In this document: positions 1 through 64,000 of the stretch, in pieces
Layout: every line of letters starts with the position of its first letter
How positions within the stretch are numbered: the first letter of the stretch is position 1
Source of the DNA: Halanaeroarchaeum sp. HSR-CO
GTDB taxonomy: Archaea > Halobacteriota > Halobacteria > Halobacteriales > Halobacteriaceae
Length of the DNA: 64,000 nt
NCBI RefSeq assembly: GCF_024972755.1
Contig: NZ_CP087724.1
Coordinates: 2,294,001-2,358,000 of the forward strand
Direction of reading: 5' to 3'
The notes under the pieces: generated by a model
The model's database searches: none
What the model was told of the DNA's origin: nothing
Seen by the model: the letters and a program-made list of their open reading frames with translations, nothing else
Translations under genes and position numbers: made by a program

Positions 1-142
1 CGGCCGGTTCCGGCTCGTGGTAGTGTTCGCCGAGCAGGTTGACGATGGCCTTGATGTTCTTGCGATTCAGCGACCGTGCGTGGTCGATTGCCTCTTCAGC
101 CGATTCTCCGGCGACGAAATTGTTGGCGATTGGGGGAATCAT
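1..142 (-). CDS. Proline dehydrogenase, N-terminal part (runs off window)
   Basis: Only the first 47 codons are present, read leftwards from ATG at 142. The peptide opens MIPPIANNFVAGES and continues to NLLGEHYHEPEPA, which I recognise as the conserved start of haloarchaeal proline dehydrogenases (FAD enzyme, proline to pyrroline-5-carboxylate). No TATA-like box is visible in the 46 nt before it, so it is probably cotranscribed with the AOR gene ending at 189. A proline symporter lies at the head of the same gene string, which supports the call. The FAD-binding core is outside the window, so the assignment rests on the N-terminus and context. Confidence 0.8.
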   Translation of the reverse strand, partial: MIPPIANNFVAGESAEEAIDHARSLNRKNIKAIVNLLGEHYHEPEPA

Positions 143-188
143 TGTCAGTGGTGTGTCCCTGTTGCTGTTTGTGGGCGGGCTCTCGCAG

Positions 189-2117
189 TCAGGCCGCGAG
201 TTCGTTGGTGACGCCGATGTCGTCGGCCACATCGGGGAGGTCGAGTTCCTCCAGCGTCTCGTCGAGGGGCGTTCCGGAGATCGTCCAGCCACGGGCCGTG
301 TAGTATCGGTCCAGTTCGCGTTCGTACTCCCCCTCGTCGATGGCCTCGCCCTCGTTCGGGCCATCCGCTGCGGGTTCGGTGAGTCGCGGGATGAGCCGGT
401 CGTCCTCGCGGCCGAACCCTTCGCGGATGTTGAAGGCCTTCGAGAGGTTGTAGGTTCGCTCGCCGGTGGTCAGCAGTTCGGAGGTAGAGAGATCGAACCC
501 GGTCATGGCGTTCACCAGTTCCCGGACGCCCTCGGCGAGGGTGATGCCGCGAGTGAACTTGCACACGCCGGTGATGTCGTAGATGGTCATCAGGTCTTCG
601 AGCGCCTTGAGCGCGAGCGCCTTGCCGTCCATGCGCTTGCGGTCGTAGTTCTCGAACTCCCAGAAGTCGCCGCCCATCTCCAGGGCGTACAGACAGGAGG
701 TGAGGTGGTCGGCACCGCGGGGGGAGACGCCGAACGCCAGCGCCATCCCCTTGATGCCCCGGGCCTCGAAGCCGGCAGGGGCCTGGTTTTTCACGTGGAT
801 CGCGAACTCCTCGCCAGCCCCGAGTTCCTGCGCCGCGTGGGCGTGGCCGTTCATGAGAAGCTGGGCCAGTTCACCCTCCGCGTGGGCCATCTTCTCCAGC
901 AGTTCGAGGACCGCGTCGGCGTTCCCGAACTCGAGGTCCGCCTCGATAGAGTCGAGATGTTCGTCGTCGAGGAGACCGCGGTCGGCCGCCTCCATCGCCC
1001 AGGAGATGGCGTTCCCGGCGTCGATGGTGTCGAGGCCCTCGTGGTCGCAGATCTCGTTCGCCTTCGCGACGGCCTCGATGTCGTCGAGTTCGACGTTGCC
1101 ACCGAGTGCGTACTGGGTCTCGTACTCGGGACCGTCGACCGCGATGTCGCCGTACTTCGTGTCCTCCGCCTCGAAGTACTGGCTGCACGGTTTCGTGCAG
1201 TACGGACACGGTCGCTTGGTCTGGACGTACTCCTCGGTCCAGTACCGGGGATCGACCGAGACGCGGTCGTTGTCCGGGTCCTCGAGTCGGTCGTAGGCCT
1301 TCTTGAAGTATCCCGACTGCCAGTTACGCGTCGGATAGATGCCCAGTTCGGTGTTCTTCGCGTCGAAGGCCTCGCCCGTGCCGTACTGGACGTCGACGTT
1401 GGGGTTGCCCGTACCCTCGATGGCGGTATCGCCGCGGCCGGTGGTCTCCAGGCGCCACTTCTTGTTCAGCTCCTCGAGTTCGTCCTCCCGGGCGACGGGG
1501 ACCCCCTTCGTCCCCTTGACCGCGATCGCCTTGAGGTTCTTCGAGCCCATGACCGCGCCCGGGCCACCGCGGCCGGCCTGACGGTCCTCGCACTCGATCA
1601 TCGAGATCTTCGAGCGGTTCTCGCCCGCCGGACCGATGACGGCCGTGCGGAACTGCCCGCCGTAGGTCTCCTTGAGCGCGTCGTCGACTTCCCAGGTGTC
1701 CATTCCCCAGAGGTCGTCGGCGCTCTCCAGACGGACGTCGTCGTCCTCGATGACGAGTGTGGTGTGTTCGTCGGCGGCACCTCTGATGACCAGCGCGTCG
1801 TACCCGGCCCGTTTGAGCTGATCGCCCATCTTCGCGCCGACGAGCGACTTGCCGTAGCCACCGGTCAGCGGCGATTTGAACCCGAAGGTCGTCTTCGATC
1901 CCGTCGGAACGGAGGGCCCGACCAGGAGTCCCGGCGCGATCGCCAGGACGTTCTCGGGATCGAGGGGGTCGACGTCCGGCCCGACCTCGTCGTAGAGGAG
2001 CTTCGTGGTGAACCCGGTGCCGCCGAGATACTTGCGGAGGAACTCCTCGGGGAGTTCCCGGGTCTCGACGTCCCCCGTCGTCAGGTCGACCGCTAGCAGT
2101 TGCTTCCAGTAGCCCAT
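189..2117 (-). CDS. Tungsten-type aldehyde:ferredoxin oxidoreductase
   Basis: 642 residues, full length for the AOR family. These enzymes oxidise aldehydes to acids with a tungsto-bispterin and pass electrons to ferredoxin through a 4Fe-4S cluster. The cluster ligands are visible as Cys304, Cys307 and Cys311 in a CxxCxxxC motif, with the distal fourth Cys at 519 (ITGVCKF). The AGRGGPGAVMGSKNLKAIA block near residues 181-199 is the typical AOR N-domain signature. The gene lies between a PutP symporter and proline dehydrogenase on the same strand, so a natural substrate could be glutamate-5-semialdehyde; that is inference. A possible internal promoter (CATTTACAC, about 2138-2145) sits 25 nt before the ATG. 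A second, divergent AOR lies at 54955-56808. Confidence 0.93.
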   Translation of the reverse strand: MGYWKQLLAVDLTTGDVETRELPEEFLRKYLGGTGFTTKLLYDEVGPDVDPLDPENVLAIAPGLLVGPSVPTGSKTTFGFKSPLTGGYGKSLVGAKMGDQLKRAGYDALVIRGAADEHTTLVIEDDDVRLESADDLWGMDTWEVDDALKETYGGQFRTAVIGPAGENRSKISMIECEDRQAGRGGPGAVMGSKNLKAIAVKGTKGVPVAREDELEELNKKWRLETTGRGDTAIEGTGNPNVDVQYGTGEAFDAKNTELGIYPTRNWQSGYFKKAYDRLEDPDNDRVSVDPRYWTEEYVQTKRPCPYCTKPCSQYFEAEDTKYGDIAVDGPEYETQYALGGNVELDDIEAVAKANEICDHEGLDTIDAGNAISWAMEAADRGLLDDEHLDSIEADLEFGNADAVLELLEKMAHAEGELAQLLMNGHAHAAQELGAGEEFAIHVKNQAPAGFEARGIKGMALAFGVSPRGADHLTSCLYALEMGGDFWEFENYDRKRMDGKALALKALEDLMTIYDITGVCKFTRGITLAEGVRELVNAMTGFDLSTSELLTTGERTYNLSKAFNIREGFGREDDRLIPRLTEPAADGPNEGEAIDEGEYERELDRYYTARGWTISGTPLDETLEELDLPDVADDIGVTNELAA

Positions 2118-2200
2118 AATGTCTCTTTGTTCGTTTGTGTAAATGGGTGTTACCCAATCGGTTCAGGCGTGCTAACGGCCCACGTAGGCCGCCACGCCGT

Positions 2201-2716
2201 TCAATCCTCGAGGGCGCGTTCGGTCCCGTCGACGCTGTCGACGATGACGTCGCGATCCTCGCGTTCGACGAGCCAGAACAGTTTGTAGACGTCGATGGGG
2301 TCCTCGACCTCGATGTCTGGGGTCGATCCCACCGCGAACTTCCGCAACGTCCACTTGAAGACGGCGTCCTCGGCCAGCTCGTCGCACTGCGCTGGCGAGA
2401 CCTCCGCGGGGAGGACGAGGACGTCGTCGACCGTTCTGGTCACCGGTTCGGGGAAGGTATCGGCGCGAAGCGTCAGCCGTCGGGATCGGTCCACGGTCAC
2501 CACGTATTCCTCGACGCGGTCGTCGAGGAGCGGCGGGGAGATCGTCGCGCGCCCACGATAGGCGCGGTAGGGATAGGCGACGGCACCGACTCTGCCGTCG
2601 GCGTCGACCGCGTCCCGTGGGACGCCGGGCTCGATGACCGAGAGCGTCGCTGCCCCCCGGACCGGGTCCTCACGACCCTGCCCATCGACGGCCGGGCGCT
2701 TCGCGTTCGTCGTCAT
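2201..2716 (-). CDS. Hypothetical protein in the proline operon
   Basis: 171 residues, soluble, acidic, with no signal peptide or membrane segment. I do not recognise the family. The C-terminal part (EDPIDVYKLFWLVEREDRDVI) looks folded, and a stretch around residues 68-105 is beta-rich. Its ATG overlaps the stop of the upstream symporter by 4 nt (ATGA), so translation is probably coupled and a role tied to proline transport or use is reasonable. Nothing in the sequence gives an enzymatic activity. Confidence 0.8.
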   Translation of the reverse strand: MTTNAKRPAVDGQGREDPVRGAATLSVIEPGVPRDAVDADGRVGAVAYPYRAYRGRATISPPLLDDRVEEYVVTVDRSRRLTLRADTFPEPVTRTVDDVLVLPAEVSPAQCDELAEDAVFKWTLRKFAVGSTPDIEVEDPIDVYKLFWLVEREDRDVIVDSVDGTERALED

Positions 2717-4398
2717 TCTTCGTTCCAGTAGTCGCTGGCGGCGACGTGACCGCGGACGTTGTCCATCTCGGTCACGGCCTTCGGTTCGGGCATACCGCCG
2801 TCAGTGATGAAGTCGGGGGTGCCGGCCTTGCCCCTGCCCTCCTCGTCGATGACCGCGGAGAGCGGCTTGTGCATGACGTCGAAGTGCTCTTCGACGTCGC
2901 CCTGGTCCGGCGGCGTCGTCAGCAGCGAGACCACGATCAACGCGACGGCGGAGATGACGAACGCCGGTGCGAGGCCGTAGACGGTGAACAGACCGTTCAT
3001 GAACGGCCCCATCGCGTCGATAGTGCCCTGGCCGATGATCGCCGGCCACTGTGGCCAGACGATCATCGTAATGCCACCGGAGAGCATGCTCGCGACGGCG
3101 CCCCACTTGGTCAGACCCTTCCACCAGAGCGTGGCGATCAGTAGCGGACCGAGCGAGGCCCCGAGACCGCCCCACGCGTAGTCGAGGACGAGTGTGTAGA
3201 TAGGGGTGTCCTTGGCCAGCATGGCGAAGGCGATGGACGCCCCACCGATGATCAGAGTCACGATACGGGAGTAGAGGACGAGTTTCTCCTGACTCGCGTC
3301 CGGGTTGACGTACCCGTGGTAGACGTCCTCCACGACCGCGCTGGTCGCGACGAGGAGCTGTGAGTCTCCGCTGGACATCATGGCCGCGAGCGCGGCCGCG
3401 AGGACCACGCCGGCCACGACGCCCGGCAGCAGTTCGAGTGTCAGCAGGGGCATCGCGTTGTCCGGGTTCTCGAGGCCCGCACCGAGCTGGATCAGCGCGT
3501 AGATACCGACCAGGGCCGCGCCGATGTAGGCGACGAACATGAACAACTGCGCGACGAGCGCCGCCTTCCGGACGTTCTTCACGCGGTCGATCCCCATAAA
3601 GCGCACCATGATGTGCGGATTCCCGGGGACGCCGAGACCGATCGCGGCGTAGGAGATGATACCGAAGAGTGCCGCCCAGCCGCTCATCCCACCGGTGATG
3701 CTCGTCAGCGAGGCGCCGCCCTCCATCTGCGCGAGCATCTCGAACGGGGAGCCGTAGGTCGTGAACGCGATGATCGGGAGGATGATGAAGGCGATGAGAA
3801 TGATGGCACCCTGGAAGTAGTCGGACCAGGCGACGGCGAAGTAGCCGCCGAGGAACGTGTACCCGACGACGATGACGCCGCCGATGACCACGCCCAGCCA
3901 CATCTCCATCCCGGTCAGGACGCGCAGGAGCGTCCCGGCGGCGACGATCTGGGCACCGACGTACCCGCCCTCGAAGACGATGAGGACGGCCGCCGAGACA
4001 CCTTTTACCAGGCCGGTGTCGTCCTGGAGACGGGTCTCGAAGAACGTCGGGAGCGTGACCGCCTTGACGATCTCGGAGTACTTGCGGAGCCGTTTGGCGA
4101 TGGCGGACCAGGCGAACAGGTCGGCTGGGATCATCCCCAGCCCGTTCAAGAACGCCATGATACCGCCGCCGTAGGCGTCGGCCGGCACCCCGAGGGTGAG
4201 CCAGCCACTCATCTCGGAGGCCCGCTCGGAGAACCCGGTCACGACCGGGCCGACGCGGCGGCCACCGATGACGTAGTCGCCCACGGTGTCCATAAACCGC
4301 GAGGACCAGACGCCAATGCCGATGAGGACGAGGAGGTAGATGGCGAACGTGCCAAGCACCCAGTTGCTTGCGCCGCCGGCGATGGCTTCAGACGCCAT
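2713..4398 (-). CDS. putP: PutP-type sodium/proline symporter (SSS family)
   Basis: 561 residues with about 13 hydrophobic segments, the usual size for sodium:solute symporters. The N-terminus has the SSS pattern: TM1, then DYVIGGRRVGPVVTGFSERASEMSGWL (shown in part; near residues 41-67), matching the PutP sodium/proline-binding loop. A conserved MSSGDSQLLVATSAVVEDVY segment (near residues 340-360) is the SSS signature. The C-terminal about 60 residues are cytoplasmic and acidic. It starts inside the end of a 50-codon accessory gene (11 nt overlap) and ends overlapping the next gene by 4 nt. Proline dehydrogenase downstream makes proline the likely substrate. Confidence 0.9.
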   Translation of the reverse strand: MASEAIAGGASNWVLGTFAIYLLVLIGIGVWSSRFMDTVGDYVIGGRRVGPVVTGFSERASEMSGWLTLGVPADAYGGGIMAFLNGLGMIPADLFAWSAIAKRLRKYSEIVKAVTLPTFFETRLQDDTGLVKGVSAAVLIVFEGGYVGAQIVAAGTLLRVLTGMEMWLGVVIGGVIVVGYTFLGGYFAVAWSDYFQGAIILIAFIILPIIAFTTYGSPFEMLAQMEGGASLTSITGGMSGWAALFGIISYAAIGLGVPGNPHIMVRFMGIDRVKNVRKAALVAQLFMFVAYIGAALVGIYALIQLGAGLENPDNAMPLLTLELLPGVVAGVVLAAALAAMMSSGDSQLLVATSAVVEDVYHGYVNPDASQEKLVLYSRIVTLIIGGASIAFAMLAKDTPIYTLVLDYAWGGLGASLGPLLIATLWWKGLTKWGAVASMLSGGITMIVWPQWPAIIGQGTIDAMGPFMNGLFTVYGLAPAFVISAVALIVVSLLTTPPDQGDVEEHFDVMHKPLSAVIDEEGRGKAGTPDFITDGGMPEPKAVTEMDNVRGHVAASDYWNEE

Positions 4399-4540
4399 CG
4401 CTCATCTCCTCCTCGTACTGTTTACGAAGTTTCTTTTCGCGTTTGCCTTCCCAGAAATACCACACCCACAGCAGGATGAAGTACACGACAAACGGAACTA
4501 CCAGTCCAATCCAGTCGGCTGTTCCCAATCCACCCGGCAT
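4388..4540 (-). CDS. Small symporter accessory membrane protein (50 aa)
   Basis: A 50-codon frame read leftwards from ATG at 4540. The peptide has one hydrophobic segment (about residues 10-30, with VVPFVVYFILLWVWYFW) followed by a charged tail rich in Lys, Arg and Glu (KREKKLRKQYEEE). Such one-helix proteins are commonly encoded directly before SSS symporter genes, sometimes annotated as symporter small accessory proteins. Support for it being real: an 11-nt overlap with putP, and a TATA-like CTTAATAG centred 28 nt before its ATG, making it the first gene of the operon. Confidence 0.8.
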   Translation of the reverse strand: MPGGLGTADWIGLVVPFVVYFILLWVWYFWEGKREKKLRKQYEEEMSDGV

Positions 4541-4564
4541 GCAACTGGCGGTAAGATACATCTA

Positions 4565-4572
4565 CTATTAAG
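4565..4572 (-). promoter_or_regulatory. TATA-like box of the proline operon
   Basis: CTTAATAG on the minus strand, centred about 28 nt before the ATG at 4540. This is the spacing of leaderless haloarchaeal transcripts. Confidence 0.55.
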
Positions 4573-4814
4573 AATGCGGGATTGCATGCCGACAACAACA
4601 GTTATACATGTGGTATTCAATACTGACGCCTCAGGCCGCATATCCCCAATGTACAGGGTCTGACCCTACGGCCCGGGACACCTGTCAGATTGTTACTACC
4701 TAAAAGTTTATAATGTATTATTGGGATGGACCCTCGGCAGCGTCTCGACCGGAGTGGACCCGCGCTGTACGGGGTTTTCCTATCCCGCTGGAAGGAGTCA
4801 CCGCTAACCAACTG
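4573..4814. other. Intergenic stretch, no gene seen
   Basis: Between the divergent proline operon and the gene at 4846. It contains an AT-rich patch with a TATA-like TTTATA at 4707-4712 (plus strand), but no convincing reading frame begins about 27 nt after it. It may be a promoter for a non-coding transcript or simply spacer. Confidence 0.4.
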
Positions 4815-4819
4815 TTAAG
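4815..4819 (+). promoter_or_regulatory. TATA-like box for the coiled-coil gene
   Basis: TTAAG, 29 nt before ATG 4846; typical leaderless spacing. Confidence 0.5.
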
Positions 4820-4845
4820 TACGTCACAGCGAAACGGTACGGTGA

Positions 4846-5859
4846 ATGGCTGGCCAACCAGGGGACGAACCCGTGGAACCCGACGCCGGTGGTGACGCTG
4901 TCGAGAACCAGGAGGGCGCCGAGAGCACCGACGGCCTTACCATGACCGGCAATTCGGCCGCGTGGATTCGGGAGCGAGCGGCGACCATCGGTCTGGAGCC
5001 GGAGACGTATCTCGAGCGCGTGGTCGTCTCGCTGCGGGCCGTCGAAGCTGGTGACCCCCGGGACGATCTGGCCACCGCCGAGGAGTACGCCGCCCTCGAG
5101 GAGCGAGTCGACTCACTGGACGACGCTCTGCAGACGAAGATCCAGGACGTTCGAGAGCGTGTCGTCCAGGTCAAACGCGAGACGGACGGCAAGGCGCCGG
5201 TCGACCACGGTCACCCGGAGCTACGTGAGGACGTCGCGACCGGACTGGACCGGGCTCGACAGGCGAAAGAGCGGACAGCGTCCCTCGAGGAGACCGTCGA
5301 CACCATCGAGTCACGGCTCGAGCGGGGCTTCGAGAACTACGAGGAGATCCTCGAGTATCTCGTCGATCGCACGGACGATCTGTCCGAGGACCTGCTGTCG
5401 CTCCAAAGCGCGACCGACGCGCTCGTTCGGCATCTCCAGGTGCTCCGCAGCCGGGGACAACGCCGCCAGCGGACCGACGAACTGAAGGAAGCCGCCAACC
5501 GGAAGGGCGTCACCGAAGCCCGCTGTGACTCCTGTGGCAGCGACGTGACCGTCGCCCTGTTGACCGAACCGGCGTGTCCGGTCTGTAACGCCGACGTCGC
5601 GGGAGTGACCCCGAAACAGGGGTTCTTCGGATCGGCCACGCTCGATACGGGCGTCCCACCGGCACTCGAGAAACCCGACGAATCGCCGGCCGACGAACTG
5701 GCCAACCTGACAGAAGAACCGACCGGACGCGCCGCCGAGACGGACCGGGACGGGGGAACCGATCCGACGGCGATCCTGGACGAGGACGGCTCCCTCGTCG
5801 ACGCGGAGCCAGTCGACAGCGAATCGACCGTCGAGCGACAGGAGAGTCGGAATGAGTGA
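4846..5859 (+). CDS. Coiled-coil protein with zinc ribbon
   Basis: 337 residues. An acidic, probably disordered N-terminus (1-35) is followed by a small helical segment (36-70), then a long Glu/Arg-rich coiled coil (about 80-215, several heptad-like stretches). A CxxC-x13-CxxC zinc ribbon follows (Cys227, Cys230, Cys244, Cys247), with an acidic tail after it. I do not recognise a named family; the layout suggests a cytoplasmic scaffold or DNA/RNA-associated protein. The next gene starts 8 nt before its stop, so the two are translationally coupled and likely work together; both carry Cys clusters. Confidence 0.82.
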   Translation: MAGQPGDEPVEPDAGGDAVENQEGAESTDGLTMTGNSAAWIRERAATIGLEPETYLERVVVSLRAVEAGDPRDDLATAEEYAALEERVDSLDDALQTKIQDVRERVVQVKRETDGKAPVDHGHPELREDVATGLDRARQAKERTASLEETVDTIESRLERGFENYEEILEYLVDRTDDLSEDLLSLQSATDALVRHLQVLRSRGQRRQRTDELKEAANRKGVTEARCDSCGSDVTVALLTEPACPVCNADVAGVTPKQGFFGSATLDTGVPPALEKPDESPADELANLTEEPTGRAAETDRDGGTDPTAILDEDGSLVDAEPVDSESTVERQESRNE

Positions 5860-6487
5860 CGACGATGCCGAAGACCCCCTCGAGGACCTCGTCCGGGAAG
5901 TCGAATCTCGGACCGGGGACGGCGATAGCGATCGGTCGAACGGGGAGACAGCGGATGACGAGCCCCGTGTGAACGCGGGCGAGCGACCGTCCGCCCCGGA
6001 CGAGCGACCGCCTGATGCAGGAGACCGGCCGAGCGACCCGGATACCGGTCGAACGGATGCGGACGACGGCCCACTCGGCGACCTTCGTCGAGAGGTTGCA
6101 TCTCGCTCCGAGACGGAAGGAGTGACCGGGCAGGACGAAACCGACCGGGAGTCGGCGGAAACGGGGGGCGGCGACGACGGCCATTTCGCCGAGATGGACG
6201 TCGACGACGTCGACGCGGACGAGGTCTGGGCCGACCTGCTCTTCGACGACGGCGGCCCGACAGAGGGTGCATTCCCCGCGACGGAACACGACGAGGGAGA
6301 CGAGGGGCCCGGGCAAGTCGTCACCAAGCGACTCTGTCACCGGTGTGAGTACTTCGGCGATCCGCCGACGCTGCACTGCACTCACGAGGGGACCAGCATC
6401 GAGGAACTCGTCGGCATGGACCACTATCGGGTGACGGACTGTCCGATGGTGGCCGACGATTACGACGAACGAGACGACGACTCCTGA
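5852..6487 (+). CDS. Acidic protein with internal repeat and C-terminal Cys/His cluster
   Basis: 211 residues, overlapping the previous gene by 8 nt. It carries two copies of a short motif, DPLEDLVREVESR (8-20) and GPLGDLRREVASR (73-85), separated by a low-complexity Asp/Arg/Pro linker. The C-terminus has a probable zinc site: Cys162, Cys165, Cys176, His178 and Cys197 (LCHRCEYFGDPPTLHCTHEG). Function unknown. The repeated amphipathic motif could be a docking peptide for a partner, possibly the coiled-coil protein upstream; that is inference. Confidence 0.8.
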   Translation: MSDDDAEDPLEDLVREVESRTGDGDSDRSNGETADDEPRVNAGERPSAPDERPPDAGDRPSDPDTGRTDADDGPLGDLRREVASRSETEGVTGQDETDRESAETGGGDDGHFAEMDVDDVDADEVWADLLFDDGGPTEGAFPATEHDEGDEGPGQVVTKRLCHRCEYFGDPPTLHCTHEGTSIEELVGMDHYRVTDCPMVADDYDERDDDS

Positions 6488-6511
6488 TCGGCGCGACGGG
6501 GAGTCCCGGAG

Positions 6512-6519
6512 CTTATTGG
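6512..6519 (+). promoter_or_regulatory. TATA-like box of tfs
   Basis: CTTATTGG, about 27 nt before ATG 6542. It lies in the 54-nt gap after the previous gene, so tfs has its own promoter. Confidence 0.55.
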
Positions 6520-6541
6520 TGGCGCGCGTCTACCGCAATAC

Positions 6542-6862
6542 ATGCAATTCTGCGATGAATGTGGCTCCATGCTACGAGCCGAGGGGGACGTGATGCGGTG
6601 TGCGTCCTGCGGATACGAGGAGCCCAAAGACGAGGCGCTCGCCGAGTCCTACGTCTCGACCGAGTCGCAGGACGAGAGCGACGTCATCGAGACCGAGGAG
6701 GGCGCGGACTTCGAGGGGAAGCCGACCGCGAACGAGGCCTGTCCCGAGTGCGACAACGACGAAGCCTGGTACACCATCAAACAGACCGGATCGGCCGACG
6801 AACCGCCGACGCGATTTTTCAAGTGCACCGAGTGTGGCGCTCGCTGGCGCGGGTACAACTGA
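6542..6862 (+). CDS. tfs: Transcription factor S (RNA cleavage factor, TFIIS-like)
   Basis: 106 residues, the normal length. It induces RNA polymerase to cleave backtracked transcripts. Two zinc ribbons are seen: N-terminal Cys4, Cys7, Cys20, Cys23 (as in RPB9/TFS) and C-terminal Cys67, Cys70, Cys95, Cys98. The acidic pair essential for cleavage, Asp86-Glu87 in SADEPPTRFFKC, is intact, so this should be an active cleavage factor rather than an inhibitory paralogue. The linker between ribbons is acidic, typical of halophiles. Confidence 0.95.
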   Translation: MQFCDECGSMLRAEGDVMRCASCGYEEPKDEALAESYVSTESQDESDVIETEEGADFEGKPTANEACPECDNDEAWYTIKQTGSADEPPTRFFKCTECGARWRGYN

Positions 6863-6884
6863 CACCCGAGGTGGCTACCAGCCG

Positions 6885-7748
6885 TCAGACCGCCACCCAG
6901 CCGAGGAAGACGACGAAGCCGCCGAGAAAGGTCGACGCGACTGCGTGCAAGCGCAGCCTGTCGAGGAGTTCGTGGGACTCACCGGACATCGCGACGGCCT
7001 CCGTGTGGACCTCGCCGCCGGTCTCACAGCTCGGGAGGAAGTCCATCGCCACGTGGAGGAACGTCCCGGCCGCGAAGCCGAAGACGATACCCCGGAGGGG
7101 CGCCGACGCCGGCGGTTCGAACAGACTCACGGTGAGCGCGGCGATGCCGACGCCGGTCGCCGGCAACAGGATAGTGGTGAGAGGGCGGTCGGCACGGGTG
7201 AACCGGCGGGCGGCCGCGTAGCCGGCGGGCCCCTTGTGCGAGACGATGGAGAGACCGAGTAACGCGCCGAGCGACGGCATGGAGGTGTAGACGAGTCCGA
7301 TGATGGCACCGGCGGACAGCGAGTGCGCGGAGAGTTGGGCCGCCGTCCGGTCGAGGGGCAGGTTCCGATGGGAGATCCGATGGCCGACCGCGTGGGCACC
7401 GAATCCCGTGAGGACGCCGGCTGCGATGCCGAAGCCGCCCCACGAGGGATCGTGGCCGATGGCCGACGGGACCAGAAAGACCGCCGAGGAGGTGACCATC
7501 GCGCCGCTGGCGAGACCGTACGTCCAGACGACGCCAAGTGGATGGCGGTTCCTGGTCCTGGCACCGAGGACGGCACCGGCCGACATCGTGACGAAGGCGA
7601 CCCAGGCGATGAACAGCAGTTTCGGCGCGGGGACGAGCAGGAGTGAGACGGCCGAGAGCACGAGGAACGCGAGAAAGCTCACGAATCCGAGGACGATGGT
7701 CCGCCGCCTGATTGTCGAATCGGCGGACCGGTCGGCGTGGCCGTGCAT
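6885..7748 (-). CDS. ZIP-family metal transporter
   Basis: 287 residues if started at ATG 7748; a TATA-like CTATTACC at 7773-7780 lies 28 nt upstream, so I prefer this start over a longer Arg-rich extension. Eight hydrophobic segments are visible. The metal-site helices are HSLSAGAIIGLVYTSMP and LSIVSHKGPAG, divergent forms of the ZIP HNxxEG/HxxPEG motifs, with a further His in LHVAMDFLP. The N-terminal HGH sequence is short, not the long His loop of many ZIPs. Likely moves zinc or another divalent metal; direction is not predictable. It is convergent with tfs. Confidence 0.8.
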   Translation of the reverse strand: MHGHADRSADSTIRRRTIVLGFVSFLAFLVLSAVSLLLVPAPKLLFIAWVAFVTMSAGAVLGARTRNRHPLGVVWTYGLASGAMVTSSAVFLVPSAIGHDPSWGGFGIAAGVLTGFGAHAVGHRISHRNLPLDRTAAQLSAHSLSAGAIIGLVYTSMPSLGALLGLSIVSHKGPAGYAAARRFTRADRPLTTILLPATGVGIAALTVSLFEPPASAPLRGIVFGFAAGTFLHVAMDFLPSCETGGEVHTEAVAMSGESHELLDRLRLHAVASTFLGGFVVFLGWVAV

Positions 7749-7772
7749 GTCAATAACACCAGCTGGTGTCTC

Positions 7773-7780
7773 GGTAATAG
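7773..7780 (-). promoter_or_regulatory. TATA-like box of ZIP transporter gene
   Basis: CTATTACC on the minus strand, 28 nt before ATG 7748; it decides the start codon. Confidence 0.5.
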
Positions 7781-7810
7781 CGTTCCGATTGCGACGGCGC
7801 CGGCGACGCC

Positions 7811-8470
7811 TCACTCGCGATCCGATCCGTCGAGGACGGCGCCATCGAGAGGGAGATCGGGCGTCGTGCCGACCCAGACGATCCGGTCGGCGGCCTCGTC
7901 GAGTTCCGCCGCCGAGGCCGTCTCAGGGACCGTGTCCACGGCTACGGCGCCGACCGCCTGATCAAGGTCGGCCGCAAATCCAGCCATCACGGCGATGCGG
8001 GCGGCCTGCGCGACGCCTAGCGGCCCGGCACCGGCTCGCTCGTCCAGCCGGACGACGGGCACCACGACCCGGCCATCCGGGCGAAGATGCGGGACCGCTT
8101 CGCGGATGGTCGCGAACGCGCCACGGGCGATAGTCCTGAGCGTGTCGTCGAACGCGCTGAAGGAGGTGGACTGGAGGGGTTCCGAGCCGGTGTCGCCGTG
8201 GGAGACACTCGCCGCCGGGACGACGACGTCGATGCCATCGCCGAACCTTGCGGCGGTCTCCGCGAGCCGTTCCAGATCGAACTCGTCTCGGGCGTCGGTC
8301 CGGAGTCCGGTGGCCCACCCGCCGTCCCCTTCGATAGCTTCCGCGAGGTCGAGGACGGCCGCCTCGTCTCGACCACCGAGGACGACCCTCGCCCCCCGTT
8401 CGGCGAATCCCCTCGCGACCCGATCGGCGAGGGGCGTTCCGGCACCGGTGAGGAGCACTGTGCCTTCCAT
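7811..8470 (-). CDS. SDR-fold protein lacking the catalytic Tyr-Lys pair
   Basis: 219 residues. The N-terminus has the Rossmann nucleotide-binding start of short-chain dehydrogenases (VLLTGAGTPLADRVARGFAERGARVVLGGR) and a PAAS element in the place of the usual NNAG. The segment that should hold Ser and YxxxK reads VVVPVVRLDERAGAGPLGVAQAARIAVM, with neither Tyr nor Lys. It may bind a dinucleotide without classical SDR catalysis. A TATA-like CGTTTACG at 8495-8502 lies 28 nt before the ATG. It is divergent from the HAD gene at 8605. Confidence 0.78.
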   Translation of the reverse strand: MEGTVLLTGAGTPLADRVARGFAERGARVVLGGRDEAAVLDLAEAIEGDGGWATGLRTDARDEFDLERLAETAARFGDGIDVVVPAASVSHGDTGSEPLQSTSFSAFDDTLRTIARGAFATIREAVPHLRPDGRVVVPVVRLDERAGAGPLGVAQAARIAVMAGFAADLDQAVGAVAVDTVPETASAAELDEAADRIVWVGTTPDLPLDGAVLDGSDRE

Positions 8471-8494
8471 GGGCGGCTCCTGTCGGCCCAGTAA

Positions 8495-8502
8495 CGTAAA
8501 CG
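8495..8502 (-). promoter_or_regulatory. TATA-like box of SDR gene
   Basis: CGTTTACG on the minus strand, 28 nt before ATG 8470. Confidence 0.5.
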
Positions 8503-8573
8503 TACGCTTCGAGGAAGACCGTGTCTGCCGCGACGTCGTCTCGGTCGTCGTCCCCTGGCACGGCGCGATATCC

Positions 8574-8582
8574 CTAACTATC
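8574..8582 (+). promoter_or_regulatory. TATA-like box of HAD gene
   Basis: CTAACTATC, centred 27 nt before ATG 8605. Confidence 0.5.
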
Positions 8583-8604
8583 TCCAGCCCGGACTACCGA
8601 CCGA

Positions 8605-9285
8605 ATGCGATACGACGCGGTCCTGTTCGACAACGACGGCGTGCTGGTTCACCTCACGGAACTGCCCGTGCTCAGGCGCGCGGTCGAGCGCGCCTTCGCG
8701 GAGATGGGCATCGAGGACCCCGACGAGGGGGACGTCGAGGCGCTCACCATCGGCGTGACGCCGGAGACCCTCGAGGCCGTAAGCGACGAGTACGACCTGG
8801 ATCCCGAGGCGTTCTGGGCGCGCCGCGACCAGCACGCCACGAACGCCCAACAGCGGGCGGTCGAGACGGGGGAGAAGGCGCTGTACGAGGACTTCGAGTC
8901 GGTACTCGACATCCCCCTCCCTCGGGGAATCGTCTCCTCGAATCAACACCCCACAGTCGAGCACGTCCTCGAGTTCAACGGGGTCGACGACCACTTCGAG
9001 ACGTACTATGGCCGGGAGATGTCGGTCGACGGACTCCGTCGAAAGAAGCCGGCCACGTACTACCTGGACCGCGCCATCGCGGACATCGGCGCCGAAAACC
9101 CGGTCTACGTCGGGGATTCGGAGTCCGACGTCGTCGCTGCCCAGAACGCCGGGATGGACTCCGTCTTCGTCCGCCGGGACCATCGGGCGGACCTGGACCT
9201 GTCGGTCGAGCCAACCGCGGAGATCACGTCGTTGACGGCGTTGCCGACCGTGTTGAACGGTGACCGATCGGCCGACGCTCACTGA
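8605..9285 (+). CDS. HAD-superfamily hydrolase
   Basis: 226 residues. All four HAD motifs are visible: motif I LFDNDGVLV (Asp nucleophile and second Asp), motif II IVSSNQH, motif III Lys in LRRKKPATYYL, and motif IV VGDSESDVVAA. The helical cap between motifs I and II places it with phosphoglycolate-phosphatase-like subfamily I enzymes. Substrate cannot be told from sequence. Its end overlaps the convergent membrane-protein gene by 7 nt. Confidence 0.9.
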   Translation: MRYDAVLFDNDGVLVHLTELPVLRRAVERAFAEMGIEDPDEGDVEALTIGVTPETLEAVSDEYDLDPEAFWARRDQHATNAQQRAVETGEKALYEDFESVLDIPLPRGIVSSNQHPTVEHVLEFNGVDDHFETYYGREMSVDGLRRKKPATYYLDRAIADIGAENPVYVGDSESDVVAAQNAGMDSVFVRRDHRADLDLSVEPTAEITSLTALPTVLNGDRSADAH

Positions 9286-9710
9286 TAGCTCTGATAGAGC
9301 AAGACGACGACCGCGACGCTCGCGAAGAGGTCCGGCAGGAACGTGAACGGCCCCAGCCCGGTCCCGCCCCGGAACCCGAAGAGTAGCTGGATCGCCGGAC
9401 TCGCCGAGAGAGCGTAGAGCAACAGGGCCACGGAGAACAACAGGAGACTCCCGGTGAACCGGGTCGGCAGGTCGCGGTAGAGGCCAAGATAGCTCGCAGT
9501 CAACGCCAGGAGGACGAGCACGTTGAACGTCGAGATGAACAGCCGAATCTGGACGAACAGCGCCATCTCCGGACCGATCATACCCGGCCCCATACCTGGA
9601 CCTCGAACGTTGGGGGCGGCAACAGTCGTGATGACGGCACTTGCGAGGATCGCCCCCAGGACGACGAGGGCCACTCGTCGCCGGACCGTCTCGGGAGAAT
9701 GTTCACCCAT
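9279..9710 (-). CDS. Four-helix membrane protein
   Basis: 143 residues from ATG 9710, which overlaps the stop of the upstream winged-helix gene by 8 nt. A short cytoplasmic N-terminus (MGEHSPETVRRR) precedes about four hydrophobic segments; the loop after TM1 is Gly/Pro/Met-rich (RGPGMGPGMIGPEM), a pattern sometimes seen in metal-handling proteins. No family recognised. Coupling to the regulator implies joint expression. Confidence 0.75.
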   Translation of the reverse strand: MGEHSPETVRRRVALVVLGAILASAVITTVAAPNVRGPGMGPGMIGPEMALFVQIRLFISTFNVLVLLALTASYLGLYRDLPTRFTGSLLLFSVALLLYALSASPAIQLLFGFRGGTGLGPFTFLPDLFASVAVVVLLYQSYQ

Positions 9711-9996
9711 CGACGTCACCCAGTCCGGCCGCCTCCGCGACCTCGTCCAGGACGTCCAGGTGCTGTTCCATCCGGTCTGAGAGGAAGTACATGGTACCGT
9801 ATCCGTCACCCATCGTCGTCACGACGTCGTGCTCGCCCAGCAGCTCGAGGTGGTGTCTAATCGTCTTGTAATCCAGATCGAGCGTCTCGGCGAGTTGATT
9901 GGCGTTCATTGGTTCGCGGTCGAGTGCTCTGATAATGCGGAGGCGGTTCCGACCGCCTCGCGAACCGCCGAGCAACCACCAGAGCACCTTGCGCAT
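9703..9996 (-). CDS. ArsR-like winged-helix transcriptional regulator
   Basis: 97 residues. The core RNRLRIIRALDREPMNANQLAETLDLDYKTIRHHLELL is a winged helix in which the recognition helix is DYKTIRHHLELL; the wing is DVVTTMGDGYGTMYFLSD. This is the haloarchaeal version of ArsR/MarR-like repressors, with no Cys or His metal site. A TATA-like CTATTTAGG lies about 30 nt upstream (10025-10033). It probably controls its own operon (membrane protein downstream) and perhaps the secreted protein gene just upstream. Confidence 0.85.
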   Translation of the reverse strand: MRKVLWWLLGGSRGGRNRLRIIRALDREPMNANQLAETLDLDYKTIRHHLELLGEHDVVTTMGDGYGTMYFLSDRMEQHLDVLDEVAEAAGLGDVDG

Positions 9997-10040
9997 CGAC
10001 TAGGTCCTGGTTCGTGGGTCGGTCCTAAATAGCTGTACGA

Positions 10041-10547
10041 TCAGGCCAGACAGGATCCATCCGCGGGTCCGTGCGGACCGGAACCGCCAGCGCTGCCGTG
10101 CCCGGCACCGCTACCGGGCCCGTGACCGGTCTGCCCAGTTGCCTGTCCACTATCGGCGATCGGTCCAAGGGTGGGATTTTCGACCCCGAAGTCCTCGAGC
10201 ATAGCGCTGACCGTGCGCCGGATGTCGTCCTGGCTCGCGCCATCGGCCATCATGGACCGGACCTCGTCCCGTATCTCGTCTACCTGTTCATCGGTCAATT
10301 CGAAGCGTTCCTGGAACCGGTCCAGGCGCTCGTCACCGGTGACCCAGGGACTGTTCGAACCATCGAGTGGCCGGTCACCGTCGGCACCGAGTGGTCCCGA
10401 ACCGTCGCCGGGACCGAATCCGGCGTCATTCGTCTGTGCGGTCGCAACTGGAGTCGTCGGTCCGGCACCGCCGGTGGCCGCCGCGAAGCCCGTGAAGGCG
10501 AGTAGCGCCACCATCGCGACACCGAATGCCGTGTAGATCCTTTTCAT
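10041..10547 (-). CDS. Secreted protein with CpxP-like helical core and His/Gly-rich tail
   Basis: 168 residues. A Sec-type signal peptide (MKRIYTAFGVAMVALLAFTGFAAA) is followed by a Gly/Asp-rich linker. A helical middle follows (about 75-122: LDRFQERFELTDEQVDEI, then EVRSMMADGASQDDIRRTV), reminiscent of Spy/CpxP periplasmic chaperones. The C-terminus is Gly/His-rich with several isolated His and a Cys three residues from the end (TGHGPGSGAGHGSAGGSGPH). The tail could bind metal; that is inference. The TATA-like CTATACTTATG lies near 10582-10592, giving a leader of a dozen or so nt. Confidence 0.75.
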   Translation of the reverse strand: MKRIYTAFGVAMVALLAFTGFAAATGGAGPTTPVATAQTNDAGFGPGDGSGPLGADGDRPLDGSNSPWVTGDERLDRFQERFELTDEQVDEIRDEVRSMMADGASQDDIRRTVSAMLEDFGVENPTLGPIADSGQATGQTGHGPGSGAGHGSAGGSGPHGPADGSCLA

Positions 10548-10647
10548 CGTGGTCTCACCACGACTGGACGGAGGATCGGCTCATAAGTATAGATTTTCCG
10601 AAATGTCCCCAGAATTCGACCGGACAGTGACCCAAATTCGGCCCGAC

Positions 10648-11001
10648 TCAGAAGAATACCTGGACGCGATAGCCCTCCCAGAGGTCGGACTTCTCCGAGC
10701 CCAGGACCACCGTCTCGCCGTTCCTGATCGGGGCCGCGTCCTCGACCGGACTCGATTGGACGTATATCGTCGACGTCGGCCGGTTGGAGACGATACGGGC
10801 GCCCTCGGCACCGATCTCGACGGTCGCGTGCCGGGCATCGACGCCCTCCAGCAATCGCGTGATGTTGTCGATACCACCCCGATTCCCCCACGGTTCGGCG
10901 ATGGGTGCGGTCACGTCCGCGGCAGTCCCCAGCGAGAACGTCGAGGACTCCGGGAACGCGAGTTTCTCGGTCTGCAGGTCGTAGACCGCAGGTGTTCGCA
11001 T
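10648..11001 (-). CDS. FHA-like domain protein
   Basis: 117 residues from ATG 11001. I choose this start because a TATA-like CCTATG at about 11029-11034 sits 28-33 nt before it; longer in-frame starts at 11013 (ATG) and 11028 (GTG) would fall at or in the promoter. The C-terminal two thirds look like a degenerate forkhead-associated fold: VDARHATVEIGAEGARIVSNRP, then a beta-rich stretch to NGETVVLGSEKSD. A conserved Arg-His-Ala resembles the FHA RxH element. Phosphopeptide binding is not certain. Confidence 0.68.
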   Translation of the reverse strand: MRTPAVYDLQTEKLAFPESSTFSLGTAADVTAPIAEPWGNRGGIDNITRLLEGVDARHATVEIGAEGARIVSNRPTSTIYVQSSPVEDAAPIRNGETVVLGSEKSDLWEGYRVQVFF

Positions 11002-11091
11002 GCGAACCAGCATATGTGGCCATCTCACATAGGGATGACGGCCACGACAGCGAGCGAGTGGTGTGTCGACTCCCCCTCTCGTGGCCGTGGA

Positions 11092-11097
11092 TTTATC
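11092..11097 (+). promoter_or_regulatory. TATA-like box of KTSC gene
   Basis: TTTATC, about 29 nt before ATG 11124; supports the short start. Confidence 0.55.
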
Positions 11098-11123
11098 TGG
11101 GCTTCCGTCGTACGCTCGACCGA

Positions 11124-11336
11124 ATGAAACGCGAGCCAGTCGAGTCGAGCATCATCGAGAGCGTCGGGTACGACGCCGACGAGCAGATCCTCGAGATCGA
11201 GTTCAAGGAGGGCGGGCTCTACCGGTACCTCGACGTCCCGGAATCGGTGTATGCCGGACTCATGGCCGTCGACTCACACGGCTCGTACCACGCCGAACAC
11301 ATCAAACACAGCTATCCCTTCGAGCGGGTGAAGTGA
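11124..11336 (+). CDS. KTSC-domain protein
   Basis: 70 residues. The sequence VESSIIESVGYDADEQILEI with GGLYRYLDVPESVYAGLMA matches the small KTSC domain (named for a Lys-Thr-Ser-Cys end found in relatives), a beta-rich domain found alone or fused to lysyl-tRNA-synthetase-type and phage proteins. Here the end is HSYPFERVK, without the KTSC tetrapeptide. Molecular role unknown. The start fits a leaderless transcript. Confidence 0.82.
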   Translation: MKREPVESSIIESVGYDADEQILEIEFKEGGLYRYLDVPESVYAGLMAVDSHGSYHAEHIKHSYPFERVK

Positions 11337-11390
11337 GCAGACCAGTCGGCCTCGGGGTTGTTTTCAGCCAGGCGGGGCGAGACGGCCTGA

Positions 11391-12002
11391 TCAGACGAGA
11401 CGGGCGAACGCCAGGTTGCCGCTGACGTTCTCGATGTAGATGCGTACCTGTTGTCCTTCGCGCGCGCCCGGCACGAAGATGGTGTACGAGCCCTTCTCCG
11501 CGACGCCGTCGCCTTTGCGACCGGTACCAGTGATCTCGACCTCGTAGGTCTGTCCCTCTTCGACGGTGTCCCGCGTCTGCGACGACCGGTTGCCCGATTT
11601 CGTCGAGACCGGACGGAAGGCCCCACAGGCCTGACAGCGCAGCATGTCGATGCCGTTCTCCTTGACGAGGACGGTGTCCGGGAGGCCACACTCCGAACAG
11701 GTGACGAACTCGGCGACGTACTCGTCGATGGCGTCCGAGAAGTCCTGGACGGTAAAGGAGCCGTTGTACCGGGACCGCTGCCCGTCGAACTGGCCGTTCG
11801 TCCCGAGTTCGCGCTGGATGTTCCGGTGGAGGTGTTCGGCGTCCCGGGACAGGGCGTCGGCGATGTCCGTAATGTTCGTCAAGCGGGTGAATGCGCCGTC
11901 CGTCTCCCCCTCCGGGTCGGGGACGGAGAGTCGGTCGCCTTCCGTCGACGGTCTGTCGGGCATGGAATCGAAAGCCCGGTCGAGAGCGTTGGAGTAGTCC
12001 AT
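11391..12002 (-). CDS. Translation initiation factor aIF-2 beta with C-terminal TRAM domain
   Basis: 203 residues. Beta subunit of the factor that brings initiator Met-tRNA to the ribosome. The aIF-2 beta core is seen at about 38-130, with a four-Cys zinc ribbon (CSECG near 101-105 and CQACG near 122-126). A TRAM RNA-binding domain follows (about 143-203: GQTYEVEITGTGRKGDGVAE to NVSGNLAFARLV), a fusion seen in haloarchaea. The TATA-like CATATCC near 12027-12033 lies about 28 nt upstream. Confidence 0.93.
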   Translation of the reverse strand: MDYSNALDRAFDSMPDRPSTEGDRLSVPDPEGETDGAFTRLTNITDIADALSRDAEHLHRNIQRELGTNGQFDGQRSRYNGSFTVQDFSDAIDEYVAEFVTCSECGLPDTVLVKENGIDMLRCQACGAFRPVSTKSGNRSSQTRDTVEEGQTYEVEITGTGRKGDGVAEKGSYTIFVPGAREGQQVRIYIENVSGNLAFARLV

Positions 12003-12060
12003 ACCCTACTGAGCGGGTCGACCGGGATATGGGCTCCGGGTCGTGACGGGCCCGGCAAAC

Positions 12061-12098
12061 ACTCGGTTTTGCGACAGCCGATCACTCGGTTTTGCGAC
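12061..12098. repeat. Two 15-bp direct repeats, 23-bp period
   Basis: ACTCGGTTTTGCGAC occurs at 12061-12075 and again exactly at 12084-12098. The pair lies between the aIF-2 beta promoter and the end of the thiamine-binding lipoprotein gene. Either tandem operator sites for aIF-2 beta or part of a 3'-end structure. Confidence 0.75.
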
Positions 12099-12106
12099 GG
12101 CAAAAA
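12089..12106 (-). terminator. Hairpin with U-tract after the thiamine ABC substrate-binding gene
   Basis: TTTTGC-GACG-GCAAAA is a 6-bp inverted repeat, and on the minus strand it is preceded by a T5 tract (12102-12106) about 22 nt after the stop at 12128. Archaeal termination mainly needs the U-tract, so this is a plausible terminator for the gene ending at 12128. Confidence 0.5.
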
Positions 12107-12127
12107 TGTTGTTTCCGCACGCGCCGA

Positions 12128-13207
12128 TCAGTTCGTCGCGACCTGTTGGGCCCAGGCGTCGCGCCACTCGGTCATGTGCGCCGCGAGGTCGTCGTAGGAC
12201 AGCTGCACCGGTTCGTCGGGAACGTGGGCGTACTGTCGGATGTCCTCGGGCAGGGTCGCGTTCGAGACGGTCGGGATACCGACGTTGTCGACCGCCGTCT
12301 TCCGCTGGACGTCGGGTTCGAGCATGAAGTCGGCGAAGGTCTGGACGAGTTCGTGTCGCTCGGTGGTGGCGAACTTGCCGAGGCCGTCGACGTAGGCGTA
12401 CCCCTGATCGTTCGGGAAGGCGATCTGGTGGCGCGCCATGTCCTGGCCCTCGCTCGCGGCATACACCTGGTCCGTCGAGTACGAGACCACCATCGCCGCC
12501 TCCTCCTGAAGGTAAGCGTTGTACGCACTCGACCACGAACCGAGGACGGTGACCCCGTTGTCCATCAGGTCCTGCCAGTACTCCAGGTACGAATCGGCGC
12601 CGACGGTGTTGACAGTCCAGAGCAAGAAGAGAAGACCCGTCGCCGTGCTCTGTGGGTTCGCGAGCAGTAGCTGCTCCTCGTACTCCGGGTCTTTCAGTGC
12701 CTCGAACGTGGGTGGGGCGTCGACGACGGTCTCGTCGTAGACGAGGGCCACGTACGACGCGCCGGTCGGTAGAACGCGGCGGTCGGGGTCGAAATGATAG
12801 TGCTCTTCGATGTTGGCGGCGTTAGCGATCTCGTCCGTCTCGAAGCCGGTGAACAGCGGGTCGTCGAGGTTCGCGTCGGCCTTGACGAGGTCCTGTGCCG
12901 TCACGCCGAGGTACGCGTCGGCCTCGAGTGGGGCGCCCTCCTGACGTCGCTGGATGAAGTCGGTGAGTTCGTTCTCCCGGACCACCCACTCGAGGGTGTA
13001 GTCGTAGCGGTCCTCGAACTCCGTTTTCACCCACTCGCCGGCGCTCGTGCTGGGGGCGTCGACGTACGCCTGGTAGGTCCCCACCCGGAGTGTGTCCGGC
13101 TCGTCCCCGACGGGGTTACCGACACACCCGGCCAGACTACCCACCGCGACGGCGGACCCGAGACCGGCGAGCACCGATCGACGCGAAACGTGTCGCTGGT
13201 GGCTCAT
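12128..13207 (-). CDS. Thiamine ABC transporter substrate-binding lipoprotein
   Basis: 359 residues. A twin-arginine lipoprotein signal is clear: SRRSVLAGLGSAVAVGSLAGC, with the lipobox Cys near residue 28. The mature part matches the thiamine/iron type 2 periplasmic-binding fold (TLRVGTYQAYVDAPSTS early; GSWSSAYNAYLQEEAAMVVSYSTD mid; long C-terminal helices), as in TbpA. It overlaps by 4 nt a thiamine-binding UPF0045/MTH1187-type gene upstream, which strengthens the thiamine assignment. The permease and ATPase genes are not adjacent in this window. Confidence 0.82.
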   Translation of the reverse strand: MSHQRHVSRRSVLAGLGSAVAVGSLAGCVGNPVGDEPDTLRVGTYQAYVDAPSTSAGEWVKTEFEDRYDYTLEWVVRENELTDFIQRRQEGAPLEADAYLGVTAQDLVKADANLDDPLFTGFETDEIANAANIEEHYHFDPDRRVLPTGASYVALVYDETVVDAPPTFEALKDPEYEEQLLLANPQSTATGLLFLLWTVNTVGADSYLEYWQDLMDNGVTVLGSWSSAYNAYLQEEAAMVVSYSTDQVYAASEGQDMARHQIAFPNDQGYAYVDGLGKFATTERHELVQTFADFMLEPDVQRKTAVDNVGIPTVSNATLPEDIRQYAHVPDEPVQLSYDDLAAHMTEWRDAWAQQVATN

Positions 13208-13521
13208 CGGCCACCCCGTGCGTCCCGACCGAGGTGTGTCTCGACCATGTCGACTTTCTCCTCGACGGCGAGTGTCTGCTCCCGGAAGTGATCGATCTTC
13301 AGCGAAGTCAGCGTTCGTGACGCCTCAAGGGCCTCGGTTGCTGCCTGGGCGGCCGCGAACACCTCGCCCAGGCTCTCGGCCTCGATCGTCGTCTCCATCG
13401 GGTGGGTCTCGTAACGGACGTCGAAGTCCTCCAGTGCGTCGATGGCCCGCGCTATCTCTGCCTCGAAGTCGACCGACGGGTCGTCGACCGGCGAGACGCT
13501 CAACATGGCGGTGACTGTCAT
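13204..13521 (-). CDS. MTH1187/UPF0045-type thiamine-binding protein
   Basis: 105 residues, the family's usual length. The pattern VTAMLSVSPVDDPSVDFEAE (N-terminus) and FDVRYETHPMETTIEAE with a C-terminal SLKIDHFREQTLAVEEKV helix matches the small ferredoxin-like UPF0045 proteins that bind thiamine or hydroxymethylpyrimidine. The TATA-like GTTATTACT at about 13545-13553 fits a leaderless ATG at 13521. It is translationally coupled (ATGA) to the substrate-binding lipoprotein. I looked for a TPP riboswitch upstream and saw none. Confidence 0.85.
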   Translation of the reverse strand: MTVTAMLSVSPVDDPSVDFEAEIARAIDALEDFDVRYETHPMETTIEAESLGEVFAAAQAATEALEASRTLTSLKIDHFREQTLAVEEKVDMVETHLGRDARGGR

Positions 13522-13562
13522 GTCCTATTGTCGGTATTCGTCAGTAATAACACTTGGTATTA

Positions 13563-13602
13563 CGGCGGGCCTCCCGGTGTGGGGACGGCAGGCCTCCCGC
13601 CG
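13563..13602. repeat. Inverted and direct repeat in divergent promoter region
   Basis: CGGCGGG (13563-13569) pairs with CCCGCCG (13596-13602), and GGCCTCCCG is repeated directly at 13568-13576 and 13591-13599. The element lies between the thiamine-binding operon and the FNT channel gene, and could be an operator or a hairpin. Confidence 0.55.
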
Positions 13603-13700
13603 GGTCACTGGATTCCGCCGGCTCCCCCGCGACTGCGCTGTAGCTACCGGACGACCGATATGCCAAGCGATTTACCGACAGACGTGAAACCGCTCGACAG

Positions 13701-15512
13701 ATGAACGACGACGAGCAGACAGATGCGGAGGATTCGGTCCGCGAAGCCGTCGACCGGTCCCGTTCGGGGGCGCCCGCCGCAGGGCGAGTGTTGCGGGACC
13801 GCTTTTCCAGCGACGAGGTCTTCCAGCGCATCGTCGCGGCGGCCGACGAGGAGATCACGTCCGGCAGCCGGGAGCTGTTCTTCAGCGGTCTCGCTGCGGG
13901 CTTCGCCATCACCATCACCTTCCTCCTCTACGTCTCGCTCACGGCCAAGACCCACGGGGATCCGATCCTCAGCGCCATGCTGTACCCGCTCGGCTTCATC
14001 TACATCATCATCGGCGGGTATCAGCTATTCACCGAGAACACGCTGCCACCGGTCGCGTTGACCCTCGAGCGACTCGCCAGCATCCCCGCGCTCCTGCGGA
14101 ACTGGATCGTGGTGCTCTCCGGGAACTTCGCCGGCGGGCTGGCCGGTGCGGCCACCCTCGCCTGGGGCGGTGTCCTCTCGCCGGAAGCCGCCACGGCCGC
14201 GGCATCCATCGCCGAGAAGGGAATCCAGACGGGGTGGGGACCCCTGTTCGTCAAGGCGGCGTTCGCCGGCCTCATCGTCGCCGGTGTCGTCTGGGTGGAG
14301 TACTCCGCGAGGGATACCATCTCCCGGCTGGTCGTCGTCTACCTCGCCTTCCTCGCCATCCCGATCGGGGGACTGTTCCACGTCGTGGTCTCGTTCACGG
14401 AGATGATGTACCTCTCGTTCACCGGCGACGTTGACGTTCTGGTAGGCCTCACCCAGTTCGTCCTCCCGGTCCTCGCCGGTAACACGGCGGGCGGGGTCGT
14501 CCTCGTCACCGTGGTCAACTACTTCCAGACGAGCGAGAAGCGACTCCAGACCGCCCGATTCGAGGGAGCAAAACGGCAGTTGTCCTCACGAGAGTGGCTC
14601 TTCGGTAGCCTCGCCGGGCGTTCGTACGTCCCACTCATCGACACCACCATCCCCGAGGAGGAGACCGAAGGCCCGTATCAGATACTGGTGCCGGTCGCGG
14701 ATCCGGACCCGGACGCCGGCGTGGTCACGCTCGCTGGCGCCATCGCCGCCCATCGCGAAAATGCGGTCGTGACACTCGTCCACGTGGTCCCGACCTACGA
14801 CCGTCACTCGGGGTATCGGGGCGAGAACGGGGGCCAGTTAGTCGCGGAATCGACGGCCGAACTCGCCGACATGCGCCAGGCCGTCGAGAGCTACGGCATC
14901 ACCTGCAACACCTCGACCGTCGTCACCCACCGCACCTACGAGGAGATATTCGACATCGCCCAGCGACGCAACTCCGACCTGGTCGTCATGGAGCAGGCGG
15001 ACAATCGCCTGTGGGCGTCGGGTCGTGCCGAACGCCACGTGAGCGAACTCACCAGTTCGCTGCCCTGTGATTTCCTCATCCTCGACGAGGAGAACTTCGC
15101 GGCAGAACGGGTGTTGTTGCCGGTCGTCGACAACCAGCACGCCGAACTCAACGCCTCGGTCGCCAGGGCGCTCCGCGACGAACTCCAGTCGGAGGTAACG
15201 CTCCTCCACGTGGTAGACAATCCCGAACGACGGGAGCGCGGTGAACAGTTCCTCGGCAACTGGTCCGTCGACAACGAACTCGAGGAGGCGACGCGTATCG
15301 TCGACGACACGGGCGACGTGGAGACGGCGATAGAACGCGAGGCCGCCGACCACTCGCTGGTCCTCATCGGGGCGACCGAGCGGGGACTGCTCTCTCGACT
15401 CGTGAGCGACTCGCTTCACTACGACGTCATCACGGAGGTCGACCGACCGGTGGTCCTGGCCGAACGTCCCACGAAACGGAGTCTCCGAAAACGACTCTTC
15501 GGTCGCCAGTAG
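13701..15512 (+). CDS. Formate/nitrite-type (FNT) channel fused to two UspA domains
   Basis: 603 residues. Residues 40-280 form an FNT channel of six membrane segments, with GNFAGGLAGA (141-150), GNTAGGVV (260-267) and the central gating His227 in GGLFHVVVSFTEMM. Two tandem universal-stress-protein domains follow, about 325-460 and 465-590; the second has the IGATERGLLSRLVSDSLHYDV nucleotide-loop-like end (shown here in part, about 562-582). The fusion suggests that anion or acid transport is tuned by nucleotide or energy state. The substrate (formate, nitrite, lactate or acetate) cannot be chosen from sequence. Confidence 0.88.
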   Translation: MNDDEQTDAEDSVREAVDRSRSGAPAAGRVLRDRFSSDEVFQRIVAAADEEITSGSRELFFSGLAAGFAITITFLLYVSLTAKTHGDPILSAMLYPLGFIYIIIGGYQLFTENTLPPVALTLERLASIPALLRNWIVVLSGNFAGGLAGAATLAWGGVLSPEAATAAASIAEKGIQTGWGPLFVKAAFAGLIVAGVVWVEYSARDTISRLVVVYLAFLAIPIGGLFHVVVSFTEMMYLSFTGDVDVLVGLTQFVLPVLAGNTAGGVVLVTVVNYFQTSEKRLQTARFEGAKRQLSSREWLFGSLAGRSYVPLIDTTIPEEETEGPYQILVPVADPDPDAGVVTLAGAIAAHRENAVVTLVHVVPTYDRHSGYRGENGGQLVAESTAELADMRQAVESYGITCNTSTVVTHRTYEEIFDIAQRRNSDLVVMEQADNRLWASGRAERHVSELTSSLPCDFLILDEENFAAERVLLPVVDNQHAELNASVARALRDELQSEVTLLHVVDNPERRERGEQFLGNWSVDNELEEATRIVDDTGDVETAIEREAADHSLVLIGATERGLLSRLVSDSLHYDVITEVDRPVVLAERPTKRSLRKRLFGRQ

Positions 15513-15595
15513 ATCGTCCGTCGTCGGCTCCCTGCAAGTCGGTACCAGGGGCGGGGACGTGGAGATTGTCAAACGTTAGCATGCGTCGCCGATGA

Positions 15596-15601
15596 TTTAT
15601 C
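15596..15601 (+). promoter_or_regulatory. TATA-like box of aIF-1A
   Basis: TTTATC, centred about 27 nt before GTG 15625, the reason for choosing that start. Confidence 0.6.
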
Positions 15602-15624
15602 CGTGCCTGCCGCATAGTACGGGT

Positions 15625-15909
15625 GTGACTGAAGAAACCGGGCGGAAGAACCTTCGAATGCCCAATAGTGACGAACTGTTCGCCGTCGTAACCCAACACA
15701 ATGGGGGTAACCACGTTCGCGTCCGCTGTGAGGACGGCAAGAACCGGATGGGACGTATCCCTGGCCGGATGAAATACCGCACCTGGATCAACGAGGGCGA
15801 CGTCGTCCTCGTCGAGCCCTGGGACTGGCAAGACGAGAAGGCCAACATCGAGTGGCGCTACTCGGGCCAGGACGCCGAACAGCTCCGCGCCGAAGGGCAC
15901 ATCGACTGA
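15625..15909 (+). CDS. Translation initiation factor aIF-1A (GTG start)
   Basis: 94 residues with a GTG start at 15625, decided by the TATA spacing and by the conserved N-terminus [21 protein letters not shown]. The S1-like OB fold is complete ([20 protein letters not shown], then [21 protein letters not shown]). It stimulates binding of initiator tRNA and mRNA to the small ribosomal subunit. Compared with the common haloarchaeal form, the [11 protein letters not shown] loop is unusual in its His/Asn content, so this could be a second, divergent aIF-1A copy. Confidence 0.92.
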
Positions 15910-15986
15910 ACTCCGACACATTCTGCGCTCACCGCTGGTGAGCCGGCGGCTCGCCGAAACGCCACCTTCCGACGCCGGGTCGCTGG

Positions 15987-17432
15987 TCAGTCGGTCGACG
16001 TGACCGGCTCCGGTCGGTAGCCGCGACTAATCTTCTTCCACTTGCCCGTCGCGAACCGGTAGTAGTTGATGACCGCCGGCACCAGCGTCTCGCCGAAGAA
16101 GGAGAGGTAGATCCCCCAGACGCCGAGGGCCGTGGTCGCGCCGAGGTAGATGAGGGGGATGGAGACGCCGAACATCCCGACGACGCGACTGTAGAACGGC
16201 CAGCGGGTGTCCCCGGTCGCGTCGAGGGCGCCGGCGATGGCACTGCTCACCCCCTGGGGAATGATGGCGAACGCCGAGGCGTACACCATGGCGACCGCGA
16301 TCGGGATCGAGACGTCGGTCGAACTGCCGACGAACAGGCGGACGATCTGTGGGGCGAACGCGAGGACGATCACCGCCGCGACGCCGTAGGTCGCCACCGA
16401 GAAGATGGTGATCTCCCGCCCGAACGCCTCCGCGGTCTCTTCGTCGTCGCGACCGAGCTCCTGGCCGACCAGACTGCTGGCCGCGAGGCCGAAGCCCCAG
16501 CCGGGGGTATTCATCAGGCCCCAGATGCGGCGGGTAATGATGTACGCGGCGACGGTCGTCTGCCCGAACAGGCCCACGAACGCGAGTGCGGGGAATCTGG
16601 CCACGGTCCAGACCGAATTCCGGCCGATGACCGGCGTGCCGATGGTGATCAGGTCCTTGAACGTGGCGAGGTCGAGGTACCGACCGGTCGCGGCGACGGT
16701 GATGGGGAACTCGCCGACGCCCGGGAGTCGACCGTTGGCGAGGCCAACGGCGATGCCAACCGTCACGAAGACGTTCGAGAGGACGGTCCCCACCGCCGCC
16801 CCGACGACGCCGAGTCCGAGGCCGAAGATGAACACGGCGTTGAGGGCGATGTTCGCGACCGCACCGGTCCCTCTGAGCACCATCGGCGTCCAGGCGTCGT
16901 CTGCACCGATGAGTGCCCGACTGCCGATGAGGTTCAGGGCCGCGAAGGGGACACCGAGGGCGACCAGCTGGAGGTAGTCGGCGCCGTATTCGAGCGGAGC
17001 AGGGTCGTTCGTCAGCACCGAAATCAGCGCGGTCGGATAGGTCCAGAAGGCCACCGAGACGGGGATTGTCACGACGATCACCAGGACGGCGCTCGACCGG
17101 ATGGCCTGGCCCGCCTGATCGAACCGTCTCGCGCCGTACCGCTGGGAGACGAGCGCGATGGTGCCGGCCGCCAGCCCACCCCCGATGGAGAAGGCGATTC
17201 CCCAGTACGGTCCCGCGAACCCGACGCCGGCGATGGCTGCCGGACCGAGAGCTACCCCCACCATCGCGACGTCCGCAGCGCTCTTGGACATCCGGGCGAT
17301 ACCGGTCACGATGCGCGGCCACGCGAGCTCGACGGTCTCGTTCGCTCGTGGCCCGGAGATGAGACCGAGACGGGCGAGCAGTCGGCCGATTACCGTGAGC
17401 AATGCCTGGAGGGGATTCGGGACGCGGACCAC
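15987..17432 (-). CDS. MATE-family efflux transporter
   Basis: 481 residues, 12 hydrophobic segments in two related halves, the standard MATE size. The N-terminal LAWPRIVTGIARMSKSAADV segment and repeated Gly/Pro-rich helices (SVGIGGGLAAGTIALVSQRY-like region near 80-100) fit NorM/DinF-type cation-coupled multidrug exporters. The gene stands alone; the next gene upstream begins 90 nt away. Substrate unknown. Confidence 0.88.
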   Translation of the reverse strand: MVRVPNPLQALLTVIGRLLARLGLISGPRANETVELAWPRIVTGIARMSKSAADVAMVGVALGPAAIAGVGFAGPYWGIAFSIGGGLAAGTIALVSQRYGARRFDQAGQAIRSSAVLVIVVTIPVSVAFWTYPTALISVLTNDPAPLEYGADYLQLVALGVPFAALNLIGSRALIGADDAWTPMVLRGTGAVANIALNAVFIFGLGLGVVGAAVGTVLSNVFVTVGIAVGLANGRLPGVGEFPITVAATGRYLDLATFKDLITIGTPVIGRNSVWTVARFPALAFVGLFGQTTVAAYIITRRIWGLMNTPGWGFGLAASSLVGQELGRDDEETAEAFGREITIFSVATYGVAAVIVLAFAPQIVRLFVGSSTDVSIPIAVAMVYASAFAIIPQGVSSAIAGALDATGDTRWPFYSRVVGMFGVSIPLIYLGATTALGVWGIYLSFFGETLVPAVINYYRFATGKWKKISRGYRPEPVTSTD

Positions 17433-17522
17433 TAGCTGGTCGTTCGCCCAGCGGAAGTAAAGGAATTCTGTATTCGGAGAGACGGTGCCACCGATCGAGT
17501 CGTCACCGACGCCGAGATGGGG

Positions 17523-18293
17523 TCACTCCCTGCTTCCCGACCCGCTGGCAGCGGTCTCGTTCGACTCGCTCTCCGCGTCCGGTCGTGCCCGCTGGATGAC
17601 GAGCACGGGCCCGAGGAACTGGTCGGCGACCTGTTCGGACCGCATGCCGAAGACGAAGGTGACCACGGACGGGTCAGATTCGCCCATCACCACGGCGTCG
17701 AACTCGTTCGCAACGTCGACGATAGCGTTCATCGGGCCGGCGGAGTCCGCGACGCGGACGTCGAGACGGTCGGCGTCGAAGCCGTTCGCGTCGAGTCGGT
17801 CCGCGATTCCGTCGAGTAGCGTCCGGGCATCCGCTTCGCTCTCGCTTTCGTCCAGCACGTGGAACAGCGTAAGCGATGTGTCCGTGTCGGCGAACAGCCC
17901 GGAGACGAGGCGGACCAGGCGGTCGACGCCGACCGTTCCGCGAACCGCGACGAGAACGTCGTCCGGTGGACCCGTCGCCTGCGGTACCAGCACGGCAAGA
18001 CAATCGTGTTCGTAGATGGTCCGATCGATAGTCGCCTGGGCCTCGTGTGTGAAGACGAGTCGTCGTTCGACGGTCGCTCCGGCATCCGTGAGCATCTCCT
18101 CGAACTGGTCCATCCGGTTCGTGGCGCGCTCCTCGAACTGCAGGCGAGCCTGATCGGTGGCCGTCTGTTCGGGCACGACGTGGTAGCCGAGCAAGACGAC
18201 GTGGGCGGTCGCGAGCAGTTCAGGCACGCCCTCGGGGATGGATTCGCCTTCGAGGACGCGGATCGGGAGCAGGATTGTGGGTCTGTCGGTCAT
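17523..18293 (-). CDS. Universal stress protein, double-domain type
   Basis: 256 residues from ATG 18293, 2 nt after the stop of the APC permease gene. The N-terminal half (TILLPIRVLEGESIPEGV) and C-terminal half (VVMGESDPSVVTFVFGMRSE then GPVLVIQRARP) are both Usp-like folds. This kind of Usp is commonly encoded next to haloarchaeal APC permeases and probably acts as a soluble regulatory partner. The C-terminal Ser/Glu tail is low complexity. Confidence 0.85.
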   Translation of the reverse strand: MTDRPTILLPIRVLEGESIPEGVPELLATAHVVLLGYHVVPEQTATDQARLQFEERATNRMDQFEEMLTDAGATVERRLVFTHEAQATIDRTIYEHDCLAVLVPQATGPPDDVLVAVRGTVGVDRLVRLVSGLFADTDTSLTLFHVLDESESEADARTLLDGIADRLDANGFDADRLDVRVADSAGPMNAIVDVANEFDAVVMGESDPSVVTFVFGMRSEQVADQFLGPVLVIQRARPDAESESNETAASGSGSRE

Positions 18294-18295
18294 AG

Positions 18296-19723
18296 TCAGA
18301 AGTCCCCCTTGAGTTCGACGGTGCCGGCGTAGTAGCGGTACCACAGGTACCCCACCACGATGACGACGACACCGATGACGATGGCCGCCGGTTGCATGAA
18401 GACGACCAGGCCGAAACTGGCGATGGCGCCGACGACCGGCAGGGCCGGAACGCCGGGCATCCGATAGCTCGGGTCGTACCACGGCGGGTTGCGACGGCGC
18501 AACAGGACCACCGCGACGCAGATCAACCCGTACATGATGAGGTGCAAAAAGGACGCCACCTCCGCGAGCACGGAGACCTGGCCGGTGGCGACCAGGACGA
18601 GGATGGGTCCGCCCGCCGCGAGCAGGGCGATGTGGGGCGTTCCATACTGCAGGTTGATCTCGCTGGCCCGCCTGGGGAGGAGGGCATCCCGGCTCAGCGC
18701 GTAGACAGTGCGGGAGGCGCTGAGTATCGAGGCGTTCGCACTGGAAAATGTCGCTAACAGGCCGGCGAACAGGATGGCGATTGCTCCCGGAAGCCCGAGG
18801 AACTCCCGGGCGACCTCGACCATCGCCGTCTCGCCGAGGGTCGCGAGGTGAGCCGCACCGAAGGCACTCGTCGCGACGAAGATGGTGGCGACGTAGAAGA
18901 CCGTCACGACGAGCACGGAGCCGACCATCGCGAGCGGCAGGTTCCGTCCGGGTTGTTTGATGTCGCCGGCGACCGTCGCCACCTGGGCGAAGCCGAGGTA
19001 GGAGGTGAACACCAGTGCGGCCGTGGAGAGCACCGGGAGATACCCACGCGGGAAGAGGGCCTCGGGCACCGCCTCGCGACCGAAGAGGCCCAGCGCGTCG
19101 AGGCCGCCGTAGGTGAGAAACAGCGTCAGTACGACGAGAAGGATGGCGACGACAGCGTTCTGCAGGGACGCCGTGTTCTCCGTCCCGAGGATGCTCAGTG
19201 CGGTCAGTCCGACACCGAAGAGCAGGCCGAGCGGGATGATCGGACTGACCGAGAGGACGATGCCGACCTCCGCCAGCACGGCGGCGGCGTAGTGGCCGAG
19301 TCCCACGAGGTAGAACGCGGCCGCGAACACCAGTCCGAGCCAGAGACCGAGGCCCACGACCGCCCCGTAGGACGTGCCCATGCTTCGCGAGACGAAGAAA
19401 TACCCACCACCGCTTCGGGGCATAGCCGTCGCCAACTCCGAGGCCGGGAGTGCGACGAGCAGGGCGATGGTCCCACCGATGGCAAACGACAGCGCCGCCG
19501 CGGGACCCGCGTTCCCAGCCGCGAGTCCCGGGAAGACGAAGATGCCCGCGCCGATCATCGTCCCGATGCCGATAGCCAGTCCGCCGGCGAGACCGATGGT
19601 CCGCTCGAGTTCGACGTCCTCGTGGACGGTGACGGTGTCGGAGACGAGGTCCGGTTCCTGTTCGGGGGACTCCCCGCTGACGTTCTCGCCGACGCCCTGG
19701 GTCGATCCCCGGCCTGATGTCAC
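18296..19723 (-). CDS. APC-family amino-acid permease
   Basis: About 475 residues from the proposed GTG at 19723. I chose it because a TATA-like TTTATC lies near 19757-19762; an in-frame ATG at 19870, also preceded by a TATA-like CTATTTG, would add 49 poorly halophilic residues (rich in Arg, Trp and Gly). Twelve membrane segments follow an acidic cytoplasmic lead. The APC signature [20 protein letters not shown] (TM1) and [20 protein letters not shown] are clear. The gene immediately downstream encodes a Usp. Amino-acid specificity not predictable. Confidence 0.85.
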
Positions 19724-20003
19724 GGATTCGTCACTAGTGCGTTCGTCGGACCCGAATCCGATAAACGTGCCGGCGGCGATCGGTGTCGGAACTGGGACTC
19801 CGTCTTGGACACCGCAACCCATTTTCCTCACCCACCACTCGATTGTCAGACACCGTGCTCGCCGCGTCATACCGTCGACGGCCGTGCAAATAGTGTGTCA
19901 ACGCTGCCCCGACAGCGAAGTTTCCGTTGCTATCGAGGTGGTCGGCGACGGCACCTGTCGTCGACAGATGTTCGAACGGCTCCGGAACGGATCGGCGGCC
20001 GGT

Positions 20004-21653
20004 TCAGCTCCATAGTCCCCTGACGGTCCGCCGTAGATCACGTTCTGCCTCGCCCGGATGCGGAAGACCCAGCCTGTACGCCACCTCGTCCTGACGCTTG
20101 GGTGGGTCGAACAGCCGCGGTTCGTCGAGACCCCACACGTCGGGCAGGTCGGCGTCGGTCCCCGTCCGTTCGAGGATGCCCCGGACCGCCCGACGGGCCG
20201 CCTCGTTCGCGCTCTCCATCGTCGCGAGGTCGGTCTCCGTGCGAACGTAATCGGCCGCGAGGACGAGGTTCGGCGCGGCGGTCACTGCTCGTGGTCGGTA
20301 GCGAAGCGAGTCGACCGTGTTGATCAACAGCGGTTCGGTGTTCGCCATCCCGTTCTCTGATTCGACGATCGCGGGGTCCAGTACCCAGTCGTAGATGATG
20401 TCCTGCGAGAGGCGTTCGGCGTCGCGATTCAGGTGCGCCTCGAGCTGGTCCCACACCTCGGTTTTGATCTCCTCGCGGCTGCACTCGCGAGCAGGCTTGC
20501 CGTACACCGTCCCCGGCGTCTCCCAGTCCGAGATAATGACCGAGAGAACCCCCTGGACGGCGTCGTCGGTGTCGCTACCGATATCGTACGGGCCATCGTC
20601 CCAGAACTGCCGCTGGGAGATGGCGGTCAGGGCCCACGCCGAGTCGGTGTAGGCCTGGTGGCCGCGCGCCAGGGAGACGTCTTCGGTGAGGTAGAACTGG
20701 ATGCCGTTCATCCACGCCGTGTCCAGTCTCCCCACGTTCGAGAGCGACGGCGCCGCCCGGACGAGTTCGGGGGTGACGAGCGACGCCATCACCTCCACGG
20801 GGAGGGCCACGACGTAGTGGTCGGCACTCACTCGCTCGTTCGCCGCCAGTTCGACGCCGGTCACGCGCTCGCCGTCCGCTTCGATGCCCGTCACCGGCGT
20901 CTCGGTGTGGAACTCGACGCCCAGAGATCGCAGATACGTCACCCACGGGTCGATCCACACCTCGCTCGTCGGACCATTGAGCACCCGCTCAGTAGGACGG
21001 TTGGGGTCGAGCTGATCGAGCAGCAACTGGACGTAGATCTGGCCGATGGTCCGGGCGCTCCCCCGCTGGGGCTTGAGCGCAACGAGCGCCTGTGTGCTCT
21101 CCGCGAGGTATTTGCGGTAGGCTGGTGACTGTGCCTCGGCGTCCACGAAGTCCCACCACGAAACCCGGTCGAGTTCGCGCTCGCGCCGTGCCCGAGAACT
21201 CGTCAGCAGGACGAGCAGGCGCCGCAAAAAGTAGGTCGTCTCCACGGGGCTCAACTCGCCGCCGCCGATGGTCGGTCTGATCGCCTCGGCCCACTCGGTG
21301 ACTGTCGTCGGTGTTCGCGTCTCCGCGATCGTCTCCCGACCATCGGTCGCAGCGATGAGCGTCTCGTCCGTGTGGACCAGATTGTCAGCCACCGTCCCGC
21401 CGTCGCCCAGCGGGATCTGGTCCATCGTCGCGTGCAGATTGCGATAGAAACCGGGGAAGAACCGAAAGCCGTGTTCGGCCGGGACAGTGCCCCCATCCGG
21501 AGTGGTGACGGGGAAACTGCGGGCCTTCCCGCCCAGGCGGTCCCGTGCTTCGTAGACGGTGACGGTGAAATCGCGCGTCGCGAGCTCGTGAGCGGCAGTC
21601 AGGCCCCCGACGCCCCCGCCGAGAACGGCTACCCGGACTGGTCCCTGAGACAT
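20004..21653 (-). CDS. FAD-dependent amine-oxidase-like enzyme (hydroxysqualene dehydroxylase/phytoene desaturase type)
   Basis: 549 residues from ATG 21653; a TATA-like AGATATGC about 30 nt upstream supports this over an in-frame start at 21692. The N-terminus has the FAD Rossmann motif VAVLGGGVGGLTAAHELA and the second motif YEARDRLGGKARSF. The substrate domain resembles phytoene desaturases and HpnE-like hydroxysqualene dehydroxylases (FRFFPGFYRNLHATMDQIP). The C-terminus carries the FAD-closing NLVLAADYVRTETDLATMESANEAARRAV block. Likely acts on an isoprenoid, but no other carotenoid or squalene gene is adjacent. Confidence 0.8.
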   Translation of the reverse strand: MSQGPVRVAVLGGGVGGLTAAHELATRDFTVTVYEARDRLGGKARSFPVTTPDGGTVPAEHGFRFFPGFYRNLHATMDQIPLGDGGTVADNLVHTDETLIAATDGRETIAETRTPTTVTEWAEAIRPTIGGGELSPVETTYFLRRLLVLLTSSRARRERELDRVSWWDFVDAEAQSPAYRKYLAESTQALVALKPQRGSARTIGQIYVQLLLDQLDPNRPTERVLNGPTSEVWIDPWVTYLRSLGVEFHTETPVTGIEADGERVTGVELAANERVSADHYVVALPVEVMASLVTPELVRAAPSLSNVGRLDTAWMNGIQFYLTEDVSLARGHQAYTDSAWALTAISQRQFWDDGPYDIGSDTDDAVQGVLSVIISDWETPGTVYGKPARECSREEIKTEVWDQLEAHLNRDAERLSQDIIYDWVLDPAIVESENGMANTEPLLINTVDSLRYRPRAVTAAPNLVLAADYVRTETDLATMESANEAARRAVRGILERTGTDADLPDVWGLDEPRLFDPPKRQDEVAYRLGLPHPGEAERDLRRTVRGLWS

Positions 21654-21908
21654 GTAGTACAGATAGTGTGATCGAGCATATCTCTTTCCCATCCACCGAG
21701 CCCGCAGCGGCCCGATTCACGGCGAATGCAGGCTGTCCGGAACGGTCTCGGAACACGACGATGGTCCATTCCCGAAGAACGGCGGCCTCGGCACTCATAG
21801 GGCTCGTCATCGCCGGGTGCCGAGTCCGACTCCGAACGAGTGCATCGTCATCGGCCACCTACCACTCAGTGACGAGTACACTAACCGATTTCCCACCGCG
21901 GCCGACCG

Positions 21909-22118
21909 TTATCCGATGACCGATTCGGGAATCGCGTAGGGCTGGCCGCAGCCGTGGATCTCGAACTCGCACGCCGGACAGACCGTGTGTTTCTCGCGCC
22001 GGTGGGGAACCGACTGGCGCTGTCGCTCGGGGTCGGCCTCGAGGCGGTCGCGCACTGATTCGGAGAGCTCGGTGAACGGGACGACGTCGGTGCCGCAGGC
22101 GGGACAGGACTGGGTCAT
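21909..22118 (-). CDS. Small zinc-finger protein
   Basis: 69 residues from ATG 22118. Two Cys-rich knuckles are separated by a charged helix: SCPACGTDVVPF (N-terminal) and TVCPACEFEIHGCGQPY (C-terminal), a two-CPxC(G) layout found in many haloarchaeal small zinc-finger proteins. Function unknown. It follows the FAH-family gene by 79 nt on the same strand. Confidence 0.72.
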   Translation of the reverse strand: MTQSCPACGTDVVPFTELSESVRDRLEADPERQRQSVPHRREKHTVCPACEFEIHGCGQPYAIPESVIG

Positions 22119-22197
22119 GGAGGGGACATTTGGGCCCACCCCGCAAAGGGCGTGTCCTTGCGGAACGGATTGCCTCGGCTCCGCGACCGAAGCCACG

Positions 22198-22923
22198 CTA
22201 TCGGCGGGGTTCGGCGACCCCGTTCCGGAGCGTCCCGATCCCCTCGTAGGTGATCTCGACGGTATCGCCGGGTTCGATGGTGCCCGGATTGGCGGGGCTC
22301 CCGAAGGCGATCACGTCGCCGGGTTCGAGGGTGACCCGGTCGGAGAGGAAGGCAACGACCTCGTTGGGATCGAAGAGCATCTGGTCGGTCGAGGCCGCCT
22401 GTCGACGCTCGCCGTCGACGTCGGTGTACATCTCGATGCCGTGCGGGTCGATATCGGTCTCGAGCCAGGGGCCGAGCGGGGCGGACCCGTCGAAGGCCTT
22501 CCGCGCCGTCCGACCGGGCTGGTCGAGAGCGTCGACGTCGTTCATGATGGTGTACCCGCGGACGACGTCCGGGACCTCGGCCGGATCGACGTGCTTCGCG
22601 CGTTCGCCGATCACTGCCGCGAGTTCGCCCGCGTAGGTGACCTCTTCGGAGAACGCCGGATAGGGGATGTCGGTCTCCGGCGGGAGGACGGCAGCCGGCG
22701 GCTTGATGAAGAAATCGGGGTCCTCGGGCCGGTCGTAGTCCATCTGGTCGAGCGTCGCGGCGTAGTTGCGCCCGACGCAGTAGAGCGCGGTCGGCTCGGT
22801 CGGCGCGAGGAGGTCGGCGCTCCCCGCACAGACGTCGTATCGGTCGTCGTCGGTGACGATAGTGCCATCGACGTACTCGCCGGTCACGACGCCGTCGTCG
22901 GTCCAGGCTCTGGCCAGTCGCAT
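22198..22923 (-). CDS. Fumarylacetoacetate-hydrolase-family protein
   Basis: 241 residues from ATG 22923. The FAH fold is clear: YCVGRNYAATLDQMDYD, DPDFFIKPPAAVLPPETDI, GYTIMNDVDALD, and the C-terminal LEPGDVIAFGSPANPGTIEPGD with EITYEGIGTLRN. These enzymes hydrolyse, decarboxylate or hydrate 2-keto or beta-dicarbonyl acids with a divalent metal. One metal-binding Glu in the usual YExEL motif is Ala here (TYAGELAAVIG), so metal binding may be altered. Divergent from the HTH regulator at 23025, which may control it. Confidence 0.85.
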   Translation of the reverse strand: MRLARAWTDDGVVTGEYVDGTIVTDDDRYDVCAGSADLLAPTEPTALYCVGRNYAATLDQMDYDRPEDPDFFIKPPAAVLPPETDIPYPAFSEEVTYAGELAAVIGERAKHVDPAEVPDVVRGYTIMNDVDALDQPGRTARKAFDGSAPLGPWLETDIDPHGIEMYTDVDGERRQAASTDQMLFDPNEVVAFLSDRVTLEPGDVIAFGSPANPGTIEPGDTVEITYEGIGTLRNGVAEPRR

Positions 22924-23024
22924 TGGCCGACAGACGGGACGGATCCGTCTATGCGTTTCGATGGCAGTGCTCGCGCCAGGACCTGTGGTTAGATTGAAGT
23001 ATTGGGGTGACGGAATCCCCATTA

Positions 23025-23798
23025 ATGAGCCAGCGGTCCGACACGTTACAGTTTCTCTCCAATTCGCCACACCGCGTGGAGATACTGCGAACGTTGGGCG
23101 ACGAGGGGGGAGTATCCCGTCTCGAGCTGTTTTCCAGAATCCAGGCATCACGTCGAACGGTGAAACGGACCCTCCAGGAGTTCGACGAACGGGGGTGGAT
23201 CCACGAACGGGACGGCGAGATAACGCAGTCCGTGGGTGGGGCGTTCATTCTCGACGCCTACGAGGATTTCACGGATCGAGCCGAACTCGTCGACGAACTC
23301 CGTCCCTTCTTCTCACGCATCGCCAAGGAGGACTGCGATGCCGGTCCCACTGCCTTCGAGGACGCGACGGTCATCGAGATGGACCCGGCATACCCGTTTG
23401 CCACCGTGGAGTACGTCCAGGAACGGTATCGCGAGGCGTCTGAACACGCGAACGTCCTGCTCACGTACGTCTCGATCGGCCTGCTGAAGAAGATAACGGA
23501 AGTCGCCAGGGAAGGGGACATCGACCGGACCATCGTCCTCGACCAGACCGTCCAGGAAGCCATCGAGACGCGACCGGAGTACCACGAACTCTTCACGGAA
23601 CAAACGACGGGCGCGGATCTATACGTCCTCGACGAGGAGTTTCCCTTCACCTGTGGGATCATCGACGACCACGCCATTCTCACGGTCTCGGACGACGACG
23701 GACTCCCGTCAGTCCTCTTGGGCACCTCGAACGAGGCGTTTCTCGAGGTCATCGAGCGGCGATTTCGAACGGTGTTCGAGCGGGCCAGACCGCTCTGA
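23025..23798 (+). CDS. HTH regulator with FilR1-type sensor domain
   Basis: 257 residues from ATG 23025 (an in-frame GTG lies 18 nt upstream). Residues 1-75 form a winged helix (FLSNSPHRVEILRTLGDEGG, then RIQASRRTVKRTLQEFDERG). The rest matches the middle domain of archaeal FilR1-like regulators (EYVQERYREASEHANVLLTY; DLYVLDEEFPFTCGIIDDHA), presumed to bind a small ligand. Its divergent neighbour encodes a FAH-family enzyme, the natural first target. Confidence 0.85.
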   Translation: MSQRSDTLQFLSNSPHRVEILRTLGDEGGVSRLELFSRIQASRRTVKRTLQEFDERGWIHERDGEITQSVGGAFILDAYEDFTDRAELVDELRPFFSRIAKEDCDAGPTAFEDATVIEMDPAYPFATVEYVQERYREASEHANVLLTYVSIGLLKKITEVAREGDIDRTIVLDQTVQEAIETRPEYHELFTEQTTGADLYVLDEEFPFTCGIIDDHAILTVSDDDGLPSVLLGTSNEAFLEVIERRFRTVFERARPL

Positions 23799-24082
23799 CC
23801 GACATTCGAGGTGAATGGGTGGGCGACGACCATTGTCGAGTTCGACAGGATGTGTCGATATCGACGAGCAGTGTCCGACACGACAGCGGCCACGTCTGTG
23901 TCTGGCAATGACTTGAATAGGGGTGTCCACGTGTACACGAACCGGGGAACGGATAGTCTGTACCCAGCAGCCCCCGACCCCGCAACCACCGCCGCCCGGA
24001 CCAGGGGAGATCGGGCGGTCCACGCCGGGACTCTTGGGGGGAGGAGTCGCGGCGGCCCACCCGGGGACGAAGTGGTGAACAC
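23799..24082. other. Intergenic stretch, no gene seen
   Basis: About 280 nt between the HTH regulator and the deoxyhypusine synthase promoter. I see no coding frame with haloarchaeal character, no tRNA-like fold and no strong repeat. Confidence 0.45.
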
Positions 24083-24088
24083 TTATTC
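24083..24088 (+). promoter_or_regulatory. TATA-like box of deoxyhypusine synthase gene
   Basis: TTATTC, about 25 nt before ATG 24110; supports the ATG over an in-frame GTG at 24101. Confidence 0.55.
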
Positions 24089-24109
24089 CTCGACCGCGGT
24101 GTGTGCCAT

Positions 24110-25084
24110 ATGAGCGACGACACGCGCGAGAACGTGGTGCCGGGGTCCGAGGAGGACCTCGACACCGCCGACGTTCGCGGCTACGACTTCCGTGGGGAGT
24201 TCGACTTCGAGGCGATGCTCTCGGCCTACGAGACCACCGGCTTCCAGGCGAGCCACCTCGCCGAGGCCGTCGACATCGTCCGGAAGATGCGCGAGGCAGA
24301 CGCGACGGTCTATCTCACCCTCACGTCGAACATCGTCTCCTCGGGGCTTCGCGAGACCGTCGCCGCCCTCGTTCGTGAGGGGTACGTCGACGTGCTCATC
24401 ACCACCTCCGGGTCGATCACCGAGGACGTCATCAAGACGGCCAAACCGTTCAAGATGGGCGAGTGGGACGTCGACGAGGCCGCGATGCGCGAACGCGGCA
24501 TCAACCGCCTCGGCAACATCTTCGTGCCGTCGGACCGCTACGTCTGGCTCGAATCGTATCTCAACGACTTCTTCCCCGAGTTCTTCGCCGAGGAGTCCAT
24601 CCGCACCCCGACCGAGTTCGCTGCCGAACTCGGCGAGACCCTCGACGACGAGGACTCCATTCTCAAACAGGCCGCCGACAACGACGTGCCCGTCTTCTGT
24701 CCAGCGCTGACCGACGCCGAGGTCGGCAACTTCCTCTACTACTACAATCAAGCCGCAGACCACGACGTGGGCATCGAGATCCTCCAGGACTACGAGAAAC
24801 TCATCGAGGAGGGACTCCTCGCCGACGAGACCGGCCTCGTCGTCCTCGGTGGGGGTGTGCCGAAACACCACGCCATCATGACGAACCTCTTCCGGGGCGG
24901 CGCGGACTACGCCGTCTACGTCTCGACCGGGATGGAGGGTGACGGTTCGCTCTCCGGTGCCCCACCCAGCGAGGCCGTCTCGTGGGGCAAGATCAAGGAG
25001 ACCGAGACGAACTACACCCAGGTACAGGCCGAGGCGACGCTCGTCGTCCCGCTGCTCGTCGCCGGCGGCTTCGAACTGTACTGA
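24110..25084 (+). CDS. dys: Deoxyhypusine synthase
   Basis: 324 residues. It transfers an aminobutyl group onto one Lys of aIF-5A in an NAD-dependent reaction. The family blocks are present: LTLTSNIVSSGLRETVAALV (70-89), ITTSGSITEDVIKT (97-110), GGGVPKHHAIMTNLFRGGAD (247-266), and the catalytic Lys294 within EAVSWGKIKE. Its substrate gene (aIF-5A, 26778-27155) and an agmatinase gene are within 3 kb, making a local hypusine cluster. Its stop abuts the stop of the convergent Nif3-like gene with no spacer. Confidence 0.95.
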   Translation: MSDDTRENVVPGSEEDLDTADVRGYDFRGEFDFEAMLSAYETTGFQASHLAEAVDIVRKMREADATVYLTLTSNIVSSGLRETVAALVREGYVDVLITTSGSITEDVIKTAKPFKMGEWDVDEAAMRERGINRLGNIFVPSDRYVWLESYLNDFFPEFFAEESIRTPTEFAAELGETLDDEDSILKQAADNDVPVFCPALTDAEVGNFLYYYNQAADHDVGIEILQDYEKLIEEGLLADETGLVVLGGGVPKHHAIMTNLFRGGADYAVYVSTGMEGDGSLSGAPPSEAVSWGKIKETETNYTQVQAEATLVVPLLVAGGFELY

Positions 25085-25852
25085 TCAGAGCCCGGTCGGC
25101 GCGTCGATGACCGTCGTCTCGGGCCCCCAGTCCGCGACCTGGTCGGCCAGCGACGCCACGCCGAACGTCTCCGTTGCGTAGTGGCCACCCAGGAAGACCG
25201 TCACCCCCGACTCCTTCGCCTGGTGGTAGAGTTGTCCCTTTCCCTCGCCGGTCACGAACGCGTCGACGCCGGCCGCCACCGCCTCGTCGAACCAGTCGGC
25301 GCCACTCCCGGTGACGATGGCCGCCGACTCGAGCAGGTCCGGACCGAAGTCCAGGACCTGTACCCCCTCGCCGCCGTGGTCGAGGGCTTCCTCGAGTTTC
25401 CCGTGCACGGTCTGGGTCGAGCGAGGAGCCGCGAAGACACCGCGTTGTCCGACGAATTCGGGGCCGAGTTCGCCGAACCGTTCGCGGTCGGTCAGTGAGA
25501 GAACGTCGGCGATGCCGGCGGCGTTGCCGATGTCCTGGTGGGCGTCGAGTGGCAGGTGGGAGACGTAGAGGCCGACGTCGGCCTGGATCAGTCGCGAGAG
25601 TCTGTCGTACTCCCGGCCGGTGACCCGGTCGATGCCGTCCCACGAGAGGCCGTGATGGACGACCAACACGTCGGCGCCCCAGTCGATCGCCGCCTCGATG
25701 GGTTCGACGGCCGCGTCCACCGCGAAGGCGACCCGCTCTATGGAATCGCTCGAGCGATCTACCTGGAGACCGTTGGCGCTGGCGTCCAGGTCGGCGAACG
25801 CCGCCGTTCGAAGGGACTCGTCGAGCCGAGAGACGAACGCTGTGCGGTCCAT
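25085..25852 (-). CDS. Nif3/DUF34-family dinuclear-metal protein
   Basis: 255 residues from ATG 25852, chosen because GTTTATATG at 25876-25884 is 28 nt upstream. The family's metal ligands are visible in DVLVVHHGLSWDG (two His) and VSHLPLDAHQDIGNA, and in the C-terminal VFLGGHYATETFGV (His and Glu). Proposed roles in other organisms include GTP cyclohydrolase I-like activity and damage control; the function is unsettled. Gene order places it between dys (convergent) and agmatinase. Confidence 0.88.
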   Translation of the reverse strand: MDRTAFVSRLDESLRTAAFADLDASANGLQVDRSSDSIERVAFAVDAAVEPIEAAIDWGADVLVVHHGLSWDGIDRVTGREYDRLSRLIQADVGLYVSHLPLDAHQDIGNAAGIADVLSLTDRERFGELGPEFVGQRGVFAAPRSTQTVHGKLEEALDHGGEGVQVLDFGPDLLESAAIVTGSGADWFDEAVAAGVDAFVTGEGKGQLYHQAKESGVTVFLGGHYATETFGVASLADQVADWGPETTVIDAPTGL

Positions 25853-25875
25853 GTCTCCGATTGGGCCGGCCATCC

Positions 25876-25884
25876 CATATAAAC
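25876..25884 (-). promoter_or_regulatory. TATA-like box of Nif3-like gene
   Basis: GTTTATATG on the minus strand, 28 nt before ATG 25852; it decides the start codon. Confidence 0.6.
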
Positions 25885-25969
25885 TCCCGTGAGAGGACAC
25901 CGAGACGCGCCTCGTGCGAGAACGTCACCCGCTTCGCGGGACACGCCAGCAATCGATGGCGGCGGTCGC

Positions 25970-26776
25970 TCACTGACTGGCGGCGTGCTCGTAGACGGCG
26001 GTCCTGAGGAGTTTCGCCCCCAGCGAGGGGGCCTGTCCGTCGTCCCGGTCGTTGACCTCGACCACGTCGATACCCGCCACCTGTGGGGCCACCGCGCGGA
26101 CCACGTCGCGCATCTCTCGGGGGGTGAGTCCGAACGGCTCCATCGTCCCGGTTCCGGGGGCAAAGCCCGGATCGGCACCGTCGATGTCGACGCTCAGGTA
26201 GACGTCGGCAGTCGCGTCGAACTCCGGTTGCCAGTCCGCGACGTCCGCCGGCGCGACGACCGTGACGTCCGATTCGGCCGCCCGGTTCCACTCCGCCTCG
26301 CTGCCGGTTCTGGCACCGAGGATGACGGCCCGATCGGCGGTCTCGAGTGCGTGACGGGTGACCGTCGCGTGGCTCAACTCGTTGCCGGCGTAGTCGCTCC
26401 GGAGGTCGAGGTGGGCGTCGAGAGTGACGAAGATATCGGGTGAGACGGCCTCGACGCCCGCCTTCGAGACGGTGTGTTCGCCGCCGAGCAGGAGTGGGAC
26501 GGCGTCGTCTCGGACGACGTCCGTGAGGACGCCGTTGACGTACTCGAGGTATTCGGCCGCGTCGTCCCAGGCGTGGACGTCGCCGTGGTCGTGAACCGCG
26601 AGGTCGGTGAAAAACTGGTCCGTGCGGCGGTCGTAGTCGTCGAAGGTCTCCGCGAACCGTCGGATTCGGTCCGGGCCGAACCGGGTGCCCGGCTGGAACG
26701 TGGTAGAAACGTCGAGTGGCGCGCCGACCACGACGTAGTCCGCCGCGTCGCGCTCGGTGGTCGCGCCGGGGAACAT
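25970..26776 (-). CDS. speB: Agmatinase (ureohydrolase family)
   Basis: 268 residues. Di-manganese ligands of the arginase/agmatinase fold are all present: His101 in LLLGGEHTVS, Asp120, His122 and Asp124 in LDAHLDLR, Asp197 and Asp199 in SVDIDGADP. It begins 1 nt after the aIF-5A stop, so the two are cotranscribed. In Haloferax an agmatinase homologue has been linked to making the deoxyhypusine side chain when agmatine rather than spermidine is the donor; the gene order here fits that. Free agmatine-to-putrescine conversion is the alternative role. Confidence 0.92.
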   Translation of the reverse strand: MFPGATTERDAADYVVVGAPLDVSTTFQPGTRFGPDRIRRFAETFDDYDRRTDQFFTDLAVHDHGDVHAWDDAAEYLEYVNGVLTDVVRDDAVPLLLGGEHTVSKAGVEAVSPDIFVTLDAHLDLRSDYAGNELSHATVTRHALETADRAVILGARTGSEAEWNRAAESDVTVVAPADVADWQPEFDATADVYLSVDIDGADPGFAPGTGTMEPFGLTPREMRDVVRAVAPQVAGIDVVEVNDRDDGQAPSLGAKLLRTAVYEHAASQ

Positions 26777-26777
26777 C

Positions 26778-27155
26778 TCAGTCGACGATCTTCCGCTGGC
26801 CCTCGTACTCGAGGTACTCGATCTCGTCGTCGGCCGCCAGCGAGACGCCCTCGGGGATACGCATCGTGAACGTCTCGTAGGTGTCGAGGTCCATGATCTG
26901 CGCGTCGTCGCCCTCGACGTTGACGACCTGGCCGCCCTTTCGGTCGATCATCGGGACCCAGATCTTGGCGTCGACCGGCTGGGAGAGCGAGCGTTTCTTG
27001 TCGTCGAAGACGCCCTTGCCCTCGATACGGGCCTTGGCGCTGCCGTGTTTGCCCGGCTTCGCCGTGCTGTAGGCGGTGATCTTGCAGGGCGCGTCATCCA
27101 TCATCAGGTAATTTCCTTCCTGGAGGTCGCGAACTTCTTTCTGTTCTTTCGGCAT
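26778..27155 (-). CDS. Translation factor aIF-5A
   Basis: 125 residues. It helps ribosomes through difficult peptide bonds. The hypusine site is Lys36 in [17 protein letters not shown]; the N-terminal SH3-like and C-terminal OB domains are complete ([37 protein letters not shown]). A good TATA-like CACTTATAG at 27179-27187 lies 28 nt before the ATG. First gene of an operon with agmatinase; deoxyhypusine synthase is 1.7 kb further on the opposite strand. Confidence 0.95.
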
Positions 27156-27178
27156 ACCGCGGGATTCTCGTTTACCGG

Positions 27179-27187
27179 CTATAAGTG
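27179..27187 (-). promoter_or_regulatory. TATA-like box of the aIF-5A/agmatinase operon
   Basis: CACTTATAG on the minus strand, 28 nt before ATG 27155. Confidence 0.65.
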
Positions 27188-27224
27188 GTTTGGAACTGCG
27201 CCGCCCCGAGCGGGGGTCTGCGGG

Positions 27225-28295
27225 TCACCTGCGGCGGTCCAGGAAGGTTTCGAGTCGATCGAGTCCCGCCTCGAGGTCCGCGGTTGGCAACCCGAAGCCG
27301 ATGCGGAAGTAGTCGTCGTGCCCAAAGAGCGCCCCCGGGGCGAGCACCACCGACTCCGCCTCGACGAACTGGCGGCAGAACGCCGTCGAGCTCTCGAAAC
27401 CGTCTGGCACGGTGACGAAGCCGTTCACCCCCACCGGGTCGTACCACACGAGGCCCCGTTCGTCGACGAACTCGCGGACCATCTCCCGGTTCCGTGCGGC
27501 GAGTTCCCGATTCGCGGCCAGGATGGCGTCCTCCTGGTCGCCCATCGCCTGGCGAGCGACGTGCTGGCCGATCTTCGTCGGCGAGATGGTCGTGTAGTCC
27601 TTCCACTCCCAGGCGCGCTCTACGACCGACTGGTTACCGACCAGCCACCCGAACCTGACACCGGCGAGTCCGTAGGCTTTCGTCACGCTCGCCGTGCTGA
27701 GCGCCCACTCGCCGAGGGTCGCGGCGGGCGGGTGGGGGTCCTCGGCGAGAAGCCGATAGACTTCGTCGACGAGGAGGTAGGCATCGTTGTCGGCCGCGAT
27801 GTCGTACAATGCTGCGACAGTCTCCTGGGAGTGGTACCGGCCGGTGGGGTTGTTGGGGTTGTTGAGGACGATGACCTGGGTCTCTGGACGCATGGCCTCG
27901 GCGACAGCATCCACGTCGAGAGTCCACTCGGGTGGTCGAAGCCCGACTCGCGTGACCTCGCCGATCGCAGACGGAACGGCGTGGAGGGCCTGGTAGGTCG
28001 GGGTGACGGCGACCGCGTGGTCGTTTTGGTCCATGAGCGCCTGGAAGGCCAGGAAGTTGGCCTCCTGGGTGCCGACCGTGAACAGCACCTCCTCGGGGCC
28101 ACGCCCGTACCGCTCGCCCACCGCGGCTCTGAACTCGGGATCACCGTTGGTAGGGATGACGTATCCCAGCGACCCCGGGTCGAGGTCGAACCGGTCGGCG
28201 TCGAGGCTCCGGATCCCAGACTCCGCGAGCATCAGGTCGGCCTCGTGTTCGTACTCGGCGAACCACCGTTCGAGTTCGAAGGGCGCGATGTCCAT
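27225..28295 (-). CDS. Fold-type I aminotransferase (class I/II)
   Basis: 356 residues. PLP-enzyme landmarks: VIVLNNPNNPTGRYHSQE (Asn of the NPNNPTG motif), YLLVDEVYRLLAED (Asp pairing the pyridine N), and the Schiff-base Lys in SVTKAYGLAGVRFGW. The C-terminus holds the substrate-carboxylate Arg in YFRIGFGLP. A stand-alone gene; amino donor unknown. Similar haloarchaeal enzymes are annotated as aspartate- or capreomycidine-synthase-like aminotransferases. Confidence 0.88.
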   Translation of the reverse strand: MDIAPFELERWFAEYEHEADLMLAESGIRSLDADRFDLDPGSLGYVIPTNGDPEFRAAVGERYGRGPEEVLFTVGTQEANFLAFQALMDQNDHAVAVTPTYQALHAVPSAIGEVTRVGLRPPEWTLDVDAVAEAMRPETQVIVLNNPNNPTGRYHSQETVAALYDIAADNDAYLLVDEVYRLLAEDPHPPAATLGEWALSTASVTKAYGLAGVRFGWLVGNQSVVERAWEWKDYTTISPTKIGQHVARQAMGDQEDAILAANRELAARNREMVREFVDERGLVWYDPVGVNGFVTVPDGFESSTAFCRQFVEAESVVLAPGALFGHDDYFRIGFGLPTADLEAGLDRLETFLDRRR

Positions 28296-28317
28296 GCCGA
28301 CGAGACGGTCGCAGACA

Positions 28318-28326
28318 CCAAAAAGG
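28318..28326 (-). terminator. C4T5 tract after the AarF-family gene
   Basis: On the minus strand CCCCTTTTT begins 2 nt after the stop at 28329. The T5 tract could end the AarF transcript; it also lies about 27 nt before the aminotransferase ATG, so it may double as a weak promoter element. Confidence 0.4.
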
Positions 28327-28328
28327 GG

Positions 28329-29996
28329 CTACTCGCGGTAGCGCTTTCGCTGGTCGAGATACTGTTCGGTGACCTGTGGCGCGGTCCGAATACCGCGCCG
28401 TTCGCGGAACGACTGCCACGTGAGGATGGCGACGACGGTGGTTACCAGGGCGGCGCCACCGGCCACCAGCATATCGTCGACGACGTAGAGGAGGGTCGTC
28501 GAGACGACCCCCGCACCGGTGAGTGCACCGTAGACGACCCGTCTGGCCAGTCGGTCGAGCGCACCGTTGCGGTCCTCGATACCGGCGCGGACGAAGAGAT
28601 CTTCCCGATGGAGACTATCGAGCGATCGATCCAGTTTCGGCGGGATAGTGACGGCGGCCCTGGCGGCATCCCTGACGTCGTCGCCCGCGTCCTCGAGGAC
28701 CGCCCGGATCGATTCCTCGCGATACCCGCGTTCGGTGAGGAATTCGGAGGCTACCGCGATGAAGTCGAACTCCGAGTCGAGGGAGAGACAGACCCCCTCG
28801 ACCACGGTCGCGACGCGCATCACCAGCGCGAGGTTCGAGGGCAATCTGAGCGGGAACTCGTAGATGGTGTCCTCGACCTTGCCGATGATCTGCTGGACCC
28901 GCCAGGTCTCGATGTCCTCACCCCGGGCGTCCTGGATGGCCAGGTCCATCACCTCGGCCATGGTCGCCCGGTCGGCGTCCGGAGAGAGGGTACCCATCGC
29001 GATCAATATGTCGAGGATCTCGTCGATGTCGCGGCTGGCGACCGCGAGGTAGAACTCGATGATCTTCTCCTGGACGAACGAGTCGACCCGTCCGCTCATC
29101 CCGAAGTCGTAGAAGACGATCCGACCGTCGGGTTTCACCGCGAGGTTCCCGGGGTGTGGATCGGCGTGGTACACACCATCTTGGGTAATCATTTTTAGAT
29201 ACGCGCGCGTAAGCCGTTCGGCGACTGCCGAACGGTCCACACCCTGCGCGTCGAGTTCCTCGACCTCCGTGATCTTCGTCCCGCCCACGTACTCCATCGT
29301 GAGCACCCGTGGACCGGAATGGGAGTGGACGACCGACGGAATGACGATCATCGGATCGTCCGCGAAGTTCCCCTTGATCTCCTCCAGCATCGACGCCTCG
29401 CGATCGTAGTCCATCTCCTCGCGGATCGTCTTCCCGAACTCGTCGGCGAGGTTCCCGAGCGAGAACGCACGCGCGTCGTCGACGAAGTAGATGATGATCG
29501 GCAGCGTCCAGCGGATGGCGGTCAGGTCGGCCTCGACCAGGTCCTCGATACCCGGCCGACGCACCTTCACCGCGACCTCGCGGCCGTCGGTGCGGGCACG
29601 ATACACCTGACCGAGACTCGCCCCGCTGATGGGCTCCGTGTCGAACTCCTCGAAGTGCTCGTCGACGGGGCCGAGTTCGTCTTCGATCACGGTCCGGGCG
29701 TCCGCCCAGTCGGCTGGCGGGACCCGGTCCTGTAACTGCGAGAAGACGTCGATGTACTCCGGCGGCAGCACGTCGGGGCGGGTCGAGAGCAACTGACCGA
29801 GTTTGATGAACGTCGGCCCCAGGGTGAGCAACGACTCCAGGAGCGTCTGTGCGCGTTCGACCCGCATCTCGGACGTGACGCGGCGGCGCCGACCGAACAG
29901 GAGGAATCGGTGCCTGTCACGGAGGTAACTCAGGACCAGCGGGAGGAACTGCCAGGCGACCAGGACGAACCGACGATAGGCACGGACGGCGACCAC
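28329..29996 (-). CDS. AarF/ABC1/UbiB-family atypical kinase
   Basis: 555 residues, GTG start at 29996. UbiB-family marks are clear: the KxGQ motif in TFIKLGQLLSTRPD, the Ala-rich loop ISGASLGQVYRA in place of a Gly-rich loop, VAVKVRRPGI (ATP Lys), HADPHPGNLAV (catalytic loop) and VFYDFGMSGR (DFG). Two hydrophobic helices near 495-540 anchor it in the membrane. The family supports lipid-quinone biosynthesis or prenyl-lipid handling; haloarchaea make menaquinones. Starts 3 nt after the Hsp20 gene. Confidence 0.9.
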   Translation of the reverse strand: MVAVRAYRRFVLVAWQFLPLVLSYLRDRHRFLLFGRRRRVTSEMRVERAQTLLESLLTLGPTFIKLGQLLSTRPDVLPPEYIDVFSQLQDRVPPADWADARTVIEDELGPVDEHFEEFDTEPISGASLGQVYRARTDGREVAVKVRRPGIEDLVEADLTAIRWTLPIIIYFVDDARAFSLGNLADEFGKTIREEMDYDREASMLEEIKGNFADDPMIVIPSVVHSHSGPRVLTMEYVGGTKITEVEELDAQGVDRSAVAERLTRAYLKMITQDGVYHADPHPGNLAVKPDGRIVFYDFGMSGRVDSFVQEKIIEFYLAVASRDIDEILDILIAMGTLSPDADRATMAEVMDLAIQDARGEDIETWRVQQIIGKVEDTIYEFPLRLPSNLALVMRVATVVEGVCLSLDSEFDFIAVASEFLTERGYREESIRAVLEDAGDDVRDAARAAVTIPPKLDRSLDSLHREDLFVRAGIEDRNGALDRLARRVVYGALTGAGVVSTTLLYVVDDMLVAGGAALVTTVVAILTWQSFRERRGIRTAPQVTEQYLDQRKRYRE

Positions 29997-29999
29997 GCG

Positions 30000-30350
30000 T
30001 TATCCCTCTATCGGCACGGGTGTCTCTCGTCCGGACACTTTGGGCAGCGTGACCTCCAGGACACCGGCATCGAGGTCGGCCGTGGCCTGGTTCCCGGCCG
30101 CATCCGGTGGGAGTGGGAGGTCCGCGTCGAGATAGAGCGCGCGCTCTTCCTCCCGGAACCAGAAGTCGTCGGGGACCGTCTTCTCCCGTATGGCCTCGAT
30201 GGTGAGGCGGTTGTCCCGGACGGTCAGATCGAGACCGTCCGCTTCGACGCCGGGGAGGTCGAATACCAGGAGGTAGGCGTCGTCGGATTCCAGGAGGTCC
30301 GCGAAGACCGCCTCCGGTACAGAAGCTAGTGCGTCGCTGAGTCCGGTCAT
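30000..30350 (-). CDS. Hsp20/alpha-crystallin-like small chaperone
   Basis: 116 residues from ATG 30350. The alpha-crystallin beta-sandwich is recognisable: AYLLVFDLPGVEADGLDLTV, NRLTIEAIREK, and the end GVLEVTLPKVSGRETPVPIEG, with the G-V-L motif as GVLEVTL. The N- and C-terminal extensions are short, and the C-terminal IxI motif appears as VPI. It lies directly upstream of the AarF-family gene and is probably cotranscribed. Confidence 0.85.
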   Translation of the reverse strand: MTGLSDALASVPEAVFADLLESDDAYLLVFDLPGVEADGLDLTVRDNRLTIEAIREKTVPDDFWFREEERALYLDADLPLPPDAAGNQATADLDAGVLEVTLPKVSGRETPVPIEG

Positions 30351-30622
30351 GGCTGGCACTATGTCACGTAAGGCGAAAAAGGCGGTGGTCGGAACACCGC
30401 CACGCACTTTCCCCCTTCCCCAGGGGAGTGCCCCGTCTCCGTCGCTGATCGAACTGGTCGATCGTGCCGACCGCGATACCCCCGTTGGGTCGACGGCCAG
30501 TCGTGGCAGCTGGCCGGTGACCCGGTGGGCCGGGGGCGCAGTCGACGTATGACCCAAACGGAGGGACCGTAAAGAATGGGGGCGACCGTGGCCCCCGATT
30601 GCAGATACTTTAGCCGAATTAA
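30351..30622. other. Intergenic region between hsp20 and the moeA operon
   Basis: A divergent region of 340 nt in all. The hsp20-proximal part holds weak T-rich promoter-like sequence (CTTTTTCGCC near 30375-30384, minus strand) but no gene that I can support. The moeA-proximal end carries palindromes described separately. Confidence 0.4.
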
Positions 30623-30637
30623 GCCGGATTATCCGGC
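30623..30637. promoter_or_regulatory. Perfect 15-bp palindrome upstream of moeA
   Basis: GCCGGATTATCCGGC (7-1-7) lies about 55-70 nt before ATG 30691, just upstream of the likely promoter. A similar half-site (AGCCGAATTA) precedes it at about 30612-30621. A candidate operator. Confidence 0.55.
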
Positions 30638-30653
30638 ACGACGGGAACAGGTT

Positions 30654-30674
30654 CCGCGCATTTTTCTCGCGCGG
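30654..30674 (+). promoter_or_regulatory. moeA promoter inside an inverted repeat
   Basis: A TATA-like ATTTTTCTC (30660-30668), about 27 nt before ATG 30691, is flanked by CCGCGC (30654-30659) and GCGCGG (30669-30674), a perfect 6-bp inverted repeat. Confidence 0.5.
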
Positions 30675-30690
30675 TCACCAAGACATCCAC

Positions 30691-31914
30691 ATGACAGCAC
30701 ATGGGGATCGACGACACGCGGGATTCAAGCATCGAACCCGCGTCGAGGAGGCCAGAGCCACGCTCGAATCGCTCGTCGAGATGGTCGACGGGACCGAACG
30801 CGTGCCACTCGCCGAGGCGGACGGACGGGTGTTAGCCGAAGGGGTGACCGCTCAGACGAACGTCCCGGGGTATCCACGGGCAGCCATGGATGGGTTCGCC
30901 GTGCGTGCCACGGACACGTTCGGGGCCAGCGATCGGTCGCCGGAACTGCTCCGGACCGACGACGAGACCGTCGATCCGGGTACGGCGGTCAGAGTGCATA
31001 CGGGAAGCGAACTACCCGACGGTGCCGACGCAGTCGTGATGGTCGAACACGTCGAAGCTGTCGGCGACGACCTGGAGGTGTACGACGCGGTCGCCGAAGG
31101 CGAGAACGTGGGACCGGTCGGCGAGGACGTCGAAGCGGGCACCCACCTCTACGATCCGGGCCACCAGTTGCGCCCCTCCGACCTCGGGTTGCTCAAATCC
31201 GTCGACGTCCGCGAGGTGGCGGTGCGAGCCCACCCCGACGTGGCCGTCATCCCCACCGGCGAGGAGGTCGTACAGACCGACCCGGGCCCCGGCGAAGTGA
31301 TCGAGACGAACGGCCTGACGGTGAGCCAACTCGTCGAACGATGGGGCGGAACGACGCGATACCGCGACGTCGTGACCGACGACGAGGACCGACTGCGCGC
31401 GGCACTGGAACGCGACCTCGACGCGGACATTATCGTCACCACGGGCGGGTCCTCGGTCGGTGAACGGGACCTCACCGTCGACGTCGTCGAGGACCTCGGT
31501 GAGGTGGTGGTACACGGTGTGGCGCTCAAGCCGGGCCACCCGGTCGCCATCGGGGCGGTCGAGTCGACCCCGATCATCCTCCTCCCGGGATACCCGGTCT
31601 CCTGTATCGTCAACGCCATGCAGTTCCTGCGGCCGGCCGTCAAGTGGGCGCTCGGCACCGAACGAATCGATCCCCCGACCGTCTCCGCCCGCCTCGACGG
31701 GAAGGTCCGAAGCGAACCAGGCATTCGCACCTTCGCCCGAGTGACCCTGGAACGCGACGACGACGGCTGGGTCGCCACCCCGGTGAGTGCGAGCGGCGCC
31801 GGGGTGCTCTCGACGGTGGCGCTGGCAGACGGCTGGGTCCAGGTGCCCGAATCCACGGAAGGATACCCGACCGATAGCGAGATCGTCGTCCAACGGTGGG
31901 AGGCCATGGTATGA
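30691..31914 (+). CDS. moeA: Molybdopterin molybdenumtransferase MoeA
   Basis: 407 residues. It inserts molybdate (or tungstate) into adenylylated molybdopterin. The MoeA marks are seen: PGYPRAAMDGFAVRATDTFG, HTGSELPDGADAVVMVE, VIPTGEEVVQ, the catalytic-region IIVTTGGSSVGERD, and VALKPGHPVAIGAV followed by LPGYPVSCIVNAMQF. The gene overlaps a second moeA-like gene by 4 nt (ATGA). Both AOR enzymes in this window need a pterin cofactor, consistent with local demand. Confidence 0.93.
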   Translation: MTAHGDRRHAGFKHRTRVEEARATLESLVEMVDGTERVPLAEADGRVLAEGVTAQTNVPGYPRAAMDGFAVRATDTFGASDRSPELLRTDDETVDPGTAVRVHTGSELPDGADAVVMVEHVEAVGDDLEVYDAVAEGENVGPVGEDVEAGTHLYDPGHQLRPSDLGLLKSVDVREVAVRAHPDVAVIPTGEEVVQTDPGPGEVIETNGLTVSQLVERWGGTTRYRDVVTDDEDRLRAALERDLDADIIVTTGGSSVGERDLTVDVVEDLGEVVVHGVALKPGHPVAIGAVESTPIILLPGYPVSCIVNAMQFLRPAVKWALGTERIDPPTVSARLDGKVRSEPGIRTFARVTLERDDDGWVATPVSASGAGVLSTVALADGWVQVPESTEGYPTDSEIVVQRWEAMV

Positions 31915-33794
31915 CCCGACGCGAGTTCCGCGACCTCGCGAGTCTCGACCAGGCCCACACGGTCGTCGGGGAACTGGACCTCGATCCAGGGACCGTGACG
32001 GTCCCACTCGAGACGGCCGGAGGCCGGGTCCTGGCCGAGCGGGTCGACGCGACGATCGACGTGCCGGGATTCGCCAGGGCTGGGAAGGACGGCTACGCGG
32101 TTCGGGCCCGGGACACGTTCGGTGCCGAGGAGACCGATCCGGCCGAACTCGAAATCGTCGGCGAGGTCCACGCGGGGGCGCCGCCCGACGTGGTCGTCGG
32201 TTCCGGCGAGGCCGCGGAGATATCCACCGGCGCGGTCATGCCAGACGGGGCAGACGCCGTGGTCATGGTCGAACGAACGGAGGCGGCCGGCGAGTCGGTC
32301 CTCGTCGGCACGGCCATCGCCCCCGGCGATGCCGTCATGGACGCCGGCGCCGACATCGCCGCCGGCGAACGGGGACTCGGTCCCGGGACCGTCCTGACAG
32401 CACGGGAGATCGGGCTGCTCTCTGCGCTCGGCGTCGACGAAGTGCCGGTGAAAGGAGAACCGACCGTCGGCATACTCTCGACGGGCGACGAACTCGTCCG
32501 ACCGGGCGAGTCGCTGCACCACGAGGCGGGCCAGATCTACGATGTCAACAGCTACACCATCGCCACTGCGGTCGCCGAGGCTGGCGGTGAGCCGAGGATC
32601 TACCCCCACGCCGAGGACGAACGCGAGGAGATGGAACGCGTCCTCCGCGACGCCGCCGACGAGTGCGATCTGGTCCTCTCCTCCGGGTCGACGAGCGCGA
32701 GCGCGGTCGACGTCATCTACCGCGTCATCGAGGACCGTGGCGAGTTGCTGCTCCATGGCGTGGCAGTCAAACCCGGGAAGCCGATGCTGGTCGGTCGCCT
32801 CGACGACTCGGCGTACGTCGGATTGCCCGGCTTCCCGGTCTCGGCGCTGACGATCTTCCGGACCTTCGTCGCACCGGCCATCCGCGAGGCCGCCGGCCGC
32901 CCCGAACCACAGACGGCGAGCGTCGACGGGACGATGGCGGTCAGAGAACGCTACGCCGAAGGCCGAACGCGCATGCTCCCCGTCGGCCTCGTCGAGAACG
33001 GTGCCGGCGACCGACTCGTCTACCCCGTGGACAAGGGGAGTGGGGCGACCACGAGCCTCGTCGAGGCCGACGGGTTCGTCGAGGTCGACGCCGACACCGA
33101 ATACCTGGGCGAGGGCGAAGCGGTCACGGTGACGCTGTTCTCGCCCGACGTACGCGCTCCCCGCGTCCTGGGCGTGGGCGAGGACGACCCGGCCCTGGCC
33201 CGTCTCCTCGATGCGGTCCGGACGCCCCGGTATCTGGCCGAAGGCACGAGAGAGGGGCTTCGCCGCCTGCGAGACGGGATTCCAGACGTCGCGGTCGCCG
33301 CCGGGCCGCTCTCCACGACGCCCGATGCGACGGAGATAGCCAGATGGGAACGCGAATGGGGGCTCGTCGTCCCCGCGGGCAATCCAGCCGCAGTCCAGGG
33401 CGTCGAGTCGCTGGTGGACGAGGACTTGCGATTCGTGAATCGCGGGACGAACTCGGGGCTCCGCGCCGATCTCGACGCGACGATCGACGCACTCGCCGAC
33501 GAACGGGGCGCGAGTCGCCACGAGGTCGCGAGCGAGATTGCGGGCTACGAACGCACGGTTCGGGCCCACGAGAGTCCCGCCCGTTCGGTCGCCAGTGGAA
33601 CGGTCGACGTGGGACTCGGGTTGCGGTCCACGGCCGAACGCCTCGGGCTCGGGTTCGTCCCGGTGGGCGGCCAGCCAGTTCGGGTGTTCGTCGCCGCGGA
33701 TCGACGGGAAAAACCAGGTGTTCGAGACCTCGAACGGGCACTGACGGACGACCTGGGAGAGATCGTCGAGTCGCTACCGGGCTTCGAGCGCTGA
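31911..33794 (+). CDS. MoeA-like protein fused to a periplasmic-binding-type domain
   Basis: 627 residues from ATG 31911. Residues 1-405 are a second MoeA (RAGKDGYAVRARDTFG; STGAVMPDGADAVVMVERTE; ILSTGDELV; VAVKPGKPMLVGRL). The conserved GGxSxG-type loop is altered to SSGSTSASAVD. Residues about 420-627 form a type 2 periplasmic-binding fold (VAVAAGPLSTTPD; LRFVNRGTNSGLRADLD; SGTVDVGLGLRSTAERLGL) like the molybdate/tungstate ModA-related domains of archaeal MoeA fusions. The fusion could select or sense the oxyanion. Translationally coupled to moeA. Confidence 0.9.
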   Translation: MTRREFRDLASLDQAHTVVGELDLDPGTVTVPLETAGGRVLAERVDATIDVPGFARAGKDGYAVRARDTFGAEETDPAELEIVGEVHAGAPPDVVVGSGEAAEISTGAVMPDGADAVVMVERTEAAGESVLVGTAIAPGDAVMDAGADIAAGERGLGPGTVLTAREIGLLSALGVDEVPVKGEPTVGILSTGDELVRPGESLHHEAGQIYDVNSYTIATAVAEAGGEPRIYPHAEDEREEMERVLRDAADECDLVLSSGSTSASAVDVIYRVIEDRGELLLHGVAVKPGKPMLVGRLDDSAYVGLPGFPVSALTIFRTFVAPAIREAAGRPEPQTASVDGTMAVRERYAEGRTRMLPVGLVENGAGDRLVYPVDKGSGATTSLVEADGFVEVDADTEYLGEGEAVTVTLFSPDVRAPRVLGVGEDDPALARLLDAVRTPRYLAEGTREGLRRLRDGIPDVAVAAGPLSTTPDATEIARWEREWGLVVPAGNPAAVQGVESLVDEDLRFVNRGTNSGLRADLDATIDALADERGASRHEVASEIAGYERTVRAHESPARSVASGTVDVGLGLRSTAERLGLGFVPVGGQPVRVFVAADRREKPGVRDLERALTDDLGEIVESLPGFER

Positions 33795-33805
33795 ACGGGT
33801 GGCGA

Positions 33806-34456
33806 TCAGTCCGCCGCGCCGGTCGCCCACAACTCGTCGAACGAGCGGACGCGATGATCGCCGAGCACGCAGTGGCCCCGGTGGTCGTAGCCGTGCCGCT
33901 CGACGTGAATCCCGTCGAGACCGGCGTTCCAGGCCGCGCCGATGTCGCTAGCGCCGTCGCCGGCGAGGACGCCCGTCGCGTCCGCGGTGTCCACTTCGAG
34001 GAGATCGAGCGCGAGTTGCACCGGTTGTGGGTCGGGCTTCCACCCGATCTCGTCGGAGCAGGAGACCACCACGTCGAACCAGTCGCCGATGTCGAGCGCG
34101 TCGATCACCGGCCCCGCCAGGAAGGGCTGTGAGTGGGTGACGACGCCGACGGGGGCGTCGAGGTCCCCGACGAACGCCGCGTCGTCGTGGAGGTAGGTGG
34201 CCTCCGCTCTCGCGTCGGGATCCTCGAGGGCGTGGAACGTCGACCAGAACGCGTCGACGTCGACGCCCCACTGGCGGAGATAGCCGTTGCGGGTTCCGCC
34301 GAGACCGTGCCAGAGGAGCTCCGCTTCGCGATCGGAAAAGGAGCGACCCAGTTCGTCGCCGACCCGGTCGAAGACCTCGCGGGTGTACGACCACTCGGTG
34401 TCCACGAGGGTCCCGTCGAGGTCGAGGAGCCAGACGTCGTACGAACGGGGGTCCAT
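33806..34456 (-). CDS. HAD-superfamily phosphatase (phosphoglycolate-phosphatase-like)
   Basis: 216 residues from ATG 34456 (an in-frame GTG at 34486 is possible). Motif I DLDGTLVDTEWSY, motif II VVTHSQP, motif III Lys in GWKPDPQPVQLAL, motif IV LAGDGASDIGAAWNAGLDGIHV. An alpha-helical cap lies between motifs I and II. It could be a phosphoglycolate phosphatase or a sugar-phosphate phosphatase. Convergent with the MoeA fusion gene. Confidence 0.87.
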   Translation of the reverse strand: MDPRSYDVWLLDLDGTLVDTEWSYTREVFDRVGDELGRSFSDREAELLWHGLGGTRNGYLRQWGVDVDAFWSTFHALEDPDARAEATYLHDDAAFVGDLDAPVGVVTHSQPFLAGPVIDALDIGDWFDVVVSCSDEIGWKPDPQPVQLALDLLEVDTADATGVLAGDGASDIGAAWNAGLDGIHVERHGYDHRGHCVLGDHRVRSFDELWATGAAD

Positions 34457-34531
34457 CGAGTCGGCACGTAGGCGGTTCGACCACAAGAGCGTTTGGGGGC
34501 GGCGTACCGAACGTGACCGTCAGTCTGTGGC

Positions 34532-34897
34532 CTATCGGACCTCGGTGGTGCTGCCGAAGTACTTGTTCAGGACCGCGTCGACCGAATCGTCCTTGAAGGA
34601 GGGCAGGTCGTCCTCGATGGCCGCTCTCAGCGCCAGTCGATACTCCTCGTCCGTCTCGAACGCCCGATAGTCGACCGAGAGGACCGTCACGCCGAGCGCC
34701 GACTCGGTCAGCGCGCTGAAGTGCGCCGGGTCGGCGAGTTCGCCCCGCCAGAGGGTGTCCCGGAAGAATCGCCATCCCGGTTCGCCCGGATCGTCGGCCG
34801 CCCGTGTCATGCTCGTCTCGAAGGAATCGGGATCCAGCGAGACGTCACGGGCCGGGTCCAGACGGAACGTGACGGCGAACCGGTAACGGGCCCACAT
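34532..34897 (-). CDS. LWR-salt family protein
   Basis: 121 residues from ATG 34897; its ATG overlaps the stop of the upstream gene (TGATG). The motif WRFFRDTLWRGELADP is the hallmark of what haloarchaeal annotation calls the LWR-salt protein. The N-terminus is beta-rich (YRFAVTFRLDPARDVSLDPD). Function unknown; the family appears restricted to haloarchaea. Cotranscribed with a pterin dehydratase. Confidence 0.85.
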   Translation of the reverse strand: MWARYRFAVTFRLDPARDVSLDPDSFETSMTRAADDPGEPGWRFFRDTLWRGELADPAHFSALTESALGVTVLSVDYRAFETDEEYRLALRAAIEDDLPSFKDDSVDAVLNKYFGSTTEVR

Positions 34898-35172
34898 CAC
34901 CGAAGCTCGTCGGTCAGTCCGGCCATCTTGATGTCGCGTTCGGTTATTCCCCCGTGTTCGTGGGTGGTGTAGCGTACCTCGACGGTCTCGTACCCGATGG
35001 TCATCTCCGGATGGTGGAACTCCTCTTCGGCGAGTTCGGCGACCTCGACCGCGAACGACATCCCGACCAGATAATCCTCGAACTCGTAGGTGCGAACGAT
35101 CTCGTCACCGTCGAGTTCCCACCCGTTCGGTAGGTTCGATTCTACCTCGTCGTCCTCGAGCGCGTCTACCAT
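34897..35172 (-). CDS. 4a-hydroxytetrahydrobiopterin dehydratase (PCD/DCoH family)
   Basis: 91 residues, standard PCD length. The family signature [FE]HHPxxxxxYxxVxxxxxTHxxGGxTxxD is intact: EFHHPEMTIGYETVEVRYTT, then HEHGGITERDIKMA. It recycles oxidised pterin after aromatic amino-acid hydroxylation, or supports molybdopterin-linked chemistry as proposed for some bacterial homologues; a moeA operon is nearby. First gene of a two-gene operon with the LWR-salt gene. Confidence 0.92.
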   Translation of the reverse strand: MVDALEDDEVESNLPNGWELDGDEIVRTYEFEDYLVGMSFAVEVAELAEEEFHHPEMTIGYETVEVRYTTHEHGGITERDIKMAGLTDELR

Positions 35173-35240
35173 ATACCCACATATGTTGGCCGAAAGAAAA
35201 GTATGCGGGCTATTCGTCCGGAGTGTCGAAAGTAGGCGGG

Positions 35241-36596
35241 TTATTCGTCGGCGTCGCCGCCGTCCACGGAGACCGCCGTGTCCTCGGTGCGCGGCCCGGC
35301 GAGGAACTCGCTGGCGAGGACGTCCTCGTCCTCGAATTCGGGGTCGAACAGTCGGATGGCCGTCGCGATAGTCGACCAGTCGTCCGCCTCGGCCGCGTCG
35401 CGCAACGCCCGCGTCGGCGCCGAGAGCAACTGCGAGACGAGGGCCTCGCCGAACGCCTCGACGACCTGGCGCTGTTCGTCCGTCACCGTCCCCCTGTCGT
35501 CGAGTTTCGCCAGCGCGGTCTGGAACTCGCGACGTCTGATGCGGTCGGCACCGTCGTACATGGCGGCGATGACCTCGTCGGCACGCTTGCGTTTGAACTG
35601 TTCGACGAGACGGTCGAACTCCTCGTCGATGATGTCCTCGACGGCCTCGGCGGCGGCCGCCCGCTGGGCTCTGGTCCGTTCGGTCACCTCGTCGAGGTCG
35701 TCGAGGTTCCTGAGAGTTACCCCGGGGAGGTCACTCGCGCCCGGGGCGACGTCTCGCGGTTGTCCGAGGTCGATACAGTAGACCTCGCCCGCGTTCGCGA
35801 GCCATTCGGCGTCGACCACCGGCGTTTGCGCCCCGGTAGCGGCGACCAGAACGTCGGTCTCCGGCAATCGATCCGGGAGGTCACCGAGGCCGAGTACCGT
35901 CGCATCCACGTCGTGGACGTCGACGATGTTCCGGGCGCGCTCCGGGGTCCGGTTGGCCACGTACAGATCGTCGACATCGCTCCTGTCGAGCGCAAGGCTG
36001 GTCAACGTCCCCATCTCGCCGATGCCGACGACGGTAGCGGTGGCGCCCGCGATGCCGACCTCACGGTCGGCCAGCTGGACGGCGGCGGATCCGAGGGAGA
36101 CGACGCCTTCGTTGATCTTCGTCTCCGTCCGGGCACGTTCGCCGACGCGGATGGCCTTCGGGATGGCTTCGCCGAGTACCGTCCCGATGGCACCGGCGGA
36201 TTCGGCGTTCTCGTAGGCGTCCCTGACCTGCCCGATGATCTGGTCCTCGCCGACGACGACCGATTCGAGACCGGCAGCCACGCGCATGAGATGGCGGATG
36301 CTGTCCTCGTGGTCCATGATGTGCGCGTCGTCGGCATCGAAGCCGACGGCGGCGAGTGCCCCCTCGCCGGCCGCCACAGCGCCGGTCACGACGTACACTT
36401 CGACACGATGGCACGTCTGGAGGGCGAACGCCTCCTCGACCGCCGACTCGGTGCGGAGTTCGGCGAGGAGGTCGCGTTCGGTCTCACGTCGGACCGACTC
36501 GAGGTCACAGACCCTGGCGTCGTCGTGGGTCACCCGGGCGCCGGTCACGACCGTCGAATGTCGGTTCACGATGTGTAGGTCCCACCCTGTTTCCAC
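35241..36596 (-). CDS. hemA: Glutamyl-tRNA reductase HemA
   Basis: 451 residues with GTG at 36596; an in-frame GTG at 36569 would also fit because family members usually start near VVTGARVTHDDA. First step of C5 tetrapyrrole synthesis: glutamyl-tRNA to glutamate-1-semialdehyde. The catalytic Cys lies in ALQTCHRVEVYVV; the NADPH domain shows ATVVGIGEMGTLTSLAL; the C-terminal dimerisation helix is present. The TATA-like ACTTTACG at 36628-36635 is consistent with a short leader. No other heme gene is adjacent. Confidence 0.93.
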   Translation of the reverse strand: METGWDLHIVNRHSTVVTGARVTHDDARVCDLESVRRETERDLLAELRTESAVEEAFALQTCHRVEVYVVTGAVAAGEGALAAVGFDADDAHIMDHEDSIRHLMRVAAGLESVVVGEDQIIGQVRDAYENAESAGAIGTVLGEAIPKAIRVGERARTETKINEGVVSLGSAAVQLADREVGIAGATATVVGIGEMGTLTSLALDRSDVDDLYVANRTPERARNIVDVHDVDATVLGLGDLPDRLPETDVLVAATGAQTPVVDAEWLANAGEVYCIDLGQPRDVAPGASDLPGVTLRNLDDLDEVTERTRAQRAAAAEAVEDIIDEEFDRLVEQFKRKRADEVIAAMYDGADRIRRREFQTALAKLDDRGTVTDEQRQVVEAFGEALVSQLLSAPTRALRDAAEADDWSTIATAIRLFDPEFEDEDVLASEFLAGPRTEDTAVSVDGGDADE

Positions 36597-36742
36597 ACGG
36601 TTCGCTTTGAAGCTATTCTCCCCCGGACGTAAAGTCTTCCGAAGGGAGCAGTGTCTCTGCCAACGCCCGCCGGTACTGCATATCTCGAGGGGGACACGGC
36701 TGCTGGTGAAACCCGTTATCGTTCTATTACCCAGCGTTTTTG

Positions 36743-36758
36743 GCCGAACATATTCGGC
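36743..36758. promoter_or_regulatory. Perfect 6-4-6 palindrome
   Basis: GCCGAACATATTCGGC lies in the 230-nt gap between hemA and the fasciclin gene, about 150 nt upstream of the hemA start. A related partial sequence, TTCGGCCAACATATG, occurs in the pterin dehydratase promoter (about 35183-35197, minus strand). A candidate operator. Confidence 0.45.
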
Positions 36759-36808
36759 TATGGTCCACTAACTGGCCATCGGCTAAGCCGCTATCGGCGG
36801 TCGCCGGC

Positions 36809-36814
36809 AAAAAA
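36809..36814 (-). terminator. T6 tract after the fasciclin gene
   Basis: Six T on the minus strand, about 12 nt after the stop at 36827, followed by GC-rich inverted repeats (GCCG-CTAT-CGGC near 36787-36798). A plausible U-tract terminator. Confidence 0.45.
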
Positions 36815-36826
36815 TCCGCGAGTGGC

Positions 36827-37369
36827 TCAGGGCAACAGGACGCCGTCGATGGCGTGAATCACACCGTTCGATGCCTCGATGTCGACGAGGTCGGTTATGA
36901 GGTTCACGTTCCCGTTGAGCACGGTCCCGTCCACAGTAACGTCTTGCTCGTTCAGCATCCTGATTTTCGGTGCATTGACGACCGATGGCGAGTACCGACG
37001 GCCGTTCGTCACGTGGTACAGGAGGATTTCTGTCAGGTCATCTCGGGCGAGCAATTCCTCCGCGGAGATCCCGAGGTCGTCGAGCAATGCCGCGAACGCA
37101 GCATTCGTCGGTGCGAAGACGGTGTACTGACCGTCTCCCTTGAGGACGTCGTCGAGACCCGTTTTATCGAGGGCGGCGACCAGAGTGGAGAAGTCATCGT
37201 TCCCGGCCGCGATATCGTATATCGTGTTCTCGGCACTTGCACCCTGCCGTTGTCGGCCGGGGCTGCCCGAGGGCGGGCCACGTGCCACTGCCGATCCGGT
37301 CCCGACTGCGAGAAGTGCACCGGTTCCACCGACCGTTTTCAGGACGGTCCGTCGTTTGTAGTGTTTCAC
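36827..37369 (-). CDS. Secreted fasciclin-domain protein (Tat signal)
   Basis: 180 residues. A twin-arginine signal (KRRTVLKTVGGTGALLAVG) directs folded export. One fasciclin (FAS1) domain follows, with the H1 box YTVFAPTNAAFAALLDDLG and the H2-like VDGTVLNGNVNLI, ending in VIHAIDGVLLP. FAS1 proteins mediate adhesion; haloarchaeal homologues are surface or extracellular. It ends right after the domain, with no anchor. The TATA-like CTATTACAAT near 37404-37413 implies a short leader. Confidence 0.9.
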   Translation of the reverse strand: MKHYKRRTVLKTVGGTGALLAVGTGSAVARGPPSGSPGRQRQGASAENTIYDIAAGNDDFSTLVAALDKTGLDDVLKGDGQYTVFAPTNAAFAALLDDLGISAEELLARDDLTEILLYHVTNGRRYSPSVVNAPKIRMLNEQDVTVDGTVLNGNVNLITDLVDIEASNGVIHAIDGVLLP

Positions 37370-37538
37370 GTTCGTACTCCAGACGTCCCCCTGGCCACCA
37401 ATCCTGATTGTAATAGCGAGATTACCGGCGGCGACGCGACCGAATCATCACAGGCTCACGAGCCACGATGGCCGTTCCACGGGACGCCAGTATCGAAAGA
37501 CTGCACGACTACCGAGAAGTCGAACACGGACGAGAGGA

Positions 37539-37559
37539 GGTGTAAGCGGTGCTTACACC
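37539..37559. repeat. Perfect 9-3-9 inverted repeat
   Basis: GGTGTAAGC-GGT-GCTTACACC, in the gap between the fasciclin gene and the small acidic-protein gene (both minus). About 78 nt after the stop at 37637 and about 170 nt before the fasciclin ATG. It could end the upstream transcript, process RNA, or bind a dimeric regulator. Confidence 0.7.
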
Positions 37560-37636
37560 GGCTGCAACGGTCTGCAGAGACGGAAACGAGCCGGGTAACG
37601 GTGACGGTGAACATCCCCGAAACGGCGCCGCCAGGT

Positions 37637-38047
37637 TCAGTGCTCGTAGCCGTCTTCGGTGACCGCGACGGTCTCGTAGCCGAGATCGGCGATGCCCTCG
37701 ACGATCGCGTCGTGGTCGTCGGTCGCCTTCCAGTAGAAGACCAGATCGAAGTGACCGTCCCGCAGGAGTTGCTGGCACTCCCAGACGAACTCGTCGTCCG
37801 CCAGTCGGCGACCCTGGAACTGGCTGGCGGCGAACCGAGGGTCGTCCTCGCCGGCGTAGACGTAGGTGTCCTCCTCCGCGACGTTCGCGGCGATGGCCTC
37901 GCCGATCTGGCGGGTGGCCTCGCTCATGGCCGGTTCGTCGGACTGGGGGATGTCCGTGTGGACGACCGCGCCGTGGAGCGCGACCTCACCCGGTTCGAGC
38001 AGCGCTACCGCTTCCTCGTAGAGATCCGCGTTGGCCGCATCGGTCAT
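37637..38047 (-). CDS. Small acidic haloarchaeal protein (DUF5778-like)
   Basis: 136 residues from ATG 38047. Cytoplasmic and acidic; notable stretches are ALHGAVVHTDIPQSDEPAMS, ASQFQGRRLADDEFVWECQ and FDLVFYWKATDDHDAIVEGI. I associate this gene with the uppS region of haloarchaea, where a protein called DUF5778 is found, but that name is from memory. Divergent from uppS across 99 nt. Function unknown. Confidence 0.75.
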   Translation of the reverse strand: MTDAANADLYEEAVALLEPGEVALHGAVVHTDIPQSDEPAMSEATRQIGEAIAANVAEEDTYVYAGEDDPRFAASQFQGRRLADDEFVWECQQLLRDGHFDLVFYWKATDDHDAIVEGIADLGYETVAVTEDGYEH

Positions 38048-38146
38048 GAATCGGGGTACTACCCGGGGCCGTTTACCAACTACGGTCGTGACGGGCCGAC
38101 ACCGACAGGGGAACACTCTTGCCAGATAGCGGCGTACGCTGACACG

Positions 38147-39055
38147 ATGCGGCAGTGGCTTCGAGCCCAGTTCAGGTCCGTCTACGAGCGGGTCCTCCGA
38201 TACGAGATCACCGGCGCGCCCTCCCACGTCGCCGTCATCCAGGACGGCAACCGTCGGTACGCACGAAACCGGGGGAGCGACGCCACCGATGGTCACCGTG
38301 CCGGCGCACAGACCACCGAACGAGTCCTCGACTGGTGTTCGGAACTCGGCGTCGACGAACTCACGCTGTACGCCTTCTCGACGGAGAACTTCGAACGGCC
38401 ACGAGTAGAGCGCGAACACCTCTTCGACCTGCTCGAGGAGAAACTCTACGAGTTCGCGGACGCCGACCGGGTCCACGAGGACGGTGTGCGGGTCCGGGCC
38501 ATCGGCGACACCGAGCGACTCCCCGACCGAGTCCAGGAGGCGGTCGAATACGCGGAGCACCGGACCGGGGACTACGACGCGTTCACCCTCAACGTCGCCC
38601 TCGCGTACGGCGGCCGGACCGAACTCCTCGGTGCGACGCGTGAGGTCGCCGCCGCCGTCGAACGGGGCGACCTCGACCCCGGAGACGTGACCGCTGCGAC
38701 CGTCGAGGATCGGCTGTACGACGGGGCCGTCCGCGACGTGGACCTCATCGTCCGGACCGGGGGCGACGAGCGGACGAGCAACTTCCTGCCCTGGCACGCC
38801 AACGGCAACGAGGCCGCAGCGTTCTTCTGTACCCCCTACTGGCCGGAGTTCTCGAAGATCGACTTCCTCCGCGCCATCCGCACCTACGAGGCGCGCGAGG
38901 CGTCCTGGCGGCAGACTCGCGCGAAACGAGCCCTGGCGCTCGTCCGGGCGCTCGGGGGCGAGGTCAAGGAGGCACGAAGAGTCCTCGACCGGCTTCGCGA
39001 GCACCTGCCGGAATCCATCGAGGACGAAGGGATGGACGAACGACCGGTGGACTGA
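38147..39055 (+). CDS. uppS: cis-Prenyltransferase, catalytic-type (UppS family)
   Basis: 302 residues. It elongates allylic diphosphates with cis-isoprene units to make the lipid carrier (dolichyl/undecaprenyl-type) for glycosylation. The substrate motif is intact: HVAVIQDGNRRYARNRG with catalytic Asp33, Asn35, Arg36, Arg37; ELTLYAFSTENFERP follows. The C-terminal motif VRTGGDERTSNFLPWHANGN (202-221) keeps Arg203, Arg209 and Ser211, but the canonical WQxxYxELYF and the terminal RxG are replaced (WHANGNEAAAFF, then EAREASWRQTR), with a 50-residue extension. Convergent, 18 nt from a second homologue. Confidence 0.93.
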   Translation: MRQWLRAQFRSVYERVLRYEITGAPSHVAVIQDGNRRYARNRGSDATDGHRAGAQTTERVLDWCSELGVDELTLYAFSTENFERPRVEREHLFDLLEEKLYEFADADRVHEDGVRVRAIGDTERLPDRVQEAVEYAEHRTGDYDAFTLNVALAYGGRTELLGATREVAAAVERGDLDPGDVTAATVEDRLYDGAVRDVDLIVRTGGDERTSNFLPWHANGNEAAAFFCTPYWPEFSKIDFLRAIRTYEAREASWRQTRAKRALALVRALGGEVKEARRVLDRLREHLPESIEDEGMDERPVD

Positions 39056-39073
39056 CGACCCGCTTTCCCGTGC

Positions 39074-39682
39074 CTATCGACCGAACCGCCGCTGTCGATT
39101 CTCGAACGCCTGGACCGCCCGGATGAAATCCCGTTCGCGGAAGTCCCGCCAGTTGACGTCGGTGAAGTAGAGTTCGGAGTACACCGACTGCCAGATCATG
39201 AAATCCGAGAGGCGCTCCTCCCCGGTCTTGATGACGAGGTCGGGTTCCTCGGGGAAGACCAGTCGTTGCTCTATCTCCGTTTCGTCGACGTCGTCCGCAT
39301 TCAGTGCGCCCGCCTCGACGTCCTCGGCGATGCGGCGGACCGCCATGGCGAACTCGTGTTTGCCGCCCAGACCGAGACTGATCTGGATCGGTTCGGTCGC
39401 GGGTTCGGTATCGGACGGCCTGCGGATGGCGACCGGTCGCGGGAAGGACAACCGGCCGAGTTCCCGTTCGAGGGTGTCGACGACCGCCTCGTCGAGGACG
39501 CTGACGTAGATGGTGACCCGCCCGGCGCCGTACTCGAACGACCAGGAGACGAACCGTTCCAGCGTCTCGTAGGCTCCCTGTTCGAGGAGGTCGCGTTCGG
39601 TGATGACCAGGGCGACGTGCGACGGTGGGTCTCCTGGCGTGCGACGGAGGCGGAGGGCGAGGTAGCGTTCGTACAGTCCCAC
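39074..39682 (-). CDS. cis-Prenyltransferase homologue lacking the catalytic Asp (NgBR-like)
   Basis: 202 residues with GTG at 39682, fixed by CGTTTTAGG at 39707-39715, 29 nt upstream. The block that should read HVAxIMDGNxRW is HVALVITERDLLE (22-34), so the catalytic Asp, Asn and Arg are gone. The C-terminal half is very canonical: VIKTGEERLSDFMIWQSVYS (150-169), ELYFTDVNWRDFRERDF and a final R199-F200-G201-R202, i.e. the RxG element near the C-terminus. This pattern matches regulatory subunits such as NgBR/Nus1. Probable partner of UppS at 38147-39055. Confidence 0.88.
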   Translation of the reverse strand: MGLYERYLALRLRRTPGDPPSHVALVITERDLLEQGAYETLERFVSWSFEYGAGRVTIYVSVLDEAVVDTLERELGRLSFPRPVAIRRPSDTEPATEPIQISLGLGGKHEFAMAVRRIAEDVEAGALNADDVDETEIEQRLVFPEEPDLVIKTGEERLSDFMIWQSVYSELYFTDVNWRDFRERDFIRAVQAFENRQRRFGR

Positions 39683-39706
39683 GATTGGGCGTGAGGGCCG
39701 CGGCCC

Positions 39707-39715
39707 CCTAAAACG
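39707..39715 (-). promoter_or_regulatory. TATA-like box of the NgBR-like gene
   Basis: CGTTTTAGG on the minus strand, 29 nt before GTG 39682; it decides the start codon. Confidence 0.6.
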
Positions 39716-39764
39716 ACCGGACGGCGCTGACACGCCGCCTGGCAGCGGTCTGGGTCCGGGACCC

Positions 39765-39769
39765 TTAAG
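39765..39769 (+). promoter_or_regulatory. TATA-like box of the DUF92 gene
   Basis: TTAAG, 29 nt before GTG 39796; it argues against the in-frame GTG at 39769. Confidence 0.55.
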
Positions 39770-39795
39770 TGCCGTACGGCGAAAGGCGTCGGTAC

Positions 39796-41103
39796 GTGAC
39801 TCGTCCGTTACGCCGAACAGCGGCGTTCTCCCTCGTCTCGCTGCTGTCACTCGCGTCCGGGGTGCTCGAGGAGTACACAGCGGTGCCGTTCGTCGCCGTT
39901 GCCATCGGCGCTTCGCTCGTCTCGAAGGGGAAACTCTTCGACGCGTTCGCCACACACCGGGACCGCGCCGAGGACACGCTGTACACGCTCATCGCCTTCA
40001 GTCTCACCGGCGCCGGACTCGCGCTGTTGCTCCCGACGTTCGACCTTCCCGTCACGGTGTTCGTCGCGACGATGCTCACCGTGGGCTTCGGCGACCTGGG
40101 GCGGCGGGCCGTCCTGGAGGTGCGCCAATCGGCCGTCGCCGGCGTCGCCGGTTTCGTGATCCTCGGGGGGACCGCCGCCTTCGCGGGCCAGGTCGCCATC
40201 AGCACCATCCTCGGGGTATTCTCGACGAGTGCCTTTCCCGAGTTCCTCTTCGTCGCCTCGAGTGCCGCGCTGCTCGGGGCGCTCCTGCGCTCGATGTTCA
40301 CCCGCCGCGACGACCCCCTCGTGCTCGTGATCATCGCGCTCTCGCTCTGGCTGTTCGCCGACCTCACCGTCGCAGTGGGCTGGGAGCGGATCGTCGTCGC
40401 GATGGCCATCGCCGTCGTGTTCGGCTACCTCTCCTACGCCCTCGAGACGGCCTCCATCCCGGGGATGCTCACCGGCGTGTTCCTGGCGCTGCTCGCCGTC
40501 GTCCTCGGCGGCTACGGCTGGTTCGCGGTCCTCATCGCCTTCTTCGCCATCGGCGGACTGGCGACGAAGTACCGCTACGAGGAGAAACTCGAGCGGGGCG
40601 TCGCCGAACCCAACGAGGGAGCGCGGGGGACCGGAAACGTGCTCGGGAACTCGCTGGCCGCACTCGTCGCGCTCCTCCTGTTCGCGGCGCACGCCCGCCT
40701 ACCCCTGCCGGGAGCGGCGTTCGCACTCGCGTTCACCGGTAGCGTCGCCACCGCTCTCGCCGACACCTTGTCCAGCGAGATCGGTGGGCTCTACGATAAA
40801 CCGCGTCTCGTGACGACCCTGCGACGGGTCGAACCGGGCACCGACGGCGCCATCACCTGGCAGGGTGAACTCGCCGGCCTCGCGGGAGCGGCGGTCATCG
40901 CCGCCATGACCATCTGGCTGTTCGACTACCCACCGGCGTTCGGCCTCGTGGTGATCGCGGCCGGGTTCGTGGGCATGACGGCCGACAGCGTCGTCGGCGC
41001 CACCATCGAGGGGTCCGTCGTCGGGAATCAGGCGGTGAACTTCATCGCCACGAGCGTCGGTGGCATCGCTGGTGGCCTCTTCTACCTGCTCGCGTTCGCC
41101 TGA
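39796..41103 (+). CDS. DUF92-family membrane protein (phytyl-phosphate-kinase-like)
   Basis: 435 residues from GTG 39796, about ten hydrophobic segments. The DUF92 signature is in the C-terminal third: TGSVATALADTLSSEIGGLY, LAGLAGAAVIAAM and FVGMTADSVVGATIEG. Plant VTE6 (phytyl-phosphate kinase) belongs to this family. Lying beside two cis-prenyltransferase homologues, it may phosphorylate an isoprenyl phosphate in lipid-carrier or prenol salvage; that is inference. Divergent from the NgBR-like gene, with the two TATA-like boxes about 50 nt apart. Confidence 0.85.
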   Translation: MTRPLRRTAAFSLVSLLSLASGVLEEYTAVPFVAVAIGASLVSKGKLFDAFATHRDRAEDTLYTLIAFSLTGAGLALLLPTFDLPVTVFVATMLTVGFGDLGRRAVLEVRQSAVAGVAGFVILGGTAAFAGQVAISTILGVFSTSAFPEFLFVASSAALLGALLRSMFTRRDDPLVLVIIALSLWLFADLTVAVGWERIVVAMAIAVVFGYLSYALETASIPGMLTGVFLALLAVVLGGYGWFAVLIAFFAIGGLATKYRYEEKLERGVAEPNEGARGTGNVLGNSLAALVALLLFAAHARLPLPGAAFALAFTGSVATALADTLSSEIGGLYDKPRLVTTLRRVEPGTDGAITWQGELAGLAGAAVIAAMTIWLFDYPPAFGLVVIAAGFVGMTADSVVGATIEGSVVGNQAVNFIATSVGGIAGGLFYLLAFA

Positions 41104-41110
41104 GAACCGG

Positions 41111-42454
41111 TCAGGCGGTGACCTCGGCAGCGGTCCGAACCCGCACGCTCGTCGGTTGTTTGACGAACGATCCTCGCTCGCTGCCCACGACCTCCCTGAC
41201 CCCGCGCTGGGCCGCGACGTCGACGAGCCGCTGTGCGACCTCGCCGTCGAGGACCACTGCCCGCGGAACGGTCTCGGCGTCCCGGAGCGTCTCGAAGGCC
41301 GCCCCGGCTGCCACCTCGTCGATGACGTCCATCGCGTCGTCGAGGAGGCGAGCGCGACCCGAGCCCATCACCGCGGCGACGTGGTCGCCGAGGGTGCCAC
41401 CGACGTCCGTTGGGGGTTCAGACGGCCCCACTGGCGTGTCTTCGGCCGTTGCGGAGGGCTCGGACGTCCCGTCTTCTGTGTCACCTGCCGACGCCGCCAC
41501 GGGCTCGTCCGTGGCTTCGTCGACCGAGTCCTCGGCGGGAACGGGGCCCGTATCGCCACCCGGTGCGACGGTCTGGGCGTCGGACTGGGGTTCGTCGACC
41601 GGCGGCGCTGGAGACGGACTCCCGTCGGTCGCCGCGGCTTCGTTGTCGGCCTCGGCGTATCGGTCCGCCGTGACCTTGTTCCGGAGCGCCACGTCGACCT
41701 CGGCCCGGGAGAGGTCCTCGACGGATGTTCCCTCCGGGGCGACGGCGACGTAATCGAGGTCACCAACCTGAGCGAGTTCGCGACGGATCAGGTCGCCGCC
41801 ACGGTCGCCGTCGAGGAACGCGGTGACGGTCTTCCCCCGTGTCAGGTCGGCCACCGCCTCGGGGACGTTCGTCCCCTCGACGGCGATGGCGTTCTTGACG
41901 CCGAACTTCAGCAGGGTGAGGACGTCCGAGCGGCCCTCCACGACGATGATGGCGTCGCTCGATTCGACGTTCGGCCCGGCCGGGAGGCCGGCGTACTCCG
42001 TGATGTCCTCGACGCGGATACTCTCGCGAACCTCGTCGAGGATGGCGTCGCTGTCCATGACGCCTTCGTCGAAGGCCGTCGCGAGGAGTTCCTTCGCCCG
42101 GTCGACGACCGCACGGCGTTTCGCCGCGCGGACGTCCTCGATGCGCGAGACCTCGACGGCGGCGTGCGAGGGGCCGATACGCTCGATGGCCTCCAGGGCG
42201 GCCGCCAGCGTGGCCGTCTCGACGCGGTCCAGGCTGCTGGCGATGGTGATGTCACCGACGGACTGGCCGCTCTCGTGGCGGACTTCGACGTCGATGCGAC
42301 CCAGCTTCGAGGACTGCTGGAGGTCGCGGATGTCGAGGTCGTCGCCGAGCAGGCCTTCCGTCTGGCCGAAGACCGCGCCCACGACGTCGCTGCGCTCGAC
42401 GACGCCGTCGGCGAGGAAGTCGGCGTGGATGAGATATTTCGCGGTGTCCTCCAT
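41111..42454 (-). CDS. dnaG: Archaeal DnaG-type primase
   Basis: 447 residues. The N-terminus (YLIHADFLADGVVERSDVVG) and the TOPRIM domain are clear: VVEGRSDVLTLLKFGVKNAI (catalytic Glu) and TAFLDGDRGGDLI (DxD). A long acidic, low-complexity linker (about 272-345) precedes a C-terminal conserved domain. Archaeal DnaG is associated with the exosome and RNA metabolism, and may also prime DNA. Convergent with the DUF92 gene, 7 nt apart. Confidence 0.94.
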   Translation of the reverse strand: MEDTAKYLIHADFLADGVVERSDVVGAVFGQTEGLLGDDLDIRDLQQSSKLGRIDVEVRHESGQSVGDITIASSLDRVETATLAAALEAIERIGPSHAAVEVSRIEDVRAAKRRAVVDRAKELLATAFDEGVMDSDAILDEVRESIRVEDITEYAGLPAGPNVESSDAIIVVEGRSDVLTLLKFGVKNAIAVEGTNVPEAVADLTRGKTVTAFLDGDRGGDLIRRELAQVGDLDYVAVAPEGTSVEDLSRAEVDVALRNKVTADRYAEADNEAAATDGSPSPAPPVDEPQSDAQTVAPGGDTGPVPAEDSVDEATDEPVAASAGDTEDGTSEPSATAEDTPVGPSEPPTDVGGTLGDHVAAVMGSGRARLLDDAMDVIDEVAAGAAFETLRDAETVPRAVVLDGEVAQRLVDVAAQRGVREVVGSERGSFVKQPTSVRVRTAAEVTA

Positions 42455-42662
42455 CGTCAGCTATCCCATTGTACTAGGTGTCGGCGGCCGGAAATAGCTG
42501 TCGTCACCGTGGGACGAACGGACGACGGAACGACCGCAGTGCACGGCGGGGAGTCCCCGAACCGGTGGCGAGAGAGCGTCGTCACTCGGCCGACGGACCG
42601 GCGGTGGGCGACCGACCTCACGAGAACGACCGGTCGGTGAGCCTTTCCGAAGAGATTATTTC
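42455..42662. other. Divergent intergenic region
   Basis: Between dnaG and the symporter operon. CTATTTCC near 42491-42498 (minus strand) could be the dnaG TATA element with a short leader. No gene seen. Confidence 0.4.
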
Positions 42663-42681
42663 TTCAATATGCAAATTTGAA
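42663..42681. promoter_or_regulatory. AT-rich imperfect palindrome upstream of the symporter promoter
   Basis: TTCAATATGCAAATTTGAA, with TTCAA/TTGAA arms, lies 15 nt upstream of the TATA-like box. It includes the perfect 8-mer CAAATTTG. A candidate operator, perhaps for the CARF-type regulator encoded as third gene of the operon. Confidence 0.45.
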
Positions 42682-42695
42682 CGGTAATAGTAACA

Positions 42696-42703
42696 CTTAT
42701 TGG
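42696..42703 (+). promoter_or_regulatory. TATA-like box of the DUF3311/symporter operon
   Basis: CTTATTGG, 29 nt before ATG 42729. Confidence 0.6.
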
Positions 42704-42728
42704 CGCATCGTCGATATTTCGCGTAACG

Positions 42729-42977
42729 ATGAAGCTTCGTTCGCTGGCGTGGGCGACCGCCTTCGCCCTGTTGGTGGCACTGGCGATCCCATGGTTTCTC
42801 TGGGGGTCGAGTCGGGTGATCGCCGGACTCCCGGTCTGGCTCTGGTGGCACATCGCCTGGATGCTCCTGGCCGCCGTCGTCTTTCGCTCGTTCACCCGAC
42901 GAGCGTGGGGGCTCTGGATCGTCGAGAATCCACCAGACGATAGCGGCTCGGGCGACCTCCGAGGTGGGCATCCGTGA
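42729..42977 (+). CDS. DUF3311-type small membrane protein
   Basis: 82 residues, two hydrophobic helices (about 5-25 and 33-55) and an acidic tail. Small DUF3311 proteins are routinely encoded just before SSS symporters and are thought to be accessory subunits. Its stop overlaps the GTG of the symporter gene by 4 nt (GTGA). TATA spacing makes it the leaderless first gene. Confidence 0.85.
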   Translation: MKLRSLAWATAFALLVALAIPWFLWGSSRVIAGLPVWLWWHIAWMLLAAVVFRSFTRRAWGLWIVENPPDDSGSGDLRGGHP

Positions 42978-44509
42978 ATGCCGGACTCGAGATTGGCATC
43001 ATCGTCGGCTACCTGCTGGTCGCACTCGCGGTCGGCCTCGTCGCCTACCGAGTGACCGAACGGACGGCGGAGGACTACTTCCTCGCGAGTCGTACCTTCG
43101 GCACCGTGGTCCTGCTGTTCACCGTCTTCGCGACGCTCCTGTCGGCGTTCACGTTCTTTGGCGGGCCGGACAACGCCTACGCGCTGGGACCCGAGTGGAT
43201 CCTCGTCATGGGGTTGATGGACGGCATCATCTTCGCCCTCCTCTGGTACGTCGTGGGCTACAAGCAGTGGTTGCTCGGCCAACGTCACGGCTACGTCACC
43301 CTCGGCGAGATGCTCGGAGACCGGTTCGCGTCGCTGGGACTCAGGGGGCTGATCGCCGTCGTCTCGTTGTTCTGGCTGTTCCCGTACGTGATGCTCCAGC
43401 AGATCGGCGCGGGCGCCGCCATCGCCGGGTTGACCGAGGGGGCCGTCCCGTTCTGGGCCGGGGCGACCCTCATCACCGGCTTCATGATCGTCTACGTGGT
43501 CCTGGCCGGGATGCGTGGCATCGCCTGGACGGACACGCTCCAGGGCGTCTTCATGCTCTCGATGGTGTGGCTGGCGCTCGCGTGGGTGCTGGTCGCCGTC
43601 GACGGCGGCATCGGAACGATCAACGCCGGCATCCAGGAGCAGGTGCCCGGCTTCTTCGCCCTGGGCGGTGGCGCCTACACCCCGCAGTTCATGCTCACGT
43701 TCGCCATCTCCATCGCGTTCGGCGTGGCCATGTTCCCGCAGATCAACCAGCGATTCTTCGCCGCGTCCTCCGAACGGGTGCTCAAGCGGTCGTTCACGCT
43801 GTGGCCCGTGCTCGTCTTGTTGCTGTTCGTCCCCGCGTTCCTGCTCGGGACGTGGGCGGCCGGACTGGGAATCGAGGCGAACGTCGGCGCCGGCGAGAGC
43901 GTCCTGCCCCTCGTCCTCGCCGAGTACACGCCGGCGTGGTTCGCTGCCCTGGTGATCGCGGGCGCCATCGCGGCCATGATGTCCTCCTCGGATTCGATGT
44001 TGCTGTCGGGGTCGTCGTACTTCACCCGTGACGTCTACCGTCCCTTCGTCGACGAGACCATCTCGGATCGGGGCGAGGACCTGCTCGGTCGCGCCGGCGT
44101 CGTCGTCTTCGCCGTCGGCGCGCTCGCCGCGAGTATCTGGGCCGAAGGCGGTGGCATCGGCGCGGCGACCGTCGGATCGCTCCTGGTCGACATCGGCGAC
44201 CTCGCCTTCGGTGGGTTCGCACAGTTGACCCCCGCCGTCATCGTCGCGCTCTACTGGCGAAAGACCACCACCGCGGGGATGTACGCCGGCGTGCTCGTTC
44301 CCCAGGGGGTCTACCTCGCGTTCAACTTCCTGCCGGAGACCGTCGTCGCCGGCGTGCCCCTCTTCGCCGAAGCCTATCTCGGATGGGGAATCTCGCTGTA
44401 CGGGATGATGCTCGGCCTCGTGGTGACTGTCGCCGTCTCGGCAATGAGCGCCGCGGGCCCCGGCGAGCGAATAGACCAGTTCTTCGACCTCCAGGGGAAC
44501 GACCGGTAA
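42974..44509 (+). CDS. Sodium:solute symporter (SSS family)
   Basis: 511 residues, GTG start. About 13 membrane segments. Family marks: TAEDYFLASRTFGTVVLLFT, FAISIAFGVAMFPQINQRFF, and the SSS signature AGAIAAMMSSSDSMLLSGSS. With DUF3311 before it, this resembles the haloarchaeal and bacterial monocarboxylate/pantothenate-like subgroup rather than PutP. Its stop overlaps the ATG of the regulator gene (TAATG). Confidence 0.9.
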   Translation: MNAGLEIGIIVGYLLVALAVGLVAYRVTERTAEDYFLASRTFGTVVLLFTVFATLLSAFTFFGGPDNAYALGPEWILVMGLMDGIIFALLWYVVGYKQWLLGQRHGYVTLGEMLGDRFASLGLRGLIAVVSLFWLFPYVMLQQIGAGAAIAGLTEGAVPFWAGATLITGFMIVYVVLAGMRGIAWTDTLQGVFMLSMVWLALAWVLVAVDGGIGTINAGIQEQVPGFFALGGGAYTPQFMLTFAISIAFGVAMFPQINQRFFAASSERVLKRSFTLWPVLVLLLFVPAFLLGTWAAGLGIEANVGAGESVLPLVLAEYTPAWFAALVIAGAIAAMMSSSDSMLLSGSSYFTRDVYRPFVDETISDRGEDLLGRAGVVVFAVGALAASIWAEGGGIGAATVGSLLVDIGDLAFGGFAQLTPAVIVALYWRKTTTAGMYAGVLVPQGVYLAFNFLPETVVAGVPLFAEAYLGWGISLYGMMLGLVVTVAVSAMSAAGPGERIDQFFDLQGNDR

Positions 44510-45417
44510 TGCAGACCCATATCATCCCCGTCGGGTTCGATTACGACCGCCTCATCGCCCCACTGGTCAGAGACCACGTGTCCGTCGACCGGGTCGTACT
44601 GCTCCAGGGCGCCGTCGGTAGCGAGGCGAACGTCGAGTACTCCGAACGCATCGCCCGAAAACTCGAGGCCGACTTCACGAACCTGCTCGGCGCGACGACC
44701 GAGCGGATGACCATCGAGGACGTCTACGACTACGACACGGCCTTCGAGCGGGCGTTCCGTCGTATCGAGGCGGAACTCGACGAGGGGAACGAGGTCTGGG
44801 TGAACGTCTCCGCGATGCCCCGGACGGTGAGTTTCGCGTTCGCCACGGCCGCCCACTCCGTGATGGTCGAACGGGAAGCGGACCGCGACCGCATCCACAC
44901 CTACTACACGGCCCCCGAGAAGTACCTCGAGACCGAACTCGCGGAGGAGCTACGCGAGGAGATAGCGCTCCTCGAAGACCTGCTGGCGGCGGCCGGGGAG
45001 GGAGGATCGGTCGCCGTCGACGAGAACCGGATCGACGAGCGACTGCGAACGGCCCGCGACCTCCTGACCGAGTTCGACGAGCGCGGGACGACCATCGGCG
45101 CGAAATGCATCGACGACAGTCACGTCCTCGAACTGCCCGTCGCCTCGTTTGCCAACGTGAAACCGTTCGAGGAGCTCATCCTCTACACGCTCGGCGAACA
45201 CGGCGAGTTCGAGAGCATCTCCGACCTCGCGGAGACGCTCGCGTCGGAACTCGGCGAGGAGTACACCGACAGCTTCCGGTCGAAGGTCATCTACAACGTC
45301 GACCGTCTCGGCCCCGGTGGCATCGGCTACGTCGAACGCGAGGAACACGGGAAGTCCTACCGCATCAGTCTCTCGCGGATCGGACAGCTCTGGGTCCGCT
45401 CGCACGCCGAGCAGTGA
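44509..45417 (+). CDS. CARF-type winged-helix regulator (HFX_2341 family)
   Basis: 302 residues. The N-terminal Rossmann-like sensor domain (about 1-145) starts HIIPVGFDYDRLIAPLVRD and has the ligand-loop VWVNVSAMPRTVSFAFATAA typical of CARF/HFX_2341 (DUF6293) proteins. A linker helix follows, then a C-terminal winged helix (about 225-302: FEELILYTLGEHGEFESISD; VIYNVDRLGPGGIGYVEREE). CARF domains bind nucleotides, often cyclic oligonucleotides, but no CRISPR gene is present here. It is the last gene of the symporter operon and a likely local regulator. Confidence 0.85.
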   Translation: MQTHIIPVGFDYDRLIAPLVRDHVSVDRVVLLQGAVGSEANVEYSERIARKLEADFTNLLGATTERMTIEDVYDYDTAFERAFRRIEAELDEGNEVWVNVSAMPRTVSFAFATAAHSVMVEREADRDRIHTYYTAPEKYLETELAEELREEIALLEDLLAAAGEGGSVAVDENRIDERLRTARDLLTEFDERGTTIGAKCIDDSHVLELPVASFANVKPFEELILYTLGEHGEFESISDLAETLASELGEEYTDSFRSKVIYNVDRLGPGGIGYVEREEHGKSYRISLSRIGQLWVRSHAEQ

Positions 45418-45438
45418 GCGCGGCCGACCCGTCGACCA

Positions 45439-46107
45439 TCAGTTCTCGGCCAGTTCGAGACGCGTGACTCGGGTCGCGAGCGCGAGGAACGTAGCCAGGA
45501 CGGTGAGCACGACCGCCCAGGCGGCCGCCAGGTCGTGGACGGCGAGCGTGTGGTCCTGGACGCCGCCGACGAACTCCGCGCGGATCCAGGTGTGGTGGAC
45601 GTCGCCGAACAGTGGGACGAAGTAGTCCACCACGTCGTTGAACAGGTACCACCCGACGGCGACGGCGACGGCCCGGACCGAGAACGTGGCGTACCGGTGG
45701 ATGATGAACGCCTCGAGCGCCATCGCGAGGTGACTCCAGATGAGGAACTGGTAGAGCCAGGTGGCGAGGCCGCCCTGGCCGTTGAGGACGACCTGCACGA
45801 AGGGCGTCCAGAGGCCAAGTTTGAGCAGGCCGACGAAGGCGAGCGCGTGCACCCAGTCCGCGTCGAGGTCGAGTTTGAAGGCGATCAGCGAGACGGCGAT
45901 GAACAGGGTCGCCACGGGGCTGTCGGGGATGAACGGCCAGGCGAGGGGATTGGCGGCCGCGAACTGGGCGCGGTAGTACCAGAAGCCGAAAGCCGTCCCG
46001 GCGAGGTTGACGGCTGCGATGAGCCACGCGAGACGGAGTCCCAGATCCTCGAGCGCCTTCGGGAGGGGCGCGACGTACCACGGCAACGGATCGCGCTCTG
46101 GGAGCAT
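45439..46107 (-). CDS. DUF1405-family membrane protein
   Basis: 222 residues from ATG 46107 (an in-frame start at 46134 is possible). About six hydrophobic helices. The patterns NLAGTAFGFWYYRAQFAAA, PLAWPFIPDSPVATLFIAVS and LDADWVHALAFVGLLKLGLW are characteristic of DUF1405 (YpjA-like). Function unknown. Follows the DadA-like gene on the same strand. Confidence 0.85.
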   Translation of the reverse strand: MLPERDPLPWYVAPLPKALEDLGLRLAWLIAAVNLAGTAFGFWYYRAQFAAANPLAWPFIPDSPVATLFIAVSLIAFKLDLDADWVHALAFVGLLKLGLWTPFVQVVLNGQGGLATWLYQFLIWSHLAMALEAFIIHRYATFSVRAVAVAVGWYLFNDVVDYFVPLFGDVHHTWIRAEFVGGVQDHTLAVHDLAAAWAVVLTVLATFLALATRVTRLELAEN

Positions 46108-46173
46108 GTCCCCAGGATACACCCGAGCGGTCAAAGCCGTACTGGTCGCGGCCAGAACGGGGAGTCAGCGCGG

Positions 46174-47346
46174 TCAGTCCTCGTACTCGTCGTCGCCGGA
46201 ACTGATGCTGTAGAAGGGGAAATCGGCCGACCGCGAATCGAAGCGGTCGAGGGCGAACGGGTCGTGGGGAATCGACGCCTCCTCGTCGAGGAGGAGTTCC
46301 CGAGCGACCGTCGCGGTCACGGGGGCGGTCATGACGCCGCGGCCGTGGAAGCCCGTCGCGACCACGAGACCGTCTGGGCCCTCGTCGGGTGCGTCGACGA
46401 TCGGTCGCGTGTCGGGCGTCGCCGCGTCGATGCCGGCCCAGCCGTCCACGAAACCGGCGCGGTCGAAGTCGTCGAGGAACGTCGGGACGAGGGACGCCAC
46501 GTGGTCGCGGAATGCCTCGTCCTCCTGTCCGCTCGCGCGCTCCGGGTGGTCCTCGGCGAACGAGTAGCCACCGACCACGAGGTCGCCGTTGACCTCCGGT
46601 CGGAAGTAGACGTGTCGCCCCGGTATCCACCCCATGGGGAAGGAGTCGTCCATCGGTGGCTCCGGTTCGAGGACGACGACCTGGGTCCGGTAGGGCCGTA
46701 TCGGCAGTTCGAGGACGTCCTCGAGGAGGTCCCGGGTCCGCCAGCCGGCGGCCACGACGACCTGGTCGGCGTCGATCCGGCCCGTTGCGGTCCGGACACC
46801 GGCGACGGCCCCGTCCTCGACGCGGACGTCGGTGACCGTACGGCCAGTCTCGACTGTCGCACCCCGGTCTTCGGCGTCGTTCTGTAGTTCGACGGTGAGC
46901 GTGTACGGATCGAGGAAGCCGGTGTCCTCGTGTCGGACGACCCCGGCGTACTCGTCGAGGGAGAGTCGGGGATGCTCGGTCGCAACGGTGTGCGGTTCGC
47001 GGAAGGAGACCGGAAAGCCCGCCTCGGACAGTCGGTCGGCACGCCGGCGCGCCTCATCCTCCCGATCCGTCGGGACGAGCTCCACGCTGGGCCGCTCGTG
47101 GAACGAGAACGCGCCGGTCCCGTCGTAATCGCGGAAGAAGGCCATCGCGTGGTTCGCGATGCCGGGGACGTCCGAGTAGGAGGGCGTCATCGTCACCTCG
47201 CCCGCGGCGAGCGCGGTCGCGCCGCCCGTCGCGATCTTGTCCCGTTCGATGACGAGGACGTCCAGGTCCGGGGCGACGGAGCGGGCGATGGCACAGCCAG
47301 TGACGCCACCACCCACGACGACGAGGTCGACGTCCTGGTCGGTCAT
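46174..47346 (-). CDS. DadA-like FAD-dependent amino-acid oxidase/dehydrogenase
   Basis: 390 residues. FAD-binding start LVVVGGGVTGCAIARSVAPD and ERDKIATGGATALAAGEVTM; the C-terminal GWAGIDAATPDTRPIVDAPD, then VVATGFHGRGVMTAPVTA, is typical of the D-amino-acid oxidase/glycine oxidase (DAO) superfamily. It oxidises an amine next to a carboxylate to an imine. It lies 145 nt after a class III aminotransferase gene in the same direction, so the two probably act on related amines or amino acids. Confidence 0.88.
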   Translation of the reverse strand: MTDQDVDLVVVGGGVTGCAIARSVAPDLDVLVIERDKIATGGATALAAGEVTMTPSYSDVPGIANHAMAFFRDYDGTGAFSFHERPSVELVPTDREDEARRRADRLSEAGFPVSFREPHTVATEHPRLSLDEYAGVVRHEDTGFLDPYTLTVELQNDAEDRGATVETGRTVTDVRVEDGAVAGVRTATGRIDADQVVVAAGWRTRDLLEDVLELPIRPYRTQVVVLEPEPPMDDSFPMGWIPGRHVYFRPEVNGDLVVGGYSFAEDHPERASGQEDEAFRDHVASLVPTFLDDFDRAGFVDGWAGIDAATPDTRPIVDAPDEGPDGLVVATGFHGRGVMTAPVTATVARELLLDEEASIPHDPFALDRFDSRSADFPFYSISSGDDEYED

Positions 47347-47491
47347 ACGGACCGCGTTCCCGAGACCGGAGTGGGTACTGGACGCCAGCGGTCATCTCGG
47401 GTGAGTGCGACGCGGGGACCATGGACTCGACGCGACTGACTCTCGCGACGCCATCCCACGCCCCGTTCCGCGCTGTCCTGGTCCGACATCG

Positions 47492-48877
47492 TCACTCGTA
47501 TTCGTGGTCGACCTCGCGGAAGGCCGCCTCCGCAATCTCGAGGGCCTGGTCCACGTCCGCCTCGGTGTGCGAGTACGAGGTGAAAAAGCGTTCGCCCTGG
47601 TGGGGATTGCCGAACAGGGCACCGCGAGCGGCCCCCTCTTTCCACCAGTCGGCGAACCGCTCTTCGTTGGCGTGCCAGGTGTCCCGGTACCGGTGGATGT
47701 CGTGATCGGTCATGTAGACCTGGCCCATCGACCCGATGTGCTGGACGTTGACCGGGACGCCCACGTCGTCGGCCACCTCCTGCAGGCCGGTGAACAGTCG
47801 GTCGCCCAGGCGGTCGATGTGCTCGTAGACGTCGTTGTCCTGGATGAACTCGAGTGTGGCGAGTCCCGCGGCCGCCGCGACCGGGTGACCGTTGTAGGTT
47901 CCGCCGTGGAACGCCGACGTGCGCCACTTCTCGGCCTCCGTCTTCTCCGGCGGGATGATCTCGGCCATGATGTCCTCGCGGCCACCGAAGCCGGCGACCT
48001 GGTAGCCGTTGCCCACGGCCTTCGCGAAAGTGGTCATGTCCGGCGTGATACCGAACCGGCCCTGGGCGCTCTGGGGGCCGAGTCGGAATCCGGTCATGAC
48101 CTCGTCCCAGATGAGGACGATACCGAGTTCGTCGGTCAACTCGCGGAGGAACTCGTGATAGTCGTCTCGCGGTTTCAGACAACCACACGAGAACATCACC
48201 GGTTCGATGATGACCGCCGCGAGGTCGTCTGCCTCCTCGCGGAGGAGCCGTTCGGTCGCCGCCTTGTCGTTGAACGGGAAGGGGACGACGAGATCGCTGA
48301 TGGCGTCCGGGATGCCGGTTCCGTACGGGACGGCGTTCGGTTCGTCTGCCGGTCCGAGTGCCGCCTCGCTGGCGTAGACGGACTGGAGTGCGTAGTCGTG
48401 GGCCCCTGCGTAGCCACCTTCGGGTTTGGCGATCTTCTCGCGGCCCGTGTACGAGCGCGCGACGCGGAGCGCGTGCATCGTCGCCTCGGTCCCGGAGTTG
48501 GCCATCCGGACCATCTCGATGCTCGGGGTCATCTCCCGCACGGTGTCCATGAACTCGATGGCCACGGATTGGGGCATCGCGGTCACGGTCGCCTTCTCGA
48601 CTTGCTCCTGGACCCGTTCGGTCACCGCCGGGTGGTTGTGTCCCAGGATGATCGGGCCGAGTGCCAGCAGGAAGTCGATGTACTCGTTGTCGTCCCTGTC
48701 GTAGAGATACGGTCCCTCCGCCGATTCGACGTAGAAGGGGTACGGGTCGAACGAACGAACGTTCGACTCCACGCCGAGTGGCGTGACCGAGGACGCCCAG
48801 TCGTGGTACTCCTGGCTCTCCGGGGTCCGGTCGGTCAATGGGGTGTCGTGGTCGTGTTGATTGTCACCCAGGCTCAT
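47492..48877 (-). CDS. Class III aminotransferase (glutamate-1-semialdehyde-aminomutase-like)
   Basis: 461 residues from ATG 48877. PLP features: ANSGTEATMHALRVARSYTG (phosphate-binding), IWDEVMTGFRLG (Asp), and Schiff-base Lys in TTFAKAVGNGYQVAGFGG. The start and end resemble GSA aminomutases, but the neighbours are catabolic and HemA is 11 kb away, so an omega-amino-acid or amino-aldehyde aminotransferase is more likely. GATTTATTG at 48902-48910 is 29 nt upstream. Confidence 0.88.
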   Translation of the reverse strand: MSLGDNQHDHDTPLTDRTPESQEYHDWASSVTPLGVESNVRSFDPYPFYVESAEGPYLYDRDDNEYIDFLLALGPIILGHNHPAVTERVQEQVEKATVTAMPQSVAIEFMDTVREMTPSIEMVRMANSGTEATMHALRVARSYTGREKIAKPEGGYAGAHDYALQSVYASEAALGPADEPNAVPYGTGIPDAISDLVVPFPFNDKAATERLLREEADDLAAVIIEPVMFSCGCLKPRDDYHEFLRELTDELGIVLIWDEVMTGFRLGPQSAQGRFGITPDMTTFAKAVGNGYQVAGFGGREDIMAEIIPPEKTEAEKWRTSAFHGGTYNGHPVAAAAGLATLEFIQDNDVYEHIDRLGDRLFTGLQEVADDVGVPVNVQHIGSMGQVYMTDHDIHRYRDTWHANEERFADWWKEGAARGALFGNPHQGERFFTSYSHTEADVDQALEIAEAAFREVDHEYE

Positions 48878-48901
48878 CACCGCCACCGATGGGAGGGAAG
48901 T

Positions 48902-48910
48902 CAATAAATC
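48902..48910 (-). promoter_or_regulatory. TATA-like box of the aminotransferase gene
   Basis: GATTTATTG on the minus strand, 29 nt before ATG 48877. Confidence 0.6.
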
Positions 48911-48977
48911 TTTGGTGAGCTTGTCTCGAATCCGAAAGTATTCTGTCAACCAGCCGGAGGAGAGCAAAAACGTTCCG

Positions 48978-49859
48978 TTAGAGAGGAGAACGTTCCAGCG
49001 GCAGGACGAGTCCTTTGAGTCCACCGCCGGTCTTCGCGATCTCGCGCATCGGCAGTTCGTGCACCTCGGTACAGGAGTTTCGGAGTGCCTCGGCGGTTAC
49101 CGGGTTACCGGACGGAAGCAAGACGGTCCCCGGTTCGATGACGACCGTGCTCGTCGCCCGGTTGCGCTGTTCGCGCATGGGAACATCGATCGTCTCGATG
49201 CCCCGGTCGTGGAGCAACGAGACGAACTCGTCGGGGACCGCCTGTGGGTAGACGAGGGCCTGATCGACGTCGACCATGGAGAACACGAGGGCGAGGTGGG
49301 TCTGTCCCGTCGACTCGGTACTCCCGAAGATGGGGACCTCGACGATGTCGATGTCGTAGGTCTCGAGGACCGTGCGGACCTGCCGAATCCCTTCGGCATT
49401 CGTGGTCCGTGAGCGACCGATCGCAACGGTCTCCTCGTCGATCCAGACCATGTTGCCCGCCTCGAACCCCCCGGGGCCGTGGACCGTGTGGTAGATGGGG
49501 ATACCCAATTCCACGACCCGTTCCGTAAGCCAGCGTTCCTCGCCCTGGCGGGTCGCCTCGACCATCTGGCCGATGACCATCCCCCCTTCGATGGCGAATC
49601 CAGCGTCGCGGACGAACAGCGATTCGGCCAGCACCTCCCCCGCTGTCTCGAGACGGTGCACCGTCACCCCGTGGTCTTCGAGCACTTCGACCAGCCCAGC
49701 GTGCTCCTCGGCGGCCCGTTCCTGGCGCGGGAGCCCGTCCCAGTTCCAGGCGTCAGGGTCGACGACCGTCTTGAACTCCGGGCCCGGTTCGTGGACGAGC
49801 GCGTGCTCGAGGGAACCGATCTCGGTGCGGACGGAGGGGGTCAGGTCCCGGGCCGTCAT
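48978..49859 (-). CDS. Arginine-deiminase-fold protein lacking the catalytic Cys
   Basis: 293 residues. The guanidino-modifying fold is clear: GFAIEGGMVIGQMVEATRQG, GPGGFEAGNMVWIDEETVAI and the TESTGQTHLALVFSMVD block with the conserved His. In active arginine deiminases and dimethylargininases the end reads GGxxRC; here it is TGGGLKGLVLPLERSPL, so the nucleophilic Cys is Gly, and the Asp of the HLD motif is Ala. Different chemistry or a binding role is possible. Cotranscribed with the Lrp gene upstream (4-nt overlap). Confidence 0.82.
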   Translation of the reverse strand: MTARDLTPSVRTEIGSLEHALVHEPGPEFKTVVDPDAWNWDGLPRQERAAEEHAGLVEVLEDHGVTVHRLETAGEVLAESLFVRDAGFAIEGGMVIGQMVEATRQGEERWLTERVVELGIPIYHTVHGPGGFEAGNMVWIDEETVAIGRSRTTNAEGIRQVRTVLETYDIDIVEVPIFGSTESTGQTHLALVFSMVDVDQALVYPQAVPDEFVSLLHDRGIETIDVPMREQRNRATSTVVIEPGTVLLPSGNPVTAEALRNSCTEVHELPMREIAKTGGGLKGLVLPLERSPL

Positions 49860-50305
49860 ACGCCCTCGAGGTTCAGCGAGTGGTCCTCTTTCACCGATCG
49901 GAGCGCCACGTCTGTCGACGTGTCCCGGACGCCGTCGTAGCCGCCGACGGTCGTGAGTAACTCGGTCAACTCGCTGCGCTCACGCACACGGACTTTGAGG
50001 AGGAGGTCGAAGTCACCGGTCACCTCGTGGATCTCCTGCACGTCGGGTTCCTCGGCCAGTCGCTCGGCGACCGACGAGAATCGGCCCGGGTCCGTCCGCA
50101 CGTGCACGAATGCGACCTGATCGATGTCCAACAGCTCCGGTTCGAGCACGGCCCGGTACTCCTTGATGTACCCGTTGGCCTCGAGTGAATCGACCCGTTC
50201 GTGGATGGTCGCGTTCCCCATCTCGAGACGTCGAGCGATCTCCGAAAGCGCGGTCCGACCGTCTGCCTGTAGAATTTTGAGGATCTTGACGTCGACGTCG
50301 TCCAT
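49856..50305 (-). CDS. Lrp/AsnC-family transcriptional regulator
   Basis: 149 residues from ATG 50305. An N-terminal HTH (VDVKILKILQADGRTALSEI, ARRLEMGNATIHERVDSLEANG) and a C-terminal RAM ligand domain (VAFVHVRTDPGRF; IHEVTGDFDLLLKVRVRE). Such regulators sense amino acids and control their catabolism or transport. Position between the ADI-like gene and the divergent Pot-type transporter makes both likely targets. Confidence 0.92.
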   Translation of the reverse strand: MDDVDVKILKILQADGRTALSEIARRLEMGNATIHERVDSLEANGYIKEYRAVLEPELLDIDQVAFVHVRTDPGRFSSVAERLAEEPDVQEIHEVTGDFDLLLKVRVRERSELTELLTTVGGYDGVRDTSTDVALRSVKEDHSLNLEGV

Positions 50306-50451
50306 ATCCGCTAGCCGACCGGGATCCCCATGGGTTTTACCGTACGACACGCTCGGTCACTGGCCGGGACTACGCGAGGGCGCCGGATAACTTTTGCCCA
50401 GTGTCCCGTATCTCCGAGAAAGTCACGGAAATATCCCTTCGAGGGAAAACA

Positions 50452-50457
50452 TATTTG
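50452..50457 (+). promoter_or_regulatory. TATA-like box of the ABC transporter operon
   Basis: TATTTG, about 35 nt before ATG 50490, implying a leader of several nt. Confidence 0.45.
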
Positions 50458-50489
50458 AGCCCTGCCCCGAGAACACACACCAGAGTAGT

Positions 50490-51515
50490 ATGGCAAGTCG
50501 AACCACGTCACACACCGGGCAGGCGGAGACGGACACGGGCTCGCTGCGTCGTCGAATCCAGCGAAGCGAGTGGCTCGGGCCCGTCGTGACCCTGCTACCC
50601 AGCGTTTTCTGGCTCCTCGTGTTCTTCCTCGTCCCGCTCGCGGTCATGTTCTACTACAGCTTCGGCGAGACGGGGCCGTTCGGGCAGGTGCTCGTCAGCG
50701 CTGAGTACCTGGGCATCCAGCAGTACGTGCAGTTTTTCGTCCCCAGCGAGGTGTCCGCGCTCGCGGCCGTCTGGCACACCGTCGCGTGGATACTGGAGGG
50801 ACTGCTCCCCTTCGAGGCCCAGTTGGCGGCGACCGACCCGACGCCTTACATCCAGTTGACGATCAAGAGTATCGGCTACGGCATCGTGGCGACCGTCGTC
50901 TCATTCGCCGTCGGGTATCCAGCGGCCTATTACATCGGTCGCGTCGCTCCGGAGGAGTACCGGGACCTCCTGTTGGTCCTCGTCATCCTGCCCTTCTGGG
51001 CGTCCTTTCTGGTCCGCATCTACGCCATCCAGTTGCTCCTCTCCCGAGGGAGTTTCCTGATGGAAGGCCTGTCGTTGCTCCCGTTCGTCGAACCGGGACT
51101 CCGGTTGATGAACACGCAGTTCGCGGTCATGCTCGGTCTCGTGTACATCTGGATCCCGTTCATGATCCTCCCCGTCTACACCAGCATCGAAGAAATCGAC
51201 TTTACCCTTCAGGAGGCGGCCATGGACCTGGGGGCAGACCGTGCGTCCGCGTTCCGTCGGGTCATCTTCCCGCTCTCGATGCCGGGAGTCGTGGCCGGGA
51301 GCATCCTCGTGTTCATCCCGAGTGCGGGATCGTACGTCATCCCGGAACTCCTCGGCGGTCCGGATAGCCAGATGATCGGCAATTTCATCGCAAACCAGTT
51401 CGGGAGCGCGATGAACTGGCCGCTGGGCGCCGCGGGGTCGTTCATCCTGATGGCCGTCATGCTAGGTGCCATCGGCTTCTACATGAAATTCGGCGAGAGT
51501 GGTGATCTCGCATGA
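50490..51515 (+). CDS. ABC transporter permease (PotB-like)
   Basis: 341 residues from ATG 50490. Six to seven hydrophobic helices; the ABC-coupling EAA loop is seen as LQEAAMDLGADRASAFRRVI followed by PLSMPGVVAGSI. It resembles the spermidine/putrescine PotB branch. A large extracellular loop (about 60-110: VPSEVSALAAVWHTVAWIL) sits between TM1 and TM2. It overlaps the second permease by 4 nt. Confidence 0.9.
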   Translation: MASRTTSHTGQAETDTGSLRRRIQRSEWLGPVVTLLPSVFWLLVFFLVPLAVMFYYSFGETGPFGQVLVSAEYLGIQQYVQFFVPSEVSALAAVWHTVAWILEGLLPFEAQLAATDPTPYIQLTIKSIGYGIVATVVSFAVGYPAAYYIGRVAPEEYRDLLLVLVILPFWASFLVRIYAIQLLLSRGSFLMEGLSLLPFVEPGLRLMNTQFAVMLGLVYIWIPFMILPVYTSIEEIDFTLQEAAMDLGADRASAFRRVIFPLSMPGVVAGSILVFIPSAGSYVIPELLGGPDSQMIGNFIANQFGSAMNWPLGAAGSFILMAVMLGAIGFYMKFGESGDLA

Positions 51516-52366
51516 GCACCGCAACTGAGCCAACCGTGGGTCAGCGGATCAAGCGCATGCGCTCGCGGGTCTTCGAGCAGGGAACGGTCCTCCTGTCGCT
51601 GGAGGCGCTGTTCCTCTACCTCTTTCTCTACGTGCCCATACTGGTGGTCATCGCCCTCTCGTTCAACGACTCCCAGTACGTCCTCGTCTGGCAGGGCTTC
51701 ACGATCGAGTGGTGGCAGGCCTTCTTCAGTGGACAGACGGTCGCGCGAGTGGACCCCGCCGTGGCCTGGGTGGCGCTCCTCAACTCGCTGAAAATCGCCA
51801 GTGTCACGGTCGTCGTGAGCACGGTCTTCGGAACCATGCTCGCCTTCGGCCTGGACCGCTACGACTTCCCCGGAAAGGGCCTCCTGCTCGGGACCGTCTA
51901 CATGCCGATCATCATCCCGAGCATCGTGATGGGCATCTCGCTGCTGATCTTCTTCAACATGGTCGGCATGAGCCTGGGCATCGGAACGGCCACCATCGGC
52001 CACATCGCCTTCGACATCAGTTTCGTGGCCGTCGTGGTCGCCGCGCGGTTACAGAGTTTCGATCGGACCCTCGAGGAGGCCGCCCAGGACCTCGGAGCGA
52101 ACCGACTCGAGACGTTCCGCTACGTCACGTTCCCCGCTATCAAACCGGGCGTCATCGCGGGTGCGTTACTCGCGTTCGCCATGAGTTTCGACGACTTCGT
52201 CGTGACCTTCTTCATCATCGGCAACCAGAACACGCTCCCGATATTCTTCTTCTCGAAGGTCCGCATGGGCGTCACGCCGGGCGTCAACGTGATCGCTGCC
52301 GCGATCATCATCTTCTCCATCGCCATCGTGGCCCTCGCCCAGCGATACGAAGGGCCGATCTGGTGA
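51512..52366 (+). CDS. ABC transporter permease (PotC-like)
   Basis: 284 residues, six membrane helices. EAA loop: LEEAAQDLGANRLETFRYVT then FPAIKPGVIAGALLAF. The VPILVVIALSFNDSQYVLVW N-terminus is typical of PotC. ATGA overlap with the first permease. After the stop, an A/T-rich stretch leads into a separate promoter for the binding-protein gene, so the latter can be expressed more strongly. Confidence 0.92.
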   Translation: MSTATEPTVGQRIKRMRSRVFEQGTVLLSLEALFLYLFLYVPILVVIALSFNDSQYVLVWQGFTIEWWQAFFSGQTVARVDPAVAWVALLNSLKIASVTVVVSTVFGTMLAFGLDRYDFPGKGLLLGTVYMPIIIPSIVMGISLLIFFNMVGMSLGIGTATIGHIAFDISFVAVVVAARLQSFDRTLEEAAQDLGANRLETFRYVTFPAIKPGVIAGALLAFAMSFDDFVVTFFIIGNQNTLPIFFFSKVRMGVTPGVNVIAAAIIIFSIAIVALAQRYEGPIW

Positions 52367-52406
52367 CCGGAAAAATTTTGGCAATTGTAACGTTTTTCCG
52401 CAATAG

Positions 52407-52412
52407 TTATTA
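52407..52412 (+). promoter_or_regulatory. Internal TATA-like box before the binding-protein gene
   Basis: TTATTA in GTTATTAG; TSS expected near 52436, giving a leader of about 17 nt to ATG 52453. The neighbouring GTTTTTC-GTTATTAG arrangement also occurs before the second AOR gene. Confidence 0.55.
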
Positions 52413-52452
52413 GAGAAGGGGCCTTTGACTCGAAAGAGTTGGCGTGATACAC

Positions 52453-53670
52453 ATGGACAAGCAAGGAACCAACTCGGCGCGTCGGCGGACCTTCCTCAAA
52501 GTAACTGGCTCGATCGCCACGGCGGGACTGGCAGGGCTGGCTGGCTGTTCCGGGGGTGGGGATGGTGGCGGGACGGAAACCACCAGCAGCAGCGACGGTG
52601 GTTCTGGGGACTCCACGACGGTCGATGCGGACGCAGAAGACCTGCGTGAGGAGTACGATCTCGCAGAACTGGACTACGAACTCGAGGACGAGTTGAACAT
52701 CTTCCAGTGGAGCGACTACTGGGGAGAGGACATCATCCCGACCTTCGAGAAGGTCTTCGGGGTGACTGTGAACGTCTCCAACTTCGCGTCGAACGAGGAG
52801 ATGTTCAACAAACTCAAAGCGGGTGGGACCGGGCAGTACGACCTGGTGTTCCCGAGCGACTACATGATCGGGACGATGGCCGAGCAGGGCGTCATCCAGG
52901 AACTCGACATGGACAAGATCCCGAACTACGAGAACGTGGCCTCGAAGTTCTCCGATCCGTCCTACGACCCGGATCCAGGGACCTACTCGGTCCCCTATCA
53001 ATGGGGGACCTCGGGGATCGGCTGGACGACCGAGATGTTGGGGGACACCGAGTTGAACACGTGGGACGCGATGTGGAACGACGACTACGCCGGCGAAATC
53101 ACGATGATGAACGACATGCGCGAGACCATCGGTGCGGCGCTCAAACGCCGGGGATACTCTTTGAATACCACGGACCCCGAGAAGATCGAGGAGGCCAAAC
53201 AGGACCTCATCGAGCAAAAAGAGCTGTTGCTCACCTACGACTCCTCGAACTTCGAGGTGAAGTTGATCAACGAGCAGGCCAGCCCCGTTCACGGCTGGTC
53301 CGGGGACATCTTCCGGGCCTACTGGGAGACCTACGAGGACGATTCCTCGCCGGTCAACTACCGGGTCCCCGAGGAGGGCGGCGTCGTCTGGGTCGACAAC
53401 GGGGCGATCACCGCAGAGGCACAGCACCCCAACGCGGCCCACGCCTTCATCAACTACTACTCGAACGCGCGCGTCGCGGCGGCCATCACGAACTGGACGT
53501 ACTTCGGTAGCCCGAACGAGGCCGCGGAGGAGCACATCTACGAAGAGATCTTGGAGGACCCGGCCATCTATCCGCCAGACGACGTCATGGATAGCCTCGA
53601 GTACATCGAGAACGTCGGTGACGCACGGTCGCACTACAGCGAAGCCTGGACCGAGATCCAGAACGCCTGA
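52453..53670 (+). CDS. Polyamine-type ABC substrate-binding lipoprotein (PotD-like, Tat)
   Basis: 405 residues from ATG 52453. Tat signal and lipobox are visible: RRRTFLKVTGSIATAGLAGL then AGC, followed by a Gly/Ser/Thr linker. The binding domain fits the PotD family (LNIFQWSDYWGEDIIPTFEK; GTGQYDLVFPSDYMIGTMAE; VPYQWGTSGIGWTTEMLGD). Polyamines, their derivatives or a related cationic amine are the expected ligands. Its own promoter lies in the 86 nt after the permease genes. Confidence 0.92.
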   Translation: MDKQGTNSARRRTFLKVTGSIATAGLAGLAGCSGGGDGGGTETTSSSDGGSGDSTTVDADAEDLREEYDLAELDYELEDELNIFQWSDYWGEDIIPTFEKVFGVTVNVSNFASNEEMFNKLKAGGTGQYDLVFPSDYMIGTMAEQGVIQELDMDKIPNYENVASKFSDPSYDPDPGTYSVPYQWGTSGIGWTTEMLGDTELNTWDAMWNDDYAGEITMMNDMRETIGAALKRRGYSLNTTDPEKIEEAKQDLIEQKELLLTYDSSNFEVKLINEQASPVHGWSGDIFRAYWETYEDDSSPVNYRVPEEGGVVWVDNGAITAEAQHPNAAHAFINYYSNARVAAAITNWTYFGSPNEAAEEHIYEEILEDPAIYPPDDVMDSLEYIENVGDARSHYSEAWTEIQNA

Positions 53671-53679
53671 ATCCACCAC

Positions 53680-54828
53680 ATGCACGACGTAGACGTCCAC
53701 CTCGACGGCGTGACGAAGAAGTACGGCGACCTCCTCGCCGTCGACGACGTAAATCTCACCGTCGAGGAGGGACAGTTCCTCACCCTCCTCGGGCCGAGTG
53801 GCTGTGGCAAGACGACGACGCTCAGGTTGATCGCCGGCTTCGAGTCGCCCACGCGCGGAGCGGTCTCCATCAGCGGCGAACGCGTCAACGAGGTCCCGCC
53901 GTTCGAACGGGACACGAGCATGGTGTTCCAGTCCTACGCCCTCTTCCCCCACATGACCGTCGGGGAGAACGTGGCGTTTGGCCTCCAGATGCAGGGGCTC
54001 CCGGCCGAGACGGACGGCGGGACGGCGACCGAACGGACGAGTGGCATCGCCGGGTCGCTCAAACGGCTCGTCTCGCGCCACGGAAGCGAAGAGATAGACG
54101 CCCGCGTCGCCGAGGCACTCGAACTGGTCGAACTGCCGGACACCCAGGATCGGCCCATATCGGAGCTCTCCGGCGGCCAGCAGCAACGCATCGCGCTCGC
54201 ACGGGCGCTCGTCACCGAACCGACGCTGCTGTTGCTCGACGAACCGCTGGGCGCACTCGACCTCAAACTCAGAAAGCAGATGCAAGTCGAGTTGAAGAAC
54301 CTCCAGGAGGACCTGGGGATCACCTTCGTCTACGTCACCCACGATCAGGAGGAGGCGCTGACGATGAGCGACGAGATCGCGGTGATGAACGACGGCCACC
54401 TCGAACAGCTCGGCACGGCCACGGAGATCTACGAGGAGCCGGCCAGCGAGTTCGTCGCCGACTTCATCGGCGAGACGAACATCGTCCGGGGAACCTACGC
54501 GGTCGACGGCGGGACGCCCGTCGTCGAGTCCGATGGCGACACCTACGCGGTGCCCGAGACCCCCGAGGCGAGCGGCGAGGTGTCGTTCGCCATTCGGCCC
54601 GAGAAGATCCGCATCGGTCAGGAGGCGGCGGGAGCGGACAACGTCGTCGAGGGAGCGGTCGTCGACGAGATATACAAGGGGAACCTGGGCAAGTTCGTCG
54701 TCCACCTCGAGAACGGGCAGGAACTCACCGTCGACATGCAGATCCGCGACCAGGGGGAGTACCTCTCCGTCGGGAGCAACGTGACGGTCGGCTGGGACGC
54801 CGACAACGTGGTCGTCCTGACTCGATGA
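53680..54828 (+). CDS. ABC transporter ATP-binding protein (PotA-like)
   Basis: 382 residues. Walker A GPSGCGKTTT (38-47), Q-loop VFQSYALFPHMT, signature ISELSGGQQQRIALARALV, Walker B LLLLDEPLGALDLK and H-loop YVTHDQEEA, then a TOBE domain (about 275-380). An unusual insertion of about 35 residues (PAETDGGTATERTSGIAGSL, then a basic helix) lies between the Q-loop region and the signature. It completes a Pot-type importer in the order permease, permease, binding protein, ATPase. Confidence 0.93.
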   Translation: MHDVDVHLDGVTKKYGDLLAVDDVNLTVEEGQFLTLLGPSGCGKTTTLRLIAGFESPTRGAVSISGERVNEVPPFERDTSMVFQSYALFPHMTVGENVAFGLQMQGLPAETDGGTATERTSGIAGSLKRLVSRHGSEEIDARVAEALELVELPDTQDRPISELSGGQQQRIALARALVTEPTLLLLDEPLGALDLKLRKQMQVELKNLQEDLGITFVYVTHDQEEALTMSDEIAVMNDGHLEQLGTATEIYEEPASEFVADFIGETNIVRGTYAVDGGTPVVESDGDTYAVPETPEASGEVSFAIRPEKIRIGQEAAGADNVVEGAVVDEIYKGNLGKFVVHLENGQELTVDMQIRDQGEYLSVGSNVTVGWDADNVVVLTR

Positions 54829-54921
54829 CGATTGGTCGGTGGCGACGGGAGGTGTCGAAAAGCGGCTGCACAGGCCGTATACGTCGTATTCTGTCCGATT
54901 TCCGGCAGGTTTTTCGAGTGG

Positions 54922-54927
54922 TTATTA
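54922..54927 (+). promoter_or_regulatory. TATA-like box of the second AOR gene
   Basis: TTATTA in GTTATTAG, about 30 nt before ATG 54955; preceded by GTTTTTC, as at the binding-protein promoter. Confidence 0.6.
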
Positions 54928-54954
54928 GTGGGAGGACAACGTAGCCCAACCCGG

Positions 54955-56808
54955 ATGTCAACAGAGAGCACATCGACCTCGGCGGTTCCCCAGCTACGAT
55001 ATCTGCTGCGCGTGAACCTCTCCGAGGGAACGATCGAAACCGAGGAGGTCCCCGAGACGTACCGGGAACGATTCATCTCCGGAAAAGGGCTCGGCGCAGC
55101 GCTTCTCATGGACGAGACCGAACCGGGCGTGGACCCGCTCTCCCCCGAGAACCCGCTCTTTTTCATGTTCGGGCCGCTGACGGGGTACGCGCCGGGTACC
55201 TCCCGGTACGCGGCAGTCACGAAGTCACCGCTAACGGGGACGTACGTCGACTCGTACTCGGGCGGACACTTCCCCGCGATGACGCGGTATTCGCTCCCAG
55301 AGTACCTCGCCATCGTGTTCGAGGGGGCTGCCGACGACCCGGTCTACCTCGAGATCGACGAGGACGGCTCCGCGTCGCTCGAGGACGCAACCGACCTCTG
55401 GGGGATGGACACCGAGGAGACCGCTCGCCAGTTCGAGGGCAAGCGCACGAAGACCGCAGCCATCGGGCCGGCGGGTGAGAACCAGGTCAAATTCGCCACG
55501 ATCACGAGTGACGAGGGGACCCACCACGCCGGTCGCGGTGGCGTCGGCGCGGTGATGGGGTCGAAGAACCTGAAAGCGGTCGTCTCCCACGGCGATTCCC
55601 CCTTCGACACCGACGCTATCCGGCAGAAGAAGGGCGAACACACCAAACGGCTGGGAACCAGCGACGACGTCGCCTGGGCCCGCGATGGCGGGACCCAACT
55701 GGTCCCGGACTGGACCCAGGAGGTCGGCGCACTCCCCTCGCACAACTGGACGAAGGGGACCATCGAGGACATCGACGATCTCAACATCGACGCCTTCGAG
55801 CCGGGGCACGTCGGCGTCGACTCCTGTTCGGGCTGTCCGGTCGCCTGTGGCCACGTGACCGACTTCTCGGGAACCGAACTCGACGGCGCGTTCCCGGACG
55901 CCCACGTCGACTGGGGGCCGGAGTACGAGACCATCGGCATGATGGGCGCCAACACGGACATCACCGACGTCACCGGGGTGACCGAACTGGCCCGCACCGC
56001 AGACACGCTCGGCATGGACACGATCACCCTCGGCAACGTCATCTCGTGGGCGATGGAGGCCTCGGAGAAGGGGCTCATCGAGTACGACATCGAGTTCGGC
56101 GACGCCGACGCCGCGAAGCGACTCGTCGAGATGGTCGCCAGCCGCGAGGGCGTCGGCGACGCCCTCGCGGAGGGAACCCGACGCGCGGCCGAAGAACTGG
56201 CTGACGGTGCCGACGCGGCCCGCGAGGCCGCCGTCGAGGTCAAGGGTCTGGAACTGCCGGCCTACGATCCCCGCGCCTCGTTCAGCATGAGTCTCGCCTA
56301 CGCGACCTCGGATCGGGGTGCCTGCCACCAGCGCGCCTGGCCCATCGGCACCGACGCCCTCGGTGGCGACCGCGACCCGTTCGGAACGGAGGGCCACGCC
56401 GACGCCGTCATCGACGACCAGGACGCGAACGCACTGACCTACAGCATGGTCGCGTGTGATTTCACCGGGTACAATTTCGAGTACGCCGCCGAGTGGCTGA
56501 ACGTCCTTGGCTACGACGTCACGGCCGCGGAACTCGAGACCGTCGGCGAGCGAGCGTGGAACATGACCCGTCTGTTCAACGTCCGCGAGGGCTTCGACCG
56601 CGACGACGACACCCTCCCCGAGCGTTTGACCGTCCCGACCGAAGACGCGGGACCGGCGACGGGCAAAGCCCTCGACCAGGAGACCTTCGAGACGATGCTC
56701 GAAGAGTACTACGAGAAACGTGGCTGGACAGACGAGGGCATCCCACAGGCGGAGACGCTCTCGCGACTCGACATCGAGGACGTGGCCCCGGCCTCGGTCG
56801 CCGACTGA
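54955..56808 (+). CDS. Second aldehyde:ferredoxin oxidoreductase
   Basis: 617 residues from ATG 54955. Cluster ligands Cys291, Cys294, Cys298 (CSGCPVAC) and the distal Cys501 (SMVACDFTGYN). AGRGGVGAVMGSKNLKAVV is the family block. It shares the AOR plan with the enzyme at 189-2117 but differs in most loops, so a different aldehyde is likely. It follows the Pot-type transporter and precedes a saccharopine-dehydrogenase-like gene and an aldehyde dehydrogenase, suggesting amino-aldehyde oxidation during amine catabolism. Confidence 0.93.
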   Translation: MSTESTSTSAVPQLRYLLRVNLSEGTIETEEVPETYRERFISGKGLGAALLMDETEPGVDPLSPENPLFFMFGPLTGYAPGTSRYAAVTKSPLTGTYVDSYSGGHFPAMTRYSLPEYLAIVFEGAADDPVYLEIDEDGSASLEDATDLWGMDTEETARQFEGKRTKTAAIGPAGENQVKFATITSDEGTHHAGRGGVGAVMGSKNLKAVVSHGDSPFDTDAIRQKKGEHTKRLGTSDDVAWARDGGTQLVPDWTQEVGALPSHNWTKGTIEDIDDLNIDAFEPGHVGVDSCSGCPVACGHVTDFSGTELDGAFPDAHVDWGPEYETIGMMGANTDITDVTGVTELARTADTLGMDTITLGNVISWAMEASEKGLIEYDIEFGDADAAKRLVEMVASREGVGDALAEGTRRAAEELADGADAAREAAVEVKGLELPAYDPRASFSMSLAYATSDRGACHQRAWPIGTDALGGDRDPFGTEGHADAVIDDQDANALTYSMVACDFTGYNFEYAAEWLNVLGYDVTAAELETVGERAWNMTRLFNVREGFDRDDDTLPERLTVPTEDAGPATGKALDQETFETMLEEYYEKRGWTDEGIPQAETLSRLDIEDVAPASVAD

Positions 56809-56943
56809 TGCGGCCGCCTGTCACCGGACGGGCGACAGAATTGCGTCGGTCCTCCGGGTGACGTGTCGAAGTATTTTCTGAATTTTACGCATTCTGTAGA
56901 AAGATTTTTCGTGCGGGCCGCCATTGGTGTGAGCGACACACGC

Positions 56944-57084
56944 ATGCGACAGCGCTACATGGACGGGAAATGGGCCGACGCCGACACCTCGACGGGTTTC
57001 GAGGTCCCCTCACCGGGCACCAGTGGAGTTCTCGATACGGTACCGGCCGCGGCGCACGTCGACGGAGAAACGGCGGTCGCAGTC
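56944..57084 (+). pseudogene. Remnant of an aldehyde dehydrogenase N-terminus
   Basis: ATG 56944 opens MRQRYMDGKWADADTSTGFE and continues VPSPGTSGVLDTVPAAAHVDGETAVAV, matching the first 45 or so residues of ALDH-family proteins (compare RNYVGGDWRATDGDPGQDVV at 58347). After about 57084 the frame turns into Arg-rich noise and the rest of the gene is missing. Probably a truncated duplicate. The intact ALDH gene lies 1.2 kb downstream. Confidence 0.7.
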
Positions 57085-57157
57085 GGGCAACGGAGGAGAC
57101 GAACTCGGGGCCGTCCCCAGGTGCACGGTGTCACGATACACGACGAACACGACTGAT

Positions 57158-58294
57158 ATGAAAGTCACAGCACTCGGTGGTTGCGGCGCAATGGGCCGTG
57201 CCACGGCATGGGATCTGGCGGAGAATAGCGCGGTCGACGACCTCCTCATCGCGGACGCGGACATCGAGTCCGCCGAGGAGTTCGCGGCCGAATTACCCGG
57301 CGACGTCGATACGGCACAGGTCGACGTCACGAACCACGAGGACCTGGTCGCCGTCATCGAGGACAGCGACGTGGTGGCTAACGCGCTGCCGTACCTCTTC
57401 AACACCGACGTCATGGAGGCCTGCCTGGACGCCGACGCCGACTACCTCGACCTCGGTGGCCTCTATCACGTCACCCAGGACCAACTGGAATACGACGCGG
57501 ACTTCGACGAGGCGGACCTCGTCGCGGTCCTCGGGATGGGCGCGAGTCCCGGGATGACCAACGTCGCAGCCGCGAAGGGCGTCGAACAACTCGACGAGGT
57601 GGACGAGGTCCACATCCGCACCGGCGCGAAGGGCGGCGCCGAAGGGTTCGCGTACTCCGCGAAGACCATCCTCGACGAACTGACGATGGAGCCCATCGTC
57701 TACGAGGACGGCGAGATCGAGACGCTGCCGGCCCTCTCCGGCCGCGAGCGCTACGAGATGCCCGACCCCGTCGGCGAGGTGGAGGGCTTTCACAGCATCC
57801 ACTCGGAACTCGCGACGATGCCGCACACCTTCGACGGCGTCGACACGGTCGACTTCCGGGTCGCCTTCGCCCCGTCGCTGGTCAACATCGGCGAGGTGCT
57901 CATCAATCAGGGGCTCACGAGCGAGGAGGAGGTCGAGTTCGCGGGCGCGACGTTCAGCCCGCGGGAGTTCATCGACTGGTACTTCGACCAGCAGCCCGCG
58001 CCGGACGCCGTCGAGGAGTGGAAGTCCTTCCGCATCGACGTCGAGGGAACGAAAGACGGCGAACCAGCACAGTACCGGTACACCGTGGTCGTCGAATCGC
58101 GCCTCGACGACTGGGGACTCAAAGCGACCGCCGTCTGGACCGGCGTCCCGATGGCGGTGGGCGCGCAGTTGCTCGGCGAGGGGGAGGCGCTGACGACCGG
58201 CGCGAAGGCTCCCGAAGAACTCTTTGACCCCGGACAGTTCATCGACGAGCTGGCCGACCGAGACATCCATATCGAAGCGGAGCGCATCGAGTGA
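57158..58294 (+). CDS. Saccharopine-dehydrogenase-family oxidoreductase
   Basis: 378 residues from ATG 57158. The Rossmann start KVTALGGCGAMGRATAWDLA and the block NALPYLFNTDVMEACLDADADYLDLGG match the saccharopine dehydrogenase/homospermidine-synthase-like family. FDSIHSE-type substrate loop here reads FHSIHSELATMPHTFDGVDT. Likely acts on an amino acid-derived Schiff base using NAD(P)H. It is followed at 1 nt by the aldehyde dehydrogenase gene, so the two probably act consecutively. Confidence 0.85.
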   Translation: MKVTALGGCGAMGRATAWDLAENSAVDDLLIADADIESAEEFAAELPGDVDTAQVDVTNHEDLVAVIEDSDVVANALPYLFNTDVMEACLDADADYLDLGGLYHVTQDQLEYDADFDEADLVAVLGMGASPGMTNVAAAKGVEQLDEVDEVHIRTGAKGGAEGFAYSAKTILDELTMEPIVYEDGEIETLPALSGRERYEMPDPVGEVEGFHSIHSELATMPHTFDGVDTVDFRVAFAPSLVNIGEVLINQGLTSEEEVEFAGATFSPREFIDWYFDQQPAPDAVEEWKSFRIDVEGTKDGEPAQYRYTVVVESRLDDWGLKATAVWTGVPMAVGAQLLGEGEALTTGAKAPEELFDPGQFIDELADRDIHIEAERIE

Positions 58295-58295
58295 A

Positions 58296-59789
58296 ATGAC
58301 ACGAGATATCGACGCCCTCACCCAGGTCGAAGACGGTCGGCCGCGGAACTACGTGGGTGGCGACTGGCGTGCGACCGACGGCGATCCCGGCCAGGACGTG
58401 GTCGACCCGGCGACGGGAGCGACTATCGCCCGGACACCGTTCGCGACAGAATCCGAGGTCGACGAGGCGGTCGAGACGGCCCGTGCGGCCTTCGATGATT
58501 GGCGGTCGACCCCCGTCGAGCAGCGGATCCAGCCCCTGTTCGAATTCAAGGCGCTGCTGGAGGACCACCAGGATAGCCTCGCGGAGACGCTGGTCCGGGA
58601 ACACGGTAAGACGAGAAAAGAGGCCGCTGGCGAGCTTCGACGGGGTATCGAGAACGTCGAGCGGGCCATCGGCATCCCCTCGGCGATGCAGGCCGGGCAC
58701 CTCCAGAACGCGGCGCCTGGCATCGACGAGACGGCCGTACGGAAACCTCTCGGAGTGTTCGCGGCGATCACGCCGTTCAACTTCCCGGGCATGATCCCGC
58801 TGTGGTTTCTCCCGTACGCGGTCGCGACCGGGAACACCTTCGTCCTCAAGCCGAGCGAACGCACCCCGCTCACGGCGGGCCGGTTGTTCGACCTCCTGGA
58901 CCAGTCCGGGTTCCCCGATGGCGTGGTCAATCTCGTCAACGGCGGACCCGACACGGTGAACGCCATCCTCGCCCACGACGGCGTCGAGGGCGTCTCCTTC
59001 GTCGGATCGACGCCCGTCGCGAAGCACGTCTACGAGACGGCGGCGACACACGGCAAGCGCGTCCAGGCGCAGGGTGGCGCGAAGAACCACGTGGTCGTCG
59101 CCGAATCGGCCGACCTCGAGTTCGCCGCCGAGCAAACCGTGGGTTCGGCCTTCGCCAACTCCGGGCAGCGCTGTCTCGCGAACCCGACGGCGGTCGTGGC
59201 CGACGCCGTCTACGACGAGTTCGTCGACCTGGTCCTCGAGGAGACCGAATCCCTCGAGGTCGGTCCCGGACTCGAGGATGGAACCGAGATGGGACCGCTG
59301 ATCACGACCGAGCATCGGGCGACCGTCGAGGACTACATCGAGACCGGCATCGACGAGGGTGCCGACCTCCTCCTCGATGGCCGCGAGTGGACGTTCCCCG
59401 ACCAGCCAGGGGACGGTCACTACCTCGGTCCCAGCGTCTTCGCGGACGTCACTCCCGAGATGACCATCGCGCGCGAGGAGATATTCGGGCCCGTCCTCTC
59501 GTTGATCCGGGTGGACGACCTCGACGAGGCGTACGACGTCGTGAATCGAAGCGAGTTCGGGAACGCGGCGAGTCTCTTCACCGATCGGGGGGCGGACGCG
59601 AAGCGGTTCCGCCACGAGGTCGAGGCTGGCAACCTCGGCGTGAACATCGGGACGGCCGCGCCGATGGCCTTCTTCCACTTCGGTGGCTGGAACGACTCCT
59701 TTTTCGGCGACCTCCACGCCCAGGACGAGGACGTCATCCGCTTTTACACCGACGAGGCGGTCTACATCGAACGCTGGCCGGACGCCTGA
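58296..59789 (+). CDS. Aldehyde dehydrogenase, methylmalonate-semialdehyde type (CoA-acylating)
   Basis: 497 residues from ATG 58296. Catalytic Cys293 in ANSGQRCLANPTAV; TPFNFPGMIPLWFLPYAVAT is typical of the MMSDH branch, as is QAQGGAKNHVVV where ordinary ALDHs have the general-base Glu (ELGGK). Loss of that Glu favours CoA-dependent acylating turnover. The C-terminal APMAFFHFGGWNDSFFGDLH is also MMSDH-like. Substrates could be malonate- or methylmalonate-semialdehyde, for example from beta-alanine or valine/amine catabolism. Confidence 0.92.
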   Translation: MTRDIDALTQVEDGRPRNYVGGDWRATDGDPGQDVVDPATGATIARTPFATESEVDEAVETARAAFDDWRSTPVEQRIQPLFEFKALLEDHQDSLAETLVREHGKTRKEAAGELRRGIENVERAIGIPSAMQAGHLQNAAPGIDETAVRKPLGVFAAITPFNFPGMIPLWFLPYAVATGNTFVLKPSERTPLTAGRLFDLLDQSGFPDGVVNLVNGGPDTVNAILAHDGVEGVSFVGSTPVAKHVYETAATHGKRVQAQGGAKNHVVVAESADLEFAAEQTVGSAFANSGQRCLANPTAVVADAVYDEFVDLVLEETESLEVGPGLEDGTEMGPLITTEHRATVEDYIETGIDEGADLLLDGREWTFPDQPGDGHYLGPSVFADVTPEMTIAREEIFGPVLSLIRVDDLDEAYDVVNRSEFGNAASLFTDRGADAKRFRHEVEAGNLGVNIGTAAPMAFFHFGGWNDSFFGDLHAQDEDVIRFYTDEAVYIERWPDA

Positions 59790-60187
59790 ATCCGGTCGGT
59801 GGACCTCGGGCTATCGGGGTGGGTTTGGAACACGGGGGAGCGTCGGCGCCGTGGGCGGAGAGCAGCGATGTGCGAGGGAGTGGTCCAGGAGAGCAACTGT
59901 GGCGAGCAGGTGGCGCGGGACTTCGGTGAGGTGGCCGTTCTGGTCGGGGATGGTCGTCGCGAGACGGTGCGCCACACTCCAGCCGTGTTCGTCCCGCGCT
60001 GGTGACTACGTGATACCGCTGGGTGGCCGGGGCTCGGTATTTCAACCCTGGCCCACACAGGAGCTATCGAGTGGATAGTTCGAGCCTGCCCTGGACGGCG
60101 TGTCGAGGTGGACATTCGTCCGCGCACCAGCGCACTGACGGGATGATTTCTTGAAATCGTGGAGAAATTCGAATGTGGCCGGTCGCG
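59790..60187. other. Intergenic stretch, no supported gene
   Basis: About 400 nt after the ALDH gene. A 45-codon frame (59869-60005, plus) exists but has no promoter at leaderless spacing and no recognisable domain. No repeats or tRNA-like folds seen. Confidence 0.4.
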
Positions 60188-60202
60188 TGTCACCATGTGA
60201 CA
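60188..60202. promoter_or_regulatory. Perfect palindrome TGTCAC-CAT-GTGACA
   Basis: A 6-3-6 palindrome about 110 nt upstream of the leuA TATA box, immediately followed by AT-rich TATAATTCC. The layout looks like an operator next to a promoter. Confidence 0.6.
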
Positions 60203-60208
60203 TATAAT

Positions 60209-60226
60209 TCCTAGTATCTCCTAGTA
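60209..60226. repeat. Tandem TCCTAGTA, 10-bp period
   Basis: TCCTAGTA at 60209-60216 and again at 60219-60226, exactly one helical turn apart, 7 nt after the palindrome. Candidate half-sites for a regulator of leuA. Confidence 0.55.
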
Positions 60227-60310
60227 GCCGACGCCGTCTGCCGGTTTTGGCCATCTGGTTCGTCACAGGAATTCCCAGCGGACTGGCAAGGACGCTGTAC
60301 GGTGGACACG

Positions 60311-60319
60311 TTTATATAG
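60311..60319 (+). promoter_or_regulatory. Strong TATA box of leuA
   Basis: TTTATATAG, the best TATA match in the window. TSS is expected near 60341, exactly at ATG 60344, which is not in the leuA frame. Confidence 0.7.
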
Positions 60320-60329
60320 GAGGGCCCGT

Positions 60330-61571
60330 TTGAGTCTGGTACGATGTCGCAAGACGACATGCCCGGGGCAACCACGGGCGATCGAGTTCTTCCAGGGCAC
60401 ATTAGCCCAGCGTAGCGAGTTCGAAACGGTCCGGATCTTCGATACGACACTACGTGACGGCGAACAGACGCCGCGGACGTCATTCGATTACGACGACAAG
60501 CGCGAGATAGCGGCAGTGCTGGACGAGATGGGGACCCACGTCATCGAGGCGGGGTTCCCGGCCAACGGCGACGCCGAATTCGAGGCCATCCAGGACATCG
60601 CCGCGGCGACCGAGAACACGGTCGCGGGACTGGCACGCGTGGTCGAGTCCGACGTCGAGGCGGCACTCGACGCGGGCGTCGACATGGTGCACGTGTTCGC
60701 GAGTACCAGCGACGTCCAGATAGAGGACTCCATGCACGCTACCCGCGAACAGGTGATGGACCGCTCCATCGCGGCGGTCGAACAGGTAGTCGACGCCGGC
60801 GTGGAGGTGATGTTCTCGCCGATGGACGCCACGCGGACCGACCGTGAGTACCTCGCGGCGGTCGTCGAGGCGGTCGACGAGGCGGGAACCGACTGGATCA
60901 ACATCCCGGACACGACGGGCGTCGCCAGCCCGTCGCGGTTCGCCGACCTGGTGGCCTTCGTCGACGAGCACGCCGACGCTCGCATCGACGTCCACACCCA
61001 CGACGACTTCGGCATGGCGACGGCCAACGCGGTCGCAGGCGTCGAAGCCGGTGCGGACCAGGTCCAGGTCTCGGTGAACGGCATCGGCGAACGGGCAGGC
61101 AACGCGGCCTACGAGGAGGTCGTGATGGCCGCCGAGAGCGTCTACGGTGCCGACACCGGCATCGATACGACTCGTATCATGGAGCTCTCCGGAATCGTCT
61201 CGGCGAAAAGCGACGTGCCGGTCCCGGTCAACAAGCCGGTCGTCGGCGACAACGCCTTCGCCCACGAGAGCGGTATCCACGCCGCCGGGATCATCGAGAA
61301 CGCCGACACCTTCGAGCCGGGCGTCATGACTCCCGAGATGGTGGGAGCGGAACGGAGCGTGGTCCTGGGCAAACACACCGGGACTCACGCCGTCCGCCAG
61401 CACCTGGAGGAGGCCGGCTACGATCCGACCGACGCGGAGGTACGGGAGGTAACCCGCGAGGTCAAAGACTACGCCGCCGAGAAGCAACACGTCACCGCTC
61501 GGGACCTCCACCGATTCGCCGCCGACGTCGGCGTCGAGAAGGAAACGGAGACCCAAGAGGTCCGCGCCTGA
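60330..61571 (+). CDS. leuA: 2-Isopropylmalate synthase (5' end uncertain)
   Basis: 413 residues if TTG 60330 is used. First committed step of leucine synthesis. DRE-TIM motifs: RIFDTTLRDGEQTPRTSF (metal and general base), HTHDDFGMATANAVAG, and NGIGERAGNAAYEEV. It ends at about 413 residues, before the long LeuA allosteric domain, so it could instead be a homocitrate- or citramalate-type paralogue. In-frame ATG or GTG is absent between the expected TSS (about 60341) and Met in DEMGTHV; TTG 60330 and CTG 60336 lie upstream of it. The start is unresolved. Confidence 0.88.
   Translation: MSLVRCRKTTCPGQPRAIEFFQGTLAQRSEFETVRIFDTTLRDGEQTPRTSFDYDDKREIAAVLDEMGTHVIEAGFPANGDAEFEAIQDIAAATENTVAGLARVVESDVEAALDAGVDMVHVFASTSDVQIEDSMHATREQVMDRSIAAVEQVVDAGVEVMFSPMDATRTDREYLAAVVEAVDEAGTDWINIPDTTGVASPSRFADLVAFVDEHADARIDVHTHDDFGMATANAVAGVEAGADQVQVSVNGIGERAGNAAYEEVVMAAESVYGADTGIDTTRIMELSGIVSAKSDVPVPVNKPVVGDNAFAHESGIHAAGIIENADTFEPGVMTPEMVGAERSVVLGKHTGTHAVRQHLEEAGYDPTDAEVREVTREVKDYAAEKQHVTARDLHRFAADVGVEKETETQEVRA
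60344..60415 (+). CDS. Possible 23-residue leader peptide overlapping leuA
   Basis: Leaderless-position ATG 60344, about 29 nt after the TATA box centre. It reads MSQDDMPGATTGDRVLPGHI then SPA and stops at TAG 60413-60415, in a different frame from leuA. It is not rich in Leu/Ile/Val codons, so a simple ribosome-stalling attenuator is not obvious. It may be a regulatory upstream frame, or a sign that the leuA 5' end holds a frameshift. Confidence 0.45.
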   Translation: MSQDDMPGATTGDRVLPGHISPA

Positions 61572-61607
61572 TGGCGGCCACCGGGAGGAGGTGTCTGACC
61601 GCAACGG

Positions 61608-61613
61608 TTAAGC
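61608..61613 (+). promoter_or_regulatory. TATA-like box of the ilvB leader
   Basis: TTAAGC, about 30 nt before ATG 61641. Confidence 0.55.
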
Positions 61614-61640
61614 GTCAGCGCGAGTCACACCAGACATACG

Positions 61641-61724
61641 ATGCAGACGACCACCGTCCCCACGGGTTCGCGGCTCCCGAGCGGTGCGGCCGTCGGCATT
61701 CGCGCGATTATTGTAGGGGTCTAA
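61641..61724 (+). CDS. Putative ilvB leader peptide (27 aa, Ile/Val-rich)
   Basis: A leaderless-position ATG opens a 27-codon frame: MQTTTVPTGSRLPSGAAVGI then RAIIVGV. Eight of 27 residues are Ile, Leu or Val, six of them in the last ten residues, including an Ile-Ile-Val run just before a hairpin that contains the stop codon. The pattern closely parallels the Escherichia coli ilvB leader (…LLPTAPSAAVVVVRVVVVVG…). It lies 106 nt before ilvB. Confidence 0.6.
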   Translation: MQTTTVPTGSRLPSGAAVGIRAIIVGV

Positions 61725-61731
61725 CGCCCCT
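61715..61731 (+). promoter_or_regulatory. Hairpin overlapping the end of the ilvB leader
   Basis: AGGGG-TCTAACG-CCCCT: 5 bp plus a possible U-G pair, with the leader's TAA stop in the loop. Ribosomes reaching the stop would melt it; stalling on the Ile/Val codons just upstream would influence it too. No long U-tract follows (CATTATCACACC). Confidence 0.5.
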
Positions 61732-61830
61732 CATTATCACACCTTCTCCACACGGATCGTATCGACTCCCAGCCGATCGGCACGCACACAGTATGCCACG
61801 AACACCAACTCCGACAGCACACCGGTATCG

Positions 61831-63588
61831 ATGACAGAACAACACGCACGACCACGAACGAAAGAATCGGACGAGAAGACGGCGGCCGAGACCATCGAGG
61901 TCCAGAACGGCGCGGACTCAGTCATCGCCACACTGGAGACCGCCGGTGTCAAAACCACGTTCGGCATCCAGGGCGGCGCCATCATGCCGGTCTTCGACGC
62001 CCTGTATCACTCGAACATCCGCCACATCTCGATGTCCCACGAGCAGGGTGCCGCACACGCCGCCGACGCGTACGGCATCGTCTCGGGGACGCCGGGCGTC
62101 GCGATAGCGACCTCCGGCCCGGGTGCGACCAACCTGGTCACGGGGCTCGCGGACGCGAATATGGACTCCGACCCGGTCATCGCGCTCACCGGGCAGGTGG
62201 CCAGCGACATGGTCGGAAACGACGCCTTCCAGGAGACCGACACCATCGGCATCACCGCCCCCGTGACGAAGGGCAACTACTTCGCAGGCGACGTCGAGAC
62301 CGTCGGGAGCGACGTCGGCGAGGCCTTCGCCCTCGCCGCGGAGGGGCGACAGGGACCGACCCTGGTCGATCTACCGAAGGACGTGACCCAGTCACCGACC
62401 GACCTGGAGCCGGTCGAACCGCGCGCGCCCGACACCCACGAGGTGCCGACCGGTGACGCCGACCCGAAGACCGTCGAGGCGGCTGCCGAGGCACTGGCGG
62501 CTGCCGAGAAACCGGTCATCCTCTCGGGCGGAGGGGTCATCAAGGGCGACGCCTCCGAGGAGATCAGAACCTTCGCCACCGAGTACGGCATCCCGGTCGT
62601 GACGACGATGCCCGGACTCGGGAGTTTCCCGGAAGATCACGAACTCGCCCTGGAGATGGGCGGGATGCACGGCACCGGCTACGCCAACCTGGCGTTGACT
62701 CACGCCGACGTGCTCCTTGGCGTCGGGACCCGGTTCGACGACAGACTGACCGGCGACGTCAGAACGTTCGCGCCGGGCGCGGAGGTCATTCACGTCGACA
62801 TCGACCCCGCCGAGATATCCAAGAACATCCACGCCGATTACCCGCTGGCGGGGGACGCGGCGACGGTCTTGCAACAGCTCACCGCCGCGATGCCGAGTGC
62901 ACCAGACGCCACCGAGTGGCGCGAGCAGACCCGCCAGTGGAAGGCGGAGTACCCGATGGAGTACGAAGCGCCAGACGACCGGCCGATCAAACCGCAGTTC
63001 GTCGTGGAAGCACTCGACGAAGCGACCGAAGACGACGCCATCGTCGCGACCGGCGTCGGTCAGCACCAGATGTGGGCGGCCCAGTACTGGACCTACCGCG
63101 AACCCCGGACCTGGGTCTCCTCGAACGGCCTGGGAACCATGGGCTACGGCGTGCCTGCCGCCATCGGTGCGAAGGTCGCCGCCCCCGACCAGCAGGTCGT
63201 CGCCTTCGAGGGTGACGGCTCGTTCCTGATGACCGGCCAGGAGATCTCCGTGGCCGTTCGCGAGGACCTGGATATCACCGTCGCCATCCTGAACAACGAA
63301 TACGTCGGGATGATCCGCCAGTGGCAGGACGCCTTCTACGAGGAGCGCCGCTACGAGAGCGAGTGGTCGTGGGCGCCGGACTTCGCCAAACTGGCCGAGG
63401 CCTACGGCGCGCAGGGGCTCACCGCGATGTCGTACGAGGAGGCTCCCGAGGTCATCACGTCCGCACTGAACTACGATGGCCCCTCTGTCATCGACTTCCG
63501 GATCGACCCCGAAGAGGACGTCTATCCGATGGTCCCCAGTGGCGGGGCGAACGATCAGTTCGCGCTGGAGGAGGGACATCTCCAATGA
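61831..63588 (+). CDS. ilvB: Acetolactate synthase, large subunit
   Basis: 585 residues. Condenses pyruvate with pyruvate or 2-ketobutyrate for Val, Leu and Ile synthesis. ThDP/FAD features: GIQGGAIMPVFDALYHS, MSHEQGAAHAADAYG (ThDP Glu), GPGATNLVTGLADANMDSDP, and the ThDP-metal motif EGDGSFLMTGQEISVAV to ILNNEYVGM. N-terminus is a disordered acidic lead of about 25 residues. ATGA overlap with the small subunit gene. Confidence 0.95.
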   Translation: MTEQHARPRTKESDEKTAAETIEVQNGADSVIATLETAGVKTTFGIQGGAIMPVFDALYHSNIRHISMSHEQGAAHAADAYGIVSGTPGVAIATSGPGATNLVTGLADANMDSDPVIALTGQVASDMVGNDAFQETDTIGITAPVTKGNYFAGDVETVGSDVGEAFALAAEGRQGPTLVDLPKDVTQSPTDLEPVEPRAPDTHEVPTGDADPKTVEAAAEALAAAEKPVILSGGGVIKGDASEEIRTFATEYGIPVVTTMPGLGSFPEDHELALEMGGMHGTGYANLALTHADVLLGVGTRFDDRLTGDVRTFAPGAEVIHVDIDPAEISKNIHADYPLAGDAATVLQQLTAAMPSAPDATEWREQTRQWKAEYPMEYEAPDDRPIKPQFVVEALDEATEDDAIVATGVGQHQMWAAQYWTYREPRTWVSSNGLGTMGYGVPAAIGAKVAAPDQQVVAFEGDGSFLMTGQEISVAVREDLDITVAILNNEYVGMIRQWQDAFYEERRYESEWSWAPDFAKLAEAYGAQGLTAMSYEEAPEVITSALNYDGPSVIDFRIDPEEDVYPMVPSGGANDQFALEEGHLQ

Positions 63589-64000
63589 CTGGCGAAATGA
63601 AAGGCCCCGCACCCGAAGAGCGTCCACCGGTCGAGGGCAAACGCAACGCCCAGGGAATCCGCATCGATCCCGACGCGGTCGCCGAACCCGAGGTTCGACG
63701 CGTGGTCATCTCGGCCCTCGTGGACCACGAACCGGGCGTGCTGGCGAAGGTCTCCGGACTGTTCGCCCGCCGCCAGTTCAACATCGAGAGCCTGACGGTC
63801 GGTCCGACGTCGAATTCAGACCTCGCCCGGATGACCATCGTGGCCGAGGAGCCGACCCCGGGCATCGAGCAGGTCAAACGCCAGCTCAGAAAGGAGGTGG
63901 CGACCCACTCGGTCCGCGAGATCGACGGCGCCACCGAACGCGAACTGGCGCTCATCAAGGTCAGGGGGGACGACCCCGCCGGCGTGGCCGCCGTCGCCGA
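63585..64000 (+). CDS. ilvN: Acetolactate synthase, small (regulatory) subunit, 3' end outside window
   Basis: At least 138 codons from ATG 63585, overlapping the ilvB stop by 4 nt. An N-terminal linker of about 30 residues leads into an ACT domain (VVISALVDHEPGVLAKVSGL, FARRQFNIESLTVGPTSNSD) that gives valine feedback control of IlvB, followed by the start of the second domain (ERELALIKVRGDDPAGVAAVA). The reading frame is open at the window edge. Confidence 0.93.
   Translation, partial: MTGEMKGPAPEERPPVEGKRNAQGIRIDPDAVAEPEVRRVVISALVDHEPGVLAKVSGLFARRQFNIESLTVGPTSNSDLARMTIVAEEPTPGIEQVKRQLRKEVATHSVREIDGATERELALIKVRGDDPAGVAAVA

Follow-up and report, generated by a model that had tools for sequence, protein, structure and literature searches.

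A complementary pair of haloarchaeal cis-prenyltransferase homologues as a probable DHDDS/NgBR-like heteromer

The locus analysed here raises the question of why a haloarchaeon should encode two cis-prenyltransferase homologues side by side, each of which lacks a part of the active site that is retained in the other. In the window, i.e., the whole 64,000-nucleotide stretch of Halanaeroarchaeum sp. HSR-CO DNA that was analysed, gene A (positions 38147–39055, plus strand; ATG at 38147, stop at 39055) encodes a DHDDS-like cis-prenyltransferase homologue of 302 residues, and gene B (39074–39682, minus strand; GTG at 39682, stop at 39074) an NgBR/Nus1-like homologue of 202 residues. The genes are convergent with 18 nt between the two stop codons (39056–39073), which confirms the pair of reading frames and the coordinates proposed in an earlier note on this DNA. 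Both proteins belong to PF01255, scoring 232.6 bits (A) and 97.5 bits (B) at a cut-off of 27, and they are the only PF01255 genes in the whole genome. The DUF92 gene claimed as a neighbour is also present, divergent from B (39769–41103, plus strand; PF01940, E = 1.5e-56).

Protein A aligns with PF01255 over its full length (profile positions 1–216, E = 5.2e-69), and the top Foldseek match of its AlphaFold2 model (pLDDT 79.6) is DHDDS (6z1n_A, E = 8.8e-21). Its catalytic motif, D33-G-N-R-R37 (38243–38257, plus strand), corresponds to D26–R30 in E. coli UppS and D34–R38 in human DHDDS, and contains the Asp33, Asn35, Arg36 and Arg37 that had been picked out from the sequence. To place these residues in context, 99 A and 97 B sequences, taken from most of the haloarchaeal genera covered and widely from across the phylum, were aligned with E. 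coli UppS and human DHDDS. Each of the five motif residues is found in 99/99 A sequences, which are also identical throughout at the positions of E. coli D26, G27, N28, R30, S71, E73, N74, R77, R194, R200 and S202; at E. coli position 29 every A has an arginine, like DHDDS. A C-terminal RxG, said in the earlier note to be lost from A, is present in none of the 99. The same note had the WQxxYxELYF element lost as well. The tyrosine is indeed gone, with glycine at the E. coli Tyr211 position in 92/99 A sequences, but the element is replaced rather than simply lost: SNFLPWHANGNEAAAFF (38777–38827, plus strand), a variant of the UppS FLxWQxxYxELYF element, is about two residues longer than WQxxYxELYF, and retains the Trp and one Glu. 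NGNE is conserved in 68 of the 70 named haloarchaeal A sequences. Seven of these 70 are without DGNRR; six are truncated by the end of the locus, and the seventh (L183) appears to have a frameshift close to its start.

Protein B matches PF01255 at profile positions 117–219 only (E = 1e-27), since the N-terminal half is degenerate and reduced in length. Both of the features that had been noticed at its two ends are there. The counterpart of HVAIIMDGNR is the degenerate HVALVITERD (39590–39619, minus strand), where the catalytic Asp is changed to Thr, and the C-terminus is R-F-G-R (39077–39088, minus strand), an RxG followed by one residue. The UppS-type element is retained as WQSVYSELYF (39164–39193, minus strand), and the Tyr211 and Glu213 positions are kept in 97/97 B sequences. 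The catalytic Asp column holds an Asp in 7/97 B sequences, together with the Asn in 1/97. At the positions of E. coli R39, H43, R77 and E81, almost every one of the 97 has an alignment gap. The tail, on the other hand, is R-x-G in 96/97 B sequences and K-F-G in the remaining one, the Gly being the penultimate residue without exception, and RxG is found in 80/80 named haloarchaeal B sequences. The C-terminal half is the most strongly conserved part of the protein. The AlphaFold2 model of B (pLDDT 85.1) has a cis-prenyltransferase fold, and Foldseek matches both models to cis-prenyltransferases. A decaying pseudogene was considered as an identity for B and rejected, given the conserved C-terminal half and its occurrence in 290 of 292 haloarchaeal genomes. 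Very short, divergent B proteins of 164–168 residues, still ending in RFGR or RFGA, are seen in two genomes of family f20 (L129 in G309 and L131 in G300), which also hold a type A protein of about 240–260 residues.

The division of labour between A and B is thus near-absolute, as the earlier note had suggested from the single pair: A keeps an intact active site and has no RxG (99/99), and B keeps the RxG and has lost the catalytic motif, including the Asp in 90/97. Bacterial UppS, a homodimer, has the same fold, with catalytic residues as in A and the FLxWQxxYxELYF element and RxG as in B, but has both the catalytic block and RxG on a single chain, whereas they are split over two chains in the haloarchaeal pair. 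Both proteins are cis-prenyltransferase homologues, and some Methanosarcinaceae have a further, independent MM_0014-type enzyme, so one might think of A and B as two independent enzymes with different products. The D26A change is the classical way of inactivating E. coli UppS, and B lacks not only this Asp in most sequences but also, in nearly all, the Asn/Arg block and the substrate-binding segment. Two independent synthases are therefore very improbable, and this candidate was rejected. A further reading would make A a self-sufficient homodimer, with an inactive paralogue, B, serving only for its regulation or stability; A does span the whole of PF01255 with all catalytic residues in place, and its copies outnumber those of B in some genomes. 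A regulatory paralogue would, however, not be expected to retain the very active-site tail that is lost from the other protein, and RxG is missing from all 99 A sequences and kept by B at a constant spacing from the C-terminus. B is also at least as conserved as A (mean identity within haloarchaea 70% vs 66%), and we consider the homodimer unlikely. The assignment that we prefer, and hold to be very probable from the sequences, is that A and B are subunits of one obligate heteromeric cis-prenyltransferase, which makes the precursor of a dolichol-type sugar carrier.

The closest parallel is human DHDDS/NgBR (in yeast, Rer2 or Srt1 with Nus1), where a catalytic subunit without RxG is likewise combined with an inactive subunit that ends in R-x-G plus one residue. 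Of the human NgBR, human DHDDS and E. coli UppS reference sequences used in the comparison, NgBR matched solved chains over residues 73–293, and UppS matched an alignment. When compared with all solved structures, the A profile finds human DHDDS best (E = 1.6e-73; E. coli UppS, E = 3.4e-69), and DGNRR is common to human DHDDS and A. The B profile matches human NUS1/NgBR over the entire cis-prenyltransferase domain, up to the final residue (E = 1.4e-11; 185 columns in hhalign, E = 5.2e-12), and NgBR scores higher with this profile than with that of A, which covers just 95 residues in the C-terminal half of NgBR. NgBR has HMGLVITEVE where B has HVALVITERD, and LVITE is common to NgBR and haloarchaeal B; the human C-terminus, RLGK, is an RxG followed by one residue, as in B. 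NgBR is absent from the best 50 Foldseek matches of the B model, which are cis-prenyltransferases generally. In the human complex, the C-terminus of NgBR crosses to the active site of DHDDS, where G292 helps to bind IPP and the carboxylate of K293 touches R37 and R85 of DHDDS; the product is C85–100 (PMC7573591). The equivalents of these two arginines in the window, R36 and R84, are invariant in A. The tail of B therefore has the fixed length that an NgBR-like mechanism predicts.

NgBR is also described as having membrane and receptor roles in animals, and B opens with a predicted helix (residues 3–14 of the model), so B might partner A mainly as a membrane anchor or as a receptor for other proteins instead of donating RxG. 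We regard this as highly improbable, because the membrane region of NgBR is located in an N-terminal extension that is missing from B; the latter has 202 residues, its homology to NgBR starts at NgBR residue 95, and the N-terminal membrane segment typical of the NgBR/Nus1 family is not found in it. The conservation of B is moreover strongest in its C-terminal half, the half with the RxG tail.

Whether the haloarchaeal and eukaryotic pairs have a common origin is a separate matter. A tree built from 70 sequences places A and B apart (support 95/83), with each tracking taxonomy, and the MM_0014 type clusters with E. coli UppS. B and NgBR make up one side of a branch with support 97/44, but NgBR is strongly diverged and its branch is very long (4.65), so that shared ancestry of the two is no more than a possibility. 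A single clade of A and DHDDS was not recovered in this tree, and was not rejected either (p-AU 0.226). We tentatively suggest that archaeal B and eukaryotic NgBR/Nus1 might descend from one ancestral RxG-donor subunit, in which case DHDDS/NgBR would be an archaeal inheritance and not an independent eukaryotic invention by parallel loss. The trees of A and B mirror one another (r = 0.94), an agreement that we set aside as evidence of interaction because vertical inheritance gives the same result.

The two types are near-universal companions in haloarchaea. The earlier note had held that frequent genomes with a single type would speak against a heteromer, and the check came out in favour of the pairing: among 292 haloarchaeal genomes from 76 genera, A (scored by the best PF01255 match) is found in 291 and B (scored by the B profile at E 1e-30 or better) in 290, and one genome per genus gives the same distribution. 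The exceptions are G072, a draft in 120 contigs without A; G218, with a divergent B-like match of 39 bits; and G236, with a B fragment adjoining A. These look like a draft gap, a divergent copy and a broken copy, respectively. Additional copies of A occur without added B, with three A and one B in G226 (L234, L244 and L251) and two A and one B in G068, G105, G148 and G149, so the gene ratio of A to B is not always 1:1. G195 (L236, L243 and L253) has two A and two B, and its additional pair sits on the same strand. Another genome holds, besides its A/B pair, a third, divergent full-length PF01255 match of 103 bits (L248; G002:C1:478925-479599).

The arrangement of the genes is conserved as well. 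For the comparison of gene order, 57 loci were fetched, one per genus, from genera in which A and B are nearby, and A and B are convergent in all 58 genomes formed by these loci and the window, with 0–8035 nt from stop to stop. In about 12 other genera, the two genes are distant or on separate contigs. Together with the same-strand pair in G195, this means that convergent adjacency is common but not obligatory. In the named haloarchaeal set, i.e., the best 80 loci from a scan of genome contigs, all of them haloarchaeal, the prevailing order is DnaG–DUF92–B–A, with DUF92 beside the pair in 73 loci and DnaG in 65. A small conserved open reading frame upstream of A, starting MTDAANADLYEEAVALLEPGEV (37637–38047, minus strand), is found in 50 of these best 80 loci. 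For DUF92, a role in carrier-lipid phosphate metabolism can be guessed at.

The pair extends beyond the haloarchaea. A B match is present in 194 of 197 other Halobacteriota genomes, and the three without it (G298, G307 and G316) all belong to one family, f18. G298 and G307 were searched with PF01255 and gave no cis-prenyltransferase match at all, so that both subunits are missing jointly from these two; the three assemblies are at 86–91%, and absence through incompleteness is possible. Each of the remaining 65 genomes in this search of 67 has at least two PF01255 matches. Both subunits are accordingly encoded in the same genomes in the phylum as in the haloarchaea, and many of these lineages likewise have the two genes convergent at short distance, e.g., in G312, G347, G367, G383 and G438.

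The heteromer in Methanosarcina mazei that the earlier note had mentioned is borne out by a passage of PMC8131916 (citing Emi et al. 2019), according to which the remaining paralogues of this species, MM_0618 and MM_1083, form a heteromer with C45–50 products. Among the genomes analysed here, G413 has three cis-prenyltransferases, one A, one B and one MM_0014-like. The third enzyme is close to the M. acetivorans-type 7vq9 and to M. mazei MM_0014 (7caq), and G413 is hence Methanosarcina or a near relative. Since the three enzymes of G413 are thereby an MM_0014-like enzyme, an A and a B, and MM_0618 and MM_1083 are the paralogues that remain in M. mazei, the pair in the window corresponds to the demonstrated heteromer, and A/B is, by elimination and not by name, the Halobacteriota-wide counterpart of MM_0618/MM_1083. 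The Methanosarcina-like pair L115/L114 falls within the A and B groups of the tree, and the M. mazei heteromer, from the same phylum, likewise combines one catalytic-type with one RxG-type subunit. In the Methanosarcina-like genome, about 0.6 Mb separates the two genes, whereas those of the window are convergent and separated by 18 nt, and the M. mazei heteromer is known from biochemistry, the haloarchaeal pair from sequence.

In the mechanism that we propose, A would bind the allylic diphosphate, Mg2+ and IPP, and perform the chemistry with D33, N35, R36, R37, S78, N81, R84, R203, R209 and S211. Lacking an RxG tail, A would have an active site that it cannot complete by itself. B, with the same fold but without the catalytic motif, would pair with A and be needed for its activity, and the Arg-Phe-Gly-Arg tail would pass across the interface as that of NgBR does. 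The Arg and Gly of the tail would organise IPP/Mg2+, and the terminal carboxylate would reach R36 and R84 of A. The product would be a long-chain polyprenyl diphosphate, the precursor of the haloarchaeal dolichol-type carrier; both this length and a use in N-glycosylation are predicted on the basis of haloarchaeal dolichol phosphate.

Haloarchaea, chiefly Haloferax volcanii, provide the best-studied archaeal N-glycosylation on dolichol phosphate, and a heteromeric cis-prenyltransferase of Archaeoglobus fulgidus was reportedly described around 2022 as a second archaeal heteromer. In the open-access papers searched, we found no report of a haloarchaeal heteromeric cis-prenyltransferase, and none that assigns two subunits to the haloarchaeal enzyme that synthesises the carrier. 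The heteromeric kind is already known from human and M. mazei, and the haloarchaeal pair would be a new, class-wide and near-universal case of it. Annotating A and B as separate undecaprenyl diphosphate synthases would be wrong because B is without the catalytic residue and A is without the RxG tail. The A/B pair would offer a genetically tractable model of human DHDDS/NgBR, minus the membrane extension of NgBR, and with A and B spread through the whole phylum, one can ask whether eukaryotes owe their heteromer to archaea.
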